Translations under genes and position numbers: made by a program
In this document: positions 1 through 64,000 of the stretch, one piece after another
Layout of the letters: each line of letters starts with the position of its first letter
How positions within the stretch are numbered: position 1 is the stretch's first letter
Origin: Desulfobulbus oralis
Lineage (GTDB): Bacteria > Desulfobacterota > Desulfobulbia > Desulfobulbales > Desulfobulbaceae
Direction: 5' to 3'
Assembly: GCF_002952055.1 (NCBI RefSeq)
Contig: NZ_CP021255.1
Span: 994,851-1,058,850, forward strand
DNA: 64,000 nucleotides
Notes under the pieces: model-generated
Told to the model about the DNA's origin: nothing
Database searches by the model: none
What the model saw: the letters and a program-made list of their open reading frames with translations, nothing else

Positions 1-2
1 AA

Positions 3-593
3 CGCGCCAGGGTGCGCCGCATCCTGGTGCGCCGTCTGCAAAGTGAAAAGACCGTGGGCCTGCTGCAGGACTGGGAGGATTTCTGGCGACAGGCCGGGCA
101 GGGCGACGAAGCCGCGGCTGCCGGCGGGCCGGTCAGGGCCCTGTCCGACCGGATGCTCCGCAGGCACGGCCGCAGGGTGCTCGCTGCGGGGAGCGGCATT
201 ACCGAAAGCTCTTTGGATGCCGAACTGCACCAACTGCGGGTGGCCTGCAAAAAACTGCGCTACACCCTGGAATTTTTTCGCGCGCTTTACCCCGAAGAGG
301 AGGCCCGCAGCGTCATCCACACGCTGAAGGAGGTGCAGGGCATTTTGGGCCGGCTGCACGACGGGGCCGTGGCGCGACAACTGGCTCTGGACTGGCTGGG
401 CAGCATGCAGGCGGCAGGGGAAAACAGCGGCAGTGGGCAGAACAGTGCCCTGGCCGGAGCGGCCATGACCCGGATTGCCGAAGAGCTGCGGTTGCTGCGG
501 CCGGCTCTGCTGGCACGCTTTAAAGAAGCCTTTGCGCCCCTGGCCGGGCGCTTCGGTGCTCTGGCGCCCTTCCTGGAACCGGAGCGGTTCTAG
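3..593 (+). CDS. CHAD domain protein, C-terminal part
   Basis: The frame is open to the left edge, so this is probably the 3' part of a longer gene; a GTG at 12 is only an internal candidate start. CHAD domains are all-helical, rich in conserved histidine and basic residues, and bind polyphosphate or other polyanions, often next to a CYTH triphosphatase domain. The visible part holds the typical helix with LHQLRVACKKLRYTLEFF and the following LKEVQGILGRLHDGAVA segment, which closely match the family core. The next gene is convergent. The precise role cannot be given without the missing N-terminus. Confidence 0.8.
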   Translation, partial: RARVRRILVRRLQSEKTVGLLQDWEDFWRQAGQGDEAAAAGGPVRALSDRMLRRHGRRVLAAGSGITESSLDAELHQLRVACKKLRYTLEFFRALYPEEEARSVIHTLKEVQGILGRLHDGAVARQLALDWLGSMQAAGENSGSGQNSALAGAAMTRIAEELRLLRPALLARFKEAFAPLAGRFGALAPFLEPERF

Positions 594-619
594 GCTCAGG
601 CCTCTGCCCTCTACCGCTT

Positions 620-1558
620 TTACCTGCCGGTCAGCCGCAGGAACAGCCGCCTGATGCTGCCCTTGAGGAAGCGGCCCGGGTTGAAGCGTACGGACATGAG
701 TTCGTCCGGCACCTGAAAGCCGTCCGCCTGCAGGGCCTGCAGCATGGCCTGGTCCAGCTCGAACCCGTTCAGGCTGGTGCCGCTTATGCCCAGCTTCCGC
801 TCAGCCAGCCAGAGCGGGCTCCGGCTGGGCGGCAGACGCAGAATCCGGAGCAGAGCCGTATCCAGGGCAAAGGGATTGCGGCTGCCGGCCACACAGCCCA
901 GCGGGAACGGCCGGCCGAACACCGGGCCGATGATGTGCATGGCCACGATGCCGTCCACCAGGTGCACGGCTGGCGGCAGCACGCCGGGAATGGAGGCGAT
1001 CAGCTCGAAGAAGATGTGGTGTCTGCCGCCGTGGATCATGTGACGCAGCGGCTTCTGAAAGCCGGACACGCAGCCGAAGCAGTTTTTGACCGCAAGCGTT
1101 ACCCGTGCCTGGGCATGGGCCTTGACCTTGGGCAGATTCACCAGCAGGTCGCAGTCCAGAGCCGCTTCCGCAAGGCCCACTGTCACGCCGTGGGTCAGGC
1201 TGATGGGTCGGCGCCTGCGGAAATTGCGCACCCTTACGCCAAGGGCTCCGAGTTTTTGGAGTGCGCCCATGGCATCCAGCACCCCTGCGGCCGAACCAAA
1301 GGCAGGGGAATCGCCGATGCTGACCCGGCTGCCCTGATCGAGGAACCAGCGGCTCACGGCCAGAATGAAGCGGGTATCCGTGCAGGCGAGGCGGCAGTTT
1401 TTTGCGGTCAGGAGGTTGGGCTTCAAAAGCACGTGCAATCCGTGCAGATTGGCGCCGTCCGTGAGCTTTCCGAGCATGGGCGCCAGCGTTTCGCCCAGGC
1501 CGGGTTCCTGATAATCCTTTTGCGGAGCCAGATAGATTTTTCGATCTTCGGGGAGCAT
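620..1558 (-). CDS. DUF362 domain-containing protein
   Basis: A 312-residue protein of the DUF362 family, which is common in anaerobes and has no settled biochemical role. Family hallmarks seen are the early VLLKPNL segment, the central DLLVNLPKVKAHAQARVTLAVKN segment, and the later glycine-rich VDGIVAMHIIGPVFGRPFP stretch. Many relatives carry an extra 4Fe-4S ferredoxin module; I see no CxxCxxC cluster here, so this is the short form. Its start codon lies directly downstream of a hairpin with a T-run and about 75 bp below a sigma-54-like promoter, so expression may be conditional. The start is uncertain because no good ribosome binding site precedes it. Confidence 0.85.
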   Translation of the reverse strand: MLPEDRKIYLAPQKDYQEPGLGETLAPMLGKLTDGANLHGLHVLLKPNLLTAKNCRLACTDTRFILAVSRWFLDQGSRVSIGDSPAFGSAAGVLDAMGALQKLGALGVRVRNFRRRRPISLTHGVTVGLAEAALDCDLLVNLPKVKAHAQARVTLAVKNCFGCVSGFQKPLRHMIHGGRHHIFFELIASIPGVLPPAVHLVDGIVAMHIIGPVFGRPFPLGCVAGSRNPFALDTALLRILRLPPSRSPLWLAERKLGISGTSLNGFELDQAMLQALQADGFQVPDELMSVRFNPGRFLKGSIRRLFLRLTGR

Positions 1559-1561
1559 GAC

Positions 1562-1598
1562 AAAAAAACCGGCTTGATCTCCGAAAAGACCAAGCCGG
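1562..1598 (-). terminator. hairpin plus T-run in the DUF362 leader
   Basis: On the minus strand an 8-bp perfect stem (CCGGCTTG/CAAGCCGG at 1598-1591 and 1576-1569) is followed at once by seven T residues and then, 3 nt later, by the ATG of the DUF362 gene. It has the form of an intrinsic terminator placed between promoter and start codon, so it could be an attenuator. The plus-strand reading has no T-run. Confidence 0.5.
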
Positions 1599-1959
1599 AA
1601 AAGGAGAGAAGAGATGAAGAATTACCTAGCTTATAGCACAGGCCGTGCCAGTTTTTGAAATTTTTCAGGCGTGTTCATTTTATTGCGTTTTTTCAAGCAG
1701 ATATGATTTTGCTGGTACAGCCGGGCTCAGGCAGGGCGGCACGGGAAAATTTAATTAACTGAACCCGGGCGGGCGCCACCTGAGGCAGTTTTTGGTAAAA
1801 GAACGTTTATTCAATGAAATAAAACGTTCATATTTTTTAACCCACGCATTTTGGGGCCTGCAGCCCCCCGGCACCCAGGGCCTTGTCTTCCCTGCCGGCT
1901 GCGCTGCTGCCTGGAAGACAAACGGGCCCTTCGTTTGGCCCCCTGACGAAGACTTTGCC
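1599..1959. other. intergenic region with dyad upstream of hpt
   Basis: About 360 bp between divergent genes. Besides the sigma-54-like site it holds an AT-rich tract and an imperfect inverted repeat, GAACGTTTATT at 1801-1811 against AATAAAACGTTC at 1818-1829, 131 bp before the hpt start. This could be an operator or a hairpin in the hpt leader. No further gene is supported here. Confidence 0.35.
1635..1650 (-). promoter_or_regulatory. candidate sigma-54 promoter for DUF362 gene
   Basis: The minus strand reads TGGCACGGCCTGTGCT, with the GG and GC pairs exactly 10 bp apart as in the -24/-12 consensus TGGCACG-N4-TTGC (one mismatch). It lies about 75 bp upstream of the DUF362 start. Fit to consensus is good, but no enhancer site or activator gene was identified nearby. 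Confidence 0.45.
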
Positions 1960-2487
1960 ATGCCTCTGACCATGCAGAGAGTGATTGAGCAGCGCAGGCT
2001 TGCGGCCCGGGTGACGGAACTGGGCGCGCAGATCAGTGGAGATTATGCCGGCCAGGAGCTGGTGTTGATGGTCGTGCTGGGCGGGGCCTTTGTTTTTGCC
2101 GCCGACCTGTGCCGCCAGATTACGATCGACTGCCGCATTGATTTTCTGCGTGTGGCCAGCTATGGCGCCGGCACCGAATCTGCAGGCACGATTCGTCTGG
2201 TGCAGCCGCCGTCCCATCCGGTTGCCGGCAGGAACATTCTGCTGGTGGACGACATCGTGGACACCGGCCTGACCATGGCATGGCTCAGGCACTATTTCCG
2301 CGGACAGGGTGCGGCATCGGTCCGCCTGTGCGCGCTCATCGACAAAAGGGAGCGCCGCCGGAGCGGCTTTGAACCGGATTATGTGGGTTTTGCCCTGGAT
2401 CAGGGCTTTCTGGTGGGTTATGGCTTGGATTTTGCCGAGAGATACCGTAATCTGCCTGCCATATACAATTTGCAGGAGCAGGGCTAG
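1960..2487 (+). CDS. hpt: hypoxanthine phosphoribosyltransferase
   Basis: A purine-salvage enzyme that transfers phosphoribose from PRPP to hypoxanthine or guanine in the cytoplasm. The 175-residue product has the family's usual length and carries the PRPP-binding loop VDDIVDTG at about residues 97-104, the upstream LVVLGGAFVFAADL flexible-loop region, and the C-terminal PDYVGFALDQGFLVGYGLDFAERYRN motif. The reading frame is open further upstream, but homology begins only near MPLTMQRV, so ATG 1960 (or 1972) is preferred; neither has a strong ribosome binding site. It precedes an elbB-like gene on the same strand. Confidence 0.9.
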   Translation: MPLTMQRVIEQRRLAARVTELGAQISGDYAGQELVLMVVLGGAFVFAADLCRQITIDCRIDFLRVASYGAGTESAGTIRLVQPPSHPVAGRNILLVDDIVDTGLTMAWLRHYFRGQGAASVRLCALIDKRERRRSGFEPDYVGFALDQGFLVGYGLDFAERYRNLPAIYNLQEQG

Positions 2488-2532
2488 TCTGCCCGCTTGC
2501 CTGCCCAGCCTGCACCACTTCGGGGGTTTATC

Positions 2533-3189
2533 ATGTCGAAAAAGAAATTTGCCGTTATTCTGGCGGGTTGTGGTCATCAGGACGGTTCGGAAATTCACGA
2601 GGCCACACTCACCCTGTGGGCCATTCACAGGCACGGCTGCGATTTTTCCTGCTTTGCCCCGGACATCGGGCAGCATCACGTGCTGAACCACATCAATGGC
2701 CAGGAAATGGACGAGAAGCGCAACGTGCTCATCGAAGCGGCCCGTATTGCCCGTGGCCAGATCGCCCCACTGGCCACCTTTTCGCCGGCCGGCGTGGATG
2801 CGCTGGTACTGCCGGGCGGTTTCGGCGCGGCCAAGAATCTCTGCTCCTACGCCTGGGACGGTCCGAACTGCACGGTTCAGCCCGATGTGGCCCGGGCCAT
2901 CCAGGCGGTGCATCAGGCGGGCAAGCCCATTGGCGCGCTCTGCATCGCGCCGGTGATAGTGGCCAGGGTTTTGGGCAATGGCGTGATGCTCACCAGCGGC
3001 CAGGATCAGGCTACGGCCCAAAATCTGCTTGCCATGGGTGCGAAGAATCAGCCCACGAGTTATGGCGAGATCGCGGTGGACAGGGCCAACAAGATCGTCT
3101 CCACGCCCTGCTATATGCTGGATTCCCGGATCGACCAGGTGGCGGACGGCATTGACAGGCTGATTGGCGCGCTGCTGGAAATGATGTAG
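2533..3189 (+). CDS. elbB: ElbB-like glyoxalase / DJ-1-PfpI family protein
   Basis: A 218-residue class I glutamine-amidotransferase-like protein resembling ElbB (YhbL), once called isoprenoid biosynthesis protein with amidotransferase-like domain; E. coli ElbB has weak glyoxalase III activity. Seen here: a Rossmann-type start KKFAVILAGCGHQDGSEIHE, the oxyanion-type loop LPGGFG at about 93-98, and the nucleophile elbow GALCIAP with Cys137. The start at ATG 2533 matches the family N-terminus; the frame is open 12 codons upstream without homology. It lies 45 bp after hpt and may be co-transcribed. Confidence 0.85.
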   Translation: MSKKKFAVILAGCGHQDGSEIHEATLTLWAIHRHGCDFSCFAPDIGQHHVLNHINGQEMDEKRNVLIEAARIARGQIAPLATFSPAGVDALVLPGGFGAAKNLCSYAWDGPNCTVQPDVARAIQAVHQAGKPIGALCIAPVIVARVLGNGVMLTSGQDQATAQNLLAMGAKNQPTSYGEIAVDRANKIVSTPCYMLDSRIDQVADGIDRLIGALLEMM

Positions 3190-3302
3190 GAGAAACAGAA
3201 CCACGGTGCAAAAGGCCCAGGTCTCGGGCGAAGGCCGTTTGCATCCCGCGCACGGGCCGTGTTATCCGGCCCCGCCCGACCTTCGATCGGGGAGAGGTGC
3301 TT

Positions 3303-4898
3303 TTGGTTGAAATTCTGCTCCTGCTTTCGCTGATTATTTTTTCCTGCGTGTTGTTGAGCAGGATCTCCAGCAGAATCGGCGTTCCCTCGCTGCTGGCCTT
3401 TATTCTTTTGGGCATGTTTTTTGGTGCCGACGGTCCTCTGGCCATTAACTTCGACAACTTCGAGCTGGTCAGGGACGTGTGCACCTTTGCCCTCGTGTTC
3501 ATCATGTTTTACGGAGGGTTCAGCACCAACTGGCGGCAGGCCCGCCCCGTAGCGGTCAAAGCCTTTCTCCTCTCGTCCTTGGGCGTGGTGCTGACAGCCG
3601 CGCTGGTGGGCCTGTTCTGCCATTTCGTTCTGGGCCTGGAACTGATGGCGAGCCTGCTGCTGGGTTCGGTCATTTCCTCAACCGATGCGGCTTCGGTTTT
3701 TTTCGTGCTGCGTTCGCGGCGGCTGCATCTCAGGGACAACACGGCTTCCCTGCTGGAGGTGGAAAGCGGCAGCAACGACCCCTGCGCCTACATGCTGACA
3801 GCCGCGTGCATTGCCTTCATGCAGGGCGGAGCCAGCGCGGGCGGCATTGCCCGCATGCTCTTTGCCCAGATCGTCTATGGCCTGATTCTGGGCGGCCTGA
3901 TCGCCCTGTCCGTCCGATGGCTTATGCAGCGGATGAAGATCAATGTGGACGGTTTTGATGCCATACTGATGGTGGGCGTAGCCCTGTTCGCCTATGCCGC
4001 GCCCGAGGCCGTGGGCGGCAACGGCTACCTTTCCGCCTATGTTGTGGGCCTGATTCTGGGCAACACCGGTTCCTACGGCAAGAAGCATCTGTTCGGCTTT
4101 TTTGACGGCTTCACCGGCCTCATGCAGATGGGCGTCTTTTTTCTGCTGGGTCTGCTTTCCTTTCCGTCGGCCCTGGTGCACTGGGCCTTGCCCGGCCTGG
4201 GCGTGGCGCTCTTTCTCACCTTTGTGGCGCGGCCTTTGGCCGTGGCTCTGCTGCTGACGCCACTGCGCAGTTCGCTGGCCCAGCAGATGGTGGTGTCCTG
4301 GGCCGGGCTGCGCGGGGCGGCTTCCATCGTATTCGCCATTATGGCCCTCATGGCCGCAAACATCGAGCAGGGACTGTTTGACGTGGTCTTTGTCATCGTG
4401 CTCTTTTCCATTCTGCTGCAGGGCTCCCTGCTGCCCTGGGTGGCCGGCAAACTGGACATGATCGACGCTGGTGGCGACGTCATGAAAACCTTTACCGACT
4501 ACTCCGAAGAAGAGCCGGTCCAGTTTATCCAGTTTAAAATTCCCGATGGCCATCCGTGGAGCGGCCAACTGCTTAGGGAGGTGCGTTTGCCGCCCGGGAC
4601 CCTGGTGGTGCTGTTGAAACGCGACGGGAAAAACATTATTCCCAATGGGGAGACGCCGTTGCTGGCAGGCGATTCCGTTATCCTCAGCGCGGCGAGTCCC
4701 ACGACAGTGGCCGGCATTTACCTGTCCGAAGTCCGCTTGGACAACTCCAGCGCGTGGTGTGGCAAGACCCTGGCCGAGCTGCCGCGGGAGAAGAATTCTT
4801 TGATTATCATGGTGCGCCGCAGCAAACGCATTCTCATCCCCAACGGCCAGACGCGTCTGGCCGCAGGCGATGTGCTAGTGCTCACCCGGCTGGAATGA
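3303..4898 (+). CDS. potassium/proton antiporter with two RCK-C domains
   Basis: A CPA1-type inner-membrane antiporter of the NhaP2/CvrA kind, which expels K+ (or Na+) in exchange for protons. About 12 hydrophobic helices occupy residues 1-390, including the conserved SSTDAASVFFVLR and LLEVESGSNDPCAYM signatures with the acidic ion-binding residues. The C-terminus has two tandem TrkA-C-like (RCK-C) units, each ending in IPNGxTxLxAGDxVxxL, that would gate transport by a cytosolic ligand. The start is uncertain: the GGAG at 3291-3294 is well spaced for TTG 3303, whereas GTG 3297 is too close. Confidence 0.88.
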   Translation: MVEILLLLSLIIFSCVLLSRISSRIGVPSLLAFILLGMFFGADGPLAINFDNFELVRDVCTFALVFIMFYGGFSTNWRQARPVAVKAFLLSSLGVVLTAALVGLFCHFVLGLELMASLLLGSVISSTDAASVFFVLRSRRLHLRDNTASLLEVESGSNDPCAYMLTAACIAFMQGGASAGGIARMLFAQIVYGLILGGLIALSVRWLMQRMKINVDGFDAILMVGVALFAYAAPEAVGGNGYLSAYVVGLILGNTGSYGKKHLFGFFDGFTGLMQMGVFFLLGLLSFPSALVHWALPGLGVALFLTFVARPLAVALLLTPLRSSLAQQMVVSWAGLRGAASIVFAIMALMAANIEQGLFDVVFVIVLFSILLQGSLLPWVAGKLDMIDAGGDVMKTFTDYSEEEPVQFIQFKIPDGHPWSGQLLREVRLPPGTLVVLLKRDGKNIIPNGETPLLAGDSVILSAASPTTVAGIYLSEVRLDNSSAWCGKTLAELPREKNSLIIMVRRSKRILIPNGQTRLAAGDVLVLTRLE

Positions 4899-4987
4899 GC
4901 CGCGCCTCTGTCTTCCGCCTGACGGCAGCGTGCCGCGGGCAGTACCGTATGATTGCAACGGTGATTGACCCCATTCAGGAGCAAACG

Positions 4988-5818
4988 ATGACAAGTACCG
5001 CAAAAACCTTTCTGTTGATGGCTGCGCTGACCGCGCTCTTCATGTTCGTGGGTAGCGCGCTGGCCGGCCGGCAAGGCATGATCCTGGCCCTGTTCATGGC
5101 GGTGGGCATGAATTTTTTCGCCTACTGGTATTCGGACAGGCTGGCGCTCTCCATGAACGGCGCGCAGGAAGTTTCCGAGAGCGAAGCGCCGCATCTGCAC
5201 GCCCTGGTGGCTGAGCTGGCCAATCGGGCCGCTCTGCCCAAACCGCGGGTTTACGTGGTGCAGAGCGACACACCCAATGCCTTTGCCACGGGCCGTGACC
5301 CGGAACATGCGGCGATTGCGGTCACAAGCGCCATTATGCAGGCCCTGAACCGGGATGAACTCGCCGGCGTTTTGAGTCATGAACTGGCGCATATCAAAAA
5401 CCGCGACATCCTTATCAGCTCGATTGCCGCAGTCATGGCCGGCGCGATTGCCCACCTCACCACCATGGCCATGTTTTTCGGGGGCAGCCGCGACAGCGAA
5501 AACAGCAACCCGATTGCCGCTCTGGCGGCCATGATTGTCGCGCCCCTGGCCGCCAGTCTGATTCAGTTGGCCATTTCCCGCAGCCGGGAATATCTGGCCG
5601 ATGCCACCGGCGCCCATATCTGCGGCCGGCCGCTGGCCTTGGCCAGTGCGCTGGACAAGCTGACGCATTACAATGAGGCCCATCCCATGAACGTCAATCC
5701 GGCCTCGGCCCAGATGTATATCGTGAATCCCCTGAGCGGCGGCCAGCTTGCCGGCCTTTTTTCCACGCACCCGCCCATGGCGGAACGCATCCGCCGGCTG
5801 CGCGGGATGCGGCTCTGA
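4988..5818 (+). CDS. htpX: membrane zinc metalloprotease HtpX
   Basis: A 276-residue M48 protease that degrades misfolded inner-membrane proteins. Two N-terminal transmembrane helices lie at about 7-25 and 30-48. The zinc motif HELAH is at 131-135, with the third ligand in the downstream SREYLADATGA segment, and two more hydrophobic helices lie in between. The C-terminal FSTHPPMAERIRRLR is typical of the family. ATG 4988 is preceded by a moderate AGGAG and fits the family start; an upstream open frame overlaps the antiporter and lacks homology. Confidence 0.93.
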   Translation: MTSTAKTFLLMAALTALFMFVGSALAGRQGMILALFMAVGMNFFAYWYSDRLALSMNGAQEVSESEAPHLHALVAELANRAALPKPRVYVVQSDTPNAFATGRDPEHAAIAVTSAIMQALNRDELAGVLSHELAHIKNRDILISSIAAVMAGAIAHLTTMAMFFGGSRDSENSNPIAALAAMIVAPLAASLIQLAISRSREYLADATGAHICGRPLALASALDKLTHYNEAHPMNVNPASAQMYIVNPLSGGQLAGLFSTHPPMAERIRRLRGMRL

Positions 5819-5882
5819 TTGCGGCGACTGGCGGCAGAGCGGCGCCCTGTCCGCTTCGGCCGGGGCGCAGGCATGAAAACAA

Positions 5883-6000
5883 ACAGGTGATGGCCTGTTC
5901 GCAAAACGGATAGGGTAGAGGAGCAGGATAAGCGCTGAATTCTGATAGGTAAGCGGACCGTACTGCTCCTCAAGGCAGTTGATTAACCGAAATGAAGGAC
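5883..6000 (+). promoter_or_regulatory. candidate structured leader RNA upstream of antiporter gene
   Basis: The interval before the sodium:proton antiporter gene contains a small hairpin (ACAGG-TGATGG-CCTGT near 5883-5899) and a 9-bp perfect long-range pairing, GAGGAGCAG 5918-5926 with CTGCTCCTC 5963-5971, enclosing a 36-nt purine-rich loop. This arrangement is typical of a riboswitch or attenuator. Ion-sensing RNAs are known upstream of Na+/H+ antiporter genes, but I cannot match this sequence to one of those classes by eye. Confidence 0.35.
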
Positions 6001-6016
6001 ACGAAGGGGGTACAGC

Positions 6017-7459
6017 ATGTCTGCATTACGAGGAGGAACCTTAACTCTGTTGGCTGTACTGGGCACGTCATGTCTTGCACCGGCAGCAGCCCTGGCCTCG
6101 CCGGGTGCGCAGCACAGCATACCCGGGGCGGAGCTGCCGATCTACTGGGTCATTCCCTTTGTCTGCATGCTGCTCTCCATAGCTATCGGGCCCCTGGCGG
6201 CGCCCCATTTCTGGGAACGGCATTTCGGCAAGGTCTCTGTTTTCTGGGGCATGGCCTTCCTCGTTTCCTGCCTGATCGTGTACGGCCCTGCTGTGGCCCT
6301 GTACGAATTTCTCCACATTATTCTGGCCGATTACATCCCCTTCATCGTGCTCCTGTTCGCCCTGTTTACGGTGGCTGGCGGGGTGCGTCTCAAGGGCGTC
6401 CTGGTGGGCACTCCGCTCGTGAACACCGCTCTGCTTGCCGTAGGCACCATGCTGGCCAGCTGGATGGGCACGACCGGCGCGGCCATGCTCCTTATCCGCC
6501 CGCTTTTGCGCGCCAACGCCCACCGCAGGTACCGGGCCCATTCCGTCGTGTTTTTCATCTTTCTGGTGGCAAATATCGGCGGTTCGCTGACGCCGCTTGG
6601 CGATCCACCACTCTTTCTGGGCTACCTCAGGGGGGTCAGCTTTTTCTGGACCACGACCCACCTTTTTCTCGAAGCCGTACTGGTAGCCGCCATTCTGCTT
6701 GTCCTGTTTTTTCTCACAGACACCGTGCTCTTCCACAGGGAAGGCCGTCCCGCCCCGCCGGCGAACCCGGACGAAACCCGGGAAAAGCTGGGACTTGAAG
6801 GCAGCGTCAACCTGCTGTTCCTGGCCGGGATTGTGGCGGCGGTGCTCGTTTCGGGCATGTTGAAGCTTGGGGTCTGGATTGAGGTGAAGGGCGTGGCCAT
6901 CGAGGGTCAGAATCTCCTGCGCGACTGCGTACTGCTGTGCATCGCGGCGCTCTCCTGGAAGTGCACCAGCATGGGCTGCCGTGAACGCAACAACTTCTCC
7001 TGGGGGCCCATCCTGGAGGTTGCCAAGCTGTTCTTCGGCATCTTCCTGAGCATGATCCCCGCGCTGGCCATCCTGCGGGCAGGCACCGACGGTGCGCTTG
7101 CTCCGCTCGTCAATCTCGTCTCGCACGAGGGGCGCCCGATCAATGCCATGTACTTCTGGCTGACCGGCGCACTTTCCAGCTTCCTGGACAATGCGCCGAC
7201 CTATGTGGTCTTTTTCAACACCGCAGGCGGGGATCCAGTGCGGCTCATGGGCGAGTGGGCCAGTACCCTGGCGGCCATTTCGGCCGGCGCCGTCTTCATG
7301 GGCGCCAACACCTACATCGGCAATGCGCCCAACTTCATGGTCCGCTCCATCGCCGAAGAGCAGGGCGTGCCCATGCCGAGCTTTTTCGGCTATATGGTGT
7401 GGTCCGTAGGCATTCTGTGTCCGATTTTCGCCCTGATGACCTGGATATTTTTCATGTAA
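6017..7459 (+). CDS. sodium:proton antiporter, CitMHS/NhaD type
   Basis: A 480-residue polytopic membrane protein with a hydrophobic signal-like N-terminus followed by roughly 12 further helices. The duplicated signatures are [21 protein letters not shown] in the first half and [15 protein letters not shown] plus [14 protein letters not shown] in the second; these re-entrant loop motifs define the ion-transporter superfamily members annotated as putative citrate transporters or NhaD-like sodium:proton antiporters. Sodium/proton exchange is inferred from the family, not proven. An AAGGGGG precedes the ATG at 6017. The leader is discussed separately. Confidence 0.85.
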
Positions 7460-7664
7460 GTCCGGACGGCAGGCGTATACAATGGCCCCGGGGCCTGGCG
7501 CAGCTTTGGTCCGGCGCTTGCGGGCAGCGCGGCGCAGTGCATGGCATTCGGGCTTTCCGGGCAGGCGGCAGACCCTGTGTCGCCGGGTTGGCCGCCCGCT
7601 CCGGAAGTTTGGAGAGCAGAGGCAGCAGCAACAGCAGGAAGACACTCACCCACGGAGGAAAAAA

Positions 7665-7829
7665 ATGAAAAAGTATCAGTGCGACGTTTGCGGTTATGTT
7701 TACGACCCGGCAGTCGGGGATCCGGATGGCGGCATCGCCCCGGGAACCGCCTTTGAGGATATTCCAGCCGATTGGGTTTGCCCGGTCTGCGGTGCCGCCA
7801 AGGACGACTTCAGCCCGGTGGAGGACTGA
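7665..7829 (+). CDS. rubredoxin
   Basis: A 54-residue one-iron electron carrier of the cytoplasm. Cys6-x2-Cys9 (CDVC) and Cys39-x2-Cys42 (CPVC) bind the Fe, and the [15 protein letters not shown] loop and the ADWVCPVCG end match classic rubredoxins. A strong GGAGG precedes ATG 7665. In anaerobes rubredoxin donates electrons to oxygen- and peroxide-reducing proteins such as rubrerythrin, which is encoded about 27 kb downstream. It is followed by a clear terminator, so it is likely monocistronic. Confidence 0.95.
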
Positions 7830-7883
7830 AATCTGAAAGCCCCGTTGCGGCTCTGCCGCACTGGCTTGACTGCGGAACAAAAG

Positions 7884-7913
7884 GGCGGCGTCTCAAAAGG
7901 ACGCCGCCTTTTT
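7884..7913 (+). terminator. intrinsic terminator after rubredoxin
   Basis: A 9-bp perfect GC-rich stem GGCGGCGTC (7884-7892) / GACGCCGCC (7900-7908), 7-nt loop, then five T residues. It lies 54 bp beyond the rubredoxin stop codon. Confidence 0.85.
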
Positions 7914-8529
7914 GCCGCCCTTTGGCAGGTCTTGTTTTGGGGCAGGCCTTTTCTTGAGCGCCGTGCAACTGGCACGTTTTGCGGGCGGCATAGGCCGTGC
8001 GGCAGCGTAATCCGGCAGGATGGCAGGAGTCTTTGGTGGCGGCATTTTCCCTGGGATCAGCTTTCAGCATCTCGAAAGCAGGCCCGTGCCGGCAGTGCGG
8101 CGGCTGAACAGGAGGCTGACACCCTTTTCCTCTGCCAGTGCCCCAATGTTTTTAAGCGGGCGCTTCAAGCGGGCCTGCAACTTGAATGCCCAGGTTCTTT
8201 CTCTCCCCTTCTTTTGGCAGAGCGCACTAATTTGGGAGTGGAACCGAAAGCGATCTGCTATAGTCCATCCCTGCCGCAGGCATGCCGCTGGGTTCGTGCA
8301 GCTGCGGACACCGAAGCGGCAATGCCCAGGCTTTTGCAGCACCGCCCTGAACTCCAGAGGGTCTACAGTAAATGCAGCCTGCCCATGGGCTGGAGGCCAT
8401 GGCCTTGGGGCAGGCCAGGATGCGGCCCGCGGGCAGCGAAGAACAGATGCCTGCCCGTATCAACGCCTGCGCGCCGCCTTGCCGCAGATGCTCCGGCTCT
8501 TTTGCGAGCCGGATTTCAAGGACTGAAGC
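7914..8529. other. 616-bp intergenic region, no gene seen
   Basis: GC-rich stretch between rubredoxin and pepN. Open frames exist on both strands, but none has recognisable protein character, good codon use or a ribosome binding site. An extended -10 motif TGCTATAGT ends at 8264 and might start a long pepN leader or a small RNA. Nothing further is supported. Confidence 0.4.
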
Positions 8530-11184
8530 ATGAACAAGAAAACCATTTACCTGAAAGATTATCTGCCGCCGGCCTGGCTGATACCCGAAACCGAGTTGCG
8601 GGTGACGCTGGCTCCTGAAGACACGCAAGTCGAGGCCATTCTGCACTGCAAACGCAATCCGCACAGCAAAGAGCCAAACGCGGCCATTGTGCTGAACGGG
8701 GAGCGGCTGCAGCTTGAGCGGCTGGCGCTGAACGGCCGGGATCTGGCGGCCCGCGAATATGGCTATGCGGAAGGGCTTTTGAGCATTCCCGTGCAGGCCG
8801 ACGAATGTACGATTGCCAGCACGGTGCGTATCAACCCCGCCGCCAATCTGGAACTGGACGGCCTGTACCGCTCGGCAGGCAACTACTGCACCCAGTGCGA
8901 GGCCGAGGGTTTTCGCAAGATTACCTTCTTTCCGGACCGGCCGGACGTGATGAGCGTTTTCACCACCACTGTGATCGGCGAAAAAACGGCCTGCCCGGTG
9001 CTGCTCGCAAACGGCAATCTCAGGGAGCAGGGCGAACTCGCAGGGGGTCTGCACTTTGCCACCTGGCACGATCCCTTTCCCAAACCCTGCTACCTCTTCG
9101 CGCTGGTGGCGGGCAATCTGGTGGCGCTGGAAGACAGCTTCACCACGAAGAGCGGCCGCCGGGTGGCGCTCGCCATCTATGTGGAACCGCGTAACGCGGG
9201 CAAATGCGGTCACGCCATGGCGGCGCTGAAAACCGCCATGCGCTGGGACGAGGAGCGTTTCGGCCGGGAGTATGATCTGGACAATTTCAAGATCCTGGCG
9301 GTGGACGACTTCAACATGGGCGCAATGGAGAACAAGGGCCTGAACGTGTTCAACTCCAAGTACGTGCTGGCCCTGCCGGAAACCGCGACCGACACGGACT
9401 TCGACAGCATCGGGGGCGTGATTGCCCACGAGTACTTCCACAACTGGACCGGCAACCGCGTCACCTGCCGCGACTGGTTCCAGCTCAGTCTGAAGGAAGG
9501 CCTGACCGTGTTCCGCGACCAGGAATTTTCCTCGGACATCGCCTCCCGGCCGGTCAAGCGCATCCGTGACGTGAACCTCATCCGCTCGATCCAGTTTCGG
9601 GAAGATGCCGGGCCGATGGCCCACCCGGTGCGCCCCGCATCCTTTGTGGAAATCAACAATTTCTACACTGCCACAGTGTACGACAAGGGGGCGGAGCTTA
9701 TCCGCATGATGCACACGCTCCTGGGTGAAGCGGGCTTCCGCAGGGGCATGGATCTGTACTTTGAGCGCCATGACGGTCAGGCCGTGACCTGCGACGACTT
9801 CGTGGCCGCGCTGGCGGATGCGAACCACCATGATTTCACACAGTTCAAGCGCTGGTACAGTCAGGCCGGCACGCCGGAACTCTTTGTGACGAGCCGCTAT
9901 GACGCGGCAGGCGGGCGGCTCCTGCTGCGACTGCGCCAGAGCTGCCCGGCCACACCGGATATGGCGGAGAAAAAGCCCTTTGTCATCCCGCTGGCCCTGG
10001 GGCTGCTCGCCAGGGACGGGCGGGAACTTTCCTTCAGCCACGCGGGCCGGAAGAACCCGGCCTTTCTGACCATCACCCAAAAGGAGCAGGACTTTGTGCT
10101 CGATGAGGTGGCCGAGGAACCGGTTCTCTCGCTTTTGCGCAATTTTTCCGCACCGGTGAAGCTGCACTTTGACCAGAGCGACGAGGAGCTGTCCCTGCGC
10201 CTGGGATACGACCGCGATCCCTGGGGCCGCTGGGATGCCGGTCAGCACCTGGCGCTGAAGGCCCTGATGCAGGGTATCGAACAGTTCCGGCAGGGGCACC
10301 AAAACATCACTCTGCCGGATACTCTGAAGCACGGCATGGCGGCGCTGCTGGACGACGAGCGGGCAGATGCGGCATTCCGCGCCGTCAGCCTGGTCCTGCC
10401 CACTGAAAACTGGATTGGCCAGCAGATGGCGCCCCTGGATCCGGAGGCGGTCTTTTGGGTACGGCAGCGGCTGCGGGCACTGCTCGGGCAGGAACTCCGG
10501 CCCGCCTTCCTGCGGCATTACGAAGCCCTGGGCAAGGCGGCGCACAGGCCCTATGTCTACACCACCGCCGAGGCCGGCCGGCGGGCGCTGCGGAACATGT
10601 GCCTCGACTACCTGCTCTGCTGCGCGCCGGAGGCTCCGGCGGATGCGGACATGCTGGCCCTGGGCGAGCGCCAGTACCGGGAGGCGGACAACATGACCGA
10701 TGGGCTCGCCGCCTTAAGCGCCGTGGTCAATGCCGACCGTGAGCGCGGCGATGCCCTGCTGCAGGATTTTCTCGCCAAATGGCAGACAGACCCCCTGGTC
10801 ATGGACAAGTGGCTCTCACTGCAGGCCGCCTGTCCTCTGCCCGGCACGCTGGCGCGGGTGCGGGCGCTCCTCAGGCATCCGGTCTTTGACCTGAAGAACC
10901 CGAACAAGGTGCGCGCCCTCGTTGCCAGCTTCTGTGCACTGAACCAGCGGCAATTCCATGCCAGGGACGGCGCAGGCTATGAGTTTCTGAAGGCCATGGT
11001 GGCGAAAATCGACCGCTTCAACCCGCAGATCGCCACCCGCATGGCCGCGCCCTTCACCCAGTGGCGGCGCTATGACGCAGACCGGCAGCAGGGCATGCGC
11101 GCGCAGCTTGAAGAGCTGTTGCAGGCAGAGGACATTTCGGATGATCTCAAGGAGTTGCTGGAAAAATCTCTTTGGGAGGGGTAA
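8530..11184 (+). CDS. pepN: aminopeptidase N (M1 family)
   Basis: An 884-residue cytoplasmic zinc aminopeptidase of the E. coli PepN type that trims N-terminal residues from peptides. The exopeptidase motif GAMEN lies at about residue 264 and the zinc motif HEYFH at about 300, followed by the glutamate ligand in the SLKEGLTVFRDQEF segment. The N-terminal beta domain and the long alpha-helical C-terminal domain (DUF3458-like regions) are present, and total length fits the family (about 870-890). It stands alone, with a 616-bp gap upstream. Confidence 0.95.
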   Translation: MNKKTIYLKDYLPPAWLIPETELRVTLAPEDTQVEAILHCKRNPHSKEPNAAIVLNGERLQLERLALNGRDLAAREYGYAEGLLSIPVQADECTIASTVRINPAANLELDGLYRSAGNYCTQCEAEGFRKITFFPDRPDVMSVFTTTVIGEKTACPVLLANGNLREQGELAGGLHFATWHDPFPKPCYLFALVAGNLVALEDSFTTKSGRRVALAIYVEPRNAGKCGHAMAALKTAMRWDEERFGREYDLDNFKILAVDDFNMGAMENKGLNVFNSKYVLALPETATDTDFDSIGGVIAHEYFHNWTGNRVTCRDWFQLSLKEGLTVFRDQEFSSDIASRPVKRIRDVNLIRSIQFREDAGPMAHPVRPASFVEINNFYTATVYDKGAELIRMMHTLLGEAGFRRGMDLYFERHDGQAVTCDDFVAALADANHHDFTQFKRWYSQAGTPELFVTSRYDAAGGRLLLRLRQSCPATPDMAEKKPFVIPLALGLLARDGRELSFSHAGRKNPAFLTITQKEQDFVLDEVAEEPVLSLLRNFSAPVKLHFDQSDEELSLRLGYDRDPWGRWDAGQHLALKALMQGIEQFRQGHQNITLPDTLKHGMAALLDDERADAAFRAVSLVLPTENWIGQQMAPLDPEAVFWVRQRLRALLGQELRPAFLRHYEALGKAAHRPYVYTTAEAGRRALRNMCLDYLLCCAPEAPADADMLALGERQYREADNMTDGLAALSAVVNADRERGDALLQDFLAKWQTDPLVMDKWLSLQAACPLPGTLARVRALLRHPVFDLKNPNKVRALVASFCALNQRQFHARDGAGYEFLKAMVAKIDRFNPQIATRMAAPFTQWRRYDADRQQGMRAQLEELLQAEDISDDLKELLEKSLWEG

Positions 11185-11338
11185 GATTTTTTAGAAAGTC
11201 ATATTTTTCCCGGCCCGAATTGCCAGCGGGGGACGAGATGAAGGGCAGGATAGGCTGTGAGCGGGCGGGAAGAGGGCCCTCCCCTCACAGGGCGGGCCGG
11301 GGAGAAAAGATCGAACTCCGAAACGAAGGAGGAAAACC

Positions 11339-12514
11339 ATGAACTGCATCTTCATTTCACCGCATTTTCCGCCGCAGTATCATCATTTCTGCCAGCAACT
11401 GAAGTTTGCCGGTGCCAACGCGCTGGGCATCGGTGATGCGCCCTACGACGAACTGAAGCCGGCGGTGCGCGATTCGCTCACCGAATATTACCGTGTGAAC
11501 CGCATGACCGACTATGAGGAGCTTTTGCGGGCCTGTGGCTATTTCACGCATAAATACGGCAAGATAGATCGTATTGACAGCTTGAACGAGTACTGGCTTT
11601 CCACCGAGGCCAGGCTGCGCGACGACTTCAACGTCTACGGCCTCAAAACCAGCGATCTGCCTGCGGTACGCCACAAATCGGAGATGAAAAAGCGCTTTCA
11701 GGAAGCGGGCATTCCCGTGGCGCCGGGCCGGGTGGTGGAGTCGCTCGCCGACGCCAGAAAGCTCGTTAAGCAAATCGGCTATCCGGTGGTGGCCAAGCCG
11801 GATGCGGGCGTGGGCGCCCACCACACGTATCGTTTGGACAACGACAAGGATCTCGTCCGTTTTTTCGAACGCAGGCCCGACGTGGACTGCATCATGGAAG
11901 GCTTTGTCTGCGGCCAGATCCATTCCTTCGACGGCCTGGCGGACAAGAACGGCAAGCCGGTCTTCCTGACTTCCCACGTGTTCAGTCAGGGCATCATGGA
12001 GACCGTGAATGAGGGCCAGCACCTGTCCTACTATTCGGTGCGCCGCATTCCGGCGGTCCTGCACAGGCAGGGCATGAAGTGCCTGGAGGTCTTCGATGTG
12101 CGGGAGCGCTTCTTTCACATCGAATTCTTCAAAACCGACAAGGACGAGTTTACCGCCCTGGAAATCAATATGCGACCGCCGGGCGGCTTTACCACCGAGA
12201 TGTTCAACTATGCCTGCGACATCGACATCTATCGTGTGTGGGCCGAGCTGCTGGTCAGGGGCAACAACCAGCTCGACTTCGAGCGCAGGTACTTCTGCGG
12301 CTACGCGAGCCGCAAGGAAAACATCCGCTACCTGCACAGCCACGAGGAGATCATCGAGCGGTACGGCGCGGACATCTGCCAGGTCAACCAGATTCCTGTC
12401 GTATTCTCCGGTGCATTGGGGGAACTGGGCTATATCTTTCGCACCGAAAAGACGAGCCGGCTGCAGGAAATCATCCGCTTCATCCACCAGACCGGCACAA
12501 GGCAGGAGGCCTGA
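11339..12514 (+). CDS. ATP-grasp domain protein
   Basis: A 391-residue protein with the ATP-grasp fold of carboxylate-amine/thiol ligases. Seen: a pre-ATP-grasp N-terminal alpha/beta region (to about 110), the ATP-grasp core beginning with KSEMKKRFQEAGIPVAPG, the GYPVVAKPDAGVGA lysine strand, and the metal-binding ALEINMRPPGGF strand near residue 280. Substrate is unknown. A strong GGAGG precedes the ATG. Its stop codon shares one base with the start of the downstream esterase-like gene (TGATG), so the two are translationally coupled and probably act on one metabolite. Confidence 0.8.
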   Translation: MNCIFISPHFPPQYHHFCQQLKFAGANALGIGDAPYDELKPAVRDSLTEYYRVNRMTDYEELLRACGYFTHKYGKIDRIDSLNEYWLSTEARLRDDFNVYGLKTSDLPAVRHKSEMKKRFQEAGIPVAPGRVVESLADARKLVKQIGYPVVAKPDAGVGAHHTYRLDNDKDLVRFFERRPDVDCIMEGFVCGQIHSFDGLADKNGKPVFLTSHVFSQGIMETVNEGQHLSYYSVRRIPAVLHRQGMKCLEVFDVRERFFHIEFFKTDKDEFTALEINMRPPGGFTTEMFNYACDIDIYRVWAELLVRGNNQLDFERRYFCGYASRKENIRYLHSHEEIIERYGADICQVNQIPVVFSGALGELGYIFRTEKTSRLQEIIRFIHQTGTRQEA

Positions 12515-13269
12515 TGTACGTCGAAAACCATCACTGGGACAGCCCCAGTCTGTCCAGAAACATGCGGATCAGGGAATATGGCCACCTGGGGGTGCCGATC
12601 GTGGTCTTTCCCTGCTCCCTGGGCCATTATGACGACTATGAAGGCATGGGCATGGTGGACGCCATCAGTGACTTCATTGATGGGGGCATCATCAGGCTCT
12701 TCTGCGTGGAAAGCGTGGATGCAGGGACCTGGTTCAACTTCGGCGTGGCGCCTGGCGAACGCGACCGCCGTTATCAGGAGTATGACAGCTACATGGTCAA
12801 CGAGGTGGTGCCCTTCATTCGCGAGCGCTGCCGGCAGCCGGAACTGCGCATCATGACCAACGGGTGCAGCATGGGCGCGTATCATGCGGTCAACCTCTTC
12901 CTGAAGCATCCCGACCTCTTCGCGGGCTGCCTGGCCTTGAGCGGGCTCTATCGCCTGGATCGCCGGGAGTTCGGCATGCAGGCCGGCGATATGGAGCAGG
13001 TGTACTTCAATTCGCCCATCCACTATCTGTCCGGCATCGGTAATCCCTGGTATCTGGACTGGTATCGCAAGAGCGACATTGTGCTCTGCGTCGGCCAGGG
13101 CGCATGGGAAGAGGCCTGCCTCGAGGATACCCGCAGCATGGCGGAGATCTTCAGGGAAAAACAGATCCCGGCCTGGGTGGATTTCTGGGGTCACGACGTG
13201 GATCACGACTGGCCCTGGTGGTTCCGGCAGATGCGCTATTTTCTGGGCAGTATCTACCGGGAGCCCTGA
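12514..13269 (+). CDS. esterase-like alpha/beta hydrolase
   Basis: A 251-residue protein of the esterase D / putative esterase group. The nucleophile elbow is NGCSMGAYHA (Ser near residue 126), the fold starts with IVVFPCSLGHYDDYEGMG, and the C-terminal GHDVDHDWPWW supplies the likely catalytic His. There is no signal peptide, so it should be cytoplasmic. GGCAGGAGG is placed just upstream of ATG 12514 inside the end of the ATP-grasp gene. The substrate is unknown; the tight pairing with a ligase suggests formation and cleavage of an ester or amide bond in one pathway. Confidence 0.78.
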   Translation: MYVENHHWDSPSLSRNMRIREYGHLGVPIVVFPCSLGHYDDYEGMGMVDAISDFIDGGIIRLFCVESVDAGTWFNFGVAPGERDRRYQEYDSYMVNEVVPFIRERCRQPELRIMTNGCSMGAYHAVNLFLKHPDLFAGCLALSGLYRLDRREFGMQAGDMEQVYFNSPIHYLSGIGNPWYLDWYRKSDIVLCVGQGAWEEACLEDTRSMAEIFREKQIPAWVDFWGHDVDHDWPWWFRQMRYFLGSIYREP

Positions 13270-13396
13270 CACGCCGGGGCCCCGGAATGCGGCATGGTGC
13301 GGGCAGCCCGGCCTTGCGGCCCGGCCCGGCTTTTGCTACTTTCAAAGGCCTTGCTGAAACAAAGTGAGGCTTGGGCCACTCCCGGACGCACGCGCC

Positions 13397-14161
13397 ATGA
13401 CCATCAACCGAAAAGCCATAGTTCTTTTTCTGCAGGAGCTTAGAAGCTCCGTCCGGCAGCTCGCGCTGGCAATCGTCTGCTGGACCCTGCTCATCTTTTT
13501 GTGGTCAGACCGGCTCCTGCCCGTGCTGCAGGCGCATGTGGGTGGCAAACTGTATTTTTTTTCCGTGGCCGAGCCGTTTCTGGCCCACGTCAAACTGTCT
13601 TTTTTTACGGCGCTCTTTGTACTGATGCCGCTGCTGCTGCGCGCCCTGTGGCGGGCCCTGGCCCTGCCTTTCGGCATGAGCACGCTCAGACGCGCCGTTT
13701 TTACCGTGGCGACCACCATCCTCTTTTACAGCGGCGCACTCTTCTGCTATCAGTTGACGCTGCCCTACGGCATCCAGTTTCTTCTGGGCTTTGGCGGTGA
13801 AACCCTGACCCCTGCCATCTCGATCAACCGCTTCGCCAATTTCATCTCCATCTTCGTGCTGGCCTTTGGCCTCCTGTTCGAGCTGCCGGTGTTCATGATT
13901 TTCTGTACGAGCACGGGGCTGGTGTCCTGCGCCACCTTTATGCGCCACCGCCGCTATGCCGTTTTGATCATCGCCATTCTGGCCGCAGTCTTGACACCTA
14001 CTCCGGATGTGGTCAATATGGCCCTGATGGGTTGCCCCCTGTATTTCCTGTATGAACTGGGCATTGTTCTCATCCGCATTTTCCGGCTGGACCGGAACGC
14101 GCGGGCGGCGCGGGCGAAACAGGCGCCCACTGAGGAGGGACAGGTGGGCCTCAAAAGCTGA
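13397..14161 (+). CDS. tatC: Sec-independent translocase subunit TatC
   Basis: A 254-residue inner-membrane protein with about six helices, the core receptor of the twin-arginine export system that binds RR signal peptides. Family features seen are the AEPFLAHVKLSFF segment after helix 1, the periplasmic loop before helix 2, the F-[GLF]-x-EL-P signature as FGLLFELPVF, and the LTPTPDVVNMALMGCPLYFLYELGI end. The sequence is rather divergent from E. coli TatC. No tatA/B gene is adjacent. It overlaps the convergent DUF523 gene by 11 bp. ATG 13397 is chosen from homology. Confidence 0.88.
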   Translation: MTINRKAIVLFLQELRSSVRQLALAIVCWTLLIFLWSDRLLPVLQAHVGGKLYFFSVAEPFLAHVKLSFFTALFVLMPLLLRALWRALALPFGMSTLRRAVFTVATTILFYSGALFCYQLTLPYGIQFLLGFGGETLTPAISINRFANFISIFVLAFGLLFELPVFMIFCTSTGLVSCATFMRHRRYAVLIIAILAAVLTPTPDVVNMALMGCPLYFLYELGIVLIRIFRLDRNARAARAKQAPTEEGQVGLKS

Positions 14162-14567
14162 TAATCCGGATGCCCGCCTGCGCCAGCAGCGCCGCAGCGA
14201 CGCCAATGCCTGGCGCCTCGCTGCCGCAGGACGGGCTGTCGGCCTTGAGCAGGGCCAGTTCTATCCGCTGCATGCGGGCCAGGGCCAGGGTCATGCGTGC
14301 GCCTTGGATGAAGGCGGCGCTCAGATCCCGGCCGTGGATATCCAGCACCCGGGCTCGGGCGGCCAGCACATCATGGCCGTTGCCGCCCAGGATGCTGGCC
14401 GCCGGCCTGGGCGTGGGCAGGCCCCCCAGTTGTTCGGGGCAGATCGGGAGATACGGTCGGCCCGCCAGCGCATCCAGGCAGGCATCGTTTCTTTTGCACC
14501 TGCCGTCATAGCGGGTGCAGAGGCCGAGCAGGCAGGCGCTGACCAGGCAGGGTGCTTGGGTTTTCAT
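14151..14567 (-). CDS. DUF523 domain-containing protein
   Basis: A 138-residue protein of the DUF523 family, function unknown. Typical features are the N-terminal LVSACLLGLCTRYDGRCK, the ICPEQLGGLPTPRPAA segment with its PRPPxE-like variant, and ALLKADSPSCG near the C-terminus; conserved cysteines suggest metal or redox chemistry. ATG 14567 gives the family start; a TTG codon 27 bp upstream also keeps the frame open. It converges on tatC and diverges from the FtsB-like gene, whose start lies only 11 bp away. Confidence 0.85.
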   Translation of the reverse strand: MKTQAPCLVSACLLGLCTRYDGRCKRNDACLDALAGRPYLPICPEQLGGLPTPRPAASILGGNGHDVLAARARVLDIHGRDLSAAFIQGARMTLALARMQRIELALLKADSPSCGSEAPGIGVAAALLAQAGIRIISF

Positions 14568-14578
14568 GGGAGAAGGCA

Positions 14579-14941
14579 GTGAAGGTGTGGACAAAGCAGA
14601 GGCGGCGTACCGGCCGGGGCTTCAGAAGGCAGCAAAATGTCGACCGGGCCGCGGCGCGCCGGGCGTTCTGGATGCTCGCGGGCTTCATGGGCATACTCTT
14701 CCTGGCCTGGCTGCTCTTCGCGCCGGGCGGCGGTCTCGTGTCCTATCTGAAGGCCAAAAGGGAACTGGCCGGTATACGTCAGCAAAGTACGGAATTGGAA
14801 AAGAGCAACGCCCTGCTGCGCCAGGAAATCGGCCGGCTGAAAACGGATGAGGCCTATCTGGAAGATGTGGCTCGCAGACAGCACGGCCTTTTGAAGAAGA
14901 ACGAGCGCGTATACGAATTCAGGAAAAAGGAAGGCAGGTAG
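14579..14941 (+). CDS. FtsB/DivIC-like septum formation protein
   Basis: A 120-residue bitopic membrane protein: basic cytoplasmic tail (residues 1-25), one transmembrane helix (about 29-48), then a periplasmic coiled coil (about 55-95) and a short C-terminal DEAYLEDVARRQHGLLKKNERVYEF module, the FtsB/DivIC pattern. It would join the FtsQLB divisome complex. GTG 14579 is chosen because GGGAG lies 6 nt upstream. The adjacent divergent DUF523 start implies that each gene's promoter lies inside its neighbour. Confidence 0.82.
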   Translation: MKVWTKQRRRTGRGFRRQQNVDRAAARRAFWMLAGFMGILFLAWLLFAPGGGLVSYLKAKRELAGIRQQSTELEKSNALLRQEIGRLKTDEAYLEDVARRQHGLLKKNERVYEFRKKEGR

Positions 14942-15192
14942 GCTGGGTCGGGCATCACACGGATGCCCTCTGCCCCGCCGCAGCCGGGGCGGACAGGCCT
15001 TTCCCGCCGACAGCTCTGGTTCGTCGCTACTTCGAAGGTGGGTACGCAGGAGCGGCATGGGTATTGGTCGATGGGCATGGCAATATGGGGCAAGAGCTTC
15101 GCTGAAGGCGGGAGCGCCTTTTTCCGGGGCTGCACAGTAAACACGTGGGCTGGGGCGTCAATGTCTGGGGCCGGCTTGTTTTGGGGGCTGTG

Positions 15193-16077
15193 GTGAAGCC
15201 TTTTGCCGAAACAGCGGAGAATCAACTGCGGACAGCGGAGCTGCGGGCCCTGGCCCGGGCGCTCCGCGCACGACTCCTGCTGCATCGGGACTGCGGCATT
15301 GTCGAATACCCTGTCGTGGCCCCGCTGCGGCTCGGGCCAAAGGCGCAGACCTGCCCCGATCCGGGTATGATGGGTGCCCCTGGCGCGACGCTGCGTTCGC
15401 CTGGGCTGCCGGCCGGCAAGACGGGGCCCCCGAAGGGGCCACAGCCCGGAGCATGGGCTTGTGGGCCGGAACAACAGGCTGTTGTCCCCGAACAACTGCG
15501 CGGGCTGCAGGCCGAAGTGCTGGCCTGCCGGCGCTGCCCCCTGGCCGCGGCCCGTCGCGTGCCGGGGCAGGGCAGGGTCGGCGCGGCCTTCATGGTGGTG
15601 GGTGATTTCGCCGTTTTGCCACCGCAGGGGCAACAGGAGCAGCCCCTGTGCTTCGGCCTGGAAGAGGACGTCATGCTCTGGAATATGATGGGCAATGTCC
15701 TGCACCTGGGGCCGGAGAGCGTGTATGTCAGCAACGTGCTCAAGTGTCCGCCTGCGCCGGGGCAGGCGCCGGCTGACCTCTGCCTGCAGCAGTGCCGGGC
15801 CCATTTGCTGGCGGAAATCGCGTTGCTGCGGCCCGCGCTCATCTGCGCCATGGGCGAGCTGGCGGCGCGGACGCTGCTGGCGACGAAGGAACCGGTGGCG
15901 CGTCTGCGTGGCGGCCGGGCCCATGCCCTGAAAATTGGCGACGGGGCCATGAGCGCCTTGCCGGTCATGGTAACCTATCATCCCCGTTTTCTTTTGCAGC
16001 AGCCGCTCCTGAAACGGGCGGCGCTGGAAGATCTGCAGGCCATGCAGGCCCGTCTGCAGCGCGGCGGCCGGCGCTGA
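15193..16077 (+). CDS. family-4 uracil-DNA glycosylase-like protein
   Basis: A 294-residue protein of the iron-sulfur uracil-DNA glycosylase family, which removes uracil from DNA. The four 4Fe-4S ligands are intact: Cys112-x2-Cys115 and Cys185-x15-Cys201. The late motif TYHPRFLL (261-268) is present. However, motif 1, normally GE(A/G)PG followed by an acidic residue, reads GDFAV (137-141), so activity may be changed. A low-complexity Pro/Gly-rich linker (about 45-100) separates an N-terminal helix, typical of deltaproteobacterial members, from the core. GTG 15193 is preferred; the frame is open to 15145. Confidence 0.8.
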   Translation: MKPFAETAENQLRTAELRALARALRARLLLHRDCGIVEYPVVAPLRLGPKAQTCPDPGMMGAPGATLRSPGLPAGKTGPPKGPQPGAWACGPEQQAVVPEQLRGLQAEVLACRRCPLAAARRVPGQGRVGAAFMVVGDFAVLPPQGQQEQPLCFGLEEDVMLWNMMGNVLHLGPESVYVSNVLKCPPAPGQAPADLCLQQCRAHLLAEIALLRPALICAMGELAARTLLATKEPVARLRGGRAHALKIGDGAMSALPVMVTYHPRFLLQQPLLKRAALEDLQAMQARLQRGGRR

Positions 16078-16086
16078 GCGGGCCGC

Positions 16087-16281
16087 TCAGCCCCCGGTTT
16101 TGCCGGTGACGAAGAGCTCGAAGAGCTTTTCAAAGACAAAGGGGATGGCCGAGGCCTGGGCATTGGCCGAGCTGGCGTAGGCCTTGGTCAGCTCGAAGGC
16201 GCGTTCGAAGCATTCCTCGAATTCGGACTGGGTGCCCTTGCGCAAAATTTCGGTCAGTTTCTGGGCGACTTGTTCTTCCAT
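16087..16281 (-). CDS. small hypothetical protein, 64 aa
   Basis: A short acidic-helical protein, MEEQVAQKLTEILRKG at its start, with regular amphipathic helices and a hydrophobic C-terminal AIPFVFEKLFELFV. AGGAGCCGCC precedes the ATG on the minus strand. It converges with the glycosylase gene 10 bp away. I recognise no domain; codon use and the ribosome binding site make it plausible as a real gene. Confidence 0.55.
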   Translation of the reverse strand: MEEQVAQKLTEILRKGTQSEFEECFERAFELTKAYASSANAQASAIPFVFEKLFELFVTGKTGG

Positions 16282-16492
16282 GGCGGCTCCTGCTGATGAA
16301 GAATGTGTGCATCCAGCCTACCACGCCGGGAGCCTTGGCGTCAGCGTTTTTCCGTCAGGGGAACGCGGCGCTGCACGGTCAGCGGCAAATCCCCTGCCGG
16401 CCGGGGGCAGCCCGAGCGGGGGGCTCATACGGCCTTTGCAGAGAGTATTCGAAGGACAGGGCCGGCATGCCAGCCGGCAAGGAGGCCAGCAT

Positions 16493-17932
16493 ATGACGGA
16501 CCAGGAGCAGCATTCCTTTTTGCGGCGCTGCGTCAGCGACATTCTAAACGGCCTTGCCGGCGGTTTTACCCGCTTTTCCGGCCCCAGCCGGGCTGCGGCA
16601 CTGGTGGCGCCCACCCCGGAAAGCCCTCTCTATGTCTGTGACCCCCAGCGGCTGCTCCGGGGCCACGAACCCATCTTCAGACAGCTTTTTCTGGACAATG
16701 AGGACTGGCGGCACCGTAACCTGGATGTGCTGCGCGGCCGGAGATTCATCGATGTGCTGCCCCTGCCCGATCCGGATCTCTCCGGCCTTTTGGCGAGCGG
16801 CGCCTCGTCCGGACCGGTTTTTTTCCAGTACTGGTTTACCGAAGAGCATCCGAATCTCTGCTCGACCGGCCCCAGCAAATGCTGGCTGGAGCACGCCATC
16901 TGGCGGCTCACCAACGACCTGGCCAGCGGCGATGGGAATTTTACCGGCATTTCCGGTGATTTCCTGAAGGAATACGCCACCCACGCAGTGCGCGACTACA
17001 TCATCGACCGTATGAACGCGCTGGTGGGCTGGGACACGCCGCTGCGCATCTATCCGGTGCTGGACGCGGTGCTGATGCTCTCCGAAACCCGGGAAGAAGG
17101 CTCCTGGCCCGAAGGCGAACTGCTCTTCATCGACCCGCGGCGGGAGCCGGATCTCGAATACCTGATCCGCTTTGACGAGGCGGCCCGGCCCCGGCTCGTG
17201 CACTACCGTTATGTGCGCAAGATGCTGCAATGTGTGGAGAAGGCGGCCCGTTTTCTGGTGAGCGACGGCCAGTCGGTGCTGGGCATCTGCGGCGGCGCCC
17301 GGCCGCATTTTTCCGTCAGCGCCGAATTTCTGGGCCACCGGGGTTTTATCCGGATCAATAAAGACAAAGTGTGCAGCTTTGCGGAAGGGCGTTTCTCCTC
17401 CATCAACTATCGGCCTACCCTGGTGCAGCTTGAGGAGCTGCTGCTGGAATGCGACCTCGATCCGGGCCGCCGTTTTTTCCTGTTCCGCATCGTGACCGGC
17501 ATGGTCTACCATGCCCAGCGCCAGAAGCACGGCTGCACCCTGGTGCTGGACTTGAACGAAAAGCCCGAGAAAATCACCGGCTATGTGCTGAATCCGCCCC
17601 TGCCCCTGGCCAAGCCGGCCATGCTCCATATGGCCAAGTCCCTGGCCAAGGTGGACGGCGCCCTGCACATCGGCGCGGATTTGCATCTGCACGGCTTTGC
17701 CAGTCTTTTGGACGGCCAGGCCTTTGGCGGAGAAAACCGGGCCCGGGGGGCGCGCTACAATTCGGCCCTGCGGTACAGCCGCGAGCATCCGAACGTGGTC
17801 GTGGTGGTGGTGTCGGCCGATATGCCGGTCTCCGTGCTCTACCGGGGCAGGGACCGCTCCGAGGACGAGTGGCGACGCCAGCCGCAGGCGGGTTCCTATC
17901 CGCTGGTGCCGCTTGCCGACTGGGTGGCCTGA
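16493..17932 (+). CDS. diadenylate cyclase (DisA_N)-like protein
   Basis: A 479-residue protein whose C-terminal 110 residues resemble the DAC domain that makes c-di-AMP from two ATP. The DGA motif is at 388-390 and the partner motif lies 31 residues later, as in DisA, but reads GARYNSA (419-425) where catalytic DACs have GTRHRxA; the Arg is kept, His and the second Arg are replaced. A hydrophobic strand VVVVVVSADMPVSVLYRG follows, as in the family. The first 350 residues match no domain I recognise. GGAGG lies 7 nt before ATG 16493. The stop is one base from the dnaG start. Confidence 0.72.
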   Translation: MTDQEQHSFLRRCVSDILNGLAGGFTRFSGPSRAAALVAPTPESPLYVCDPQRLLRGHEPIFRQLFLDNEDWRHRNLDVLRGRRFIDVLPLPDPDLSGLLASGASSGPVFFQYWFTEEHPNLCSTGPSKCWLEHAIWRLTNDLASGDGNFTGISGDFLKEYATHAVRDYIIDRMNALVGWDTPLRIYPVLDAVLMLSETREEGSWPEGELLFIDPRREPDLEYLIRFDEAARPRLVHYRYVRKMLQCVEKAARFLVSDGQSVLGICGGARPHFSVSAEFLGHRGFIRINKDKVCSFAEGRFSSINYRPTLVQLEELLLECDLDPGRRFFLFRIVTGMVYHAQRQKHGCTLVLDLNEKPEKITGYVLNPPLPLAKPAMLHMAKSLAKVDGALHIGADLHLHGFASLLDGQAFGGENRARGARYNSALRYSREHPNVVVVVVSADMPVSVLYRGRDRSEDEWRRQPQAGSYPLVPLADWVA

Positions 17933-17933
17933 G

Positions 17934-19757
17934 ATGCCCTTTGCAGCGCGGGATGCGGTCAAAGATGCGGTGCGCGAGGCTGCCGATATAGTGGAGGTCA
18001 TTGGCGAGCACGTGGCTCTCAGGCGTTCCGGCGCGCGCTACATGGGCCTGTGCCCTTTCCACGGCGAGAAGACGCCGTCCTTTTCGGTGAACCCGCAGGA
18101 GCAGCTTTTTTACTGTTTCGGCTGCGGCGCCAGGGGCGACGTCTTTTCCTTTGTCATGCAGCACGAGCACGTGGATTTTCCCGAGGCCCTGAAGATGCTG
18201 GCAGCCCGCTACCACATCACGCTGCCGGACAGGCAGTTGAGCGATGCCGAAAGGGCACGGCTGAAGGAACGGGATCGGCTCTATGCGGTTTATGAGGCGG
18301 CCACGCGCTGCTACGAAAAGGCCCTGTGGGATGCCGGACTGGGGGCGCCGGGCCGCGGGTACCTGGAGGCTCGGGGGGTGCCGGCCGAGGCGGCCAGGCA
18401 GTACCGTCTGGGCTACGCGCCGACCCCGGAGATTGCCGGCTGGGACTGGCTCACGCAGATGTTGAGCGGGACGGAGGGGCCGCACTTCGACCGGGAACTG
18501 CTCGTGCAGGCCGGGCTTGCGGCGGTGAATAAAAGCGGCAGGCTCTATGACCGCTTCCGCGGCCGGGTGCTGTTTCCGCTCGTCGACACGGGCGGCCGGG
18601 TGACGGCCTTTGGCGGGCGCCTCTTGGGCGAGGGCCAGCCCAAGTACATGAATTCACCGGAGAGTCCGATTTTCAGCAAGAGCCGCCAGCTCTTCGGCCT
18701 CTATCCGCATCGGGAAGCCATCAGGAAGGCTAGGCGCGCGCTGGTGGTCGAGGGCAATTTCGATCTGCTGTCCCTGGCCATTCACGGCGTGGGCAATGTG
18801 GTGGCGCCGCTGGGCACGGCGCTGACCAGAGATCATGTGCACGCGCTCGCTCACTACTGCGACGAGGTGGTTTTGCTCTTTGATGCCGATATTGCGGGCT
18901 CCAGGGCCGCCATGCGGAGCATCCCCTTCTTTCTGGAGGAAGGGCTGGCCGCGCGGGTGGCGCTCCTGCCCCAAGGCCATGATCCGGACAGCTATGTGCG
19001 GGAGCAGGGCAGGGCGGCCATTGACGCGCTGGTGGAGAGCGCCTTGCCGCTCGCGGAATTTTTTCTGGATGCGCTGATCGCCAGACACGGCCTGAGTTTG
19101 GGCGGCAAGGCGCAGATCGTGCAGGAACTGAAGCCGCTCATTCGTTCGGCCCGCAAACAGGAGCAGCGGGAACTCATGGTCGCCCACTTTGCCGGCAGGC
19201 TGGGCCTGTCCACAGACTATTTCCGGGGCGGCGCCGTCCCGCCCGGGCCCGAGGCGCCTCCCTCTCCGGAGGAAACGTGCGAAACGGCCGCGCCTGAGCA
19301 GCCCCTGATCTGCCCCTTGCGCCGGCTTTCCCGGCAGGAAAACCAGGTGCTGGATTTCCTCCTCTTCTGGCCGGAATACTGTCAGCCGCTTGCCGATGCC
19401 GGCCTGGCGGGAGTCCTGCGCAGCCCGGCTCTGGTGCACCTGCTGGAGCTGATGCTGGCCCATGGCGCGGCCACGGCTTCGGCGCCGGAGTATCTGCTGG
19501 CTGCACCGCTTGAAGCGGACGAACGCGCCTATATCGCCGAGCGTCTGGGGCAGCCGCCGGCCTTTGTCGGTGGGGATGCGGCCGCCGAGGCCAGGACCAT
19601 GTTCGGGCAGCTCATGCAGTGGATAGGGCAGCAGCAAAGGCTGCAGGAGAGCGCCCGTTTGCAGCGGGCGCTGGAGGCGGCGGAACAGCGGGGGGACAGC
19701 CGGGGCGCCCTGGAGCTGCTGCGCGCCAGGCGGCAAAGCGACCGGGGTGGGCCCTGA
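17934..19757 (+). CDS. dnaG: DNA primase
   Basis: A 607-residue primase that synthesises RNA primers for replication. The N-terminal CHC2-type zinc finger is seen as C-x2-H-x16-18-C-x2-C (CPFHGEKTPSF to FYCFGCGARGD, residues 40-65). The TOPRIM domain follows: RALVVEGNFDLLSL and LLFDADIAGSRAAMRS with the metal-binding acidic residues. The C-terminal helicase-binding region is divergent. It is coupled to the DAC-like gene upstream and lies 127 bp before rpoD, the macromolecular-synthesis order without rpsU. Confidence 0.95.
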   Translation: MPFAARDAVKDAVREAADIVEVIGEHVALRRSGARYMGLCPFHGEKTPSFSVNPQEQLFYCFGCGARGDVFSFVMQHEHVDFPEALKMLAARYHITLPDRQLSDAERARLKERDRLYAVYEAATRCYEKALWDAGLGAPGRGYLEARGVPAEAARQYRLGYAPTPEIAGWDWLTQMLSGTEGPHFDRELLVQAGLAAVNKSGRLYDRFRGRVLFPLVDTGGRVTAFGGRLLGEGQPKYMNSPESPIFSKSRQLFGLYPHREAIRKARRALVVEGNFDLLSLAIHGVGNVVAPLGTALTRDHVHALAHYCDEVVLLFDADIAGSRAAMRSIPFFLEEGLAARVALLPQGHDPDSYVREQGRAAIDALVESALPLAEFFLDALIARHGLSLGGKAQIVQELKPLIRSARKQEQRELMVAHFAGRLGLSTDYFRGGAVPPGPEAPPSPEETCETAAPEQPLICPLRRLSRQENQVLDFLLFWPEYCQPLADAGLAGVLRSPALVHLLELMLAHGAATASAPEYLLAAPLEADERAYIAERLGQPPAFVGGDAAAEARTMFGQLMQWIGQQQRLQESARLQRALEAAEQRGDSRGALELLRARRQSDRGGP

Positions 19758-19884
19758 TTCTTGGGGAAAAGCCGGGTGCAGGCTTGCAATCTACTGAAAA
19801 TCATGTAATTTTTTGTATCTGTTTGTAAAGGCCTCTGTGCAGAGGGGGCGGATACGGCCATTTTGCTGAGAAGAGAGAAAGACG

Positions 19885-21423
19885 GTGGATCTGGAAACAC
19901 AGCATTCGGAAGGACAAAACCGTTGTGGGGCAGCTTCCTGTTGGGATGGGAGAGAACGCCGCCGTTCCCCGTACGACCGGCGTCTGGGCGGGGACAGGCG
20001 TCAGGGGGACCGGCGCGGCCTGGGCAGCGACGACGATCCCATGAACCTCTACCTGCGGGATATGGGGAATCTGCAACTTTTGAGCCACGAGGAAGAATTG
20101 GGTCTGGCCCGCATAATGGAGGACGGGGAGCGCCGTATTCAGAACGCCGTGCTCCGCCTGACACTGGGCATGAGCGCGCTTGATGATCTGGCGGCTGACC
20201 TGAAACGGGGTACGGTACGGATCACAGCCATTCTGAAAGGTCTGCCCGAGCAGGAAGGCGAGGAAACCGCGCAGGCACAGGCCGAGCTGCTGGAGCGCAT
20301 TGCCGATGCGGGACACTTGGCCCGGCGTCGCAGCGGTCTTTTTGCCGAGTTGGGTCAGGTGGCCTTGGAGAGTGATGAGGGCCGGCGGCTCGCCCGGGAA
20401 ATTCTGGGGTGCGGCCAGGACATCTCGGCCCTGTTTGCCCCATACCGTTTTCGCGCCCAGGGGCTGCTCTCCGTGGCCGATGCGGTCAGGGAAATCGGGC
20501 AGAAGTTCGCCAAAGTCCGGGTTGCGGCCCAGCAGCGGGAACTGCTCAAGGCGGCGGGCAGGCCGGGCGAGGCCCCGCCCGACCCGGAGGCGCTGGACCG
20601 GCGGATCAGCTATGAGCTGGCCGGCACTTTGGGCGTGAGCTGGCCGGTCTTCGAGAGCCTGCAGCAGGAGGTGGAGACCGGCCGCACCACGGCCAAACAG
20701 GCAAAAGATACGCTGGTGCAGGCCAATCTGCGTCTGGTGGTTTCGGTGGCGCGCAAGTACGTGCAGCGCGGTCTGCCCCTGACCGATCTGATTCAGGAAG
20801 GCAACATGGGCCTGCTCAAGGCGGTGGAGCGCTACGACTATTCCCGGGGCTTCCGCTTTTCCACCTATGCCACCTGGTGGATCCGGCAGGCCATTCACCG
20901 GGCCGTGGCGGATCATGGCCGCACCATCCGGCTGCCGGTGCATGTGCTGGAGATGATCAACCGCATGTTCCGCAGCTCGAGGGAATTCCAGCAGGAAGAG
21001 CAGCGGGAGCCCACGGTGCAGGAGCTGGCGGAGAAGATGGGGCAGCCGCTGGAATCCGTGTCGTCCACCCTGAAAATTGCGCAGGACGCCATTTCCCTGG
21101 ATGCGCCGGTGGACGATGAGGAAAGCGCCATGCTGGGTGATTTCATCGAAAGCCACGCCTATCCGGACCCGCAGGACATTTCCATGGAGGAAAGCCTGAA
21201 GCGCTGTCTGGCCCGGGTGATGCACACCCTGACACCCCGGGAAGAGCAGGTGCTTCGCATGCGCTACGGCATTGAGCTGGAAACCGACTATACGCTGGAA
21301 GAGGTGGGGCGCTGTTTCCGGGTGACCCGTGAGCGTATCCGCCAGATAGAAGTGCAGGCGCTGAACAAGCTCCGACATCCATCCCGAAGCAGTGCATTGC
21401 AGGAATCGTATTTTGCAGGGTAG
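19885..21423 (+). CDS. rpoD: RNA polymerase sigma-70 factor RpoD
   Basis: The 512-residue primary sigma factor. Region 1.2 ([21 protein letters not shown]), a non-conserved insert, regions 2.1-2.4 ([20 protein letters not shown] to [27 protein letters not shown]), region 3 and region 4 ([14 protein letters not shown], helix-turn-helix [19 protein letters not shown]) are all clear. Region 1.1 is absent, and the N-terminus instead carries an Arg-rich [21 protein letters not shown] tract. GTG start at 19885 with a GAGAGAAAG ribosome binding site. Confidence 0.94.
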
Positions 21424-21450
21424 GGCCAGGGGGCTGCAGGTGCTGCCGCC

Positions 21451-22551
21451 ATGATCTGCGAGGATGCGGAATCGTGGCTCACCCTGCAGTTTCTGCCGGG
21501 CTTGGGGCCGGGCCGTATTGCCCGGCTTCTGGCCCATTGGGGCCGGGCAGAGGAGATTCTGGAGCACCGGGCCGAGGCGGCGCGCCTGCCGGGCCTTGCC
21601 CGGATTTTGGACGACGACAGCGCTCTGAACGCCGCCCGTGACCAGGCCCGGCGTGAGCTGGAGCGCATAGCCCGTCAGGACATTTCGCTCATTTCCTGCG
21701 TCAGCGGGCACTATCCTTGGGCACTGCGGGAAATTGCGGACAGGCCGGTTTTGCTGTACGTACAGGGCGAGGTCGCCCTGCTTGCCCAGCCGATGCTGGC
21801 CATTATCGGCGCCCGCAGCGCCAGCGGATACGGCCTGCGCACCGCCAGGCGCTTTGCGGCGGCCGCGGCGGAGCGCGGGCTGGCCGTGGTGTCCGGCGCG
21901 GCCTATGGCATAGATGCGGCTGCGCACCAGGGCGCTTTGCAGGTTGGCGGCAAAACCGTGGCCGTGCTGGGCTGCGGCGTGGATGTGGCCTACCCGGCCG
22001 CGCATCGCGGACTGCTGCGCGACATCGCCCAGAGTGGCGCGGTGGTCTCCGAATTTCCTCTGGGCACCAGGCCCGAGGCCTTTCGTTTCCCCATCCGTAA
22101 CCGCATTATCAGCGGCCTGTCCCGGGCGGTGCTGGTCGTTGAGGCCGGCGAAAAATCCGGCTCGCTCATCACTGCCCGGCTGGCCCTGGATCAGGGCAGG
22201 GAGGTGCTGGCCATTCCGGGCAGCATTGATTCTTTAAAGAGCAGCGGCGCCCACTGGCTGATTCAGCAGGGTGCCACGCTGATTCAGCGGGTTGAGGATG
22301 TGTTCGAGGCCATGGCCTGGTCGGTTCCAGCGGGTACGAACGACAAGGGGGGCCCCTCTCCCGAGGTCCCGCTTGCACCGGAGGAACGGCAGGTTCTGCA
22401 GGCCCTTGACGCCTATCCTGCCGATATTGACCGAATCGCCCAGCAATGCGGTCTGGCGCTTACGGCGCTGCAACCGCTGCTGCTTGCCTTGGAATTGCGG
22501 GGATTGGTGCGGCGCCTGCCTGGCCAGCTCTATGAGCGGGTGCGGCCATGA
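21451..22551 (+). CDS. dprA: DNA processing protein DprA
   Basis: A 366-residue member of the DprA/Smf family, which binds incoming single-stranded DNA and loads RecA during natural transformation. An N-terminal SAM-like helical region is followed by the extended Rossmann fold, with IGARSASGYGLRTARRFA, SGAAYGIDAAAHQGAL, VAVLGCGVDVAYPAAH, and FPLGTRPEAFRFPIRNRIISGLSRAVLVVEA all recognisable, then a C-terminal winged-helix DML1-like domain. It follows rpoD by 27 bp on the same strand. Confidence 0.94.
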   Translation: MICEDAESWLTLQFLPGLGPGRIARLLAHWGRAEEILEHRAEAARLPGLARILDDDSALNAARDQARRELERIARQDISLISCVSGHYPWALREIADRPVLLYVQGEVALLAQPMLAIIGARSASGYGLRTARRFAAAAAERGLAVVSGAAYGIDAAAHQGALQVGGKTVAVLGCGVDVAYPAAHRGLLRDIAQSGAVVSEFPLGTRPEAFRFPIRNRIISGLSRAVLVVEAGEKSGSLITARLALDQGREVLAIPGSIDSLKSSGAHWLIQQGATLIQRVEDVFEAMAWSVPAGTNDKGGPSPEVPLAPEERQVLQALDAYPADIDRIAQQCGLALTALQPLLLALELRGLVRRLPGQLYERVRP

Positions 22552-22584
22552 CCCGGTTTCCCTTCAACCGCTGAGGTGCCAGAT

Positions 22585-23292
22585 ATGGCCGAGATGCCGG
22601 CAATGCGACGAGTTATGATTGCGCCTTCCATCCTGTCCGCGGATTTCGCCCGCCTGGGCGAGGAGCTGCGTGCAGTGGAGCGGGCCGGTGCGGACTGCAT
22701 CCATATCGACGTCATGGACGGGCATTTTGTGCCCAACCTGACCATTGGCCCCCTGGTGGTGGCCGCCCTGCGCAAGGTGACCGGACTGCCGCTTGACGTG
22801 CATCTGATGATCGAGCATCCGGACAGATACGTGCCGGACTTCATCAGGGCCGGAGCCGACTGGATCAGCGTGCACGTGGAGAGCTGTCCGCATCTGCACC
22901 GCAGCCTTGGCCTGATCCGGGAGGCGGGTGCAAAGACGGGCGTGGTGCTCAATCCGGCCACGCCGCTCTGCGCGCTGGATCATGTGCTGGAGATGGTGGA
23001 TTTTGTCATGTTGATGACCGTGAATCCGGGTTTTGGCGGCCAGTCCTTTATTGGGGCCATGCTGCCGAAGATTGTGTCCCTCAGGGAACGGCTGGATGCG
23101 GTGAATCCGGCTGCCGGCATCGAGGTGGACGGTGGCATCGGGCCGGCAACCATTGCGGCGGCCGCGGCGGCAGGCGCAAATATTTTTGTTGCAGGATCGG
23201 CGATCTACGGTCAAAATTCCTATGAAGAGGCGATTCGCGCCATGCAGAACAGCATTCGCTTGCAGGCAGGAGGTCCCAGCTATGCCGTATAA
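22585..23292 (+). CDS. rpe: ribulose-phosphate 3-epimerase
   Basis: A 235-residue TIM-barrel enzyme that interconverts ribulose-5-phosphate and xylulose-5-phosphate. Metal ligands and catalytic aspartates occur in [12 protein letters not shown] and IEVDGGI, with the [11 protein letters not shown] and [13 protein letters not shown] signatures in between. GAGG at 22573-22576 is well spaced for ATG 22585; a GTG nine bases upstream overlaps that site. Its 3' end overlaps pgi by 11 bp, so both sugar-phosphate enzymes are translated together. Confidence 0.95.
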
Positions 23293-24907
23293 AGATTTTT
23301 CCTCCCTGAGTGCGGCCACGCGGCTTTTAGAACTGGCCAGAAAGCCTTTCGATCTGAGCCGGGCCGGCGCGCTGTCCCCGCAACGTATCCGGGATTACAG
23401 AAGCAGTGCCTGCGGTTTTGACCTGCTCTACGCCACCGAACGGCTGGATGAGCCGGTTTTGGACGCCCTGCAGGCGCTCGCGGACGAGGCCGGGCTGATC
23501 GAGCAGTTCATGGCCATGAAAAGGGGCGCCCCGATGAATCGGATCGAGGGCTATGCCTGTGAAAACCGGCAGGTTTTGCACACCGCCAGCCGGGATCTGT
23601 TTTCTGCCCAGCCCTATGCGCCCGAGGCCACGGCCAGAGCCAAAAGGGAATTGGAGAAGCTGCGCCATTTTCTGGACAAAGTGGCGGCCGGCGACATTGT
23701 GAACGAGCGGGGCGAGAGCCTGGGCACGCTCGTGCAGGTGGGGATTGGCGGTTCGGATCTGGGGCCACGGGCACTGTCCCAGGCCCTGAGCGCCTTTGCC
23801 CTGCCCGGGCGGGAGGCCCGTTTCATCGCCAATGTGGATCCCGACGATGCGGCGGCCGTGCTGTCCGGGCTGGATTTGAACCGGAGTCTGGTCGTGGTGG
23901 TGTCCAAAAGCGGCACCACGCTGGAAACCCTGACCAACGAGGAGCTGATGCGCGCGGCACTGGCCAGGGCTGGCCTGGACCCGGCAAGGCACATGCTGGC
24001 CGTCACCGGCGAGGGCAGCCCCATGGACGATTCCAGCCGCTATCTCGCCTCCTTCTACATGTACGACTATATCGGTGGTCGCTATTCCGCCACCTCCATG
24101 GTGGGGGCCGTGACCCTGGGCTTCACGCTGGGCTTCGAGGCGCTGCTGGCCTTTCTCCGGGGTGCCTGGGAGATGGATCTGGCTGCCGAATCCCCCGATA
24201 TCCGGAACAATCTGCCGCTGCTGCTGGCTCTGATCGGCATCTGGAACCGCAATTTTCTGGGTTATCCGAGCTGTGCCATCCTGCCCTACAGCCAGGCGCT
24301 GGCCCGCTTCCCGGCCCATCTGCAGCAGTGCGACATGGAGAGCAACGGCAAGTCGGTGACCCGGCAGGGGAACATGGTGACCTGGCAGACCGGGCCGGTC
24401 ATCTGGGGCGAGCCCGGCACCAATGGCCAGCACGCCTTTTACCAGCTCATGCACCAGGGCACCGAGATCGTTCCTGCTGAATTCATCGGCTTTCGCAGGA
24501 GCCAGCGCGACCTGGACATCATGGTTTCCGGTACCACATCCCAGCAGAAGCTGGTGGCCAACATGCTGGCCCAGTCGCTCGCCCTGGCCAGGGGCAGGGA
24601 CGATGACAACCCGGCCAGACGTTTCCCCGGCAACCGGCCCAATCTGGTGCTGCTCGCGGACCAACTGACCCCATACCAGATGGGAGCGCTGCTGGCGCTC
24701 TACGAGCACCGCATCGCCTTTCAGGGCTTTTCGTGGAACATCAATTCCTTTGACCAGGAAGGCGTGCAACTGGGCAAGGTGCTGGCGAAAAAGCTCCTGC
24801 AGCACATGGCGGAGGGCGATGCCCGGTCGGGGAATAGTCCAGCCGGGACGAGCCCGGAGGAGGCGCTTTTGGCGCTTGCCGGAATGCTGGGTCGGGACAG
24901 GCCGTAA
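23282..24907 (+). CDS. pgi: glucose-6-phosphate isomerase
   Basis: A 541-residue cytoplasmic isomerase of glycolysis and gluconeogenesis. Both family signatures are present: the SIS-domain strand [26 protein letters not shown], and the [18 protein letters not shown] / [17 protein letters not shown] motif with the catalytic Glu, His and Lys. ATG 23282 lies in the end of rpe; the ribosome binding site GGCAGGAGG is within rpe. No terminator is obvious before the dsr promoter. Confidence 0.95.
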
Positions 24908-24947
24908 CCTGCCTGTTTTTCCGCCATTTTCACGATCTTATTTTTGG

Positions 24948-24976
24948 TTGACAAAGAATTTGCGGACGGATATGCT
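24948..24976 (+). promoter_or_regulatory. sigma-70 promoter of the dsrABD operon
   Basis: Perfect -35 TTGACA (24948-24953), 17-bp spacer, and -10 TATGCT (24971-24976). Transcription would start near 24983, giving a leader of about 100 nt before dsrA. The near-consensus match fits a highly expressed respiratory operon. Confidence 0.75.
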
Positions 24977-25083
24977 CACGTGGCGACTACGCTCTCACAG
25001 GAGATTGTTGTCATTTTGCCTGTCAAGCAGGCTGAGACTATAAGGTCTCTCTTTAACACCCACTTTTTTGAGGAGGAAAACTG

Positions 25084-26370
25084 ATGGCAAAGCACCAAAC
25101 GCCCCTGTTGGACGAGCTGGAAAAAGGCCCATGGCCGAGCTTCGTGACCGCTTTGAAACAGCAGGCTGAGACCAAGCCGGAATGCTGGGACCTTCTTGGC
25201 CAGCTTGAGCTCTCCTACAAAGACCGTATTACCCACTGGAAACATGGCGGTATTGTTGGTGTATTCGGTTATGGTGGTGGTGTTGTCGGCCGGTATTCGG
25301 ATCGACCGGATCTGTTCCCGGGCGTGGAGCATTTCCATACCATGCGTGTCAACCAGCCGTCAGGCATGTACTACAGCACCCAGCATCTGCGTGCCATGAT
25401 GGATCTGTGGGAAAAATACGGTTCCGGTGTCACCAATATGCACGGTTCCACCGGCGACATGATCCTTTTGGGCTGCCGCACCGAGAGTCTGGAACTCATG
25501 TTCCATGATATGACACACCAGTTGAATCAGGATCTGGGCGGCTCCGGCTCCAACCTGCGTACCCCGTCCTGCTGCCTGGGCGAGTCCCGCTGCGAGTGGG
25601 CCTGCTATGATACCCAGGAAGTCTGCCACACCCTGACCCAGAAGTATCAGGACGAACTCCATCGCCCGGCTTTCCCCTACAAGTTCAAATTCAAATTTTC
25701 CGGCTGCCCGAACGACTGCGTCGCCGCCATTGCCCGCTGCGATTTTGCCGTTATCGGCACCTGGAAAGACGATATCCGCATTGACCAGGATGCGGTCAAG
25801 AAGTATATCGCCTGCGATCCGGCCTATCCGGCCGACGGCGGTGCGCACAAGGGCCGTGACTGGGGCAAGTTCGATATCCAGAAAGAGGTCATCAATCTGT
25901 GCCCGACCCACTGCATGAAGATGGATGGCGACAAACTGGTGATCGACAACTCCGAGTGCAACCGCTGCATGCACTGCATCAATGTCATGCCCCGCGCCCT
26001 GCGGCCCGGCCTGGAAAAGGGCGCGACCATCTCCATCGGTGCCAAGGCCCCGATTCTGGAAGGTGCCCAGTTTGCCACCTTGGTTGTGCCTTTTGTCAAA
26101 GTTTCCAAGGATGACGACTATGAAACGCTGACCGAGTACATCGAGAAGATTTGGGACTGGTGGATGGAGGTCGGGAAAAACCGTGAGCGCGTGGGCGAGA
26201 CCATGCAGCGCGTCGGTTTGCCCACCTTCCTGAAGGTCATGGAAATCGAGCCCCTGCCGCAGCACGTCAAGGAGCCTCGTTCCAATCCCTACATCTTCTG
26301 GCGTGAAGAGGAAGTGCCGGGCGGCTGGGAGCGCGACATTGTCGAGTTCCGCAAGCGCCATGCGGCCTGA
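25084..26370 (+). CDS. dsrA: dissimilatory sulfite reductase subunit alpha
   Basis: A 428-residue subunit of the siroheme enzyme that reduces sulfite during anaerobic respiration. Cluster-binding cysteines are seen in [15 protein letters not shown] and [11 protein letters not shown]; the inserted ferredoxin domain shows CPTHCMK and CNRCMHC with 4Fe-4S spacing. The length is normal for reductive bacterial DsrA. AGGAGG precedes the ATG. dsrB starts 50 bp downstream and dsrD follows, the standard sulfate-reducer order. Confidence 0.98.
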
Positions 26371-26419
26371 TGTCCAGCGTACACTCCATTCATTGAGATA
26401 GATATCCAAGGAGACAAAT

Positions 26420-27559
26420 ATGGCTTACAATCCGAAGAACCCAATGGAAGACCGCATCTCCGACATCGGCCCCCGCCACTATGGGGAGTTCCTGCCGCCG
26501 GTGATCAAAGAGAACAAGGGCAAATGGCTCTATCACGAAATTCTGGAGCCGGGCGTACTGGTGCACGTTGCCGAGGGCGGGGCCAAGGTCTTTACCGTCC
26601 GTTGCGGTTCCCCCCGTTTGCTGACCATCAACGGGATTCGTGACATCTGTGATGTTGCCGACAAGCACTGCGACGGTTTTGTTCGCTTTACCACCCGCAA
26701 CAACATCGAGTTCATGGTCGATTCCGAGGACAAGGTCGCCGCTCTGAAGGCCACCCTCAAGACCTATGGCAACCAGTTCCCGGTCGGCGGTACCGGGGCC
26801 AGCATCAGCAATATCGTGCACACCCAGGGCTGGGTTCACTGCCATACCCCCGCGACCGACGCCTCCGGCCCGGTCAAGGCGGTTATGGATGACCTGTTCG
26901 AGTATTTTGGCACGATGAGCCTGCCGGCGCATATCCGCATCGCCTTGGCCTGCTGCCTGAACATGTGCGGCGCTGTTCATGCCTCCGACATTGCCATGCT
27001 GGGCATCCACCGCAAGCCGCCGATGATCGACAACGAGCGCATCACCGGTGTCTGCGAGCTGCCGCTGGCCATCGCCGCCTGCCCGCTGGGCGCGGTCAAG
27101 CCCGCCAAGGTCGAAGTCCGTGGCGAAGAAGTTAAGAGCGTCAAGGTCAATGCCGAGCGCTGCATGTTCTGCGGTAACTGCTACACCATGTGCCCGGCCA
27201 TGCCTCTGGCTGATCCCGAGGGTGACGGCATCGCCATCCTGGTGGGCGGCAAGGTCTCCAACTCCAAGTCCGAACCGAAATTCTCCAAGCTGGTTGTGCC
27301 TTGGCTGCCGAACAACACGCCGCGTTGGCCCGAAGTGGTTTCAACCATTCGCAAGATTGTCGAGGCCTATGCCAAGGATGCCCACAAGTATGAGCGTCTG
27401 GGCGAATGGGCCGAGCGGATCGGTTGGGAGAAGTTCTTTGAAAAGACCGGTCTGCCCTTTACCGAAAAGTCCATCGACGACTACCGTCTGGCATACAACA
27501 CGTGGCGTACGTCGACGCTGTTCAAGTACACAACCCACACAGAGGCATACACCAAGTGA
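26420..27559 (+). CDS. dsrB: dissimilatory sulfite reductase subunit beta
   Basis: The 379-residue partner of DsrA in the alpha2beta2 enzyme. It carries the catalytically relevant siroheme/Fe-S region, with cysteines in [13 protein letters not shown] and [17 protein letters not shown], and a ferredoxin domain with [12 protein letters not shown]. The [21 protein letters not shown] segment is diagnostic for DsrB. AAGGAGA precedes ATG 26420. In sulfate reducers the product also binds DsrC, which is not encoded in this window. Confidence 0.98.
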
Positions 27560-27644
27560 GTCGCTTGGCTGTTTACCGGTCAGCTCTCTGCAAAGGGAGC
27601 TGACCGGATTGTGTTTGATCCCCTTTTTTGCAGGAGAGTGCTCC

Positions 27645-27881
27645 ATGGCATTAAGTGTTGAAGATTTGAAAAAGGCCATTATCGAGAAGGCCTCGAAGGC
27701 TCCGAAACCGCAGCTCTACATCAAGGATTTCTATGACTGTGATCCTGATGCCAAGCCCCGCGATATCAAGAAAGTGGCGAACCAGTTGGTGACAGAGGGC
27801 GAGCTGATGTTCTGGTCCTCCGGTTCTACGACCATGTACGCTCGTCCTGACCGCATTAAGAACGAAGAGAAGAATATCTAA
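27645..27881 (+). CDS. dsrD: DsrD, sulfite reductase activator
   Basis: A 78-residue winged-helix protein found directly after dsrAB in sulfate reducers; published work shows that it raises DsrAB turnover rather than binding DNA. Recognised by KKAIIEKASK, KSKxxYIKDFYDCxPD-like LYIKDFYDCDPDAKPRDIKK, and ANQLVTEGELMFWSSGSTTMY. AGGAGAG precedes ATG 27645. The 85-bp gap from dsrB contains a weak hairpin but no strong terminator, and the operon terminator follows at 27911. Confidence 0.96.
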   Translation: MALSVEDLKKAIIEKASKAPKPQLYIKDFYDCDPDAKPRDIKKVANQLVTEGELMFWSSGSTTMYARPDRIKNEEKNI

Positions 27882-27910
27882 GTTCTTTCTCGTAGGGTGT
27901 TTTTTTATGG

Positions 27911-27941
27911 AGCAGAGATCGTGGCTGATCTCTGCTTTTTT
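27911..27941 (+). terminator. dsr operon intrinsic terminator
   Basis: Ten-base-pair perfect stem AGCAGAGATC (27911-27920) / GATCTCTGCT (27927-27936) with a 6-nt loop and a run of six T residues. It lies 30 bp after dsrD and only about 12 bp before the birA reading frame. Confidence 0.9.
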
Positions 27942-27952
27942 GTTGGCGCAAA

Positions 27953-28714
27953 ATGCGCCCCTGGGTCATGAGACAAATCCACTATTACCCCCAGCTTGAC
28001 TCGACCAGCCGCGTGGCCAAAGACCTGCTCCAACAGGGGGCAGCCGCAGGCACTGTTGTCCTAGCCGCCCAGCAGAGCGCAGGCCGCGGGCAGTATGACA
28101 GAACCTTTGCCTCTCCGCCCGGGGGGCTGTATTTTTCCCTGATTTTGTATCCGGAAATTCAGGCACAGGAAGCGGCCATGGTGACCCTTGCCGCAGGACT
28201 GGGCTGCCGCGACGCTCTTGGTGCCCAATGCGGGCTCAGCCCCCAAATCAAGTGGCCCAATGACCTGTACTGCGCGGGCAGAAAGATAGCCGGCATCCTG
28301 ACCGAGTACTGTCTGCCCGCGATGGGGCGGCGGGAGGCGGCGGTGGTGATCGGTGCGGGATTGAATGTCAACAGCAGCTCAGGCGATTTCCCCGAAGAAC
28401 TGCGACCTCTGCTCGGCACAGTGCGGGATCTGACCGGTGCTGCCATTCATGACATGGGAACTCTTTTGGAGGCTTGCGCGGCGTGTATCGAGCGCCGCGT
28501 GGCACAGCTCCTGTGGGACCGCAGCTCCTTTCTTGCAGAGTGGCAAAAGGCGGATTACCTTCTGGGCCGCCGTATTCGACACCTGTTGAAGGAGCAGGTA
28601 CTGGCCACCGGCATCGGCCGGGGGATCAATTACAGTGGACGCTACCTGCTGGAGCAGGATGACGGCAGCACAGGAGCCGTGCTGGCTGGACAGCTCAGAG
28701 CATTGGAAGGGTGA
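27953..28714 (+). CDS. birA: biotin--[acetyl-CoA-carboxylase] ligase
   Basis: A 253-residue ligase that activates biotin and attaches it to carrier proteins. The catalytic GRG motif appears as SAGRGQYDRTF and is followed by GGLYFSLIL and the KWPNDLYCAGRKIAGIL signature; a small C-terminal SH3-like domain is present. There is no N-terminal winged helix, so it is the mono-functional type that does not repress biotin genes. Starts at 27953 or 27968 are both possible; neither has a good ribosome binding site and the dsr terminator is very close. Confidence 0.92.
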   Translation: MRPWVMRQIHYYPQLDSTSRVAKDLLQQGAAAGTVVLAAQQSAGRGQYDRTFASPPGGLYFSLILYPEIQAQEAAMVTLAAGLGCRDALGAQCGLSPQIKWPNDLYCAGRKIAGILTEYCLPAMGRREAAVVIGAGLNVNSSSGDFPEELRPLLGTVRDLTGAAIHDMGTLLEACAACIERRVAQLLWDRSSFLAEWQKADYLLGRRIRHLLKEQVLATGIGRGINYSGRYLLEQDDGSTGAVLAGQLRALEG

Positions 28715-28842
28715 TGGCGCCCTTTGGTCGGGCTCGGGTCGAATGGAAAAACAGTCGCTTTCCGCCATGGGAAGCGCGAAAAGGCGGCTCGGATTGCTGA
28801 AGGCGGGCATTTCGCCCGGCGACCGGGCTGTGGAGAAGAGTG

Positions 28843-29814
28843 ATGAGCGTTTCCGAAGCAAAGAAAGTGCTGGATATTGAAGTCGAGGGCCTCAGGGCGG
28901 TGCGTGACCGCCTTGGCCCGGAGTTTGAGCAGGCCGTTGACCTGATTATGGCCAGCCCGACCAAGCTGGTCGTGACCGGCATCGGCAAATCCGGCCTGGT
29001 GGGGCAGAAGATCGCCGCGACCCTGAATTCGACCGGCACGCCTGCCCTGTTTTTGCACCCGGTGGAAGCCATGCACGGTGACCTGGGCCTGGTGGCCCCG
29101 ACCGATGTCGTACTGGCGCTGTCCTATTCCGGCGAGACCTGCGAGCTCAATCAGATGCTGCACAGTGTGCAGCAGCGGCAGGCGCCCATTATCGCCTTGT
29201 GCGGCCGCCCGGAGTCCTCCCTTGGGCAGTTGGCCCAGGTGGTGTTGAACAGTGCCGTGCCGCGTGAGGCCTGCCCGCTGGGTCTGGCGCCCACCACCTC
29301 AACCACAGCCATGCTGGCCATAGGCGATGCGCTCGCCGTGGTGCTGCTGCAGCGGAAGCATTTCAGGGCCGAGGACTTTCGCCGCAACCATCCGGGCGGT
29401 AGTTTGGGTGCCCGGCTGAAGGTGGCAATCCGGGATGTCATGCTGAGCGGCGACAGTGTGCCGCAGGTCAGACAGGAGGCCACCCTGCAGGAGGCTCTGG
29501 CCGAGTTGAACGCCAAGAGCCTGGGTGCGGTCTTCGTGACCGGCCGGCAGGGGGAGCTGGTTGGCATTGTGACAGACGGCGATCTTCGCCGGGCGCTTTC
29601 AGGAGGCCAGGCCTTTGACTCGCTGACCTTGGACCAGGTGATGACTGTCAGGCCGCAGACCGTGTACAGCGATCTGCTGGCAGCAGACGCTCTGAGCCTC
29701 ATGCAGCGGCACGAAATTACGGTACTGGCAGTCCTCAATCGGGAGGGCCACTTTCTGGGCATGGTGCATCTGCACAGCCTGCTTGGCAAAGGCGAATTCC
29801 GCTTTCTCGTATAG
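28843..29814 (+). CDS. kdsD: D-arabinose 5-phosphate isomerase (KdsD/KpsF/GutQ)
   Basis: A 323-residue enzyme that makes arabinose-5-phosphate for Kdo and lipopolysaccharide synthesis. The N-terminal SIS domain shows VVTGIGKSGLVGQKIAATLNSTGTPALFLHPVEAMHGDLG and LSYSGETCELNQM; two CBS domains follow from about residue 205 (RDVMLSGDSVPQV and LDQVMTVRPQTV). GGAGAAG precedes ATG 28843. It converges on the E2-like gene with a gap of only 2 bp. Confidence 0.93.
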   Translation: MSVSEAKKVLDIEVEGLRAVRDRLGPEFEQAVDLIMASPTKLVVTGIGKSGLVGQKIAATLNSTGTPALFLHPVEAMHGDLGLVAPTDVVLALSYSGETCELNQMLHSVQQRQAPIIALCGRPESSLGQLAQVVLNSAVPREACPLGLAPTTSTTAMLAIGDALAVVLLQRKHFRAEDFRRNHPGGSLGARLKVAIRDVMLSGDSVPQVRQEATLQEALAELNAKSLGAVFVTGRQGELVGIVTDGDLRRALSGGQAFDSLTLDQVMTVRPQTVYSDLLAADALSLMQRHEITVLAVLNREGHFLGMVHLHSLLGKGEFRFLV

Positions 29815-29816
29815 CC

Positions 29817-32243
29817 TCAGTTTCTGATCGGTGTCCACTGACCGCTGCGTTCGTCGTAGGCGAAGAGTACCGCCAGTTTGGAGGCCCGCCCCCCGCTGCT
29901 GTCCATGCAGCTGAGTTCATAGATCTGCCGTGCGCCTTCCCGGCGCAGGAAGGTGGCCTTGAGCGAAGCCAGGTCTTTTTCAGGGATGTTGGGAAAGCTG
30001 CTGCGAAAATAGGCGGCGCCCCGCGCCTCCAAAGCCTTGCCCAGATTGGCCTGACCCGAATGCTGCCGGTGCTGGGCAAGCTGGCCTTCGAGCCTGCGCT
30101 GCAGCTCGACCACCTCGGGGCTCTGATCATAATGGCCGCTGTTGAGCCGGGAAAGCGCTGCATTTTCCAGACGAAGCGCAGAGGCCCAATCCCGCCTGCC
30201 TGCGGCGCGGGACGCCTCTCTGAGCGCCTGATTGGCAAAGGCCACATCTCGGGTGCGCTCGACCTGATGCAGCAAGTCGGCCAGACTCTGCCGTATTTCG
30301 GGGGGGCTGTTATCCGCAAGACTGATGGCCTGCTGATACAGCGCCGCCGCTTCCTTCCATTGCCGCCTTTCAAAGGCCTGTTTCGCTTTCGGGAGCATTT
30401 CATATATCTGCAACTGCACATGGGTGGCATCGATCAGGATGCTGTCTTCCCTGCTGATGTCCTGGCTCGTGGCCTGCATCTGCCTGGCCTGCTGCAGATA
30501 CGAACGGGCGCTGTCCAGCCGGTTTTTGCTCATGGCCTCGGCAGCCTGCCCCAAAGTCCGGCGCAGCCTGAAACCGCTGCGTCGTTTTTGTACAATGGGT
30601 GCATATTCTGCCGTAATGGCCGCAGATTCGGCCGCAGATTCCCGTAGTCTGGTTTCCGCCTCACGGTACAGATCGTCTGCGTTGTCCCAGTTGTTCTGTT
30701 TTTCCGCCTGCGCGGCCTGCTTCAACAGCAGGCCCACGCTCGTCTTTTTGACGATGGCGTCAAGGCGTTTTTGTTCGTCGCCCAGAACAGGGTAAGCCGA
30801 GATATAGTTCAGAGCCTGGCTGTAGGAGCGTATGGCCTCATCATCCTGACCGTTTGCCAGCTGCTGCGCTGCAGCCTGCTCCATTCTGGCCATTTCCCCC
30901 AAGGCCATGGCCGTGTCCCTGTCCACATAGTTGCCCTTGTACTTGACCCGGCTCCTGTGCGTACTTTCAACCAGGGCCGGCTCAGCGAGCATTTTGTTGA
31001 TCTTCTTTTTCAGGCCGCCTTTTCTGAACCAGAGCACAGTCAGTCCGGGCATGTTGTCCCGGACGTTTTCCAGAACCTCTTTCGCGTTTGCGTACTGCTT
31101 TTGGTCTATATAGTTTTGACCATCCTGAATACGCCTGTTGATCATGCTCAGCGTGGATTGGTCGCTCATGGCCAGGGTAAAAATCCAGAAAGCAACGACC
31201 ACCCCCAGGGCACCCAGGAGGATGCGCCTGAGCGGAAAGTCTTCGGGCAGCCAGGCCATTTTTTGCTTTGGTATCGGGGGGCCGCTTTCTCCACTTGCCT
31301 GGGTATGCTCATGAGTGGCGCCCTTGGCTGCCGCGCTCTCCTGTTCGCTCAGGGCATCTGTGAGAGAAGCGGTAATAAATGAGGACTGCTGCAGGCGCTG
31401 GGCAAGGGCCTGGGCATCGGGGTGATCCGGAATACGCGCCAGAATGGCCTGGGCATACTCCACCGCCTTGCCGTAGTTGCCCGCATCCTCCTGCTTTTTG
31501 GCCATGGCAAAGAGCTTTTTTGTCTCCTGCTTGGCTTTTTTTACCTTTTCTTCGGCTTCGTCCCGTTCGGGAAACCACAGGCTGGGGGGCAGCTCATTCA
31601 GGCGTTTGCCCAGAATGTAGAGCTGGTTTTGTGCCAGCAGGTCGCGTATTTCCTGAATCTGGTCCTGATACTTCCCCGGATCTTCCTCAGGAATTTCCTC
31701 GTCCATGCCAAACGCAGGATTGAAATCGTCTTCCTCCAGCATGCCGAGCAGGCTTTCCTGCTCTTTGTTGCTCTTGGCCGGACTGTCCAGGGGCAGGTCT
31801 TTTTTGTGCTCGTCGTACCACTCGGTAGCATCGGGATTGACCGGATTTTCCACCTTGTAAATGCGGCCGGTGATCAGGCTGGCCAGATAAATCACCAGGT
31901 CCGGCAGAGAGGGCTGTCTGGCCCACTGGGCGGCAATGGCAAAGCTGTCGTCGTCCTCATTGAGTGCCGGGTGATACATCGGGCTGAGCGCCTCGACCTT
32001 GGGTGCATTCTGCGGGAAACCCAGGGGCAGGGTAATCAGAATGCGGTGTTTCCGCCCCACACTGATGCCGTCTTCATCAGGCACGTACGCCCGCATGTTG
32101 AATTCAAGCTCGTATTTTCGAGGCGGCTCCCCACGGGTGCCGGCAAGGGCAATATTGGCATACTGCTTCAGAAAGTTTATGAGTTTGTCGCGCTCACTGT
32201 TGAGGTAACCGCTTTCTGTAACGAGCTCGGGGGCGTTTGCCAT
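29817..32243 (-). CDS. membrane protein with inactive E2 (UBC)-like domain
   Basis: An 808-residue protein of unknown function. Residues 30-145 follow the ubiquitin-conjugating E2 pattern: a beta-meander, LPLGFPQNAPKV, the HP of MYHPAL (91-92), W107, PSLPDLVIYLASLITG and VENPVNPDATEWY. No cysteine occurs anywhere in this domain, so it cannot form a thioester. A charged, partly coiled region with a TPR-like unit (about 230-285), one transmembrane helix (about 340-359), and a long helical, tetratricopeptide-like C-terminal half follow. ATG 32243 or 32252 are the possible starts. It diverges from groES. Confidence 0.7.
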   Translation of the reverse strand: MANAPELVTESGYLNSERDKLINFLKQYANIALAGTRGEPPRKYELEFNMRAYVPDEDGISVGRKHRILITLPLGFPQNAPKVEALSPMYHPALNEDDDSFAIAAQWARQPSLPDLVIYLASLITGRIYKVENPVNPDATEWYDEHKKDLPLDSPAKSNKEQESLLGMLEEDDFNPAFGMDEEIPEEDPGKYQDQIQEIRDLLAQNQLYILGKRLNELPPSLWFPERDEAEEKVKKAKQETKKLFAMAKKQEDAGNYGKAVEYAQAILARIPDHPDAQALAQRLQQSSFITASLTDALSEQESAAAKGATHEHTQASGESGPPIPKQKMAWLPEDFPLRRILLGALGVVVAFWIFTLAMSDQSTLSMINRRIQDGQNYIDQKQYANAKEVLENVRDNMPGLTVLWFRKGGLKKKINKMLAEPALVESTHRSRVKYKGNYVDRDTAMALGEMARMEQAAAQQLANGQDDEAIRSYSQALNYISAYPVLGDEQKRLDAIVKKTSVGLLLKQAAQAEKQNNWDNADDLYREAETRLRESAAESAAITAEYAPIVQKRRSGFRLRRTLGQAAEAMSKNRLDSARSYLQQARQMQATSQDISREDSILIDATHVQLQIYEMLPKAKQAFERRQWKEAAALYQQAISLADNSPPEIRQSLADLLHQVERTRDVAFANQALREASRAAGRRDWASALRLENAALSRLNSGHYDQSPEVVELQRRLEGQLAQHRQHSGQANLGKALEARGAAYFRSSFPNIPEKDLASLKATFLRREGARQIYELSCMDSSGGRASKLAVLFAYDERSGQWTPIRN

Positions 32244-32304
32244 GATCCGCATCCAGAATGAAGTTCGGAGATTGTGGTCAGCACAGGCCAAGTTTGTGGC
32301 TCAT

Positions 32305-32320
32305 GCCCCAATATTGGGGC
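32305..32320. promoter_or_regulatory. 16-bp perfect palindrome between divergent genes
   Basis: GCCCCAATATTGGGGC is a perfect dyad, located 61 bp upstream of the E2-like gene and 340 bp upstream of groES. It has the size and symmetry of a repressor operator. There is no T-run on either side, so it is not a standard terminator. The classical CIRCE element of groESL is not seen. Confidence 0.45.
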
Positions 32321-32659
32321 CTGGGACACAGATAGACAAATTTTATACAAATCTGATGGAAATACAACAGAAAGGCTGCGCAGGGACTGGCAAGGCACTG
32401 GAAGCTCGCCTGTTTCTGCCACTGGCCGTGGACAGCATTCCGCTCTGCCGGGGACAGACCCGTCTTTGCCCGCGCCGGGCCTGCCGGAGCCAATGTTTTT
32501 TTCCGGGTTACCCTTGATTTTTGAGGAAGCTGGCCTACTGTTGAGCCCGTCTGGACAAAACCGGCAGAATCCTTCGATTTCAGCGGAGGATGCAGTTTTG
32601 GCATTTTTTAGTGAAAAATTTTTTCAAATCCACACCAACCAAGTTCAAAGGAGAAATTC
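32321..32659. other. groES upstream region, no gene seen
   Basis: About 340 bp without a convincing gene. It should hold the groESL promoter, but I find neither CIRCE inverted repeats nor a clean sigma-32 promoter. A weak TTGAGC with a -10-like CAGAAT about 18 bp later occurs near 32542. A T-rich tract precedes the groES ribosome binding site. Confidence 0.3.
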
Positions 32660-32950
32660 ATGAAGATTCGTCCACTGAATGACCGGGTTCTGGTCAAGAG
32701 ACTGGAGAGTGAAGAAAGAAGCGCGGGTGGCATCATTATCCCCGATTCTGCCAAGGAAAAGCCGGCCCAGGGCCAGGTCGTCGCGGTTGGCCCCGGCAAG
32801 CTGAACGAGGCCGGTCAGCGTGTGGCCCTCAACGTCAAGGCGGGCGACAAGGTTCTCTTCTCCAAGTATGGCGGCACCGAGGTCAAGCTGGATGGCGAGG
32901 ATTTCCTGATCATGCGCGAGGACGATGTCCTGGGCGTTGTTGAAGGCTGA
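32660..32950 (+). CDS. groES: co-chaperonin GroES
   Basis: A 96-residue protein forming the heptameric lid of the GroEL folding chamber. The start [14 protein letters not shown], the mobile loop [23 protein letters not shown] and the [32 protein letters not shown] end are classic. AAAGGAG precedes the ATG, and groEL follows after 33 bp in the usual operon. Confidence 0.98.
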
Positions 32951-34636
<1,686 letters not shown>

Positions 34637-34661
34637 GCCCTGATGGCTGCTTGAAAGTGTC

Positions 34662-34699
34662 AAGTCCCTTTCCTCGTTGCGAGGAAAGGGACTTTTTTT
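34662..34699 (+). terminator. groESL intrinsic terminator
   Basis: Fifteen-base-pair perfect stem AAGTCCCTTTCCTCG (34662-34676) / CGAGGAAAGGGACTT (34680-34694) with loop TTG, running into a run of T residues. It lies 25 bp after groEL. Confidence 0.93.
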
Positions 34700-34764
34700 G
34701 TGATGGGCGGTGGGCGGCAGAATTTGATAATTAATATTAGGTGATTATTTTTCGCATTAACACC

Positions 34765-34792
34765 TTGCAATCGACCGAATTCCGCTTATACT
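34765..34792 (+). promoter_or_regulatory. sigma-70 promoter of rubrerythrin gene
   Basis: TTGCAA (34765-34770), 16-bp spacer, TATACT (34787-34792), 58 bp before the start codon. Just upstream (34722-34750) is an AT-rich stretch with imperfect ATAAT/ATTAT symmetry that could bind a PerR/Fur-type regulator; that part is speculative. Confidence 0.6.
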
Positions 34793-34849
34793 AGGCAGAC
34801 AATGCTGCATCTGTTGCCGCACTCCAATTAAAAATACCAAGGAGCACCT

Positions 34850-35347
34850 ATGAACACTGTTGACAATCTGAAGGAAGCTTTTGCTGGAGAGAGTCAGGCC
34901 AACCAGAAGTATCGCGCCTTTGCCAAGCGGGCGGAGAAGGATGGCTTCAAAAATATCGCCAAACTGTTCCGCACCACGGCCGAGGCCGAGCGCATCCACG
35001 CTGAAGGTCATCTCAAGGCGCTGGACATGATCGCCAGCACTGCGGAGAATTTGCAGGGCGCCATTGATGGCGAGACCTTTGAATTCAGCAAGATGTACCC
35101 GCCCATGCTGGAGCAGGCCAATGCCGAGGGGCACAAGGCCAAGACCATGTTCCGCTTCGCGCTGGATGCTGAGGCTGTGCATGCCGACATCTACAAAAAG
35201 GCCCTGGAAGCTGTGAAAAAAGGCGTTGACCTGGATGTGAGCGAGTTTTTCCTCTGCCCGGTTTGCGGGTATATAGAGCTGGGCAAAGCCCCGGACAACT
35301 GCCCGGTTTGTGGGGCGAAAGGCAGCACCTTTGTGCAGGTTGCCTGA
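34850..35347 (+). CDS. rubrerythrin
   Basis: A 165-residue non-heme di-iron peroxidase that protects anaerobes from hydrogen peroxide. The four-helix ferritin-like part has the repeated E-x2-H-like ligands in AFAGESQANQKYRAFAKRAEKDG, EAERIHAEGH and DAEAVHADIY; the C-terminal rubredoxin-like domain has CPVCGY and CPVCG. AAGGAG precedes the ATG. It has its own promoter and terminator, and rubredoxin encoded at 7.7 kb is a likely electron donor. Confidence 0.96.
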   Translation: MNTVDNLKEAFAGESQANQKYRAFAKRAEKDGFKNIAKLFRTTAEAERIHAEGHLKALDMIASTAENLQGAIDGETFEFSKMYPPMLEQANAEGHKAKTMFRFALDAEAVHADIYKKALEAVKKGVDLDVSEFFLCPVCGYIELGKAPDNCPVCGAKGSTFVQVA

Positions 35348-35373
35348 ACGCGGGCCCACCGCCTTGCGCAGAG

Positions 35374-35405
35374 CCCGGTCTCCCTTCGGGGAGACCGGGT
35401 TTTTT
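35374..35405 (+). terminator. intrinsic terminator after rubrerythrin
   Basis: Eleven-base-pair stem CCCGGTCTCCC (35374-35384) / GGGAGACCGGG (35389-35399) with a TTCG tetraloop and six T residues. Confidence 0.93.
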
Positions 35406-35430
35406 GTTGTCGTTTTGCGGCTCCGAATAT

Positions 35431-35459
35431 TTGACAGGCCTGCGGGCAACAGGTATAGA
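35431..35459 (+). promoter_or_regulatory. sigma-70 promoter of hemL
   Basis: Perfect TTGACA (35431-35436), 17-bp spacer, TATAGA (35454-35459). It is 42 bp before the hemL start codon and probably drives hemL together with the downstream F0 genes. Confidence 0.75.
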
Positions 35460-35501
35460 TGACACTGCCTTTTGGCTGAAATTCGACCGTAGGAGGCCGC
35501 C

Positions 35502-36800
35502 TTGAATACTGCCAATTCCGTCCGGCTTTTTGCAAAAGCGCGGGCTTCGATTCCCGGCGGCGTCAACTCGCCGGTACGGGCCTGTCGTGCTGTGGGATGT
35601 GATCCGCTCTTTGTGCAGAAGGCAGCGGGTTGCCTGATCACTGATGTGGATGGCAACACCTTTATTGATATGGTCAGCTCCTGGGGGCCATTGATTTTGG
35701 GGCATGCCCATCCGGAGGTGGTGGCGGCCATCCGCCGCACCGCCGCCTTGGGGACCAGCTTTGGCGCACCCTCCCCTCTGGAGGTGGAACTGGCCGAGTT
35801 GCTTTGCAGCGCCCTGCCTTCGCTTGATATGGTTCGCTTCGTCAATTCCGGAACTGAAGCCACCATGAGCGCCATCCGTCTGGCCCGTGCCCATACCGGC
35901 CGCAATATTGTGGTCAAATTTGATGGCTGCTATCATGGCCATGCCGATTCCTTTCTGGTCAGGGCCGGCTCCGGGCTGATTACCCTGGGTATTCCCGGCA
36001 GCCCCGGCGTGCCGGACGACATCGTTAAAAACACCGTATCGATTCCCTACAACGATATTCCGACCTTTAAGGCGACGCTTGGGGAGCGGGGCGGTGAGAT
36101 CGCCTGCGTCATTGTGGAGCCGGTAGCCGGCAACATGGGCGTGGTTTTGCCGGAACCCGGCTTTCTGGAGACCTTGCGCACCGAAACGGCGGCCCGGGGC
36201 ATTGTGCTCATCTTTGATGAAGTCATTACCGGTTTTCGTCTGGCCTATGGTGGTGCCCAGACCCGTTTCGGCATTGAACCGGATCTGACCACCCTGGGCA
36301 AGATCATCGGCGGCGGCTTGCCGGTTGCGGCCTATGGCGGCAAACAAGCGCTGATGAACAAGGTCGCGCCCGAAGGTCCGGTATATCAGGCCGGCACCCT
36401 GTCGGGCAATCCGCTGGCCATGGCCGCCGGCATCACCATGCTGAAGCTCCTGCACGAGCCCGGCTTTTACGAGGAGCTGGAGGCAAAAGCCAATCGCCTG
36501 GCAGACGGGCTGGCAGAGCGTGCGCAGGCTGCCGGTGTGCCTCTTACCCTGAATCGTATCGGCTCCATGATGACCTGCTTTTTCTCCAGGGGCCCGGTGC
36601 GGGATTACAACTCGGCCATGACGGCCAATACCGACATGTACGCTCGCCACTACCGCAGCATGCTCGCGGACGGCATCTGGCTCGGGCCTTCGCAGTTCGA
36701 GGCTTTTTTCCTCTCGGCAGCCCACGAAGAGAGGCATCTGCAGAAAATTCTGGATGCTGCCGAGCGCTCGTTCAGGAACTTGATGCATGTAATCAAATAA
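35502..36800 (+). CDS. hemL: glutamate-1-semialdehyde 2,1-aminomutase
   Basis: A 432-residue PLP enzyme that makes 5-aminolevulinate, first precursor of heme and siroheme, the latter being the DsrAB cofactor. Signatures: PGGVNSPVRA near the start, VNSGTEATMSAIRLAR, FDGCYHGHADSFLV, the DEVITGFRLAYGGAQ metal/PLP strand and the PLP lysine in TTLGKIIGGGLP. TTG 35502 is the start; AGGAGG lies 5 nt upstream and the product begins MNTANSVRLF as in homologues. Confidence 0.95.
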   Translation: MNTANSVRLFAKARASIPGGVNSPVRACRAVGCDPLFVQKAAGCLITDVDGNTFIDMVSSWGPLILGHAHPEVVAAIRRTAALGTSFGAPSPLEVELAELLCSALPSLDMVRFVNSGTEATMSAIRLARAHTGRNIVVKFDGCYHGHADSFLVRAGSGLITLGIPGSPGVPDDIVKNTVSIPYNDIPTFKATLGERGGEIACVIVEPVAGNMGVVLPEPGFLETLRTETAARGIVLIFDEVITGFRLAYGGAQTRFGIEPDLTTLGKIIGGGLPVAAYGGKQALMNKVAPEGPVYQAGTLSGNPLAMAAGITMLKLLHEPGFYEELEAKANRLADGLAERAQAAGVPLTLNRIGSMMTCFFSRGPVRDYNSAMTANTDMYARHYRSMLADGIWLGPSQFEAFFLSAAHEERHLQKILDAAERSFRNLMHVIK

Positions 36801-36875
36801 ATATTGCGTTTGCCGGGTGGGCGTGCTACCTCTACCGCCAGTAGGGACTCGCCAAAAGTCTTGCCGGGGGAAATC

Positions 36876-37106
36876 GTGTCCGAAGAGCGCCAGGAAATCG
36901 TGCATCAACTGAGTGTATACGGGAATGTGGGCCTGACCTTCGTGGCTGCGGTACTGCTTGGTTTCGGTGCCGGATGGGCGGCCGACAACAGGCTTTTTGC
37001 CGGCGGGACAGCCCCGTGGCTGACCTTGGCCGGACTGGCAGTGGGTATTGCGGCCGGCTTTCGCTCCCTCTGGGCATTGACCAGAACTGTGCGCAATGAC
37101 CGGTAA
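36876..37106 (+). CDS. AtpZ/AtpI-like small membrane protein
   Basis: A 76-residue protein with two transmembrane helices (about 16-36 and 48-68), of the AtpZ/AtpI group that sits before F0 genes and may aid c-ring assembly or Mg2+/Ca2+ handling. GTG 36876, preceded by GGGGGAAA, begins MSEERQEIVHQLS, which fits relatives; the open frame continues upstream without homology. It overlaps the next gene by 11 bp. Confidence 0.78.
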   Translation: MSEERQEIVHQLSVYGNVGLTFVAAVLLGFGAGWAADNRLFAGGTAPWLTLAGLAVGIAAGFRSLWALTRTVRNDR

Positions 37107-37515
37107 TGATGAATGTGCAATCCTGGTGCAGCGTATTTTGCTGCTTGCCGTCACGCTGGCCCTGGTGATCGCCGGGGTCGGCTGGTTTTTTGTCAGTGCC
37201 GGTTTTGCCCTGTCGGTCACAATAGGGGCGGCTCTGGCCTGCGGCAGTTTTTTTCTGCTCCAGCGCGACGTGCGACGCCTGATGGAACACGTGGCTGCCA
37301 CAGCGGGCAGCGCTGGTGGGATGCTGCCCAAGGTGGGCTTTTTTGTGAAGGCGCTGGGCCGTTTTGTCATTTTGGCTCTCGTGCTTTTTACGGTGGCAAA
37401 CAAAATCAACATTCAGCCCCTTGGGCTTGTTCTGGGACTGGTCACTATCATGGTCAGCACGGTGGTGCTTGGTCTGTTGCGGAAACGAGAACGGCTTTCT
37501 GGCATTTCTGACTGA
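37096..37515 (+). CDS. atpI: ATP synthase subunit I
   Basis: A 139-residue protein with four predicted helices (near 12-32, 37-54, 84-102 and 109-128), matching the ATP synthase I chain family. These proteins help assemble the c-ring. The gene overlaps the AtpZ-like gene and ends 9 bp before atpB, where GAGGAG for atpB is found. Confidence 0.8.
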   Translation: MTGNDECAILVQRILLLAVTLALVIAGVGWFFVSAGFALSVTIGAALACGSFFLLQRDVRRLMEHVAATAGSAGGMLPKVGFFVKALGRFVILALVLFTVANKINIQPLGLVLGLVTIMVSTVVLGLLRKRERLSGISD

Positions 37516-37524
37516 GGAGAAATC

Positions 37525-38247
37525 ATGGAGCATCCAATACTGTTCATTTCTCTGGTGCTGCAGGCCCTTGGTCTGCCGGTTCCCCACACGGTCGTGGGTC
37601 ATAGCTTTATTGAGCAGCTCTGCACGCCCTACATGACCTATACCTGGTTTGTCATGGCCTTTCTGGTCATGGTGTCATGCATGACCCTGGGCAAGATGGA
37701 GCTGGTGCCGGGCAGCGGTCAGAACTTCTGGGAAGTGATCATCGGCGGTCTGATGGGCATGCTGGAGGAAAATCTGGGTGAAAAGGGCGCCAAAATGCTG
37801 TTCCCGATGATGGCAACCTTTTTCCTCTATATTCTGACCTCCAATATGATCGGTCTGATCCCCGGCTTCACCTCGCCGACCGCCAATCTGAACATAACCT
37901 TGGCGATGACCATCGTGGTCTGGCTCACCCATCATTACCTCGGCTTTAAATATCACGGGCTGCACTATTACAGGCACTTCATGGGCCCCAACAAATGGCT
38001 GGCCCCGCTCATGTTCGTGCTGGAGGTCGTCGGTAACCTCGCCCGGCTGGTTTCACTCTCCATGCGTCTTTTCGGCAATATCTTCGCCAAGGAAGTCCTG
38101 CTGAGCGTACTCTTCATGCTGGCGGGCGCCTTTTTTGCCCCCCTGCCCATCCTCATGCTGGGCGTTTTGGTGTCGGTGATCCAGGCCGTGGTGTTCGTGC
38201 TGCTGTCCACTATATACTGTGCGGGCTCCATGGCGCCCGCCCACTGA
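37525..38247 (+). CDS. atpB: F0F1 ATP synthase subunit a
   Basis: A 240-residue integral membrane protein forming the proton half-channels. The essential arginine is in LVSLSMRLFGNIFAKEVLL, and the preceding GPNKWLAPLMFVLEVVGNLARL is typical. It begins MEHPILFISLVLQALGL, without the long insert of some families. GAGGAG precedes the ATG. F1 genes are not adjacent, so F0 and F1 are encoded at separate loci. Confidence 0.95.
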   Translation: MEHPILFISLVLQALGLPVPHTVVGHSFIEQLCTPYMTYTWFVMAFLVMVSCMTLGKMELVPGSGQNFWEVIIGGLMGMLEENLGEKGAKMLFPMMATFFLYILTSNMIGLIPGFTSPTANLNITLAMTIVVWLTHHYLGFKYHGLHYYRHFMGPNKWLAPLMFVLEVVGNLARLVSLSMRLFGNIFAKEVLLSVLFMLAGAFFAPLPILMLGVLVSVIQAVVFVLLSTIYCAGSMAPAH

Positions 38248-38316
38248 TATTGCTTTTACGTCCGTCCGACGGAGAAGAAGGCCACTTATCTACACTCATT
38301 ACTGGAGGAATTTGCA

Positions 38317-38577
38317 ATGAACACGATTAGTCTCGCCCTGATTTGCATTGGTGCAGCCCTGAGCATCGGCATCGCCGGTTTTGGCGCTGGCATCGGCATG
38401 GGCAATGGTCTGCGCGGCGCCTGCGAAGGTGTGGCTCGGAATCCTGATGCCAAGGGCGCCATCACCACCACCATGATCATCGGTATGGCTCTGTGCGAGT
38501 CCATCGCCATCTACGGCTTGGTTATTGCCTTTATCCTGCTCTATGCCAATCCCTTTGCCTCTGCTCTGGGCCTGTAA
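38317..38577 (+). CDS. atpE: F0F1 ATP synthase subunit c
   Basis: An 86-residue hairpin protein of the rotor ring: two glycine-rich helices joined by the polar RNP loop (GVARNPDAKG). The ion-binding carboxylate is Glu61 in ALCESIAIYG, with Ser62 next to it. Sodium-type rings also need a Gln in helix 1; here that place (GAGIGMG) holds Met28, so proton use is more likely. GGAGG precedes the ATG. Confidence 0.95.
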   Translation: MNTISLALICIGAALSIGIAGFGAGIGMGNGLRGACEGVARNPDAKGAITTTMIIGMALCESIAIYGLVIAFILLYANPFASALGL

Positions 38578-38600
38578 GAGCAGTTGACTCGTACTCTCCA

Positions 38601-38632
38601 GGGCTGCAGCCGGTGGCTGCAGCCCTTTTTTT
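38601..38632 (+). terminator. terminator after atpE
   Basis: Eleven-base-pair perfect stem GGGCTGCAGCC (38601-38611) / GGCTGCAGCCC (38615-38625), loop GGT, then seven T residues. It ends the hemL-atp transcription unit. Confidence 0.93.
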
Positions 38633-38797
38633 ATGATCTTTCGAAGGCTGACGGCGCATCACTGGCCTGCTGAGCACGAAAGGGGCAGGCGCAAGTCCCG
38701 GCTGCGTTGGCTCCTGGCCTTGACTGTAAGCGGGGCAGGACAGCGCCTCCGGGCGGACTTTTCGCCTCTGCTGACAAACATCAAAGGGAATATGGGA

Positions 38798-40147
38798 ATG
38801 AAAAAACTGCATCTGGTCAGCCTGGGTTGCCCGAAAAATCTGGTGGATTCCGAGGTCATGCTGGCCGCTCTCGAGGCAGATGGCTGCCGGACTGTGGACA
38901 GGCCCGAAGAGGCCGACATTCTGGTGGTCAATACCTGCGGCTTTATTCAGAGCGCTGCGGAGGAGGCCATTGACACGATTCTGGAGATGGCCAGGTACAA
39001 GGAAAAGGATCCCGGAAGGCGTCTGGTGGTGACCGGATGTCTGGTCCAGCGTTATGGGGCGGAGCTGGCGGCATCCCTGCCCGAGGTGGATTATCTGATC
39101 GGTCTGGATGATTTTCCGGATATTGCCCGTATTCTTGCCGGGCAGGAGCCAAGGCAGCGCCTCCACACCCGGCCTGGCAGCGCCGCCTATCTCATGGACA
39201 GCGGCGTTGGCCGACGGCTGGCTACGCCTTTTTTCCGCGCCTATCTGAAGATTACCGAAGGCTGCGACAATCGCTGCGCCTACTGCATGATCCCCAGCAT
39301 TCGCGGGCCTCTGCGCAGCCGCAGCATTGCCGATCTGCTTGCCGAGGCCAGACTTCTGGAGGCGCAGGGCGTACAGGAACTGTCCCTGATTGCCCAGGAC
39401 CTCTGCGCCTATGGCTGCGATTTGGGCCTCCGGCACGGGCTCATGGCCCTTCTGGAAAATCTGCTGGCCCATACCCGTATTCCCTGGTTGCGCCTCCTCT
39501 ATCTGTATCCGGACGGGGTTGGTGACGAGTTGCTGGATCTCATGCGGGGTGAGCCGCGGATCCTGCCCTATCTGGACCTGCCCCTGCAACACGTGAGCGA
39601 CCCGGTGCTGGCCGCCATGAAACGCCGCTATCGGCGGCGGGATATTGAGGCCCTGCTGGAGCGGGTACGCGGGGCTTTGCCCGATTGCGCCCTGCGCACG
39701 ACCATGATGGTTGGCTTTCCTGGTGAAACGGAAGCGCAGGCACGTGAACTGACGCAGGCCATCCGCGACTGGCGGCTCGATCATGTGGGGGTCTTTGCCT
39801 ACGAAGATGAAGAGGCCTGTGCTGCCCATGATCTCCCGGGCAAGGTGACGCAGGAGGCGAAGGAGGAACGCCGGGCCGCTGCCATGGCCGCCCAGGCAGA
39901 GGTTAGTGCCGGCATTTTGCGGGGGAAAATCGGCACGATCCAGTCGGTTCTGGTAGAAGGCTACAGCAGGGAGAGCGACCTGTTACTGGAGGGGCGCACC
40001 AGTTTTCAGGCGCCTGAGGTGGATGGCTGCGTGTACATCAATGACGGCCAGGCCGAGCGGGGGGCAATCGTCCGCGTGCGCATCACTGAAGCGCATATCT
40101 ATGATCTGGTGGGGGAAGCGCTGAGTGATGGAGAGCTGGCCCGCTAG
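38798..40147 (+). CDS. rimO: ribosomal protein S12 methylthiotransferase RimO
   Basis: A 449-residue radical-SAM enzyme that adds a methylthio group to an aspartate of S12. The N-terminal MTTase domain starts MKKLHLVSLGCPKNLVDSEV (Cys11), the SAM cluster is Cys156-x3-Cys160-x2-Cys163 (CDNRCAYC), and a TRAM domain ends the protein. AAGGGA is 8 nt before ATG 38798; ATG 38792 is an alternative. The stop overlaps that of the convergent HU/IHF gene by 4 bp. Confidence 0.95.
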   Translation: MKKLHLVSLGCPKNLVDSEVMLAALEADGCRTVDRPEEADILVVNTCGFIQSAAEEAIDTILEMARYKEKDPGRRLVVTGCLVQRYGAELAASLPEVDYLIGLDDFPDIARILAGQEPRQRLHTRPGSAAYLMDSGVGRRLATPFFRAYLKITEGCDNRCAYCMIPSIRGPLRSRSIADLLAEARLLEAQGVQELSLIAQDLCAYGCDLGLRHGLMALLENLLAHTRIPWLRLLYLYPDGVGDELLDLMRGEPRILPYLDLPLQHVSDPVLAAMKRRYRRRDIEALLERVRGALPDCALRTTMMVGFPGETEAQARELTQAIRDWRLDHVGVFAYEDEEACAAHDLPGKVTQEAKEERRAAAMAAQAEVSAGILRGKIGTIQSVLVEGYSRESDLLLEGRTSFQAPEVDGCVYINDGQAERGAIVRVRITEAHIYDLVGEALSDGELAR

Positions 40148-40431
40148 TTTTTCCGCTGCCTGTTGACCTGTTCCCGCAGGTCTTTGCCAACCTTGAAAAA
40201 GGGCAGCTTCTTGGGTTGCACCGTGATCTTTTCTCCGGTTTTGGGATTCCTGCCGGTGTAGCTCTCGTAATGCTTGACAATAAAGCTGCCAAAGCCGCGG
40301 ATTTCGATGGATTCTCCCCGGGCCAGCGCATCGGCCATGGCCTCGACAATGGTATTGACAATGGAACCGGCTTCCCGCATGGAAAGGTGCAGGGATTCTG
40401 CAAGCTGTCGCGTCAAGTCTGATTTGTTCAT
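40144..40431 (-). CDS. HU/IHF family DNA-binding protein
   Basis: A 95-residue nucleoid protein that bends DNA as a dimer. The start MNKSDLTRQLAESLHLS, the central IRGFGSFIVKHYESYTGRNPKTGEKI beta-arm with the RNPxTGE signature, and the PFFKVGKDLREQVN end are typical; features are closest to integration host factor alpha. ATG 40431 is the family start, with GGAGGCCTTGG placed upstream on the minus strand. Confidence 0.92.
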   Translation of the reverse strand: MNKSDLTRQLAESLHLSMREAGSIVNTIVEAMADALARGESIEIRGFGSFIVKHYESYTGRNPKTGEKITVQPKKLPFFKVGKDLREQVNRQRKN

Positions 40432-40580
40432 CCAAGGCCTCCGTGAGCAAATGCACACGGCATATGCGGTGATGGTTCAGGGAAGCGCTGCCCGAATATG
40501 AGGGAGGGGGCAGTCTTGAGGGACGCAAGAAGTATCTCCCTGATTCTAAACAACAATTTTGATTGAAGTAAAGAAAATAT

Positions 40581-41297
40581 TTACGGGGCTGCGGAAAAGA
40601 GCTGCCGGAACTCGGCCGGCGAGAGTCGACGCCACCGGCCTGGCCGCAGATTGCCCAGGCGCAGATTGCCGTAGGCGGTGCGTTTCAGGTGGAGCACCCG
40701 GTGGCCGATGGCCTGAAACATGCGGCGTACCTGACGCTTGTGGCCCTCGTGGATGACGATTTCTACAAGACATTGCTGGGCAGCCCTGCGCAGGATTCGT
40801 ACCTGGGCCGGCCGGGTCCGGAATTCTTCCAGGTCAAGGCCGCTTTCCAGCCGCCGCAATGCCTCGGGGCCGGGCACACCGCTGACCAGCGCTTCGTAGG
40901 TGCGGGGGATTTCCCGGCTGGGATGGAGGATGCTGTGGGCAAACGCACCGTCATTGGTCAGAATGAGCGCCCCCTCGGTGTCGAAATCCAGCCGGCCCAC
41001 CGGGAAAACCCGCTCGGGGATGTCCTGCAGGAGTTCCGTCACGAGTCGGCGGCCCTGCGGGTCGGACAGGGTGCTGATGTAGCCGGCCGGCTTGTTCAAA
41101 AGCAGGTAGACGTGTTTTTCCGCAGCAATCTCCTGGCCATCCACGCAGATACGGACCTGATTCGGGTCAAACCTGCTCCCCAGTTGGGTCACGATGCTGC
41201 CGTCCACCTCGACGCGGCCCTCCAGAATCAGTTGTTCCGCCGCCCTGCGTGAGGCCACACCGGCCTGGGCCAGGATTTTTTGCAAGCGCTCTGCCAT
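40581..41297 (-). CDS. RsuA/RluB-type pseudouridine synthase
   Basis: A 238-residue rRNA pseudouridine synthase. An S4 RNA-binding domain (ERLQKILAQAGVASRRAAEQLI) is followed by the catalytic domain with the family motif VGRLDFDTEGALILTNDG, whose Asp attacks the uridine, and by HEGHKRQVRRMFQAIGHRVLHLKR. It resembles RluB more than RsuA. ATG 41297 lies one base after the stop of the ubiD-like gene, so the two form an operon. Confidence 0.92.
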   Translation of the reverse strand: MAERLQKILAQAGVASRRAAEQLILEGRVEVDGSIVTQLGSRFDPNQVRICVDGQEIAAEKHVYLLLNKPAGYISTLSDPQGRRLVTELLQDIPERVFPVGRLDFDTEGALILTNDGAFAHSILHPSREIPRTYEALVSGVPGPEALRRLESGLDLEEFRTRPAQVRILRRAAQQCLVEIVIHEGHKRQVRRMFQAIGHRVLHLKRTAYGNLRLGNLRPGRWRRLSPAEFRQLFSAAP

Positions 41298-41298
41298 G

Positions 41299-43059
41299 CT
41301 AGAGGCCAGGAATGAGTGGCATGAGCGCATCGACCTGCGCCTTGGTGGCCGGGTCGACCTCCAGCACCTCCGTGTACCAGGGCTTCATGCGGCAATCAAA
41401 CACCAGGGGGGCTGTGAGGCCCACATGAAAGCGCCGCACTTCCTGGCCCTTGCCGTGGATATCTGCTGCCGGCTCGAAGCGGGTGAAGATGGTCCACAAA
41501 AATTCCTGCAGGGATGCAGTGGCCGCATCCGTATCATCCACCAGCATGCAGAGCGGCCAGTCTCCAAGGCCGGGCCATTCGGCCAGACATTGGGCGAGCT
41601 GCGCCTTTTCCTGGTACGCCACGCCCTGCACCACGAGTGTGCCGGGCAGGTACACTTTCGCCTTTGTGCAGTCTGGCGGCAGATTGCCATGAAATTCCCG
41701 TGGCAAATCCCGCCGTTTCTCGCCCAGTCCCAGCATCATGGCCTTGGAGCCGGAGTTGACCGAAGGTCCGGTGTAGTCCAGGGTATCCTGCGAGACGTTG
41801 GCGAATATGTAGAGATCCTGATCCCACTGGATGCGTTCCAGAATGTGCTGCCAGAGTGCCGGAAAATCGGCAACATCCACCGCTCCGTCGGTGAGCAGAA
41901 GAAATTTGCTCAGGGAAAGCTGGCCCTCGCCCAGAATGCGCAGACCGGCGGCAAAGGCCTCCCGGTCGTAGCGATTATGGACGCGCGCTGCAGCCAGGCA
42001 GTGGAAACCGGTTTCGCCAAAGGTCTTGAGCTGGATCACGCCCTGCATGACCAGGGGGAAGAGCGGCGAAAGCAGGTCCTGCAGAAAGTCGCCGATAAAG
42101 TAGTCTTCCTGCCTGGGCCGGCCAACCACGGTGGCCGGATAGATGGCGTTTTTCCGGTGATAGAGGTGGCTTGTGTGGAAAACCGGGTAATTGTGGGCCA
42201 GGGAATTGTAGCCGTAATGATCGCCAAATGGCCCTTCAGGCCGGCGTTCAAAGGGCGGTACCATGCCCTTGATCGCGAATTCCGCTTCAGCCACCAGGGG
42301 ATGCCCGCCCAGCGGGTCGGCCACGAGCCGCAGCTTTTCGCCCTGCAGGAGCGAAGCCAGGATCAGCTCCGGCACGTTTTCCGGCAGGGGCGCAATGGCT
42401 GCCAGCATCAGCGCCGGCGGCCCACCGATGAACAGGGTCAGCGGCAGAGCCTGATTCTTCCGTTCCGCCACAAAATAGTGATTGCCGCCGCCCCGGTGAA
42501 TCTGCCAGTGCACCCCGGTCGTGGTGTCGTCAAAACGCTGGATGCGGTACATGCCGAGATTGTGGCCCAGGCGGTCCGGGTGCTCGGTATAGACGAGCGG
42601 CAGGGTGACGAAGGCGCCGCCGTCCGAATGCCAGGAGGTGAGCAGCGGCACTTCACTCAGGCGGCAGGGCGCCTGTCTGCAGTCCAGAATGGGGCCGGTT
42701 TTGACTGTTTTCAGACCCAGGCGCAGGGCCTCAGCGAAAAGCCCGCGGGACCGCCACAGGGTAGAGAGTGTGGGCGGCGCGGCGCTTTCCGCGAGCCGCA
42801 CCAGCCCCTGGACAAAATCCCGCGGCCGGGAGCCAAAGGCCAGCGCCAGACGGCCCTCTGTGCCGAAGAGATTGGTGACCACCGGGAAGGCGGAATTCCT
42901 GACCTTGGTAAAGAGCAGGGCCGGGCCGCCCTTGGCAATGACGCGGCGGTGCAGCTCCGCAATCTCAAGGTGCGGGTCAACTGCCGTGTCAATGACCCTG
43001 AGTTCATGATGGGCGCGCAAAAGGTCGAGGTAGGCACGCAGGTTGTGCAAGTGGTGCAT
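41299..43059 (-). CDS. UbiD family decarboxylase
   Basis: A 586-residue protein of the prenylated-FMN decarboxylase family, which acts on aromatic or polyprenyl carboxylates. Family segments seen are VVTNLFGTEGRLALAFG, the cofactor-binding GMYRIQRFDDTTTGVHWQIHRGGGNHY, GGPPALMLAAIAPLPENV, and the E-x-P-E-GPFGDHYGY acid motif. In anaerobes such proteins often serve menaquinone synthesis (MqnL-like). No ubiX/prenyltransferase partner is nearby. The substrate is therefore open. Confidence 0.88.
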   Translation of the reverse strand: MHHLHNLRAYLDLLRAHHELRVIDTAVDPHLEIAELHRRVIAKGGPALLFTKVRNSAFPVVTNLFGTEGRLALAFGSRPRDFVQGLVRLAESAAPPTLSTLWRSRGLFAEALRLGLKTVKTGPILDCRQAPCRLSEVPLLTSWHSDGGAFVTLPLVYTEHPDRLGHNLGMYRIQRFDDTTTGVHWQIHRGGGNHYFVAERKNQALPLTLFIGGPPALMLAAIAPLPENVPELILASLLQGEKLRLVADPLGGHPLVAEAEFAIKGMVPPFERRPEGPFGDHYGYNSLAHNYPVFHTSHLYHRKNAIYPATVVGRPRQEDYFIGDFLQDLLSPLFPLVMQGVIQLKTFGETGFHCLAAARVHNRYDREAFAAGLRILGEGQLSLSKFLLLTDGAVDVADFPALWQHILERIQWDQDLYIFANVSQDTLDYTGPSVNSGSKAMMLGLGEKRRDLPREFHGNLPPDCTKAKVYLPGTLVVQGVAYQEKAQLAQCLAEWPGLGDWPLCMLVDDTDAATASLQEFLWTIFTRFEPAADIHGKGQEVRRFHVGLTAPLVFDCRMKPWYTEVLEVDPATKAQVDALMPLIPGL

Positions 43060-43121
43060 AGGCGGATTGGAGGTTTGAAAACGGCTTTTCCGGGAGATCG
43101 CGATGCAGCGCTTGCCTTGGC

Positions 43122-43526
43122 CTAGCGGTCGGCCAGGAGCAGCCAGCGGACGCTACGCTTGCGGGGACCGTCGAATTCCGCGAAGAAGACGTGCTGCCAG
43201 GCGCCCAGTTGTATGTGGCCGCCGTGAATGATGAGAGATACGCTGGAGCCGGTCAGGCTGGCCATCACATGGGCCGGCGAATTCCCTTCGAGGTGCCGGT
43301 AATGCGCTGTTTCCGGCACCATGCGGGCCAAGGCCGCCAGCATGTCCTGCTGCACATCCGGATCTGCGCCTTCGTTGATGGTGAGCCCGGCGGTGGTGTG
43401 AGGATTGTACAGCACCAGCAGGCCTTCCTGGATGCCGCTTTGCTGAACCAGAGCACGAAGACGGCCGGAGAGATCGACAAATTCCCTCCGGCCGTCAGTT
43501 TTGACTGAGAACTGGCCTTGCGGCAT
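43122..43526 (-). CDS. YjbQ family protein
   Basis: A 134-residue UPF0047/YjbQ protein; E. coli YjbQ shows secondary thiamine-phosphate synthase activity, but its main role is unsettled. The metal-site signatures VLYNPHTTAGLTINEGADPDV, YRHLEGNSPAHVMASL and LGAWQHVFFAEFDGPRKRSV are all intact. The ATG overlaps the stop of the lipoprotein gene upstream (TGATG), showing coupled translation. Confidence 0.93.
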   Translation of the reverse strand: MPQGQFSVKTDGRREFVDLSGRLRALVQQSGIQEGLLVLYNPHTTAGLTINEGADPDVQQDMLAALARMVPETAHYRHLEGNSPAHVMASLTGSSVSLIIHGGHIQLGAWQHVFFAEFDGPRKRSVRWLLLADR

Positions 43527-43969
43527 CAGCGCTGGATTTCCCACTGCCCGTTTTCGTTGCGGCAGGCGGTGGTGGTCACGGTTTTTTTCCGGCCCTCTAT
43601 CCAGGAATCGATTTCAGCCTTGCGGCACCACCGGTTGTTGGACTGGTAGGCCGAATGCGGGGTCACGGAATACTGATAACCCGTGTCCGGGTTGACCCAG
43701 GAAGAGGTTTGATTGGACACCCCGCGCTCGTACATGTGGTCGAGCTGCTGACGGTCGTACTTGTCCATTTCGTTGCCAACCATGTAGCCGATGAGGCCGC
43801 CGACCGCAGTGCCGATCAGGGTACCTTGGGTGTTATGGCCAATGGCCTGACCGGCAATGGCGCCGATACCGGCGCCCACGCCCGCACCAATGCCGCCCCG
43901 GCTGGGTCCGGTGGCGCAGGCCGAAAGGGCCAGCAGGGAAAGGATTGCCAGAATGCTCAGGTATTTCAT
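43526..43969 (-). CDS. glycine-zipper outer-membrane lipoprotein
   Basis: A 147-residue protein with a lipoprotein signal peptide (MKYLSILAILSLLALSAC, lipobox LSAC, Cys18). Next comes a glycine-zipper region (about 25-65) with repeated GxGxGxGxG and GxxxG spacing, as in the 17-kDa surface antigen family, then a C-terminal domain ending in NENGQWEI. It likely sits in the outer membrane. Its start overlaps the rmuC stop (ATGA), and yjbQ overlaps its end. Confidence 0.88.
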   Translation of the reverse strand: MKYLSILAILSLLALSACATGPSRGGIGAGVGAGIGAIAGQAIGHNTQGTLIGTAVGGLIGYMVGNEMDKYDRQQLDHMYERGVSNQTSSWVNPDTGYQYSVTPHSAYQSNNRWCRKAEIDSWIEGRKKTVTTTACRNENGQWEIQR

Positions 43970-45357
43970 ATGGATATCTCCTCAGAAGGTGGGGAATTTT
44001 CCACTGGAACATGCAGCTCCTTGTTGGGTTGCACGCCCAGCTCTTTTAACGCTTCCGCCCGGGCCAGCAGATTCCCCTGTCCGCTGTGCAGGCGATTTCT
44101 GGCGGTGCGCCAGGCCAGCTCTGTCTGTTGCAGGCGCAGACCAATGGCGTCGAAGGCCTCCACAAAACCAGCCAGTTTATCATAAATGCTGGCTGCCTGT
44201 TTGGCAATGGCCAAACTGTTGTTGTGCTGCTTGTCCACCCGCCAGAGATGGTGGATGGTGCGCAGAATCGCGAGCAGGGTGGAGGGGCTGGCAAGCACCA
44301 CCTTGTCCCGCATGGCATCGGTCAGCATGTGTGGTGCCTGTGCCACCACTGCCTGAAAGGCGCCTTCCACCGGAATAAAGAGCAGCACGAAGTCCAGGGC
44401 GCCCGGCCCCATGAGCGTGTGATAGCGCTTGCCGGCCAGCAGGCCGATCTGCCGTTTCACCGAGGCCAGATGGCGCTGCATGGCGGCCTGCGCTTCCGCC
44501 GGGTCACCGGCGCCGACCGCCTGGGTGTAATCCTTGAGCGACATCTTGGCGTCAATCAGCACCTCCCGGCCCTCGGGCAGGTGTACCACGGCGTCGGGCT
44601 GGAAGAGACCACCGTTCTCGTCGTGGAGCGCAGGCTGGGTGTCAAATTCCTGTCCGGCCCGCAGGCCGGAGGCTTCCAGCACTCGCGAAAGCACCAGTTC
44701 GCCCCACTGTCCCTGAAACTTGTTTTTGCCGCGCAGGGCCTCGCTCAGGTTGACGGCGTCGTTGCTCAACTGCTGGTTCAGGCGGCGGAGCTGGTCCAGC
44801 TCCTGCTGCAGCGCGCTGCGTTCCCGGCTTTCCTCGCGGTGCAGGGTTTCCAGCCGCTCGCGGAAGCTGCCGATCTGCTCGTGCAGAGGCTGCAGCAGCA
44901 GGTTCAGAGAGCTCTGGTGTTTTCGGCTCAGGCTTTCGTTTTGCTGGTGCAGAATGCGGTCGGCTGTTGCCTGAAAATGCGCTTCTATCTGTCGCCGGGT
45001 TTCGGCCAAAAGGGCATCCCGCTCGGCCAACTGCTGCCGCAGACCGGCGCTGGCGCTCTGCAGGGCGGCGTTGTCCACATCCAGTTCCCGGCATTCCCCG
45101 GCCAGCGCCCGGCATTCCTGTGTGAGCCGCGCCACTTCGTCCCTGTATTCCTGGGCCTGTTCCTGCAGCCGCTCCAGCCGGCTCTGCAACATGAGAGCTT
45201 TGTGCCGGCCCTGCTGGCGTATGAGCAGGCAGAGCAGGAAGGCGACAAGCAGTCCGCAGCTCAGGCCCAGAGTCAGGGAAAAGGGTTCAAAAGGCGGACC
45301 GAGCCGGGCAAGCAGGGCTGCAGGGGACAAGGCGTCAGCTTTTGGGCAGGCGGGCAC
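43966..45357 (-). CDS. rmuC: DNA recombination protein RmuC
   Basis: A 463-residue RmuC-family protein, thought to limit DNA rearrangement. One N-terminal transmembrane helix (about 26-46) is followed by a long coiled coil (about 50-210), then the nuclease-like RmuC domain: NKFQGQWGELVLSRVLEASGL, FQPDAVVHLPEGREVLIDAKMSLKDY and FVLLFIPVEGAFQAVVA. It overlaps the cbpM gene on its 5' side and the lipoprotein gene on its 3' side. Confidence 0.93.
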   Translation of the reverse strand: MPACPKADALSPAALLARLGPPFEPFSLTLGLSCGLLVAFLLCLLIRQQGRHKALMLQSRLERLQEQAQEYRDEVARLTQECRALAGECRELDVDNAALQSASAGLRQQLAERDALLAETRRQIEAHFQATADRILHQQNESLSRKHQSSLNLLLQPLHEQIGSFRERLETLHREESRERSALQQELDQLRRLNQQLSNDAVNLSEALRGKNKFQGQWGELVLSRVLEASGLRAGQEFDTQPALHDENGGLFQPDAVVHLPEGREVLIDAKMSLKDYTQAVGAGDPAEAQAAMQRHLASVKRQIGLLAGKRYHTLMGPGALDFVLLFIPVEGAFQAVVAQAPHMLTDAMRDKVVLASPSTLLAILRTIHHLWRVDKQHNNSLAIAKQAASIYDKLAGFVEAFDAIGLRLQQTELAWRTARNRLHSGQGNLLARAEALKELGVQPNKELHVPVENSPPSEEISI

Positions 45358-45643
45358 GCAGGGAGTGGATCTCGTCCAGCAGTTCCAACACCAGCGCGCA
45401 GCCGGACAAATTGATATGCAGGTCGCGGGTGAGCCGGTTCACGGTCTGCACCCGGTGGATGGCAAGCAGGGTGAAGCGCCATTCCTCGGGCCGTTCGCCT
45501 TTCGGGGTGATGATGTCTTCTTCGATCATGGCCCGGATGTCGCCTGCACTGACCCCGCAGACCCGGCATAATTCCTTGAGCGAGCAAAAATTTTCCTCGT
45601 CCAGTACCGTGCCTTCCAGATAGACGCCCGTGTGTTCGCTCAT
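45335..45643 (-). CDS. cbpM: chaperone modulator CbpM
   Basis: A 102-residue MerR-like helical protein that binds the J domain of CbpA and inhibits it. The pattern FCSLKELCRVCGVSAGDIRAMIEEDIITPKG and RVQTVNRLTRDLHINLSGCALVLELLDEIHSLRARL matches CbpM. ATG 45643 overlaps the 3' end of cbpA (stop at 45645), the usual cbpA-cbpM pair. Confidence 0.88.
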   Translation of the reverse strand: MSEHTGVYLEGTVLDEENFCSLKELCRVCGVSAGDIRAMIEEDIITPKGERPEEWRFTLLAIHRVQTVNRLTRDLHINLSGCALVLELLDEIHSLRARLPKS

Positions 45644-45644
45644 G

Positions 45645-46604
45645 TCAGACTCCCAAATCCGCACGTGGGTTGAAGGCCATTTTTTCAGCCATGCTGCGGT
45701 AGATCTCCTGCTGCTCCCTGGTGTGGGCCTCGGGCAGCACCACTTTGAGCGTTACGATCTGGTCGCCTTCGGTTTTGGCCGTGGACAGTCCTCTGCCCTT
45801 CAGCCGCAGCTTGCGGCCGTTTTGGGAATTGGCCGGAATCTTGAGCTGTACCTTGCCGTCCAGTGTGGGCACGGTCATGGTGGCGCCCAGGGCCGCTTCC
45901 CAGGGCGTGATTGGCAGCTCCAGGTGAATGGTCCGTTTGTCGGCACGGAAAAACGGGTGCGGGGCAAAGCGGATTTCCAGGTAGAGATCGCCCGGTTCGC
46001 CACCACCCAGACCCGGCAGGCCCTGGCCTTCCAGCCGGATGCGCTGGCCCTCCACGATGCCCTTGGGAATGGCGACCTTGAGTTGTTGCGGCTGCATGCT
46101 CAGGTGGCCTGCCGCATCCGCCACGGGCCTGTTCAGATGCAGCGCCTGTCTGGCGCCGTGGAAGGCCTCTTCCAGGGTGATGGTCACAAGGACTCTTTGG
46201 TCTTTGCCGCGCATGGCAAAGTCCTGCTCGTTCCCCTCGCTGCCCATGCCGGTGAAAGCGCCGTGTGCAGCGCTCTGGCCGAAGAGCGATTCAAAGAATT
46301 CGCTGAAATCCTGCCCGCTGCTGGCGCTGGCATGAAATTCGTAAGAGCCGCTCTGTCCCGTTTGTGGCCCGGCCTGGGAGCGGTTTTGCCAGTTGGCGCC
46401 AAATTGATCGTACGCGCCGCGCTTTTCAGGATCTTTCAGCACTTCGTAGGCTTCGTTGATATCCTTGAAGCGGGCTTCTGCGTCCTTTTCCCTGCAGACA
46501 TCAGGATGATATTTGCGGGCCAGCCTGCGGAAGGCCTGCTTGATGGCATCCTGCGTGGCATCTCTCTTGACACCAAGTATCTGATAATAGTCTTTATATT
46601 CCAT
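45645..46604 (-). CDS. cbpA: DnaJ-class chaperone CbpA
   Basis: A 319-residue type II J-domain protein that activates DnaK. The J domain spans residues 3-70 with the HPD motif in ARKYHPDVC; a Gly/Ser/Phe-rich linker follows (to about 120), then two beta-rich C-terminal substrate domains (VTITLEEAFHGARQAL to LKIPANSQNGRKLRLKGRG). The zinc-finger domain of DnaJ is absent, as in CbpA. It heads the minus-strand group with cbpM and rmuC. Confidence 0.93.
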   Translation of the reverse strand: MEYKDYYQILGVKRDATQDAIKQAFRRLARKYHPDVCREKDAEARFKDINEAYEVLKDPEKRGAYDQFGANWQNRSQAGPQTGQSGSYEFHASASSGQDFSEFFESLFGQSAAHGAFTGMGSEGNEQDFAMRGKDQRVLVTITLEEAFHGARQALHLNRPVADAAGHLSMQPQQLKVAIPKGIVEGQRIRLEGQGLPGLGGGEPGDLYLEIRFAPHPFFRADKRTIHLELPITPWEAALGATMTVPTLDGKVQLKIPANSQNGRKLRLKGRGLSTAKTEGDQIVTLKVVLPEAHTREQQEIYRSMAEKMAFNPRADLGV

Positions 46605-46749
46605 GGTATTTTAGTATTTGCCGATAGTGCTTGACACTGTAAGATCAAGTCCTACAAATGAAAAGAGAAAAAACGATTCTTTGATTTTGTCTGCGCCCTT
46701 TGGTGGCAGATGGTGCACGGCCTTGAATCTCTTGCAGGAACTTGCCGAT

Positions 46750-48390
46750 ATGACAGAGAAAACAGTGTGTGCTCCCAAAAACGTCTGGATGGTCACCCGG
46801 GAATACGAAGGCATTGCCGGTGCGGGTGGCGTCAAGGATGTCTGTCGCCAGTTGGCGGAGACTCTGGTGCAGGACGCCCATTGCTCGGTCAGTGTGGTGC
46901 TGCCGCGCTATGGCTTTATCGATGCGGCTGGGCTGGGCTTTCGGCTGGCCGCTATCGGAGATCGCAGCGGCCGCATCGGCGCGCGCCGCTACACTCCGCT
47001 TTTTGAGGTGGACATGAACTACAGCGGCGAAGAACGCCGCGAACCGGTGGCCGTGTGGCAGGGCGAACTGGGCGGCGTCAGGCTCTACCTCCTGGAGGCC
47101 GATCGCTATGCGACCAAACGTGGGGTCTATACCTACACTGAAGAGGATGAGCAGGAGGTCGAGTGGCAGCACCGGGGCCGGGGCCATCTGGATTATTTTG
47201 CCATGAATGTGCTGCTGCAGAAGGCGGCACTGGATGTGATGATGTTTCTGGGCGAACGGCCGGACCTGATCCATTGCCACGACGGCCATGCTGCCATCCT
47301 GCCGGCCATAATGAAGGAAAATGGCGGCTACCGTTCGTATTTCAGCCGTACAGGCGCTGTGGTGACCATCCACAATGCCGGTCAGGGCTATCATCAGGAG
47401 GTGAACGATCTGGACTTTGCCCACGCCATCACGGGCCTGCCCCGCCGGGTGATTGACGACAGCCTCCTCAATGGCAGTTTCGACCCCTTTCTGGCAGCGT
47501 CTGGCTACAGTGTGCTCAACACGGTAAGCGGGAACTATGCGGTGGAGCTGCAGCAGAGCCAGGAAGATGGCCGCACCGGCTGGCTGGGACATACGCTTTC
47601 CGCCCGGGGCATTGCACTCTTTGGCATCACCAATGGCATTGATCCGGCATCTTTCGATCCTTCGCGGCCCGAAATCCTGCACCTGCCCCATGGCTTTAAC
47701 ATCAGAAAGCACGAGCTGTCCGGCAAACGCGCCTGCAAGGAGGCCATGCTGCATCAGCTCTCCAGTGTGCGGATCTGGGAGCGCGTGCGTCAGTACGGCG
47801 TGCTGAGCGGCCCCGGCACGATGCCGCTTTTCACCTTTGTCGGCCGTTTGACGGCGCAGAAAGGGGTGGATATCCTGCTGGAGGCGCTCTTCGAATTTTT
47901 GCGGGACGAAGCACCATTGCAAGCCCTGGTCTTTGGCGCCGGCGAGTCCGGGCTGGAGCGGCAGTTGGAGCGGCTGAGCGAGTCCGAACGGGGCTGGGGC
48001 AGGCTCTGCTTTCTTAAGGGTTATGATCCGGCGGTGGCCAACCAGGTCTATGCGGCAGGTGATTTTTTCCTGATTCCATCCCGTTACGAACCCTGTGGCC
48101 TGACCGACTATATTGCCCAGCTCTTGGGCAATCTGCCCATTGTGCACCGGGTCGGTGGTTTGGTGAAGGTGCTTGACGGTGAAACCGGTTTTTCCTATAT
48201 CGATAATTCGGCTGACTCTCTGGCTGGCGCCATGCGGCGGGCCATGGGCGTGTATGCCGGCGGGCCGGAAGCCGTGACCCGCATGCAGGTGGCTGCGGTC
48301 GAATGTATAGATCGCGAGCACACCTGGAAAACGGTGATGGGCGCCTATGTGCAGCTTTATCGGGAGTCCATGCGGCGTTGGCAGGACTGA
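46750..48390 (+). CDS. glycogen/starch synthase-like GT5 glycosyltransferase
   Basis: A 546-residue GT-B enzyme that elongates alpha-1,4-glucan from ADP- or UDP-glucose. The N-terminal half has NVWMVTREYEGIAGAGGVKDV, CHDGHAAILPAI and TIHNAGQGYH; the C-terminal half has FVGRLTAQKGVDILLEAL, the EPCGLTDYIAQLLG acid motif and HRVGGLVKV. The N-terminal K-x-GG substrate lysine of GlgA is replaced (GAGG), which is unusual. ATG 46750 fits homology. It precedes gap by 72 bp. Confidence 0.85.
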   Translation: MTEKTVCAPKNVWMVTREYEGIAGAGGVKDVCRQLAETLVQDAHCSVSVVLPRYGFIDAAGLGFRLAAIGDRSGRIGARRYTPLFEVDMNYSGEERREPVAVWQGELGGVRLYLLEADRYATKRGVYTYTEEDEQEVEWQHRGRGHLDYFAMNVLLQKAALDVMMFLGERPDLIHCHDGHAAILPAIMKENGGYRSYFSRTGAVVTIHNAGQGYHQEVNDLDFAHAITGLPRRVIDDSLLNGSFDPFLAASGYSVLNTVSGNYAVELQQSQEDGRTGWLGHTLSARGIALFGITNGIDPASFDPSRPEILHLPHGFNIRKHELSGKRACKEAMLHQLSSVRIWERVRQYGVLSGPGTMPLFTFVGRLTAQKGVDILLEALFEFLRDEAPLQALVFGAGESGLERQLERLSESERGWGRLCFLKGYDPAVANQVYAAGDFFLIPSRYEPCGLTDYIAQLLGNLPIVHRVGGLVKVLDGETGFSYIDNSADSLAGAMRRAMGVYAGGPEAVTRMQVAAVECIDREHTWKTVMGAYVQLYRESMRRWQD

Positions 48391-48462
48391 TACGGTGTTT
48401 TCCGCGCCAGCCCGGGAACGTCTGGCGCATCTCTTTTCATACGAATTTCAAGGAGTGTACAA

Positions 48463-49467
48463 ATGGCCATTAAAATCGGCATCAACGGCTTTGGCCGGAT
48501 CGGCAGGAACGTATTTCGCGCGCTGGGCTGCGATCCGGCTTTTGCGGACATCGAAGTGGTGGGCATCAATGACCTGACCGATGTGCAAACCCTGACCCAG
48601 TTGGCCAAATACGACTCTGTCATGGGTCGGGCCAGCGAAGACATCAAGGCTGGTGAGAACAGTTTGATCGTGGACGGCAGGGAAATCCCCATCACCAGCC
48701 ATCGCGACCCGGCGGAAATCCCCTGGCGGAGTCTGGGGGCCGAGTATGTGCTGGAATGCACCGGCCTGTTCACCACGCTTGAGAAGGCGCAGGTGCATAT
48801 TGACGCGGGGGCGAGCAAGGTCGTGATTTCCGCGCCGGCCAAGGGCGGTGTCAAGACCATAGTCATGGGCGTGAATGAGGATGAGTATGATCCGGCCGAA
48901 CACCATGTGGTTTCCAATGCCTCCTGCACGACCAACTGTCTGGCGCCGGTGGCGCAGGTTATTCTGAACAATTTCGGCATCAGGCGTGGTCTGATGACCA
49001 CTGTGCACGCCTACACCGGTGATCAGCGTCTGGTGGATGCGCCCCACAAGGACCTGCGCCGCGCCCGGGCAGCCTGCCTGTCCATGATTCCCACCAAGAC
49101 CGGGGCTGCTGCTGCGGTAGCGCTTGTCATCCCGGAACTGAAGAACAAGTTTGACGGTCTGGCGGTGCGCGTGCCCACGCCGACGGTGTCTCTGGTGGAC
49201 GTGGTTATGGAAGTGGAGAGGGAAACCACCACGGATGAGGTCAACAAGGTCCTGGCCGCCGCTGCCAACCGCTATCTGGGTTACACCGACGAGCCGCTGG
49301 TTTCCATCGACTTCCGGGGCGATGCCCACTCCTCCATTGTGGACGGCAACTGCACCCGCGTCATGGGCACCACGGTCAAGATCATGAGCTGGTATGACAA
49401 CGAATGGGGTTATTCCAACCGTATGCTGGATCTGGTCCGGCACATGGATGCCAACAAGGCGCTGTAA
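48463..49467 (+). CDS. gap: type I glyceraldehyde-3-phosphate dehydrogenase
   Basis: A 334-residue glycolytic dehydrogenase. The NAD-binding start IGINGFGRIGRNVFRAL, catalytic cysteine in SNASCTTNCLAP, VDAPHKDLRRARAACLSMIPT and SWYDNEWGYSNRMLDL are standard. CAAGGAG precedes ATG 48463. A strong terminator follows and marks the end of core-genome sequence before the accessory island. Confidence 0.97.
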   Translation: MAIKIGINGFGRIGRNVFRALGCDPAFADIEVVGINDLTDVQTLTQLAKYDSVMGRASEDIKAGENSLIVDGREIPITSHRDPAEIPWRSLGAEYVLECTGLFTTLEKAQVHIDAGASKVVISAPAKGGVKTIVMGVNEDEYDPAEHHVVSNASCTTNCLAPVAQVILNNFGIRRGLMTTVHAYTGDQRLVDAPHKDLRRARAACLSMIPTKTGAAAAVALVIPELKNKFDGLAVRVPTPTVSLVDVVMEVERETTTDEVNKVLAAAANRYLGYTDEPLVSIDFRGDAHSSIVDGNCTRVMGTTVKIMSWYDNEWGYSNRMLDLVRHMDANKAL

Positions 49468-49494
49468 ACGGTATTTTTGTTTTGTCGGTGGCAC

Positions 49495-49528
49495 CGGCTT
49501 CTTCATCTTTGGATGAAGAAGCCGTTTT
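49495..49528 (+). terminator. intrinsic terminator after gap
   Basis: Thirteen-base-pair stem CGGCTTCTTCATC (49495-49507) / GATGAAGAAGCCG (49512-49524), loop TTTG, then TTTT. Confidence 0.92.
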
Positions 49529-50098
49529 GCTCGTTATTGGGGGCGATGCATGCAATCGTTGGTGCCGCACTGCCAGGGCGAATGCGACCTGCAAAGGAGG
49601 TGCGTGAGGATTGCTCGCTCCAGCTCCCTGAACCCGGCCGTTTCCGAACCATTATCACGTGCTGGCGCCTGCCGAAGAGCCGGTGCCAGCTCACCTAAAC
49701 ACGGCAGGAGCGCCTCGCCCGAGGCGGCGGCCGTCTTTTTTTGGGCCTTGGCCAGCAGCAGAAGGCGACTTTTGCACTCCTGGCAACTGAGCAGCTCTGC
49801 CTGACCCCTGGCGGCGCAGACCAGATCCGCCCCCACGCGGGCACTCCCGGCAACAGGCTGTGGCCGTCGAGCTATGTCAATACGCCCGGGAAGCCGGCCT
49901 CTGCCCCGGCCGCACCGGCTTTGCCGCCTGCGGCGTCGGTGGATGCGGCGTAAATGATGGTAGCTGGTATCGCCAAGTCTTTTCCAACTTTGCAACACCG
50001 GAAAATTTGAGTATAATTTTTTGCGAGGCCTTTGGCCGATGCTGCGTTATTTTTTGCAAAACTGAGATTATCTTTACGGTTAGTGATATAAAAAGCAG
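49529..50098. other. 570-bp GC-rich to AT-rich transition, no gene supported
   Basis: Several overlapping short frames exist on both strands, some Cys-rich, but none has steady coding character. A hairpin CGCCTC/GAGGCG (49711-49726) is followed 8 nt later by eight T residues. From about 49990 the base composition turns sharply AT-rich, which marks the left edge of the island. It may hold remains of an eroded gene. Confidence 0.4.
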
Positions 50099-50492
50099 AT
50101 GGAAGATACACGCTACTTAACAACTGATTTTGAAATAATGTCAAATTTTGATCTATCGCCAATATGCGCAGCATTTGGGGAAGATGCTGTCGTTTTGTAC
50201 AATGGAAAGTGGGGAAGACATTATAAAGCATCATTTGAAACTTCAAATGAATTAAGCAATGATGTTAACGATATTATTTCTCATTTCTATGAACTAATAA
50301 TAGCATATGGAAGATAAACAAAAAGAAATATATGATACTAGCTTTTTAAAAATTTTCGATATCGGTTATGAATCTGGTGATTCTAATGCCTGCTTTTTCA
50401 CAGAAATACGAGAAACAACAATAAAAATGCTTTCTGAAATTGATGCAAAAATAGGTATTACGATTTATCCGCATATTACTCCACCAGTTTAA
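50099..50492 (+). pseudogene. DUF4279-like gene, split by a frameshift
   Basis: Two overlapping frames (50099-50317, 72 aa; 50307-50492, 61 aa) together make one protein of about 125 residues resembling DUF4279: RYLTTDFEIMSNFDLSPI, ALYNGKWG-type VVLYNGKWGRHYKASFE, then KEIYDTSFLKIFDIGYESGDSNACFF and the end KIGITIYPHI. The junction lies at 50303-50317. Function of the family is unknown; it is frequent in mobile cassettes and toxin-immunity loci. It is AT-rich and stands first in the cassette-like array. Confidence 0.6.
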
Positions 50493-50508
50493 AATAATTT
50501 AAGAATTT

Positions 50509-50566
50509 AACTAACTAGACATTTGAACGAACTCACTGAAGTTTGCCGTTCAATTACACGTTATGC
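50509..50566. repeat. attC-like site A (58 bp)
   Basis: Lies 17 bp after the DUF4279 relic. Outer boxes ACTAAC (50510-50515) and GTTATGC (50560-50566), inner arms TTGAACG (50523-50529) and CGTTCAA (50547-50553) that pair perfectly, and spacers of 7 and 6 nt: the plan of an integron attC recombination site. Its 3' half matches site B at 22 of 31 positions. Confidence 0.55.
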
Positions 50567-50700
50567 ATAAATACCAATGGCAACTGAACCCAGTACACTC
50601 CAATGGAGTGAAGTTCTCTCATGCCAAGAGCTGACGAACAAAATATATTTGTCGCTTTCTCAAGGATGCATTCATTCGAAGGTTATAAGGCATAAGAAAG

Positions 50701-51327
50701 TCAGATGGGATTGCTGCTTGGCTATAACGGCAAATCACCACATGCCCCACTAAATTCCGAGATTGGCAGGTTTGCGAAGAGAATCGCAAAGCATTACGAC
50801 ATTCAGTTCACCGAAAGGAGCTCAAGAAAGTACAAGTACTTGGATCTGTTTTTTTAATGGCGGGGAAGATGGAACGTATTTTGTCTGGCAATTAAGCCCA
50901 GAACTTGTGTAATTCCTGCAAGACCTTGAATTGACAGGTGAGCAGCCCTATCCAGAAGAGCAGCTTGTTGACAGTGACTTGGCTTTAGTCTGGGGGCGCA
51001 AAAAGAACAGTTGTCGTAAATGCATACGAAAGAAGCCCAAAGGCACGCAGCATGTGTATTGCTCATTGGGGACATCAGTGCGTGGCATGTGGCTTCGACT
51101 TTGCCAATTCATACGGCGCTATTGGCACAGGCCTTATTCACGTTCACCATTTGGTATCTGTGACAGAAATAGGGAAGTCCTGCCAAGTCAACCCAATTGA
51201 TGATTGATGGCATGTCTGTCCGAATTGTCATGCCATACTGTATACATCGGGCCATAATTTGAGCATCAAACAATTACGAGAGTTAATACATGTGAACAAA
51301 TGTGGGCAAGGAGAGAACCACACATAA
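50701..51327 (+). pseudogene. HNH endonuclease (McrA-like) relic
   Basis: Translation in shifting frames gives a coherent protein: LLGYNGKSPHAPLNSEIGRF, then NGGEDGTYFVWQLSPELV, FLQDLELTGEQPYPEEQLV, and finally AYERSPKARSMCIAHWGHQC-VACGFDF, HVHHLVSVTEIG, HVCPNCHAILYTSGH, with the zinc Cys pairs and HH of an HNH nuclease. Lesions: an extra T in the T7 run at 50849-50855, TAA at 50910, a shift near 50990-51000, and TGA at 51205-51207. The intact protein would cut DNA, perhaps methylated DNA; this copy is dead. Confidence 0.75.
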
Positions 51328-51413
51328 GATTGACCTCAACATGAACGGTCAAAATACTGAGAATCTTGATATCATCTTAGATCCACATTGTACAAAGTAT
51401 AAGGAGAATTAAT

Positions 51414-52261
51414 ATGGTGAATAAACCAAGAAAATTATGGATGGCAGGAATTTTGAGTATTATACAACCTGGGCTTGGTCACGTTTATAACGGAGAAATA
51501 CGTAAATCACTAATTATTTATCTGTTGCCATTTTTGTTATTACCATTATTAATATTTGGCTTGTATACTCGTTTTGCTATCTATTATCTGGCACTGTTTA
51601 CCCTTCTTATTATCGTATATTATGTATTAGTTATATTTGATGCTGTCAGAATTGCAAAAATATTCAGCACAATATATCCTCTCAAGAAATACAATAAGAT
51701 AATTATTTACATTGGGATACTCATTTTGGATGTAAGCATAAGAGTTTCTGTACAAGGTTTTATAAAAAATTCTATCATTAGGACATACAAATTATCGGCA
51801 GTAAGTATGGAACCAACATTACTTGCAGGTGACTATATTTTGGTTGATCTTCGAGAAGGAGCAAAGAACCCCCAAAAAAGGATTTGGTTATATTTGAATA
51901 CCCCAAAGACCCGTCCAAGGATTTTGTAAAACGTGTTGTCGCAGTGGGTGGAGATACTGTTGAAATAAAGGATAAACAACTTATCGTAAATGGTAATATT
52001 ATTAAGGAAGAATATGTTGTTTATACGGATGTAACTACGTATCCTACCATTACATATCCACGAGATCAATTTGGTCCGGTTACTGTACCTGCCAATTCAT
52101 ACTTCGTAATGGGTGATAATCGTGATCATAGTTTAGACAGTAGATTTTTTGGGTTTGTTTCAAAAAATATGATTAAAGGAACGTTAAAGAGTATTTATTG
52201 GTCATATGATCGGAAGACATCTTCAATACGCTGGAATAGAATAGGTAAGAAAATATCATAG
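51414..52261 (+). pseudogene. signal peptidase I, frameshifted
   Basis: Two frames (51414-51929 and 51884-52261) form one S26 signal peptidase of about 280 residues that would cleave secretory signal peptides at the membrane. The N-terminal part has QPGLGHVYNGE and about four hydrophobic helices, then the catalytic Ser in SAVSMEPTLLAGDYILVD. The second frame has the catalytic Lys in DFVKRVVAVGGD and the MGDNRDHSLDSRFFGFV box. The break is in the C5A6 run at 51869-51879. AAGGAGA precedes the ATG. It is AT-rich, unlike the core genome. Confidence 0.8.
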
Positions 52262-52505
52262 CATGATAATAAAAATAACAAATTTATGTATTACATCATT
52301 CTTATAGGCTTTGATAAGAATAAATATATATAAAATCAATTATAATACATTCATCAGAAAGAAGATAAAATCCCATAGCTAGATTATCAGTCCATCTAGG
52401 TTCAGAGATAATCCTGATGGATTTATTATTATAAATACATAATTTATAAAGATAAAAGAAAGAATTTTCTGCTACTATTATATATAAATAACCATATAAA
52501 TAATA
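52262..52505. other. AT-rich spacer, no gene seen
   Basis: Very AT-rich sequence after the signal peptidase relic. Short frames are low-complexity Tyr/Ile-rich and look non-coding. Confidence 0.4.
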
Positions 52506-52563
52506 ATACAACAAATACTAATATCGGACTTACGGAAGTTCGGCAGTGAATTCCACGTTATAT
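52506..52563. repeat. attC-like site B (58 bp)
   Basis: Outer boxes ATACAAC (52506-52512) and GTTATAT (52557-52563); inner pairing CGGACTT (52525-52531) with AAGTTCG (52536-52542) with one wobble. Same length as site A and a closely related 3' half (GTGAATTCCACGTTAT against TTCAATTACACGTTAT). Confidence 0.5.
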
Positions 52564-53053
52564 GTATATATACTGAAATAAATAATCCTTTTTCGTTGGC
52601 ATTCATTGGAAGGTTGCTCTTTGTTAGTAGCATTTTTCCAGTAAGATCTGAAAACTTTCAAATCACAGGCGTATGAAAATTCAATGAATAGCTGGACTTT
52701 GAAAATATTGAGCAAGTTCAGTTAACCGAGAAACAACAAAAAATATTATCAAACAACTTTTTCGGTAAGCTGGTTATTGAATAGTCCTGTAAACAAGCAC
52801 TTTTGAGGGTAAGGTGTATACCTATCAATTCTTGAATATAGAGGAGTCAGGTGATACTGTTACGATCAAATAATATTATCCCATCTCCAAGAAAAATGTA
52901 AAGGTCGTGATGACTATCAAAGGTAACTGTTATTCAATTCCTTTGAGATACTTTAGTTTTGATGAAGTATTTTGCAGAGTTAAATATCACATATAACACC
53001 TTGTTCCTGTGAACTCGCTGAGCTCAGCGTGCAACTTTCGTCGAGGGTAAAAA
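52564..53053. other. AT-rich region with a decayed site before the 182-aa gene
   Basis: No intact gene. At 52991-53048 a third, decayed attC-like site is possible: ATATAAC at its left, the perfect 14-bp palindrome CGCTGAGCTCAGCG at 53016-53029, and a shared GAACTC-x-CTGA core with site A, but the right-hand GTTA box is lost. The rest may be remnants of one cassette. Confidence 0.35.
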
Positions 53054-53602
53054 ATGATTCCAGCCGGGTATATGGCTAAACATGTTGCGGCTCGTCCAGA
53101 TGGGTTAAAGGCTAATCAAGTGAAGGATATTTACTCTGTGAGCAATTGTATATCCGACGACTTTGCTGACTACATAAACTTCTGGAAACACAATGGATAC
53201 TGGCTGTTTGACTCACCAGAAATAATTCGGTCAGTAGCCAAAGAGCACTCCATAGATATTATCAATGCAAGACTATTTTTCTATGAGATTTATGAGTATG
53301 AATATGACGAAGATGAGAAATCATGGAATCCATTTGTTCCAGAATCTTCGTTTGAAACTCACGTCATACAGCCAGTAACAAAGAAGCTTGAAGGATATGA
53401 TGTTGTATCATTTTACGTCCATACAAGTCCGGAGTGCTCGCCATTGTCATGTAATTCACTGGCATCCGAAATAGAAACAAATGAACATTGCTTGTTGCCT
53501 ACATTTGAAAAGGCAAAGGACTTGCTTGAGCAAGGGAAATTTGCTAACTCAGAACCAGGTTCTTACAGGATATTTGCTGTCTATTCTGTGCAATGGCCCT
53601 AA
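53054..53602 (+). CDS. hypothetical cassette protein, 182 aa
   Basis: An intact acidic protein with no membrane segment or signal peptide. Distinctive stretches are DIYSVSNCISDDFADYINFWKHNGYWLFDSPEII, YEYEYDEDEKSWNPF, TSPECSPLSCNSLA and the C-terminal EPGSYRIFAVYSVQWP. The sequence style resembles conserved proteins of unknown role that I associate with integron gene cassettes in gamma-proteobacteria; that is from memory. No function is assigned. No clear ribosome binding site apart from CGAGGG 7 nt before the ATG. Confidence 0.75.
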   Translation: MIPAGYMAKHVAARPDGLKANQVKDIYSVSNCISDDFADYINFWKHNGYWLFDSPEIIRSVAKEHSIDIINARLFFYEIYEYEYDEDEKSWNPFVPESSFETHVIQPVTKKLEGYDVVSFYVHTSPECSPLSCNSLASEIETNEHCLLPTFEKAKDLLEQGKFANSEPGSYRIFAVYSVQWP

Positions 53603-53656
53603 ACCGCTCTATCGGACATCAAAAAGGCTACCGCTTTTGACCCAGTAGAGCTGACA

Positions 53657-54109
53657 TTGTGTGCCACATTGAAGAATAAACGGTCCATGATAGATATCAT
53701 AATCAATAGGCTGACAGGCCAGGTAGTTATTAAGGTATCTCCAAATGAATTTACATTTTTATGGCGAGGCAAATCACTAAATATCAAGACGTATGTCCAT
53801 TTATTTGACGATAATGGTTATTATAGAATACTGGGAATAGGTGAAGATTTTGAGGGATCAAGCAGATGTACTCGTGTCGAATTATTTTCTGAAAAACTTC
53901 CACCCAATGATCGCATTTTACGTCCAGAACTTTTAGAGTTGTTTATAAGATTTGGTTTACAAAAAATCATTGGTCGCAGAAGCATTATGAGACCAACAGT
54001 AGTATTTGAAGAAACTCATAATATTTCAAAGATATTATCAGGTTATCAGAATTCAGTCCTGATAGAGGCTGCTTATAAGGCCGGCGCTTATTCTGTTCAA
54101 ATAAACTAA
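53657..54109 (+). CDS. hypothetical protein, 150 aa
   Basis: An AT-rich gene of unknown function. From MIDIIINRLTGQVV (ATG 53687, the more likely start) it runs VKVSPNEFTFLWRGKSLNIKTYVHL, a beta-rich pattern, then a helical C-terminal half. The stop lies 4 bp before attC-like site D, as expected of a gene cassette. There is no recognised motif. The 55-bp gap from the upstream gene has no attC-like sequence, so both might belong to one cassette. Confidence 0.6.
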   Translation: MCATLKNKRSMIDIIINRLTGQVVIKVSPNEFTFLWRGKSLNIKTYVHLFDDNGYYRILGIGEDFEGSSRCTRVELFSEKLPPNDRILRPELLELFIRFGLQKIIGRRSIMRPTVVFEETHNISKILSGYQNSVLIEAAYKAGAYSVQIN

Positions 54110-54113
54110 TTTT

Positions 54114-54170
54114 ACACAACCAATCGTTTCATCAGATTTGTGGCTTTCAACGGTGAATTTCATGTTAGCA
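54114..54170. repeat. attC-like site D (57 bp)
   Basis: Outer boxes ACACAAC (54114-54120) and GTTAGCA (54164-54170); inner arms CGTT (54125-54128) and AACG (54149-54152). It shares GTGAATTYCAYGTTA with site B. It begins 4 bp after the stop codon of the 150-aa gene. Confidence 0.5.
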
Positions 54171-54383
54171 AAAATGAAGGGATGGACATTATTCCAGCAA
54201 GTTGTAATAATAAAACCCCTAAATGGTTTTGGTTTCTAGCTATTCTGTGTAAGTAAATATGATTTAAACATTGTCATGATGTTAGAACAAAGCAAACGAA
54301 AGGAGAGACAAGTTTGTAATATTCTGTCCACCTTTCCGGCAGCAGAGTGGCGGCGACAAAATAATCCAGACAGCAAAAGGTTT

Positions 54384-55315
54384 AGATTCTATCCGTAAAT
54401 AGCTCTGATTTTTCTAAAAGCGATAATCGCAGCGGCCAGGAGCAGAAGAGCAAGATACGAGTCGGCTGGCTTTTCGTATCGCACAAGCAGCTTTCTGAAG
54501 CGATTGAAATGCATGACGCGCCTGGGTGACCCATCGTCGGGCGCGACATCCTGGATTGTTCTTCTTTTCCTGGATTTCTTCGCCCCGCTGTTTGACATGA
54601 GGATGGTAGCCCCGTGCCTCCATGGCCAATCCCGCCGCTTCTCCTGAATATCCTGTATCAGCGCAGAGATGCTGCGTGACCTTTTTCTTGTCGGGGGCGT
54701 CGATGACAATCTCATCCAAAACCAATTTCAGTTGCGTGACATCATGCCGGTTTGCTCCCGTCACGACGAGCGATAACGGGACACCACGGCCGTCCACCAG
54801 CAGATGGCGTTTGCTCCCCTTTTTTCCCTGTCCGTTGGGTTGCGTCCAACCGCTTCCTGAGCCAGGGGCGCTTTGACCATGGCGCCATCGATACTTTGCC
54901 GACTCCAGGCGATACCCATCATTTCATCGTACTCCGCAAGACCGGCTCGCCGGAGAGCGACGAAAAAACCAGCCCGCATCCATCGCATAAAGTGGGCATG
55001 AACGGCACCCGCGCTGCCAAACCGTTCCCTGGGAAGAGCTTTCCACTGGCAACCGGTCCGCAGAAAATACATAATGGCCTCAAATACCTGGCGGGGAGGC
55101 ATAGGCCTGCGGCCACCGCCAGGTTTTCGCCTATATTCCCTGCCCGCCTCACGTTCAACCGGTGGAATCAGAGGTGCAACCCGTTCCCAAAAGCTATTGG
55201 ACACTGCCCATGACTGCACCTTTGACATAAGAGCCTCCGCGATCTCAATGAACTGATTGCAGAACGAGGCCGTAAAACAAGAGAAAATCAAAACCGTTAT
55301 TCAAGGATAAGTTCT
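54384..55315 (-). mobile_element. IS5-family element with imperfect terminal repeats
   Basis: About 930 bp. Ends read inward as AGATTCTATCCGTAAATAGC (left) and AGAACTTATCCTTGAATAAC (right, minus strand), matching at 14 of 20 positions. The transposase stop lies inside the left repeat. No clean target duplication was found, so exact edges are approximate. It sits just past attC-like site D. Confidence 0.7.
54389..55228 (-). pseudogene. IS5-family transposase, frameshifted
   Basis: Frame 1 (from ATG 55228) gives MSKVQSWAVSNSFWERVAPLIPP, GGGRRPMPPRQVFEAIMYFLRTGCQWKALPRE and SIDGAMVKAPLAQEAVG. Frame 2 continues at VDGRGVPLSLVVTGANRHDVTQL and ADTGYSGEAAG, ending with ARRWV. A third frame carries NRFRKLLVRYEKPADSYLALLLLAAAIIAFRKI. 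The first shift is at an A6G4 run near 54815, which could be programmed as in some IS5 subgroups; the second, around 54500-54540, breaks the gene. Confidence 0.8.
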
Positions 55316-55826
55316 TGCAGTCGCTATTAGAGCATATTTTTGGTTTGGGCGGCATTCTGGCAGGAAAGCGGCGGCTTGAAAAATTCAAGCTGCCGGCCCA
55401 AAGAGCCGGTACCGGAAATCCGGGGATAACGGGGGCATGGATCTGCTCAGCGCGAATAGCCATGCGACACTTTCTGCACCTCAACTTTCCCCATCCGGCA
55501 AGTGCTCGACATTGTCACCCTCCTGGCTTTCTGGCCGCAGCCTGAATAGCATCAGCCGGGCGGCAAATTTTGATGGCATCGGGCAGCGGCCAGCGGGTGA
55601 CGCTTGGCATGCAGGCCATACGGGAGTCGGCGCAGGCAGCGGATATGCGCATAGCACTGTGGCACTTGGGCCGGCAGCCAGGGGGACGCCTTTTTCCCTC
55701 ATTCATCTCAGAAACATGATGGCCGCAACCAAAGCTGGTGCGGCCATCATGCCCGCCTTTTACAGCGAAGGGCTGAGTCTGCCCGCGCTTTTCTGCGCCT
55801 TGCGGCTGTCCCGAGTCAGGCCTGCG
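55316..55826. other. 500-bp GC-rich gap with a strong hairpin
   Basis: No gene is supported. A long inverted repeat, ATGATGGCCGCAACC (55716-55730) with GGTGCGGCCATCAT (55737-55750), stands about 75 bp beyond the end of the minus-strand beta-propeller gene and is probably its terminator. Confidence 0.5.
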
Positions 55827-56735
55827 TCATTTGGCGACGCGTGGCACACCAGCCGCGCCAAAAGGCTGCATGGAGAAGCGGTAAATTTCGTGGATTTCCT
55901 TGTCATAGCCCGGATAAAAACCCTTGCCCATGCCCAGCACGATGCGCGCGCCGCGGTTCATGTGCACCAGCAGGTCGCCGGTTGCGGGATCCACGCACAG
56001 ACCCTCGATTTCCCCCTGCTTGATGGCTTCGTCAAAGGTTTTTTCCATCACCAAAGTGGCATTGGTGGCCGAGCTGACATCCACCCGATAGAGATGATCC
56101 GGCTCGTTGTCGTCGGCCGTGCCGTCGTCGGCAGTCAAAAAGAGCGAACCCTCATAGTAGAACACGCCCTGTACCCACTGTGGCACCGGCTGCAGATGCA
56201 CCTTGCGCAGATAATGGCCATCCAGGTCGTACTCGTAGAGGTGGCGGCCGCTCTCCTCGCCCACCCAGGAGCACATCCACACGGTCTTCTTCACCGGGTC
56301 AACAGTAATGCCCGACACCTCCTCCTGACCGGACTTGGGCTCAAACTTGAAGGTGCGCTTGAATTTCAGGGTAGCGGCGTCGTGCACCGCGATCTGGATG
56401 TCCTTGCCCACGCCGTCCATGAAATTCTCGGCCCCGACGTACAGCTCGCCGTTATACACGTCAATGTCGCCAATGTGGTTGGAGGGAATGGAATAGCCTT
56501 CGAAGGGCCTGTCGTTGGTCAGGAGTAGCTTGCCGTTCATGTCGTATTTGAAGAGGCGCTTGCTGTCGCTGATGTACATGTACTTGCCGTCGCAGGCCAC
56601 GCCCTGACGGCCCTCAACCGGTATGACGCTCTTGAGCCGGTATTCGTACTTTGGCGCGTACGCGGGCCGGGCCTGGCTCAACTGGGGGGCCAGCAGCAGC
56701 GCGGACAACAGGGTCATCGCAAAAAGGCCTTTCAT
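55827..56735 (-). CDS. secreted beta-propeller-like protein
   Basis: A 302-residue protein with a signal peptide (MKGLFAMTLLSALLLAPQLSQA). The rest is built of repeated beta-strand units of the GVACDGKYMYISDSKRLFKYDMNG and DIDVYNGELYVGAENF kind, like NHL/SdiA-regulated six-blade propellers. It should be periplasmic or exported. GGAGGAAGAAC precedes the ATG on the minus strand. Unlike its AT-rich neighbours the gene is GC-rich with core-genome codon use, so it may be an original resident or a separate arrival. Ligand unknown. Confidence 0.75.
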   Translation of the reverse strand: MKGLFAMTLLSALLLAPQLSQARPAYAPKYEYRLKSVIPVEGRQGVACDGKYMYISDSKRLFKYDMNGKLLLTNDRPFEGYSIPSNHIGDIDVYNGELYVGAENFMDGVGKDIQIAVHDAATLKFKRTFKFEPKSGQEEVSGITVDPVKKTVWMCSWVGEESGRHLYEYDLDGHYLRKVHLQPVPQWVQGVFYYEGSLFLTADDGTADDNEPDHLYRVDVSSATNATLVMEKTFDEAIKQGEIEGLCVDPATGDLLVHMNRGARIVLGMGKGFYPGYDKEIHEIYRFSMQPFGAAGVPRVAK

Positions 56736-56930
56736 GTTCTTCCTCCAGAAGTGGAATGGAAAGGAGCCCAGCCCTGCTCATGCGGCAGGCGGGCGTCCAG
56801 GCGGCAGAAAGCTGCGCGGGATTGTGGCAATCCCGACCGACTGAGTCCGATACGCCTGCATTTTTCTTACCAAATGGATGTGCTGCAGGCAATCCCAATC
56901 AGGAGAGAAGATGTGTTCCCCGTTGTTTGG

Positions 56931-56951
56931 CCAGGCTCAGGCCTCATTAAT
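56931..56951. repeat. 21-bp inverted repeat, left copy
   Basis: CCAGGCTCAGGCCTCATTAAT; exact reverse complement of 57740-57760. The two copies bracket 830 bp of IS debris. Confidence 0.8.
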
Positions 56952-56994
56952 GTCTCTTTCTGGGAATGGGAGAAAATCCCTCGCCTTGAGGCGA

Positions 56995-57258
56995 AGACTT
57001 CATGTACATCTGTTTGTTTCGCTTCCTCCACAGATTTCTGCAAGTAAATTGGTTGGCCGCATAAAAGGGAAAACCTCACGCAGGTTGCTTGCAGAAAACC
57101 GACGTTTGTCCGGGCAATTTTGGGGCCGTCATCTGTGGGGTCGCGGATATTTTGCCGCCAGTTCAGGCAATGTCACAGACGATGTCATCATGCAATATAT
57201 TGCAGAGCAGGACCTGGAGGAGCGAGCCCACGATGACGATTTTACCCTGGCTCCATAA
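56995..57258 (+). pseudogene. IS200/IS605 TnpA (Y1 transposase), 3' remnant
   Basis: The C-terminal part of a HUH single-strand transposase: HVHLFVSLPPQ contains the HUH histidines, followed by SKLVGRIKGKTSRRL, WGRHLWGRGYFAASSGNVTDDVI and QYIAEQ with the catalytic tyrosine. About the first third is missing, replaced by sequence carrying the 21-bp repeat. Two palindromes follow directly, as at IS200/IS605 ends. Confidence 0.8.
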
Positions 57259-57307
57259 GCCGCCTTGCAGGCGGCAATGGTTCGAAGCTACCGCCTTTAG
57301 GCGGTAG
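57259..57307. repeat. two hairpins, likely IS200/IS605 right end
   Basis: GCCGCC-TTGCA-GGCGGC (57259-57275) and CTACCGCC-TTTA-GGCGGTAG (57288-57307). Such subterminal palindromes with a CCTTTAGG loop are what Y1 transposases recognise. They begin right after the tnpA stop codon. Confidence 0.65.
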
Positions 57308-57312
57308 AGAAT

Positions 57313-57693
57313 TCACTCGAGATAGAATATGACGGAAGCCGCGAGGCACAGAGATGAAAAGAAGGTATGCGCGCAGCGATCATAACGCATGGCTATTCTC
57401 CGCCAGTCCTTGATCCTGCCAAACATGACCAAAGATCTTGTGCCGCTGTTTATACAGATCTTTATCGTACGAGCAGGGTCTCTTCCGGCTTCAGCGCAAA
57501 AAACGATTGTAGAGCGTCTTGTGCGGGCCATACTCACGCGGCGCGTCTTTCCACTGCAGGCCCCATGCTTGATGACATAAATGATGCCACTGATGACTTT
57601 CCGATCATCGACCCGCGGAATACCATGAGAACGTGGAAAGAAGGGCTTGATACGTTCGAGTTGTTCGGCAGAAAGGGAGAAAACTTGGCTCAT
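57313..57693 (-). pseudogene. IS5-family transposase, internally deleted relic
   Basis: Starts MSQVFSLSAEQLERIKPFFP and GIPRVDDRKVISGIIYVIKHG, then shifts frame (LQWKDAPREYGPHKTLYNRFL in another frame), and resumes with MFGRIKDWRRIAMRYDRCAHTFFSSLCLAASVIFYL. The middle third with the catalytic acids is missing. It is a different IS5 subgroup from the element at 54.4-55.3 kb. Confidence 0.8.
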
Positions 57694-57739
57694 GGCATCC
57701 TCCTTGAGCACAACTAACCAGATTTTCTGCTTTTTGGCA

Positions 57740-57760
57740 ATTAATGAGGCCTGAGCCTGG
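57740..57760. repeat. 21-bp inverted repeat, right copy
   Basis: ATTAATGAGGCCTGAGCCTGG, exact reverse complement of 56931-56951. Confidence 0.8.
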
Positions 57761-58111
57761 GCATAAGAGCCGGATTCTGAACTGTTGCGACACCGTTCCC
57801 GGGAAATGCCTGTATGGCTTTTGCCAGGACATGCTGCAATTTTCCGGTAACTCATGCCATGGATACAAATACTTCGTTACTGATGCGCCCTTACAGTGTA
57901 AGATTGCTCTGGGACATGGCAGCGCCTTCCGGCTGCCTGGTGCTTGGTAGTGCCAAGTCTACCAGAATCCGGCCCTACCCTTTTCACCCTTCTGCCCCTC
58001 CTCTCGGGCCGGTGCCTTTGCAAGGTGAATTTATCCTGGATGACAACAGTATGCAGCGGATCCACTGCGATCCGCTGCTGAATTTAATATTAATCTTGGA
58101 AGAGGATCTCC
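57761..58111. other. 350-bp gap with a perfect hairpin
   Basis: No gene is supported; fragments look like transposon debris. GCAGCGGATC (58053-58062) and GATCCGCTGC (58069-58078) form a perfect 10-bp stem with a 6-nt loop just ahead of the next gene. It could be a terminator of incoming transcription or a regulatory hairpin. Confidence 0.4.
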
Positions 58112-58459
58112 ATGGGCACTTGGCAGTTTTTGACATGCGTTGTCGGTGTAGTAATAGCTATAATCTTGTTAAAGATTTTTTTCACTTTATGGAAAGTGGT
58201 CGATAAAAAATTACATCCGGAAATGGAAAAGATTGGAATAACACCAGAAGTCGCATTCAAAAATCTAAGAAATAAAAATATTACTGTTTTTCTGAAAGAT
58301 GGGAAAATTCTTACAGATCTTAAATATATAAAAACATTATTCTTTAATGATGGTGAGTATTCCTTGAATACTGTTGTATATTTTGAAGTAACAAATCAAC
58401 AGAAAAGAGCTTTCATCTCAGGAACTGATATAGTAAGAATAGAAACAAATATAGATTAA
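58112..58459 (+). CDS. small single-span membrane protein, 115 aa
   Basis: Unknown protein with one N-terminal transmembrane helix (about 6-27, FLTCVVGVVIAIILLKIFFTLW) and a soluble domain of about 85 residues rich in beta strands (NITVFLKDGKILTDLKYI, VVYFEVTNQQKRAFISG). GAAGAGG lies 6 nt before ATG 58112. AT-rich composition places it with the island genes. No family recognised. Confidence 0.65.
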   Translation: MGTWQFLTCVVGVVIAIILLKIFFTLWKVVDKKLHPEMEKIGITPEVAFKNLRNKNITVFLKDGKILTDLKYIKTLFFNDGEYSLNTVVYFEVTNQQKRAFISGTDIVRIETNID

Positions 58460-58557
58460 AAGGTCTAGCCAGTCCTTGCCCCGATCCCGGAAAGCGCGTT
58501 GCTAGTATTTAGTCAATGTCGGGGTGGCTTATCCTCGTGTTTGGTAGGGAGTATACG

Positions 58558-59106
58558 ATGGTCAATAAAGCGGAGCTCGGAGGCTATTCGGAAGAGCCAT
58601 TTTTCAAGACTGACAAGGATTATGATCAGGGACGTATCATTGCCTGGGCTGGTGACGTTGAACGGCAAGCGCAACTTTTTTGGTCACTCGCTGAGACGCT
58701 TGGTGAGAGGATTGATTATCTGCTCAAAGTTGAGCTTGATGTTAACGAAAAAGCTAGTCAGTGGAGAAGAATTTTTGGCAATATCCTTTTAAGTGATCTG
58801 AAGGTAGCAATCAAATCCCACGATGAATTGTTCTTTCATGATAGTGGATTTCAAATCTGCCTCAGGAAACCAGATAGTGGAGAATATTTTGCATACGATG
58901 AACACGGTATTTTCTGAATATACTCGAATGATGAACGTTTCATTGAAATTCTTAAGGAATCAGGACTTTCTGAACTCGAGGCGCAGTTGATATGCGATTC
59001 AAGCCATTGGCATATACGACCCAATAATGCAGAATATCGCCTTGAACAATTTATTCAAACTTTAATAAAATTCAGTCAGTACAATGAATGCGAAGACACC
59101 GGATAA
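58558..59106 (+). pseudogene. hypothetical gene interrupted by TGA
   Basis: From MVNKAELGGYSEEPFFKTDKDYDQGRIIAWAGDVERQ (ATG 58558; the frame is also open from 58516) the frame runs to TGA 58915-58917. In the same frame it continues without loss of coding character as IYSNDERFIEILKESGLSELEAQLICDSSHWHIRP to TAA 59104-59106. One nonsense change thus cuts an otherwise intact protein of about 180 residues. Its function is unknown. Confidence 0.65.
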
Positions 59107-59209
59107 TTGTATCATGTAACGGCAAAATACTGTACTTGATGCACATATTAAATACACAGCCCACCAAAAAGTGTTTTACTTTGTCAGGCGTGATCTCAAT
59201 CTGAGTTTG

Positions 59210-59430
59210 ATGAATTAGTTCAAAAATTCATGAGCGATGTAGTAATGTATGTTGAAATAATTGAGAGAGACTGTTCAAGGATTGAGTAAATTGTTGATGA
59301 ACTGATGGTAGGAGGTAGCTCTGATAAAAACCGCTTTATTCCTGCTTCATGACATGAAGATGAATGCCTCATTGAAGTAAATAATGCTGCGGATTTTTTA
59401 ACCGGAGGCATGAGGATAAGACGAGGGTAG
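59210..59430 (+). pseudogene. relic of a small gene with two internal stops
   Basis: One frame reads KFMSDVVMYVEIIERDCSRIE, TAA, IVDELMVGGSSDKNRFIPAS, TGA, HEDECLIEVNNAADFLTGGMRIRRG, then TAG. The even amino-acid composition between the stops suggests a decayed cassette gene. No family recognised. Confidence 0.45.
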
Positions 59431-59525
59431 CAGAGCTTTACATGTCTAGGCATTCGTTCAGGCGAACGGACAATGGCTGCACAGTAATCTTCCCTCAGCT
59501 CCTGCAGTGCTCCGGAACAACTTCC

Positions 59526-59960
59526 TCAAATGTTGGGTGCAACACGGTCAGACCACGACCATTGTCTCGTATGCGCTATTGTTGTTCTTTCATTTTGAGA
59601 GCTTTTCAACCAAGACCGCTGCATTTTTGTCCATGTGCAGAACCTGGCAGCTCGGTTGTCGTGCAGCCTGATGAAGTGCTGTACCTCATCCCTGAGATCC
59701 TGGACAGTTGTGAATATGCCCCCATGGCTGGCTCTGCGCTCCACCTAGCCGAGCCAGCCTGCAACCGCGTCCAGCCAGGCTCGCTGGTTGGCGTCAGGTG
59801 GAAGAGACCCCGGGGATGGGCTTTGGGCCATGGCACCACTGCCGCCGTGTTATGGTGCCGCTGTTGTCCGGGATCACATGAAGGCCGGACCCGCTGGCAC
59901 AGCCTTGTTGAGCTGCCGCAAAAATCCGGAAATTCCCTGGCCCGATGCCTCCCCGGGTCG
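59526..59960 (-). pseudogene. IS630-family transposase relic
   Basis: Minus-strand frames give, in order, [11 protein letters not shown] (the second DDE aspartate region), [10 protein letters not shown], then ERRASHGGIFTTVQDLRDEVQHFIRLHDNRAARFCTWTKMQRSW, the characteristic IS630 C-terminus. Frameshifts separate these parts and the N-terminal half is missing. Confidence 0.7.
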
Positions 59961-60183
59961 TTCGTCCGGATACACCAGTATCAACACGCCCCAGACAGTC
60001 CTGTGCCGACACTATCCCGGTCAAAGAGGCCGCACCGCATCGAATGGAGCCGATATTGGCGCTCCAGACCGGGCCCTTTCGGCTCCGCGATCCGCGGTGC
60101 GCTGCCGCTGGGCAAAAGGCTTGCCCGGACAGGCCCAAGCCGGTATATTCCGCCCTTTATTTTGGCGAAGCAATGGAGCTTTC
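59961..60183. other. right edge of island, hisI upstream region
   Basis: GC-rich sequence returns here. No gene or clear promoter is seen; a TATATT lies at about 60142-60147, 37 bp before the hisI start. Confidence 0.3.
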
Positions 60184-60570
60184 ATGATCGAACTGGACTT
60201 CAAAAAAGGTGCAGACGGCCTTTTGCCCGCAGTGGCGCAGGATTACCAGACCGGCGAAGTCTTGATGCTGGCCTATATCAACCAGCTCGCCTGGGAAAAG
60301 ACGCTCGCAACCGGCAAGGCCCATTACTGGAGCCGCTCGCGGCAGGAACTCTGGCTCAAGGGCGGGACTTCGGGCCATGTCCAGCTTATCAGGGAAATTC
60401 TGGTGGACTGCGACAGGGATACGGTCATTTACAAGGTGGAGCAGGTGGGCGACGCGGCCTGCCATACCGGTTACAGGAGCTGTTTTTTTCGCCGGGTGCA
60501 GGGCGACACGCTGGTGCCGGTGTACGAGGACAAGGTTTTTGATCCCGGGAAAGTGTACGGTGTAAAATAA
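60184..60570 (+). CDS. hisI: phosphoribosyl-AMP cyclohydrolase
   Basis: A 128-residue zinc enzyme of histidine synthesis that opens the adenine ring of PR-AMP. Motifs: [46 protein letters not shown], the metal-site [13 protein letters not shown] and [12 protein letters not shown]. It is the single-domain form without HisE. ATG 60184 is the family start. hisG follows after 11 bp. Confidence 0.95.
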
Positions 60571-60581
60571 GGAGAAAGCAC

Positions 60582-61454
60582 GTGGAAGTTTTGAAACTGG
60601 GCATCCCCAAGGGCAGTCTCGAGGAGGCCACCATCGAGCTGTTCAGAAAATCCGGCTGGCGCATCAAGCTGGCCTCGCGCAACTACTTTCCGGAAGTCGA
60701 TGATCCGGAGCTGTCGTGCAGCATCTGCAGGCCGCAGGAGATGTCGCGCTACGTGGAATCCGGTATGCTGGACGCGGGCATTACCGGCAAGGACTGGACG
60801 CTGGAGAACGAGTCGGATGTGGCGGTGGTCGCCAATCTGGTTTACTCCAAGGTGAGCCGTAAGCCGGCGCGCTGGGTGGTGGCTGTGCCGCAGGACTCCG
60901 GCATCAGCACGGTGGAGCAACTGCACGGCAAGCGGGTCGCCACCGAGCTGGTCAATGTGAGCCGCAGGTTTTTTGAGTCCAGGGGCATCGAGGTGGATAT
61001 CAGCTTTTCCTGGGGGGCAACCGAGGCCAAGGCTGTATCGGGTCTGGCCGATGCCATCGTGGAGATTACGGAAACCGAAAGCACCATCCGCGCCAACGGC
61101 CTCAAGGTGATTCATGAGCTGATGCAGTCCAATGTGCAGCTCATCGCCAACCATGCGGCCATGGCCGATCCATGGAAGGCGAACAAAATCGGCAACATCG
61201 CCATGCTGTTGCAGGGGGCGCTCCGGGCCGACCGGATTGTCGGCCTGAAGATGAATGTGCCCGCCTCCAGGCTGGATGAGGTTATCGGCCTGCTGCCGAG
61301 CCTCAATGCGCCCACCGTGGCTCAGCTCTACAAGACCGAATGGTTTTCGGTGGAAACCGTGGTGTCCGAGCAGCAGGTACGGGATCTGGTGCCCACGCTG
61401 AAGCAGGCCGGAGCCGAAGGCATCATCGAGTATGCGTTGAACAAGGTCATTTGA
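60582..61454 (+). CDS. hisG: ATP phosphoribosyltransferase, long form
   Basis: A 290-residue first enzyme of histidine synthesis. It starts LKLGIPKGSLEEATIELFRKSGW and has the PRPP-binding VEITETESTIRANGL; the C-terminal 75 residues form the ACT-like histidine feedback domain (GLKMNVPASRLDEVIGLLPSLNAPTVAQL), so HisZ is not needed. GTG 60582 is preceded by AAGGAGA. It forms an operon with hisI. Confidence 0.96.
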   Translation: MEVLKLGIPKGSLEEATIELFRKSGWRIKLASRNYFPEVDDPELSCSICRPQEMSRYVESGMLDAGITGKDWTLENESDVAVVANLVYSKVSRKPARWVVAVPQDSGISTVEQLHGKRVATELVNVSRRFFESRGIEVDISFSWGATEAKAVSGLADAIVEITETESTIRANGLKVIHELMQSNVQLIANHAAMADPWKANKIGNIAMLLQGALRADRIVGLKMNVPASRLDEVIGLLPSLNAPTVAQLYKTEWFSVETVVSEQQVRDLVPTLKQAGAEGIIEYALNKVI

Positions 61455-61491
61455 TTCCTGTTCGGGCGCCTGCGCGGGGAGGCCAAGACCC

Positions 61492-62094
61492 ATGGACAAA
61501 CTGCCCCTCGAGCAGGCGCGTTTTTTGCTGTCAGCCCATACTCTGGCCCAGTTGCCGCCTGCCGGCGTGCCGGAAATCGCCTTTGCGGGCCGTTCCAATG
61601 TGGGCAAGTCCAGTCTGATCAACCGGCTGCTGGGCCGCAAAGGCCTGGTACAGGCCAGCAGTAGGCCGGGTAAAACCCGTTGTCTCAATTTTTTTGCCCT
61701 GGCCGATTCCGCCTATTTCGTGGATCTGCCAGGCTACGGCTATGCGCAGGTTTCGCTGGCAGAGCGCCGTCACTGGGGCGAAGTGGTGGCAGCCTATGTG
61801 GAAAAGCGATCAACACTGGTGGCTGTGGTGGTCATCTGCGATCTGCGCCACGAGCTGAAGCGGCACGACTTCGAACTGGTGGCCTGGCTCAGGCATATCG
61901 GCCGGCCGTATATCGTGGTCTACACCAAGGCCGATAAGCTGGGGCGCAGCCAGCAGGAGCGGCACGCAGCCATTCTGGACGCCGGGCTGAACATCGGGCG
62001 GGAGGAGCGCATCCTGTTTTCCGCACAAACAGGGCAGGGCAGGGATGCCCTGCTGGCACAGGTGCAGGCGAGGCTGGCGGCAGCGCTCCAGTAG
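61492..62094 (+). CDS. engB: ribosome biogenesis GTPase EngB (YihA/YsxC)
   Basis: A 200-residue GTPase needed for large-subunit assembly. G1 GRSNVGKSSLI, G2 region SSRPGKTR, G3 DLPGYG, G4 TKADK and G5 SAQTGQG are all present in order. GGGGAGG precedes ATG 61492. Confidence 0.96.
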   Translation: MDKLPLEQARFLLSAHTLAQLPPAGVPEIAFAGRSNVGKSSLINRLLGRKGLVQASSRPGKTRCLNFFALADSAYFVDLPGYGYAQVSLAERRHWGEVVAAYVEKRSTLVAVVVICDLRHELKRHDFELVAWLRHIGRPYIVVYTKADKLGRSQQERHAAILDAGLNIGREERILFSAQTGQGRDALLAQVQARLAAALQ

Positions 62095-62584
62095 CGGCTG
62101 CTTTCATGGCAGCGGGGGCCAGCTACCCTGGCTTGCCTGCATTCGGCAGGCATCCGAAACCCGCGCCCTGCCCTGTCGTTGCCGGCGACCAGAAACCACG
62201 GCGCAGGCACAGCCCCACACCGCGGGCGCGGCCACAGCTGGCACCGGCCCGACCAGTGTCCGGCCGTACCACGGGCTGCCGATAATGTCCATCCGTCCGG
62301 GTGCCCCGGCAGCCTGTTCCGGCAGCGCCACGGATAGCGGCGCCCCTTTGGCCGTATCGGAAGATCCGTCAGAGGCATGCTGCGGATCAGCCAGTTGCGG
62401 ACTCGGCCCTTTCGGGCTTTGTTCAGGCTCGGCGCCGCTGCATCTGCCAGAGCCTTCATGCTTGCATTATCCGATGCGGCTGGGTAATTTTTTCCGCCGC
62501 GCAGCACGCTTTTTTATTCCCTGCCCCGGGGGCGGCGGCCAGCACGGCCGCCATGCCGACGGAGCTTTTTACAGACCGCACACT
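62095..62584. other. 490-bp GC-rich gap, no firm gene
   Basis: Frames on the minus strand (for instance around 62104-62331) are open but shift character and have no recognised motif; a degraded gene is possible. No tRNA or terminator is seen. The ileS promoter should lie in its right part. Confidence 0.35.
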
Positions 62585-64000
62585 ATGGATTACCGGGATA
62601 CACTCAACCTGCCGCAGACCAGATTCAAGATGAAAGCCAATCTCGCCCAGCGGGAACCGCAGGTCCTGAAGCGCTGGGAGAAAGACCGGCTTTACGACAG
62701 GCTTCAGGAGGCCGCCCGGGGCAGAGCCCTCTTTGTGCTGCACGACGGTCCGCCCTATGCCAACGGCAACATTCATATTGGTCACGCCTTCAACAAGATC
62801 CTGAAGGATATCATTCTGCGCGCCAAGAGGATGGAGGGCTTTTCCGCACCTTATGTGCCCGGCTGGGACTGCCACGGTCTGCCCATCGAGCACAATGTGG
62901 ACGCCGAACTGGGCGGGAAGAAACGCAGCATCCCGCCGGTGAGCAAGCGTGCCGCCTGCCGCCGCTATGCGGAGAAATGGATCAAAACCCAGTGCAGCCA
63001 GTTCCAGCGCCTGGGTGTTCTGGGCGACTGGGAACATCCGTACCTGACCTTCGCTTTCGACTACGAGGCGGATATCGCACGGGAATTCAACCGCTTTCTT
63101 CTCTCCGGCGCAGTCATCAGGGCGAAAAAGCCGGTTTACTGGTGCAACACCTGCGGCACTGCCCTGGCCGAAGCAGAGGTGGACTATGGCGATCACAGCT
63201 CGCCTTCCATTTATGTGAAATTCCCCTTCAGGGAAGATCCGGCGGAACTGGCTCCGGAACTGGGCGGCAAAAGGGTGAGTTTTGTCATCTGGACCACCAC
63301 GCCATGGACCCTGCCCGCCAATATGGGCATCGCGCTGCACCCGGATTTCCAGTATGCCATGGTGGAGAGCGACGGCGAGGTGCTCGTCATCACCGAAAAG
63401 CTGGTGCCCTCCTGCATGGCGCTCTTTGGCAAAAAGGACTGGCGCATTCTGGCCACCATCCCGGGCCCGCGGTTCGAGGGCAGGCACTGCCGCCATCCTT
63501 TCATGAACCGGGATTCGCTGCTGCTTTTGGCGGATTATGTCACCGACGACACCGGTACCGGCTGCGTGCACACCGCACCCGGCCACGGCGCCGAGGACTA
63601 TCAGACCGGTCTGCGTTACGGGCTGGAGATTCTCTCGCCCCTGGACGACAGCGGCCAGTACACCGCTGAGGCCGGGCCCTATGCGGGGCTGCAGGTGCCG
63701 GAGGTCAACGAGCGGATCATCGCCGACCTGAAGGCCAGCGGCGCACTCATGCAGGCCGGGCAGATCTCCCACAGCTATCCGCACTGCTGGCGCTGCAAAA
63801 AGCCGGTCATTTACCGGGCCACCCCGCAGTGGTTTGTGTCCATGGATGCTCAGGGGCTCCGGCAAAAGGCTCTGGCCGCCATTGAGCGGGTGCAGTGGAC
63901 GCCGGCCTGGGGCCAGCAGCGCATTTACGACATGGTCAGCGCCCGGCCCGACTGGTGCCTGTCGCGGCAGCGTACCTGGGGCGTGCCGCTGACCGTGCTC
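62585..64000 (+). CDS. ileS: isoleucyl-tRNA synthetase, N-terminal part
   Basis: The first 472 residues of a class I synthetase; the gene runs off the window. Seen: GPPYANGNIHIGHAFNKILKD with the HIGH motif, GWDCHGLPIEHNVDAELG, the zinc-like YWCNTCGTALAEAEVDY, the editing domain (IWTTTPWTLPANMGIALHP, TDDTGTGCVHTAPGHGAEDY), and ISRQRTWGVP-type LSRQRTWGVP. ATG 62585 fits family length; an ACGGAG is 20 nt upstream, so the ribosome binding site is poor. Confidence 0.97.
   Translation, partial: MDYRDTLNLPQTRFKMKANLAQREPQVLKRWEKDRLYDRLQEAARGRALFVLHDGPPYANGNIHIGHAFNKILKDIILRAKRMEGFSAPYVPGWDCHGLPIEHNVDAELGGKKRSIPPVSKRAACRRYAEKWIKTQCSQFQRLGVLGDWEHPYLTFAFDYEADIAREFNRFLLSGAVIRAKKPVYWCNTCGTALAEAEVDYGDHSSPSIYVKFPFREDPAELAPELGGKRVSFVIWTTTPWTLPANMGIALHPDFQYAMVESDGEVLVITEKLVPSCMALFGKKDWRILATIPGPRFEGRHCRHPFMNRDSLLLLADYVTDDTGTGCVHTAPGHGAEDYQTGLRYGLEILSPLDDSGQYTAEAGPYAGLQVPEVNERIIADLKASGALMQAGQISHSYPHCWRCKKPVIYRATPQWFVSMDAQGLRQKALAAIERVQWTPAWGQQRIYDMVSARPDWCLSRQRTWGVPLTVL

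Follow-up and report, generated by a model that had tools for sequence, protein, structure and literature searches.

A cysteine-less E2 (UBC) fold in a predicted membrane protein of Desulfobulbus oralis, and its relatives

The gene and its product

We have analyzed a stretch of 64,000 nucleotides (the window) from the genome of Desulfobulbus oralis, which consists of a single contig of 2,774,417 bases. The gene under study is located on the minus strand (an earlier note on this DNA had given no strand), with its ATG at 32243 and its end at 29817, and codes for a protein of 808 aa; all its features given below are on this same strand. From the N-terminus onwards, the protein comprises a predicted cytosolic E2-like domain, an acidic linker with TPR-like repeats, one transmembrane (TM) helix, helical repeats and a C-terminal alpha/beta domain. 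Upstream, and divergent from it, lie two genes that we take to be groES and groEL. The convergent gene downstream is presumably a sugar-phosphate isomerase of the kdsD type, and further beyond are what we assume to be dsrA and dsrB, all these names being given from sequence and general knowledge. A promoter and terminator scan of the gap on the groES side found nothing.

The E2/UBC-fold domain covers residues 15-150 (31794..32201). It is followed, on the predicted cytosolic side, by a TPR-like repeat at residues 253-281 (31401..31487), which is sub-threshold here (Pfam TPR_19, 0.00062) and stronger in relatives. The single TM helix, placed at residues 341-359 (31167..31223) by a hydropathy scan of the relatives and its position in the window protein, leaves a tail of 449 residues with TPR-like matches, so that the membrane helix and helical-repeat tail described in the earlier note are both there. 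Nearly all the complete long homologues have, in the same way, one strong TM segment, preceded by the E2 domain and by an acidic/TPR-like stretch. The N-terminus is probably inside and the E2 domain cytosolic, since positive charge is usually higher before the TM helix than after it in most relatives, an orientation predicted from hydropathy and charge only.

The tail starts with a predicted periplasmic helical/TPR-like region, residues 360-708 (30120..31166), with weak Pfam TPR and MIT-like matches in the window protein and TPR matches over the cut-off in relatives; the MIT match was treated as TPR-like helices. It ends in a conserved domain, residues 709-808 (29820..30119), defined by alignment and by an AlphaFold2 model (pLDDT 91) that shows a long helix and a four-stranded antiparallel sheet. 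A search with this fold gave nothing significant, the best match being to IseA (E 0.067) and the following ones to NTF2-like proteins, and its profile matches in PDB were short and spurious. This predicted periplasmic domain carries the only cysteine of the protein, Cys779 (29907-29909), which is nearly invariant in the family.

Evidence for a true E2 domain

The earlier note had recognized an E2 core at residues 30-145 from a series of motifs, and these are found at the residues claimed: LPLGFPQNAPKV, HP at 91-92 (31968..31973), W107, PSLPDLVIYLASLI and NPVNPDATEWY. Pfam UQ_con matched residues 57-148 with an E value of 4.8e-4, below the curated cut-off of 27 bits, which was passed in relatives (28.6, 27.1, 29.2 and 30.4 bits; loci L038, L054, L143 and L144). 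Searching PDB sequences with phmmer retrieved UBE2C at 8.9e-5 for the window protein, and at 8.8e-11 when a profile of 19 homologues was used. This profile found 241 PDB sequences below 0.01, and all 60 among the matches listed were E2s. The note had also proposed structure prediction and a fold search against PDB as a check. The AlphaFold2 model of the domain had a mean pLDDT of 90.1, and the 50 Foldseek matches listed were all E2-type folds, either catalytic or inactive, including the inactive Fts, with moderate TM-scores (0.5-0.64, normalised by the query). The N-terminal helix, the four-stranded meander, the HP motif and the C-terminal helices of the UBC fold could all be recognized in the secondary structure of the model and in the Foldseek matches. 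Chance similarity was rejected, since UQ_con, phmmer, the profile, AlphaFold2 and Foldseek agree on an E2; residues 15-150, approximately, are a true E2/UBC domain.

The catalytic position in the window protein and its relatives

The position of the catalytic cysteine, five residues ahead of W107, is occupied by Ala102 (31938..31940). Cys779 being the only cysteine of the protein, the E2 domain has none, as the earlier note had said. The asparagine of the HPN motif of active E2s is also missing, the window protein having HPA and most relatives HPD. The domain has thus the UBC fold with its cysteine replaced, as in eukaryotic UEV proteins.

The same note had asked if the cysteine is always lost in homologues. 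This holds for the family of the window (f1) and fails for its two sister families (f6 and f13). Counting distinct loci, the catalytic position was Arg in 41 of the 44 in f1, with Ala or Ser in the small clade of the window, while Cys was found in 38/42 in f6 (the rest being Ser, His or Arg) and in 5/11 in f13 (the remainder Lys or Arg). Some f6 genomes have in addition a shorter E2-membrane paralogue of about 540 aa (L052-L055, L149), with Arg or Pro instead of Cys at this position and with no neighbour of the DUF4388 type described below. Altogether, the residues other than Cys found across the family are R, A, S, K, H and P. In a profile including the Cys-bearing members, their Cys aligned with the catalytic one of UBE2C ("aici" over "NICL").

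The tree needs at least six changes between Cys and other residues at the catalytic position. The cysteine was probably ancestral and lost repeatedly, loss being the simpler direction of change because the outgroups L101 and L104 bear Cys. This direction assumes a Cys-bearing ancestor, and we infer it from outgroups that are on long branches.

Distribution and link to conjugation systems

Three families of the Desulfobulbales carry the E2-like gene almost constantly and usually in a single copy. We found this gene in 71 of the 74 genomes of the window's own family and in 112/160 of the order. In a sample of the whole phylum the profile matched in 15 of 394 genomes, 11 of them within the order. 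The strongest match outside the order, at locus L143 of genome G481 (E 2.0e-37 to the family profile), has the Cys and is encoded in one gene set together with ThiF/E1 (1.3e-54), a JAB protease (7.1e-13), an FHA protein and Prok-RING_1 (1.6e-8). The whole set is on one strand (5939-12595 of L143) and includes also a trypsin-like protein, the E2 itself being above the UQ_con cut-off. Since a Cys-bearing E2 sits in such a set, the family is connected to the ubiquitin-like conjugation systems of bacteria, and its membrane form appears to have parted from them. In another genome, G554, three E2-like genes stand in tandem (L103 / L145); their products are about 190-208 aa long and show motifs like HPNWYRGGTWCFGHW and HVNWFQSGTWCHGRW. 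Scanning with exact peptide patterns found no relative of the E2-like protein in viral contigs and one distant match only in genome contigs; such patterns probably miss this divergent family.

The earlier note had seen no E1 or JAB gene nearby, and for E1 this can be extended to the genome. A search for ThiF/E1 (PF00899) in the complete D. oralis genome (G000, 99.99% complete) gave no match. The same search gave matches in 12 of the 14 genomes used as controls, and ThiF/MoeB-family proteins were found in all the 38 relatives tested, unlike in D. oralis. The only JAB-type match in this genome reads as RadC-like. Canonical E1-E2 conjugation is very unlikely in D. oralis because its genome has no ThiF/E1 protein. 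The fold, the missing cysteine and the lack of conjugation machinery argue together for the binding rather than conjugating role that the earlier note had suggested from the sequence.

The f6 relatives might be a different case. There, most members keep the Cys and all the genomes tested encode ThiF-family proteins (as do all those tested of f13), making a catalytic role conceivable, so that the Cys-bearing f6 proteins may be catalytic. More generally, the members that keep the Cys could be active conjugating E2s, with their E1-like protein encoded at another locus, and the family of the window would be their inactive sisters, regulating or binding the modifier like UEVs. The alignment of their Cys with the catalytic one fits this explanation, as does the nearest outgroup located within an E1-JAB-RING-E2 gene set. 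However, the gene has no recurrent E1, JAB or ubiquitin-like neighbour in f6 or f13, the Cys-bearing members within the order have Asp in place of the HPN asparagine, and single f6 members have swapped Cys for Ser, His or Arg keeping the rest. Besides, the ThiF matches in f6 and f13 may be ordinary enzymes of the MoeB/ThiF/TcdA type, and D. oralis lacks any E1. Overall, we consider this explanation unlikely.

A divergent DUF4388 gene as candidate partner

The earlier note had connected the gene with groESL and quality control, and this connection does not extend to the relatives. Apart from the window, the adjacency was found in G030 alone, there with an intervening gene, and it was absent from the other loci surveyed, where the neighbours are kdsD, DUF4388 or Sua5 genes. 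The usual divergent neighbour is actually a DUF4388 gene, located head-to-head with the E2-like gene in 75 of the 88 testable main-gene loci (32/38 in f1, 33/40 in f6 and 10/10 in f13), with a gap typically of 100-400 bases. In f13 the pair is kept although the remaining neighbours differ. The partner family was present in 117/160 genomes of the order, largely the same ones that carry the E2-like gene, a coincidence confounded by shared descent. The conserved arrangement may also reflect merely a shared promoter.

The partner protein has four invariant cysteines besides the DUF4388 domain, and most of the f6 forms and some of those in f13 have a cyclic-nucleotide-binding domain as well. Its four-cysteine N-terminal domain had no name in Pfam or NCBIfam. 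The wider family with this architecture (L034, L035, L057, L059, L062 and others; C16, C41, C73 and C76 in L035) often has a cNMP-binding domain and usually several copies per genome, and nothing clear could be learnt from the gene contexts of the remaining DUF4388 paralogues. Within f6, three of the four Cys-less loci (L120, L121 and L124) lack an adjacent DUF4388 gene, and so do 4 of the 36 testable Cys-bearing ones, figures that come from few events, two of them sisters.

The four invariant cysteines hint at redox or metal sensing, and the cysteine of the E2-like relatives could itself be structural or a redox/metal ligand. The domain would then never have been catalytic in this order, being purely a structural module with an E2 fold. 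The absence of the HPN asparagine and the repeated replacement of Cys by unrelated residues, with the gene retained, agree with such a possibility. Against it, this Cys aligns exactly with the catalytic column of E2s and is common to the outgroup E2 of the E1/RING/JAB gene set, so that this alternative looks improbable to us.

The partner gene was not found in the D. oralis genome, though the E2-like gene is present. The pair cannot be the function there, and the E2 domain of D. oralis would have to bind something else.

Selection on the window gene

With both the partner and all the ThiF-family genes missing from the D. oralis genome, the gene could be a decaying remnant in this lineage. In the same genus, G026 has only a fragmented copy interrupted by stops and G027 gave no match, and the clade of the window is on a long branch in the tree. 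However, the frame of 808 codons is intact and the E2 domain is more conserved than the rest. In the comparison with the nearest relative, identity is 66% and dN 0.24 for residues 1-150, against 43% and 0.54 for residues 376-690. The dN/dS of the E2 domain was about 0.1, this ratio being rough because dS (1.5-2.2) is near saturation. The E2 domain is the most constrained part of those compared, despite having no cysteine and no partner gene, and we give decay a very low probability.

A possible membrane adaptor

The explanation that we favour, with modest confidence, is that an E2 fold descended from a catalytic bacterial E2 has been exapted, in the way of the UEVs, as a membrane-tethered binding adaptor. 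The protein would be an adaptor of the inner membrane with type II topology (N-terminus inside), whose cytosolic domain would come from a catalytic bacterial E2 and would have lost the thioester cysteine in the lineage of the window. By analogy with eukaryotic UEVs, the cysteine-less domain most likely binds a protein partner. A periplasmic TPR-like platform, which has a conserved C-terminal domain of its own, would be linked to this domain through the TM helix, and binding on one side of the membrane could in this way be coupled to assembly on the opposite side. For most relatives, the product of the divergent four-cysteine/(cyclic-nucleotide-binding)/DUF4388 gene is the likely candidate for a cytosolic partner.

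A broader and more tentative idea, which we regard as rather doubtful, is a transmembrane signalling pair spread over several families of the order. The former E2 domain, with or without Cys, would bind the DUF4388 protein, a putative sensor of cyclic nucleotides or metals, and would signal across the inner membrane to the periplasmic TPR platform. If true, an E2 fold would be at work here with no ubiquitin-like system involved. The family offers a testable partner in the DUF4388 protein, and the coexistence of forms with and without Cys, together with a Cys-bearing outgroup in an E1/RING/JAB set, provides a natural series for studying the passage from conjugating enzyme to binding scaffold.

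Comparison with known systems

E2 folds without the cysteine are familiar from eukaryotes, and the bacterial examples come chiefly from conjugation operons. What we describe here is such a fold in a chromosomal membrane protein that is near-constant across several families of a single order, and no description of this protein family turned up in the open-access papers searched. The eukaryotic UEVs and inactive E2s (Mms2/UBE2V, the UEV domain of TSG101 and AKTIP/Fts, the last being the third-best Foldseek match of the window domain) share with it a UBC fold without the catalytic cysteine, likely acting as a binding module. However, the window protein is bacterial, has a TM helix and a TPR-like tail, and belongs to a host without a ubiquitin system, no ubiquitin-like partner being apparent. 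Neither is its sequence specifically closest to the UEVs, the best matches being UBE2C and other catalytic E2s.

Among bacterial systems, CBASS Cap2 has an E2 domain and can be likened to the window protein by description, not by sequence. The E1-E2-RING-JAB set of G481 also has the E2 fold in common, but such sets have a soluble E2, Cys-bearing in L143, together with enzymatic partners, and the window protein has neither the Cys nor such partners. BilB of BilABCD (PMC11354881) has likewise an E2 fold, the likeness being again one of description and not of sequence. Also comparable are the type 6e proteins of the polyUbl operons (Iyer et al. 2006; PMC1779556). These are bacterial inactive E2/RWD-like proteins that lack the cysteine, for which a binding and not a conjugating role is predicted, and they are located with a polyUbl, a JAB, an E1 and a metal-binding protein. 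The window protein shares with them the cysteine-less bacterial E2 fold and the predicted binding role. It differs in being membrane-anchored and near-constant across several families, with the putative kdsD, groES/EL and dsrAB as neighbours in place of the polyUbl, JAB-E1 and metal-binding genes of those operons, and in a genome without E1.

Follow-up and report, generated by a model that had tools for sequence, protein, structure and literature searches.

The window, by which we mean the whole stretch of 64,000 nucleotides of Desulfobulbus oralis DNA that was analysed, encodes a type I signal peptidase (PF10502) at 51414–52261, and this gene is distributed over two reading frames. Its parts are as follows.

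51401..51406, + strand: AAGGAG, a Shine-Dalgarno-like site 7 bases 5' of the ATG
51414..51929, + strand: upstream piece of the signal peptidase gene, with three hydrophobic segments followed by SMEPT and GDYILVD; it ends out of frame
51869..51879, + strand: C5A6 run (C5 at 51869–51873, A6 at 51874–51879), the likely place of the frame change
51884..52261, + strand: downstream piece of the signal peptidase gene, with VKRVVAVGGD, which contains the Lys, and the VMGDNRDHSLDSR box

The downstream open reading frame (51884–52261) is in the −1 frame relative to the upstream one (51414–51929). Ser and Lys are the catalytic residues of type I signal peptidase, and both were present in the window gene but in different reading frames: the Ser codon of SMEPT is at 51804 in the upstream frame, which closes at TAA 51927–51929, and the Lys codon of VKRVVAVGGD occupies 51929–51931 in the downstream frame. 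PF10502 matched the downstream (C) piece strongly (E = 9.6e-32, profile positions 60–168) and the upstream (N) piece weakly (E = 0.0051, 17.2 bits against a curated cut-off of 22.9, profile positions 12–56), and TIGR02227 gave 1.6e-32 for the C piece and 0.0046, under its curated cut-off, for the N piece. The succession of the PF10502 segments, 12–56 and then 60–168, indicated that the two pieces follow one another within a single domain. The claim of the earlier note that a signal peptidase I had been cut between its catalytic Ser and Lys was therefore borne out by the separate frames of the two motifs and by the domain matches on both sides. As in signal peptidases of the S26 family (PF10502, TIGR02227), the Ser motif, the Lys motif, and the GDNRDxSxDSR box occur in this order; unlike in those enzymes, they are divided between two frames. 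The start of the gene, with its ATG and Shine-Dalgarno-like site, looks intact.

The sequence of the C piece was compared with 100 relatives, which had been picked by their likeness to the C piece itself and included the best 80 of 354 matches. Among the 37 columns in which at least 90% of these relatives shared one residue, the window gene kept 33, and its four departures were conservative (V to I, I to V, W to F, and A to L); at least four departures from these columns were also found in 6 of the 100 relatives. This agreed with the earlier description of all other motifs as intact. The GC content at third codon positions was similar in the N and C pieces (0.258 and 0.248). The retention of 33 of the 37 columns together with this similarity suggested, as far as the sequence can tell, that selection acted on the signal peptidase gene until a short time ago or continues to act on it.

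The frame change had been assigned to the C5A6 run, and the run is exactly at 51869–51879. The downstream frame, however, is open from 51848, immediately past a TGA at 51845–51847, and both frames are open across 51848–51926; because of this overlap the lesion could be anywhere within 51848–51926, and the run is its likely rather than its proven place. The distance from the Ser codon to the first codon past the [R/K]GD motif was 80 nt in the window gene, which is no multiple of three. The corresponding spacing, readable in 98 of the 100 relatives, was 40 codons in 76, 28 codons in seven, 27 codons in one (the Trichlorobacter relative L005), and another value in 14, and these distances left the size of the loss undecided.

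The position of the split at or beside a double homopolymer, in a gene that is otherwise well kept, would fit an artefact of sequencing or assembly in or next to C5A6, in which case a single open frame would in reality encode an accessory signal peptidase. We consider this unlikely, since three other A6/T6 runs within the same gene do not break the frame; five nearby core open reading frames (590, 334, 319, 290, and 200 aa) were also open, although they are GC-rich and so a weak control. The same homopolymer could be taken as a switch, with changes in run length turning the signal peptidase gene on and off by phase variation. A homopolymer at or close to the lesion is what this would require, but neither A6 nor C5 is long: runs in the whole window reach 8 at most, and the island around the gene has A/T runs that all stay below 8 and only two C/G runs of 5 bases. 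With a run of just A6 and three harmless runs of that kind in the same gene, we regard phase variation as extremely unlikely, and this part of the earlier proposal was dropped. A search of viral contigs for variants of the run returned none.

The signal peptidase gene is located in a low-GC island. The GC content was 0.366 and 0.345 across 50–54 kb versus 0.56–0.66 in the preceding 2-kb steps, and that of the signal peptidase gene was 0.325 versus 0.594 for a core gene. The other genes and relics of the island are listed below.

50099..50492, + strand: probable small gene split in two frames (50099–50317 and 50307–50492)
50577..51297, + strand: HNH nuclease relic, with matched pieces in three frames
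52560..53040, + strand: no long + strand open reading frame, with stops in all three + frames
53054..53602, + strand: intact gene of 182 aa, family unassigned, with 76% protein identity to a gene of genome G060 (L120:5569–6129)
53657..54109, + strand: open reading frame of 150 aa with no assigned function

The segment at 50099..50492 is probably one small gene split once; it gave no Pfam match, and no relative of it was found. The HNH nuclease relic was compared with a 249-codon open frame of genome G011 (L121:3442–4188), the protein of which matches PF01844 (2.1e-6); the comparison showed no fewer than three changes of frame, as well as three stop codons in frame. Run-length errors do not produce such in-frame stops, which counts against a sequencing error as the origin of the split in the signal peptidase gene. 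The G011 protein also matches a PADLOC type IV restriction profile (6.3e-7). The segment at 52560..53040 is possibly a further gene relic. Between the intact gene at 53054 and its G060 relative, 30, 17, and 94 differences were found at codon positions 1, 2, and 3 over 182 codons, a pattern from which the gene looks to be under purifying selection; the island thus does not seem to be dead throughout. At the DNA level, 53054–53602 was matched over a long stretch in G060 and over 53 nt in G044 among 73 genomes. No match to plasmid relatives of the island was found, ARAGORN detected no tRNA in the window, and no Rfam family reached its gathering score within 44–62 kb. Upstream of the island genes, a segment of about 76 bases (49900–49976) had three further copies in the genome at 84–87% identity and one at 83% in genome G025; within the own genome, 4 of the 30 candidate copies were scored in this search. 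Downstream are two genes for IS4/5-type transposases (DUF4096, DDE) at 54389–55291 and 57313–57855, the first spread over two overlapping open reading frames. A further low-GC patch (58112–58917) has two small open reading frames (115 and 133 aa) with no assigned family, the first of which showed a weak ZorA-like match (1.4e-4), perhaps only to a membrane segment.

A 14-base motif, TSAATTNCAYGTTA, occurred in three exact copies in the genome, all of them in the island, on the + strand, and each 3' of an open reading frame. The reversed motif, used as a control, gave no match in the 2.77-Mb genome, and a 12-base core of TSAATTNCAYGTTA found the same three places; because the pattern was drawn up after its copies had been seen, the count is no blind test. 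The copies and the site around the first of them are the following.

50509..50566, + strand: attC-like site with TTGAACG/CGTTCAA arms and a GTTATGC end
50550–50563, + strand: first copy of the 14-base motif, inside the attC-like site
52547..52560, + strand: second copy, located beyond the 3' end of the signal peptidase gene
54154..54167, + strand: third copy of the 14-base motif

The copies resemble the R' end of attC sites, which fold into paired arms on the bottom strand. Here, arms of 7 bp were good at a single attC-like site (50509..50566) and poor at the other two, and folding of the three sites gave z values of −1.62, 0.46, and 0.55 against shuffled sequences, so that none exceeded shuffles as a structure. 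A general attC core pattern was found twice with 3.66 expected, and TSAATTNCAYGTTA with two mismatches was found six times with 2.27 expected. Since 4 of 100 shuffles also reached six such matches, only the exact copies were counted. The integron integrase profile TIGR02249 had six matches in the genome, of which none was over the cut-off and none was in the window. Matches below the cut-off were also obtained in 14 of 14 control genomes, and the six were taken for other tyrosine recombinases.

Clusters of attC sites without an integron integrase are described as CALINs (PMC8618304), and attC sites of 63–68 bp are given for the integrons of oral Treponema (PMC3607928). Like a CALIN, the island combines a repeated, same-strand motif resembling an attC end 3' of low-GC genes with the lack of an integrase over the cut-off. 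Unlike a CALIN, it has just three motif copies, two of them with poor arms, and its units, roughly 2.0 and 1.6 kb long, contain two genes or relics each. The island is a probable decayed CALIN, or integrase-less cassette relic, and the cassette-like accessory setting proposed earlier was upheld by the low GC content and the three same-strand motifs. Among the papers listed for integrons, gene cassettes, and signal peptidase, none had a signal peptidase in its title; titles are no proof of absence.

The genome was assembled as a single contig of 2,774,417 bases, with a completeness of 99.99%. It contains a full-length signal peptidase elsewhere, at 2725180–2725707 (E = 4.2e-50) in an open frame of 265 aa, and a further weak S26 match at 527167 (E = 1.3e-9). 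A tree built from 55 rows of C-terminal domains placed the full-length enzyme among the copies of its genus and the window copy outside that group. The tree gave no supported placing of the window copy inside the long forms described below, nine of the 12 of which were included. The C piece was matched in 67 of the 73 genomes of the family and the N piece, which contains the extra membrane segments, in 24 of the 257 genomes of the order, the own genome being included in both counts. Among the 18 records of phage relatives of the C piece, all were below 60% identity.

Nearly the whole N piece was found in one stop-free frame of 278–335 aa in 12 of the 256 other genomes of the order (G063, G058, G008, G159, G043, G216, G065, G048, G037, G148, G085, and G242). 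These long forms were 29–41% identical to the window N piece and have the same arrangement as the window gene, an extra hydrophobic N-terminus followed by the signal peptidase domain; unlike the window gene, each is in one open frame. A long-form relative matched the solved signal peptidase I entries 9nlo, 1b12, and 1t7d, and the relative L124 aligned to 9nlo across both catalytic motifs. Because all 12 long forms are unsplit, the split is no feature of the long-form type, a result that would also be expected if the split in the window gene were an assembly error. The flanks of five long-form relatives, when scanned for attC-like sites, gave no more of them than shuffled sequences, and the long forms of two of these five, G043 and G063, are flanked by ordinary genes in the lists of open reading frames.

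The catalytic residues of the long forms were read by alignment to the genome's own full-length enzyme. Both Ser and Lys were kept in six of the 12 (G063, G058, G043, G216, G065, and G037). The Ser was replaced by Ala in three (G008, G048, and G242; L140, L145, and L149), and the Lys was replaced by Arg in the remaining three, in which the GDNRD box was also decayed (G159, G148, and G085; L141, L147, and L148). Among the relatives of the C piece such losses were rare, with Ser kept in 95 of 98 readable rows and Lys in 98 of 100; L005, the top match to the C piece, has Met in place of the Lys. From these residues, the long form is predicted to be an accessory type that often gives up activity. 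Those members without Ser or Lys are possible pseudoproteases, and the signal peptidase fold may serve a non-catalytic use in them. A signal peptidase in an accessory array, regarded as unusual in the earlier note, is less so than claimed, given open long forms in 12 of 256 genomes, yet only half of these long forms keep both residues.

The two pieces could in principle be joined at the A6 run by programmed −1 ribosomal frameshifting or by slippage of RNA polymerase, the split then serving as a control device. The pieces are in the −1 relation, AAAAAAG is present at 51874–51880, and an SD-like AAGGAG (51856..51861, + strand) is situated 12 bases 5' of A6, where it is a possible stimulator or a chance occurrence; an SD-like stimulator upstream of a slippery run resembles the arrangement in dnaX. 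Against this, the heptamer AAAAAAG is not in register with the upstream frame (it is in phase 2), the downstream RNA folded worse than shuffled sequences in three stretches (z = 1.68, 1.46, and 0.82), and the split is not conserved, the relatives all being open. A run of A6 is also short for transcriptional slippage, which counts against that version. Recoding at A6 is in our view quite unlikely. A bolder form, in which the split is kept on purpose and −1 frameshifting at the SD-stimulated A6 gives a low, tunable supply of a second membrane-anchored signal peptidase from a cassette array, with the long-form type elsewhere dropping activity by substitution, is very unlikely.

The window signal peptidase is probably a transferred, cassette-borne spare gene that was recently inactivated and is dead or dying. 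We infer the cassette transfer, the loss of function, and its recency. A long-form accessory signal peptidase would have arrived by horizontal transfer within a low-GC, cassette-like array, which would have brought attC-like ends but no integrase of its own. With a housekeeping signal peptidase already in the cell, the acquired copy would have been dispensable, and the full-length copy elsewhere in the genome would be the reason why its loss was tolerated; the recurrent loss of the catalytic dyad in the long forms supports this dispensability. The spare copy would then have been inactivated when a loss between its two catalytic residues changed the frame. The upstream half would provide the anchor and the Ser without the Lys, and the downstream half the Lys without the Ser or the anchor, so that each would be inert alone. 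A restart of translation past the TAA at 51927–51929 would hardly cover the Lys codon, which begins on the last base of that stop.

Several observations count against a dead gene. The lesion rests on one assembly of one strain, the start codon and Shine-Dalgarno-like site are intact, and the same island contains the selected open reading frame at 53054. Only one lesion was found in the signal peptidase gene versus six in the adjoining HNH relic of similar length, the rate of which would lead one to expect about seven by simple arithmetic. The smaller number indicates that the signal peptidase gene was maintained for a longer time, is a later arrival, or remains in use. Of the three origins first offered for the lesion (recent, phase-variable, or error), the recent one is the best supported, by the broken HNH gene of the island and the full-length copy elsewhere, and the phase-variable one is without support.

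For annotation, these results mean that the signal peptidase gene is best labelled as a probable pseudogene, and the island as probably what is left of a cassette array without an integrase. The signal peptidase gene is most likely an ordinary recent pseudogene, and the window copy would be, on its sequence, a long-form member losing activity by a frame change and not by substitution. If the split were truly regulated, it would represent a rare protease with a catalytic dyad assembled by recoding. The dyad loss in the long forms may matter more than the pseudogene in the window: with Ser or Lys missing from six of the 12 open long forms, the type may be drifting to non-catalytic membrane proteins.
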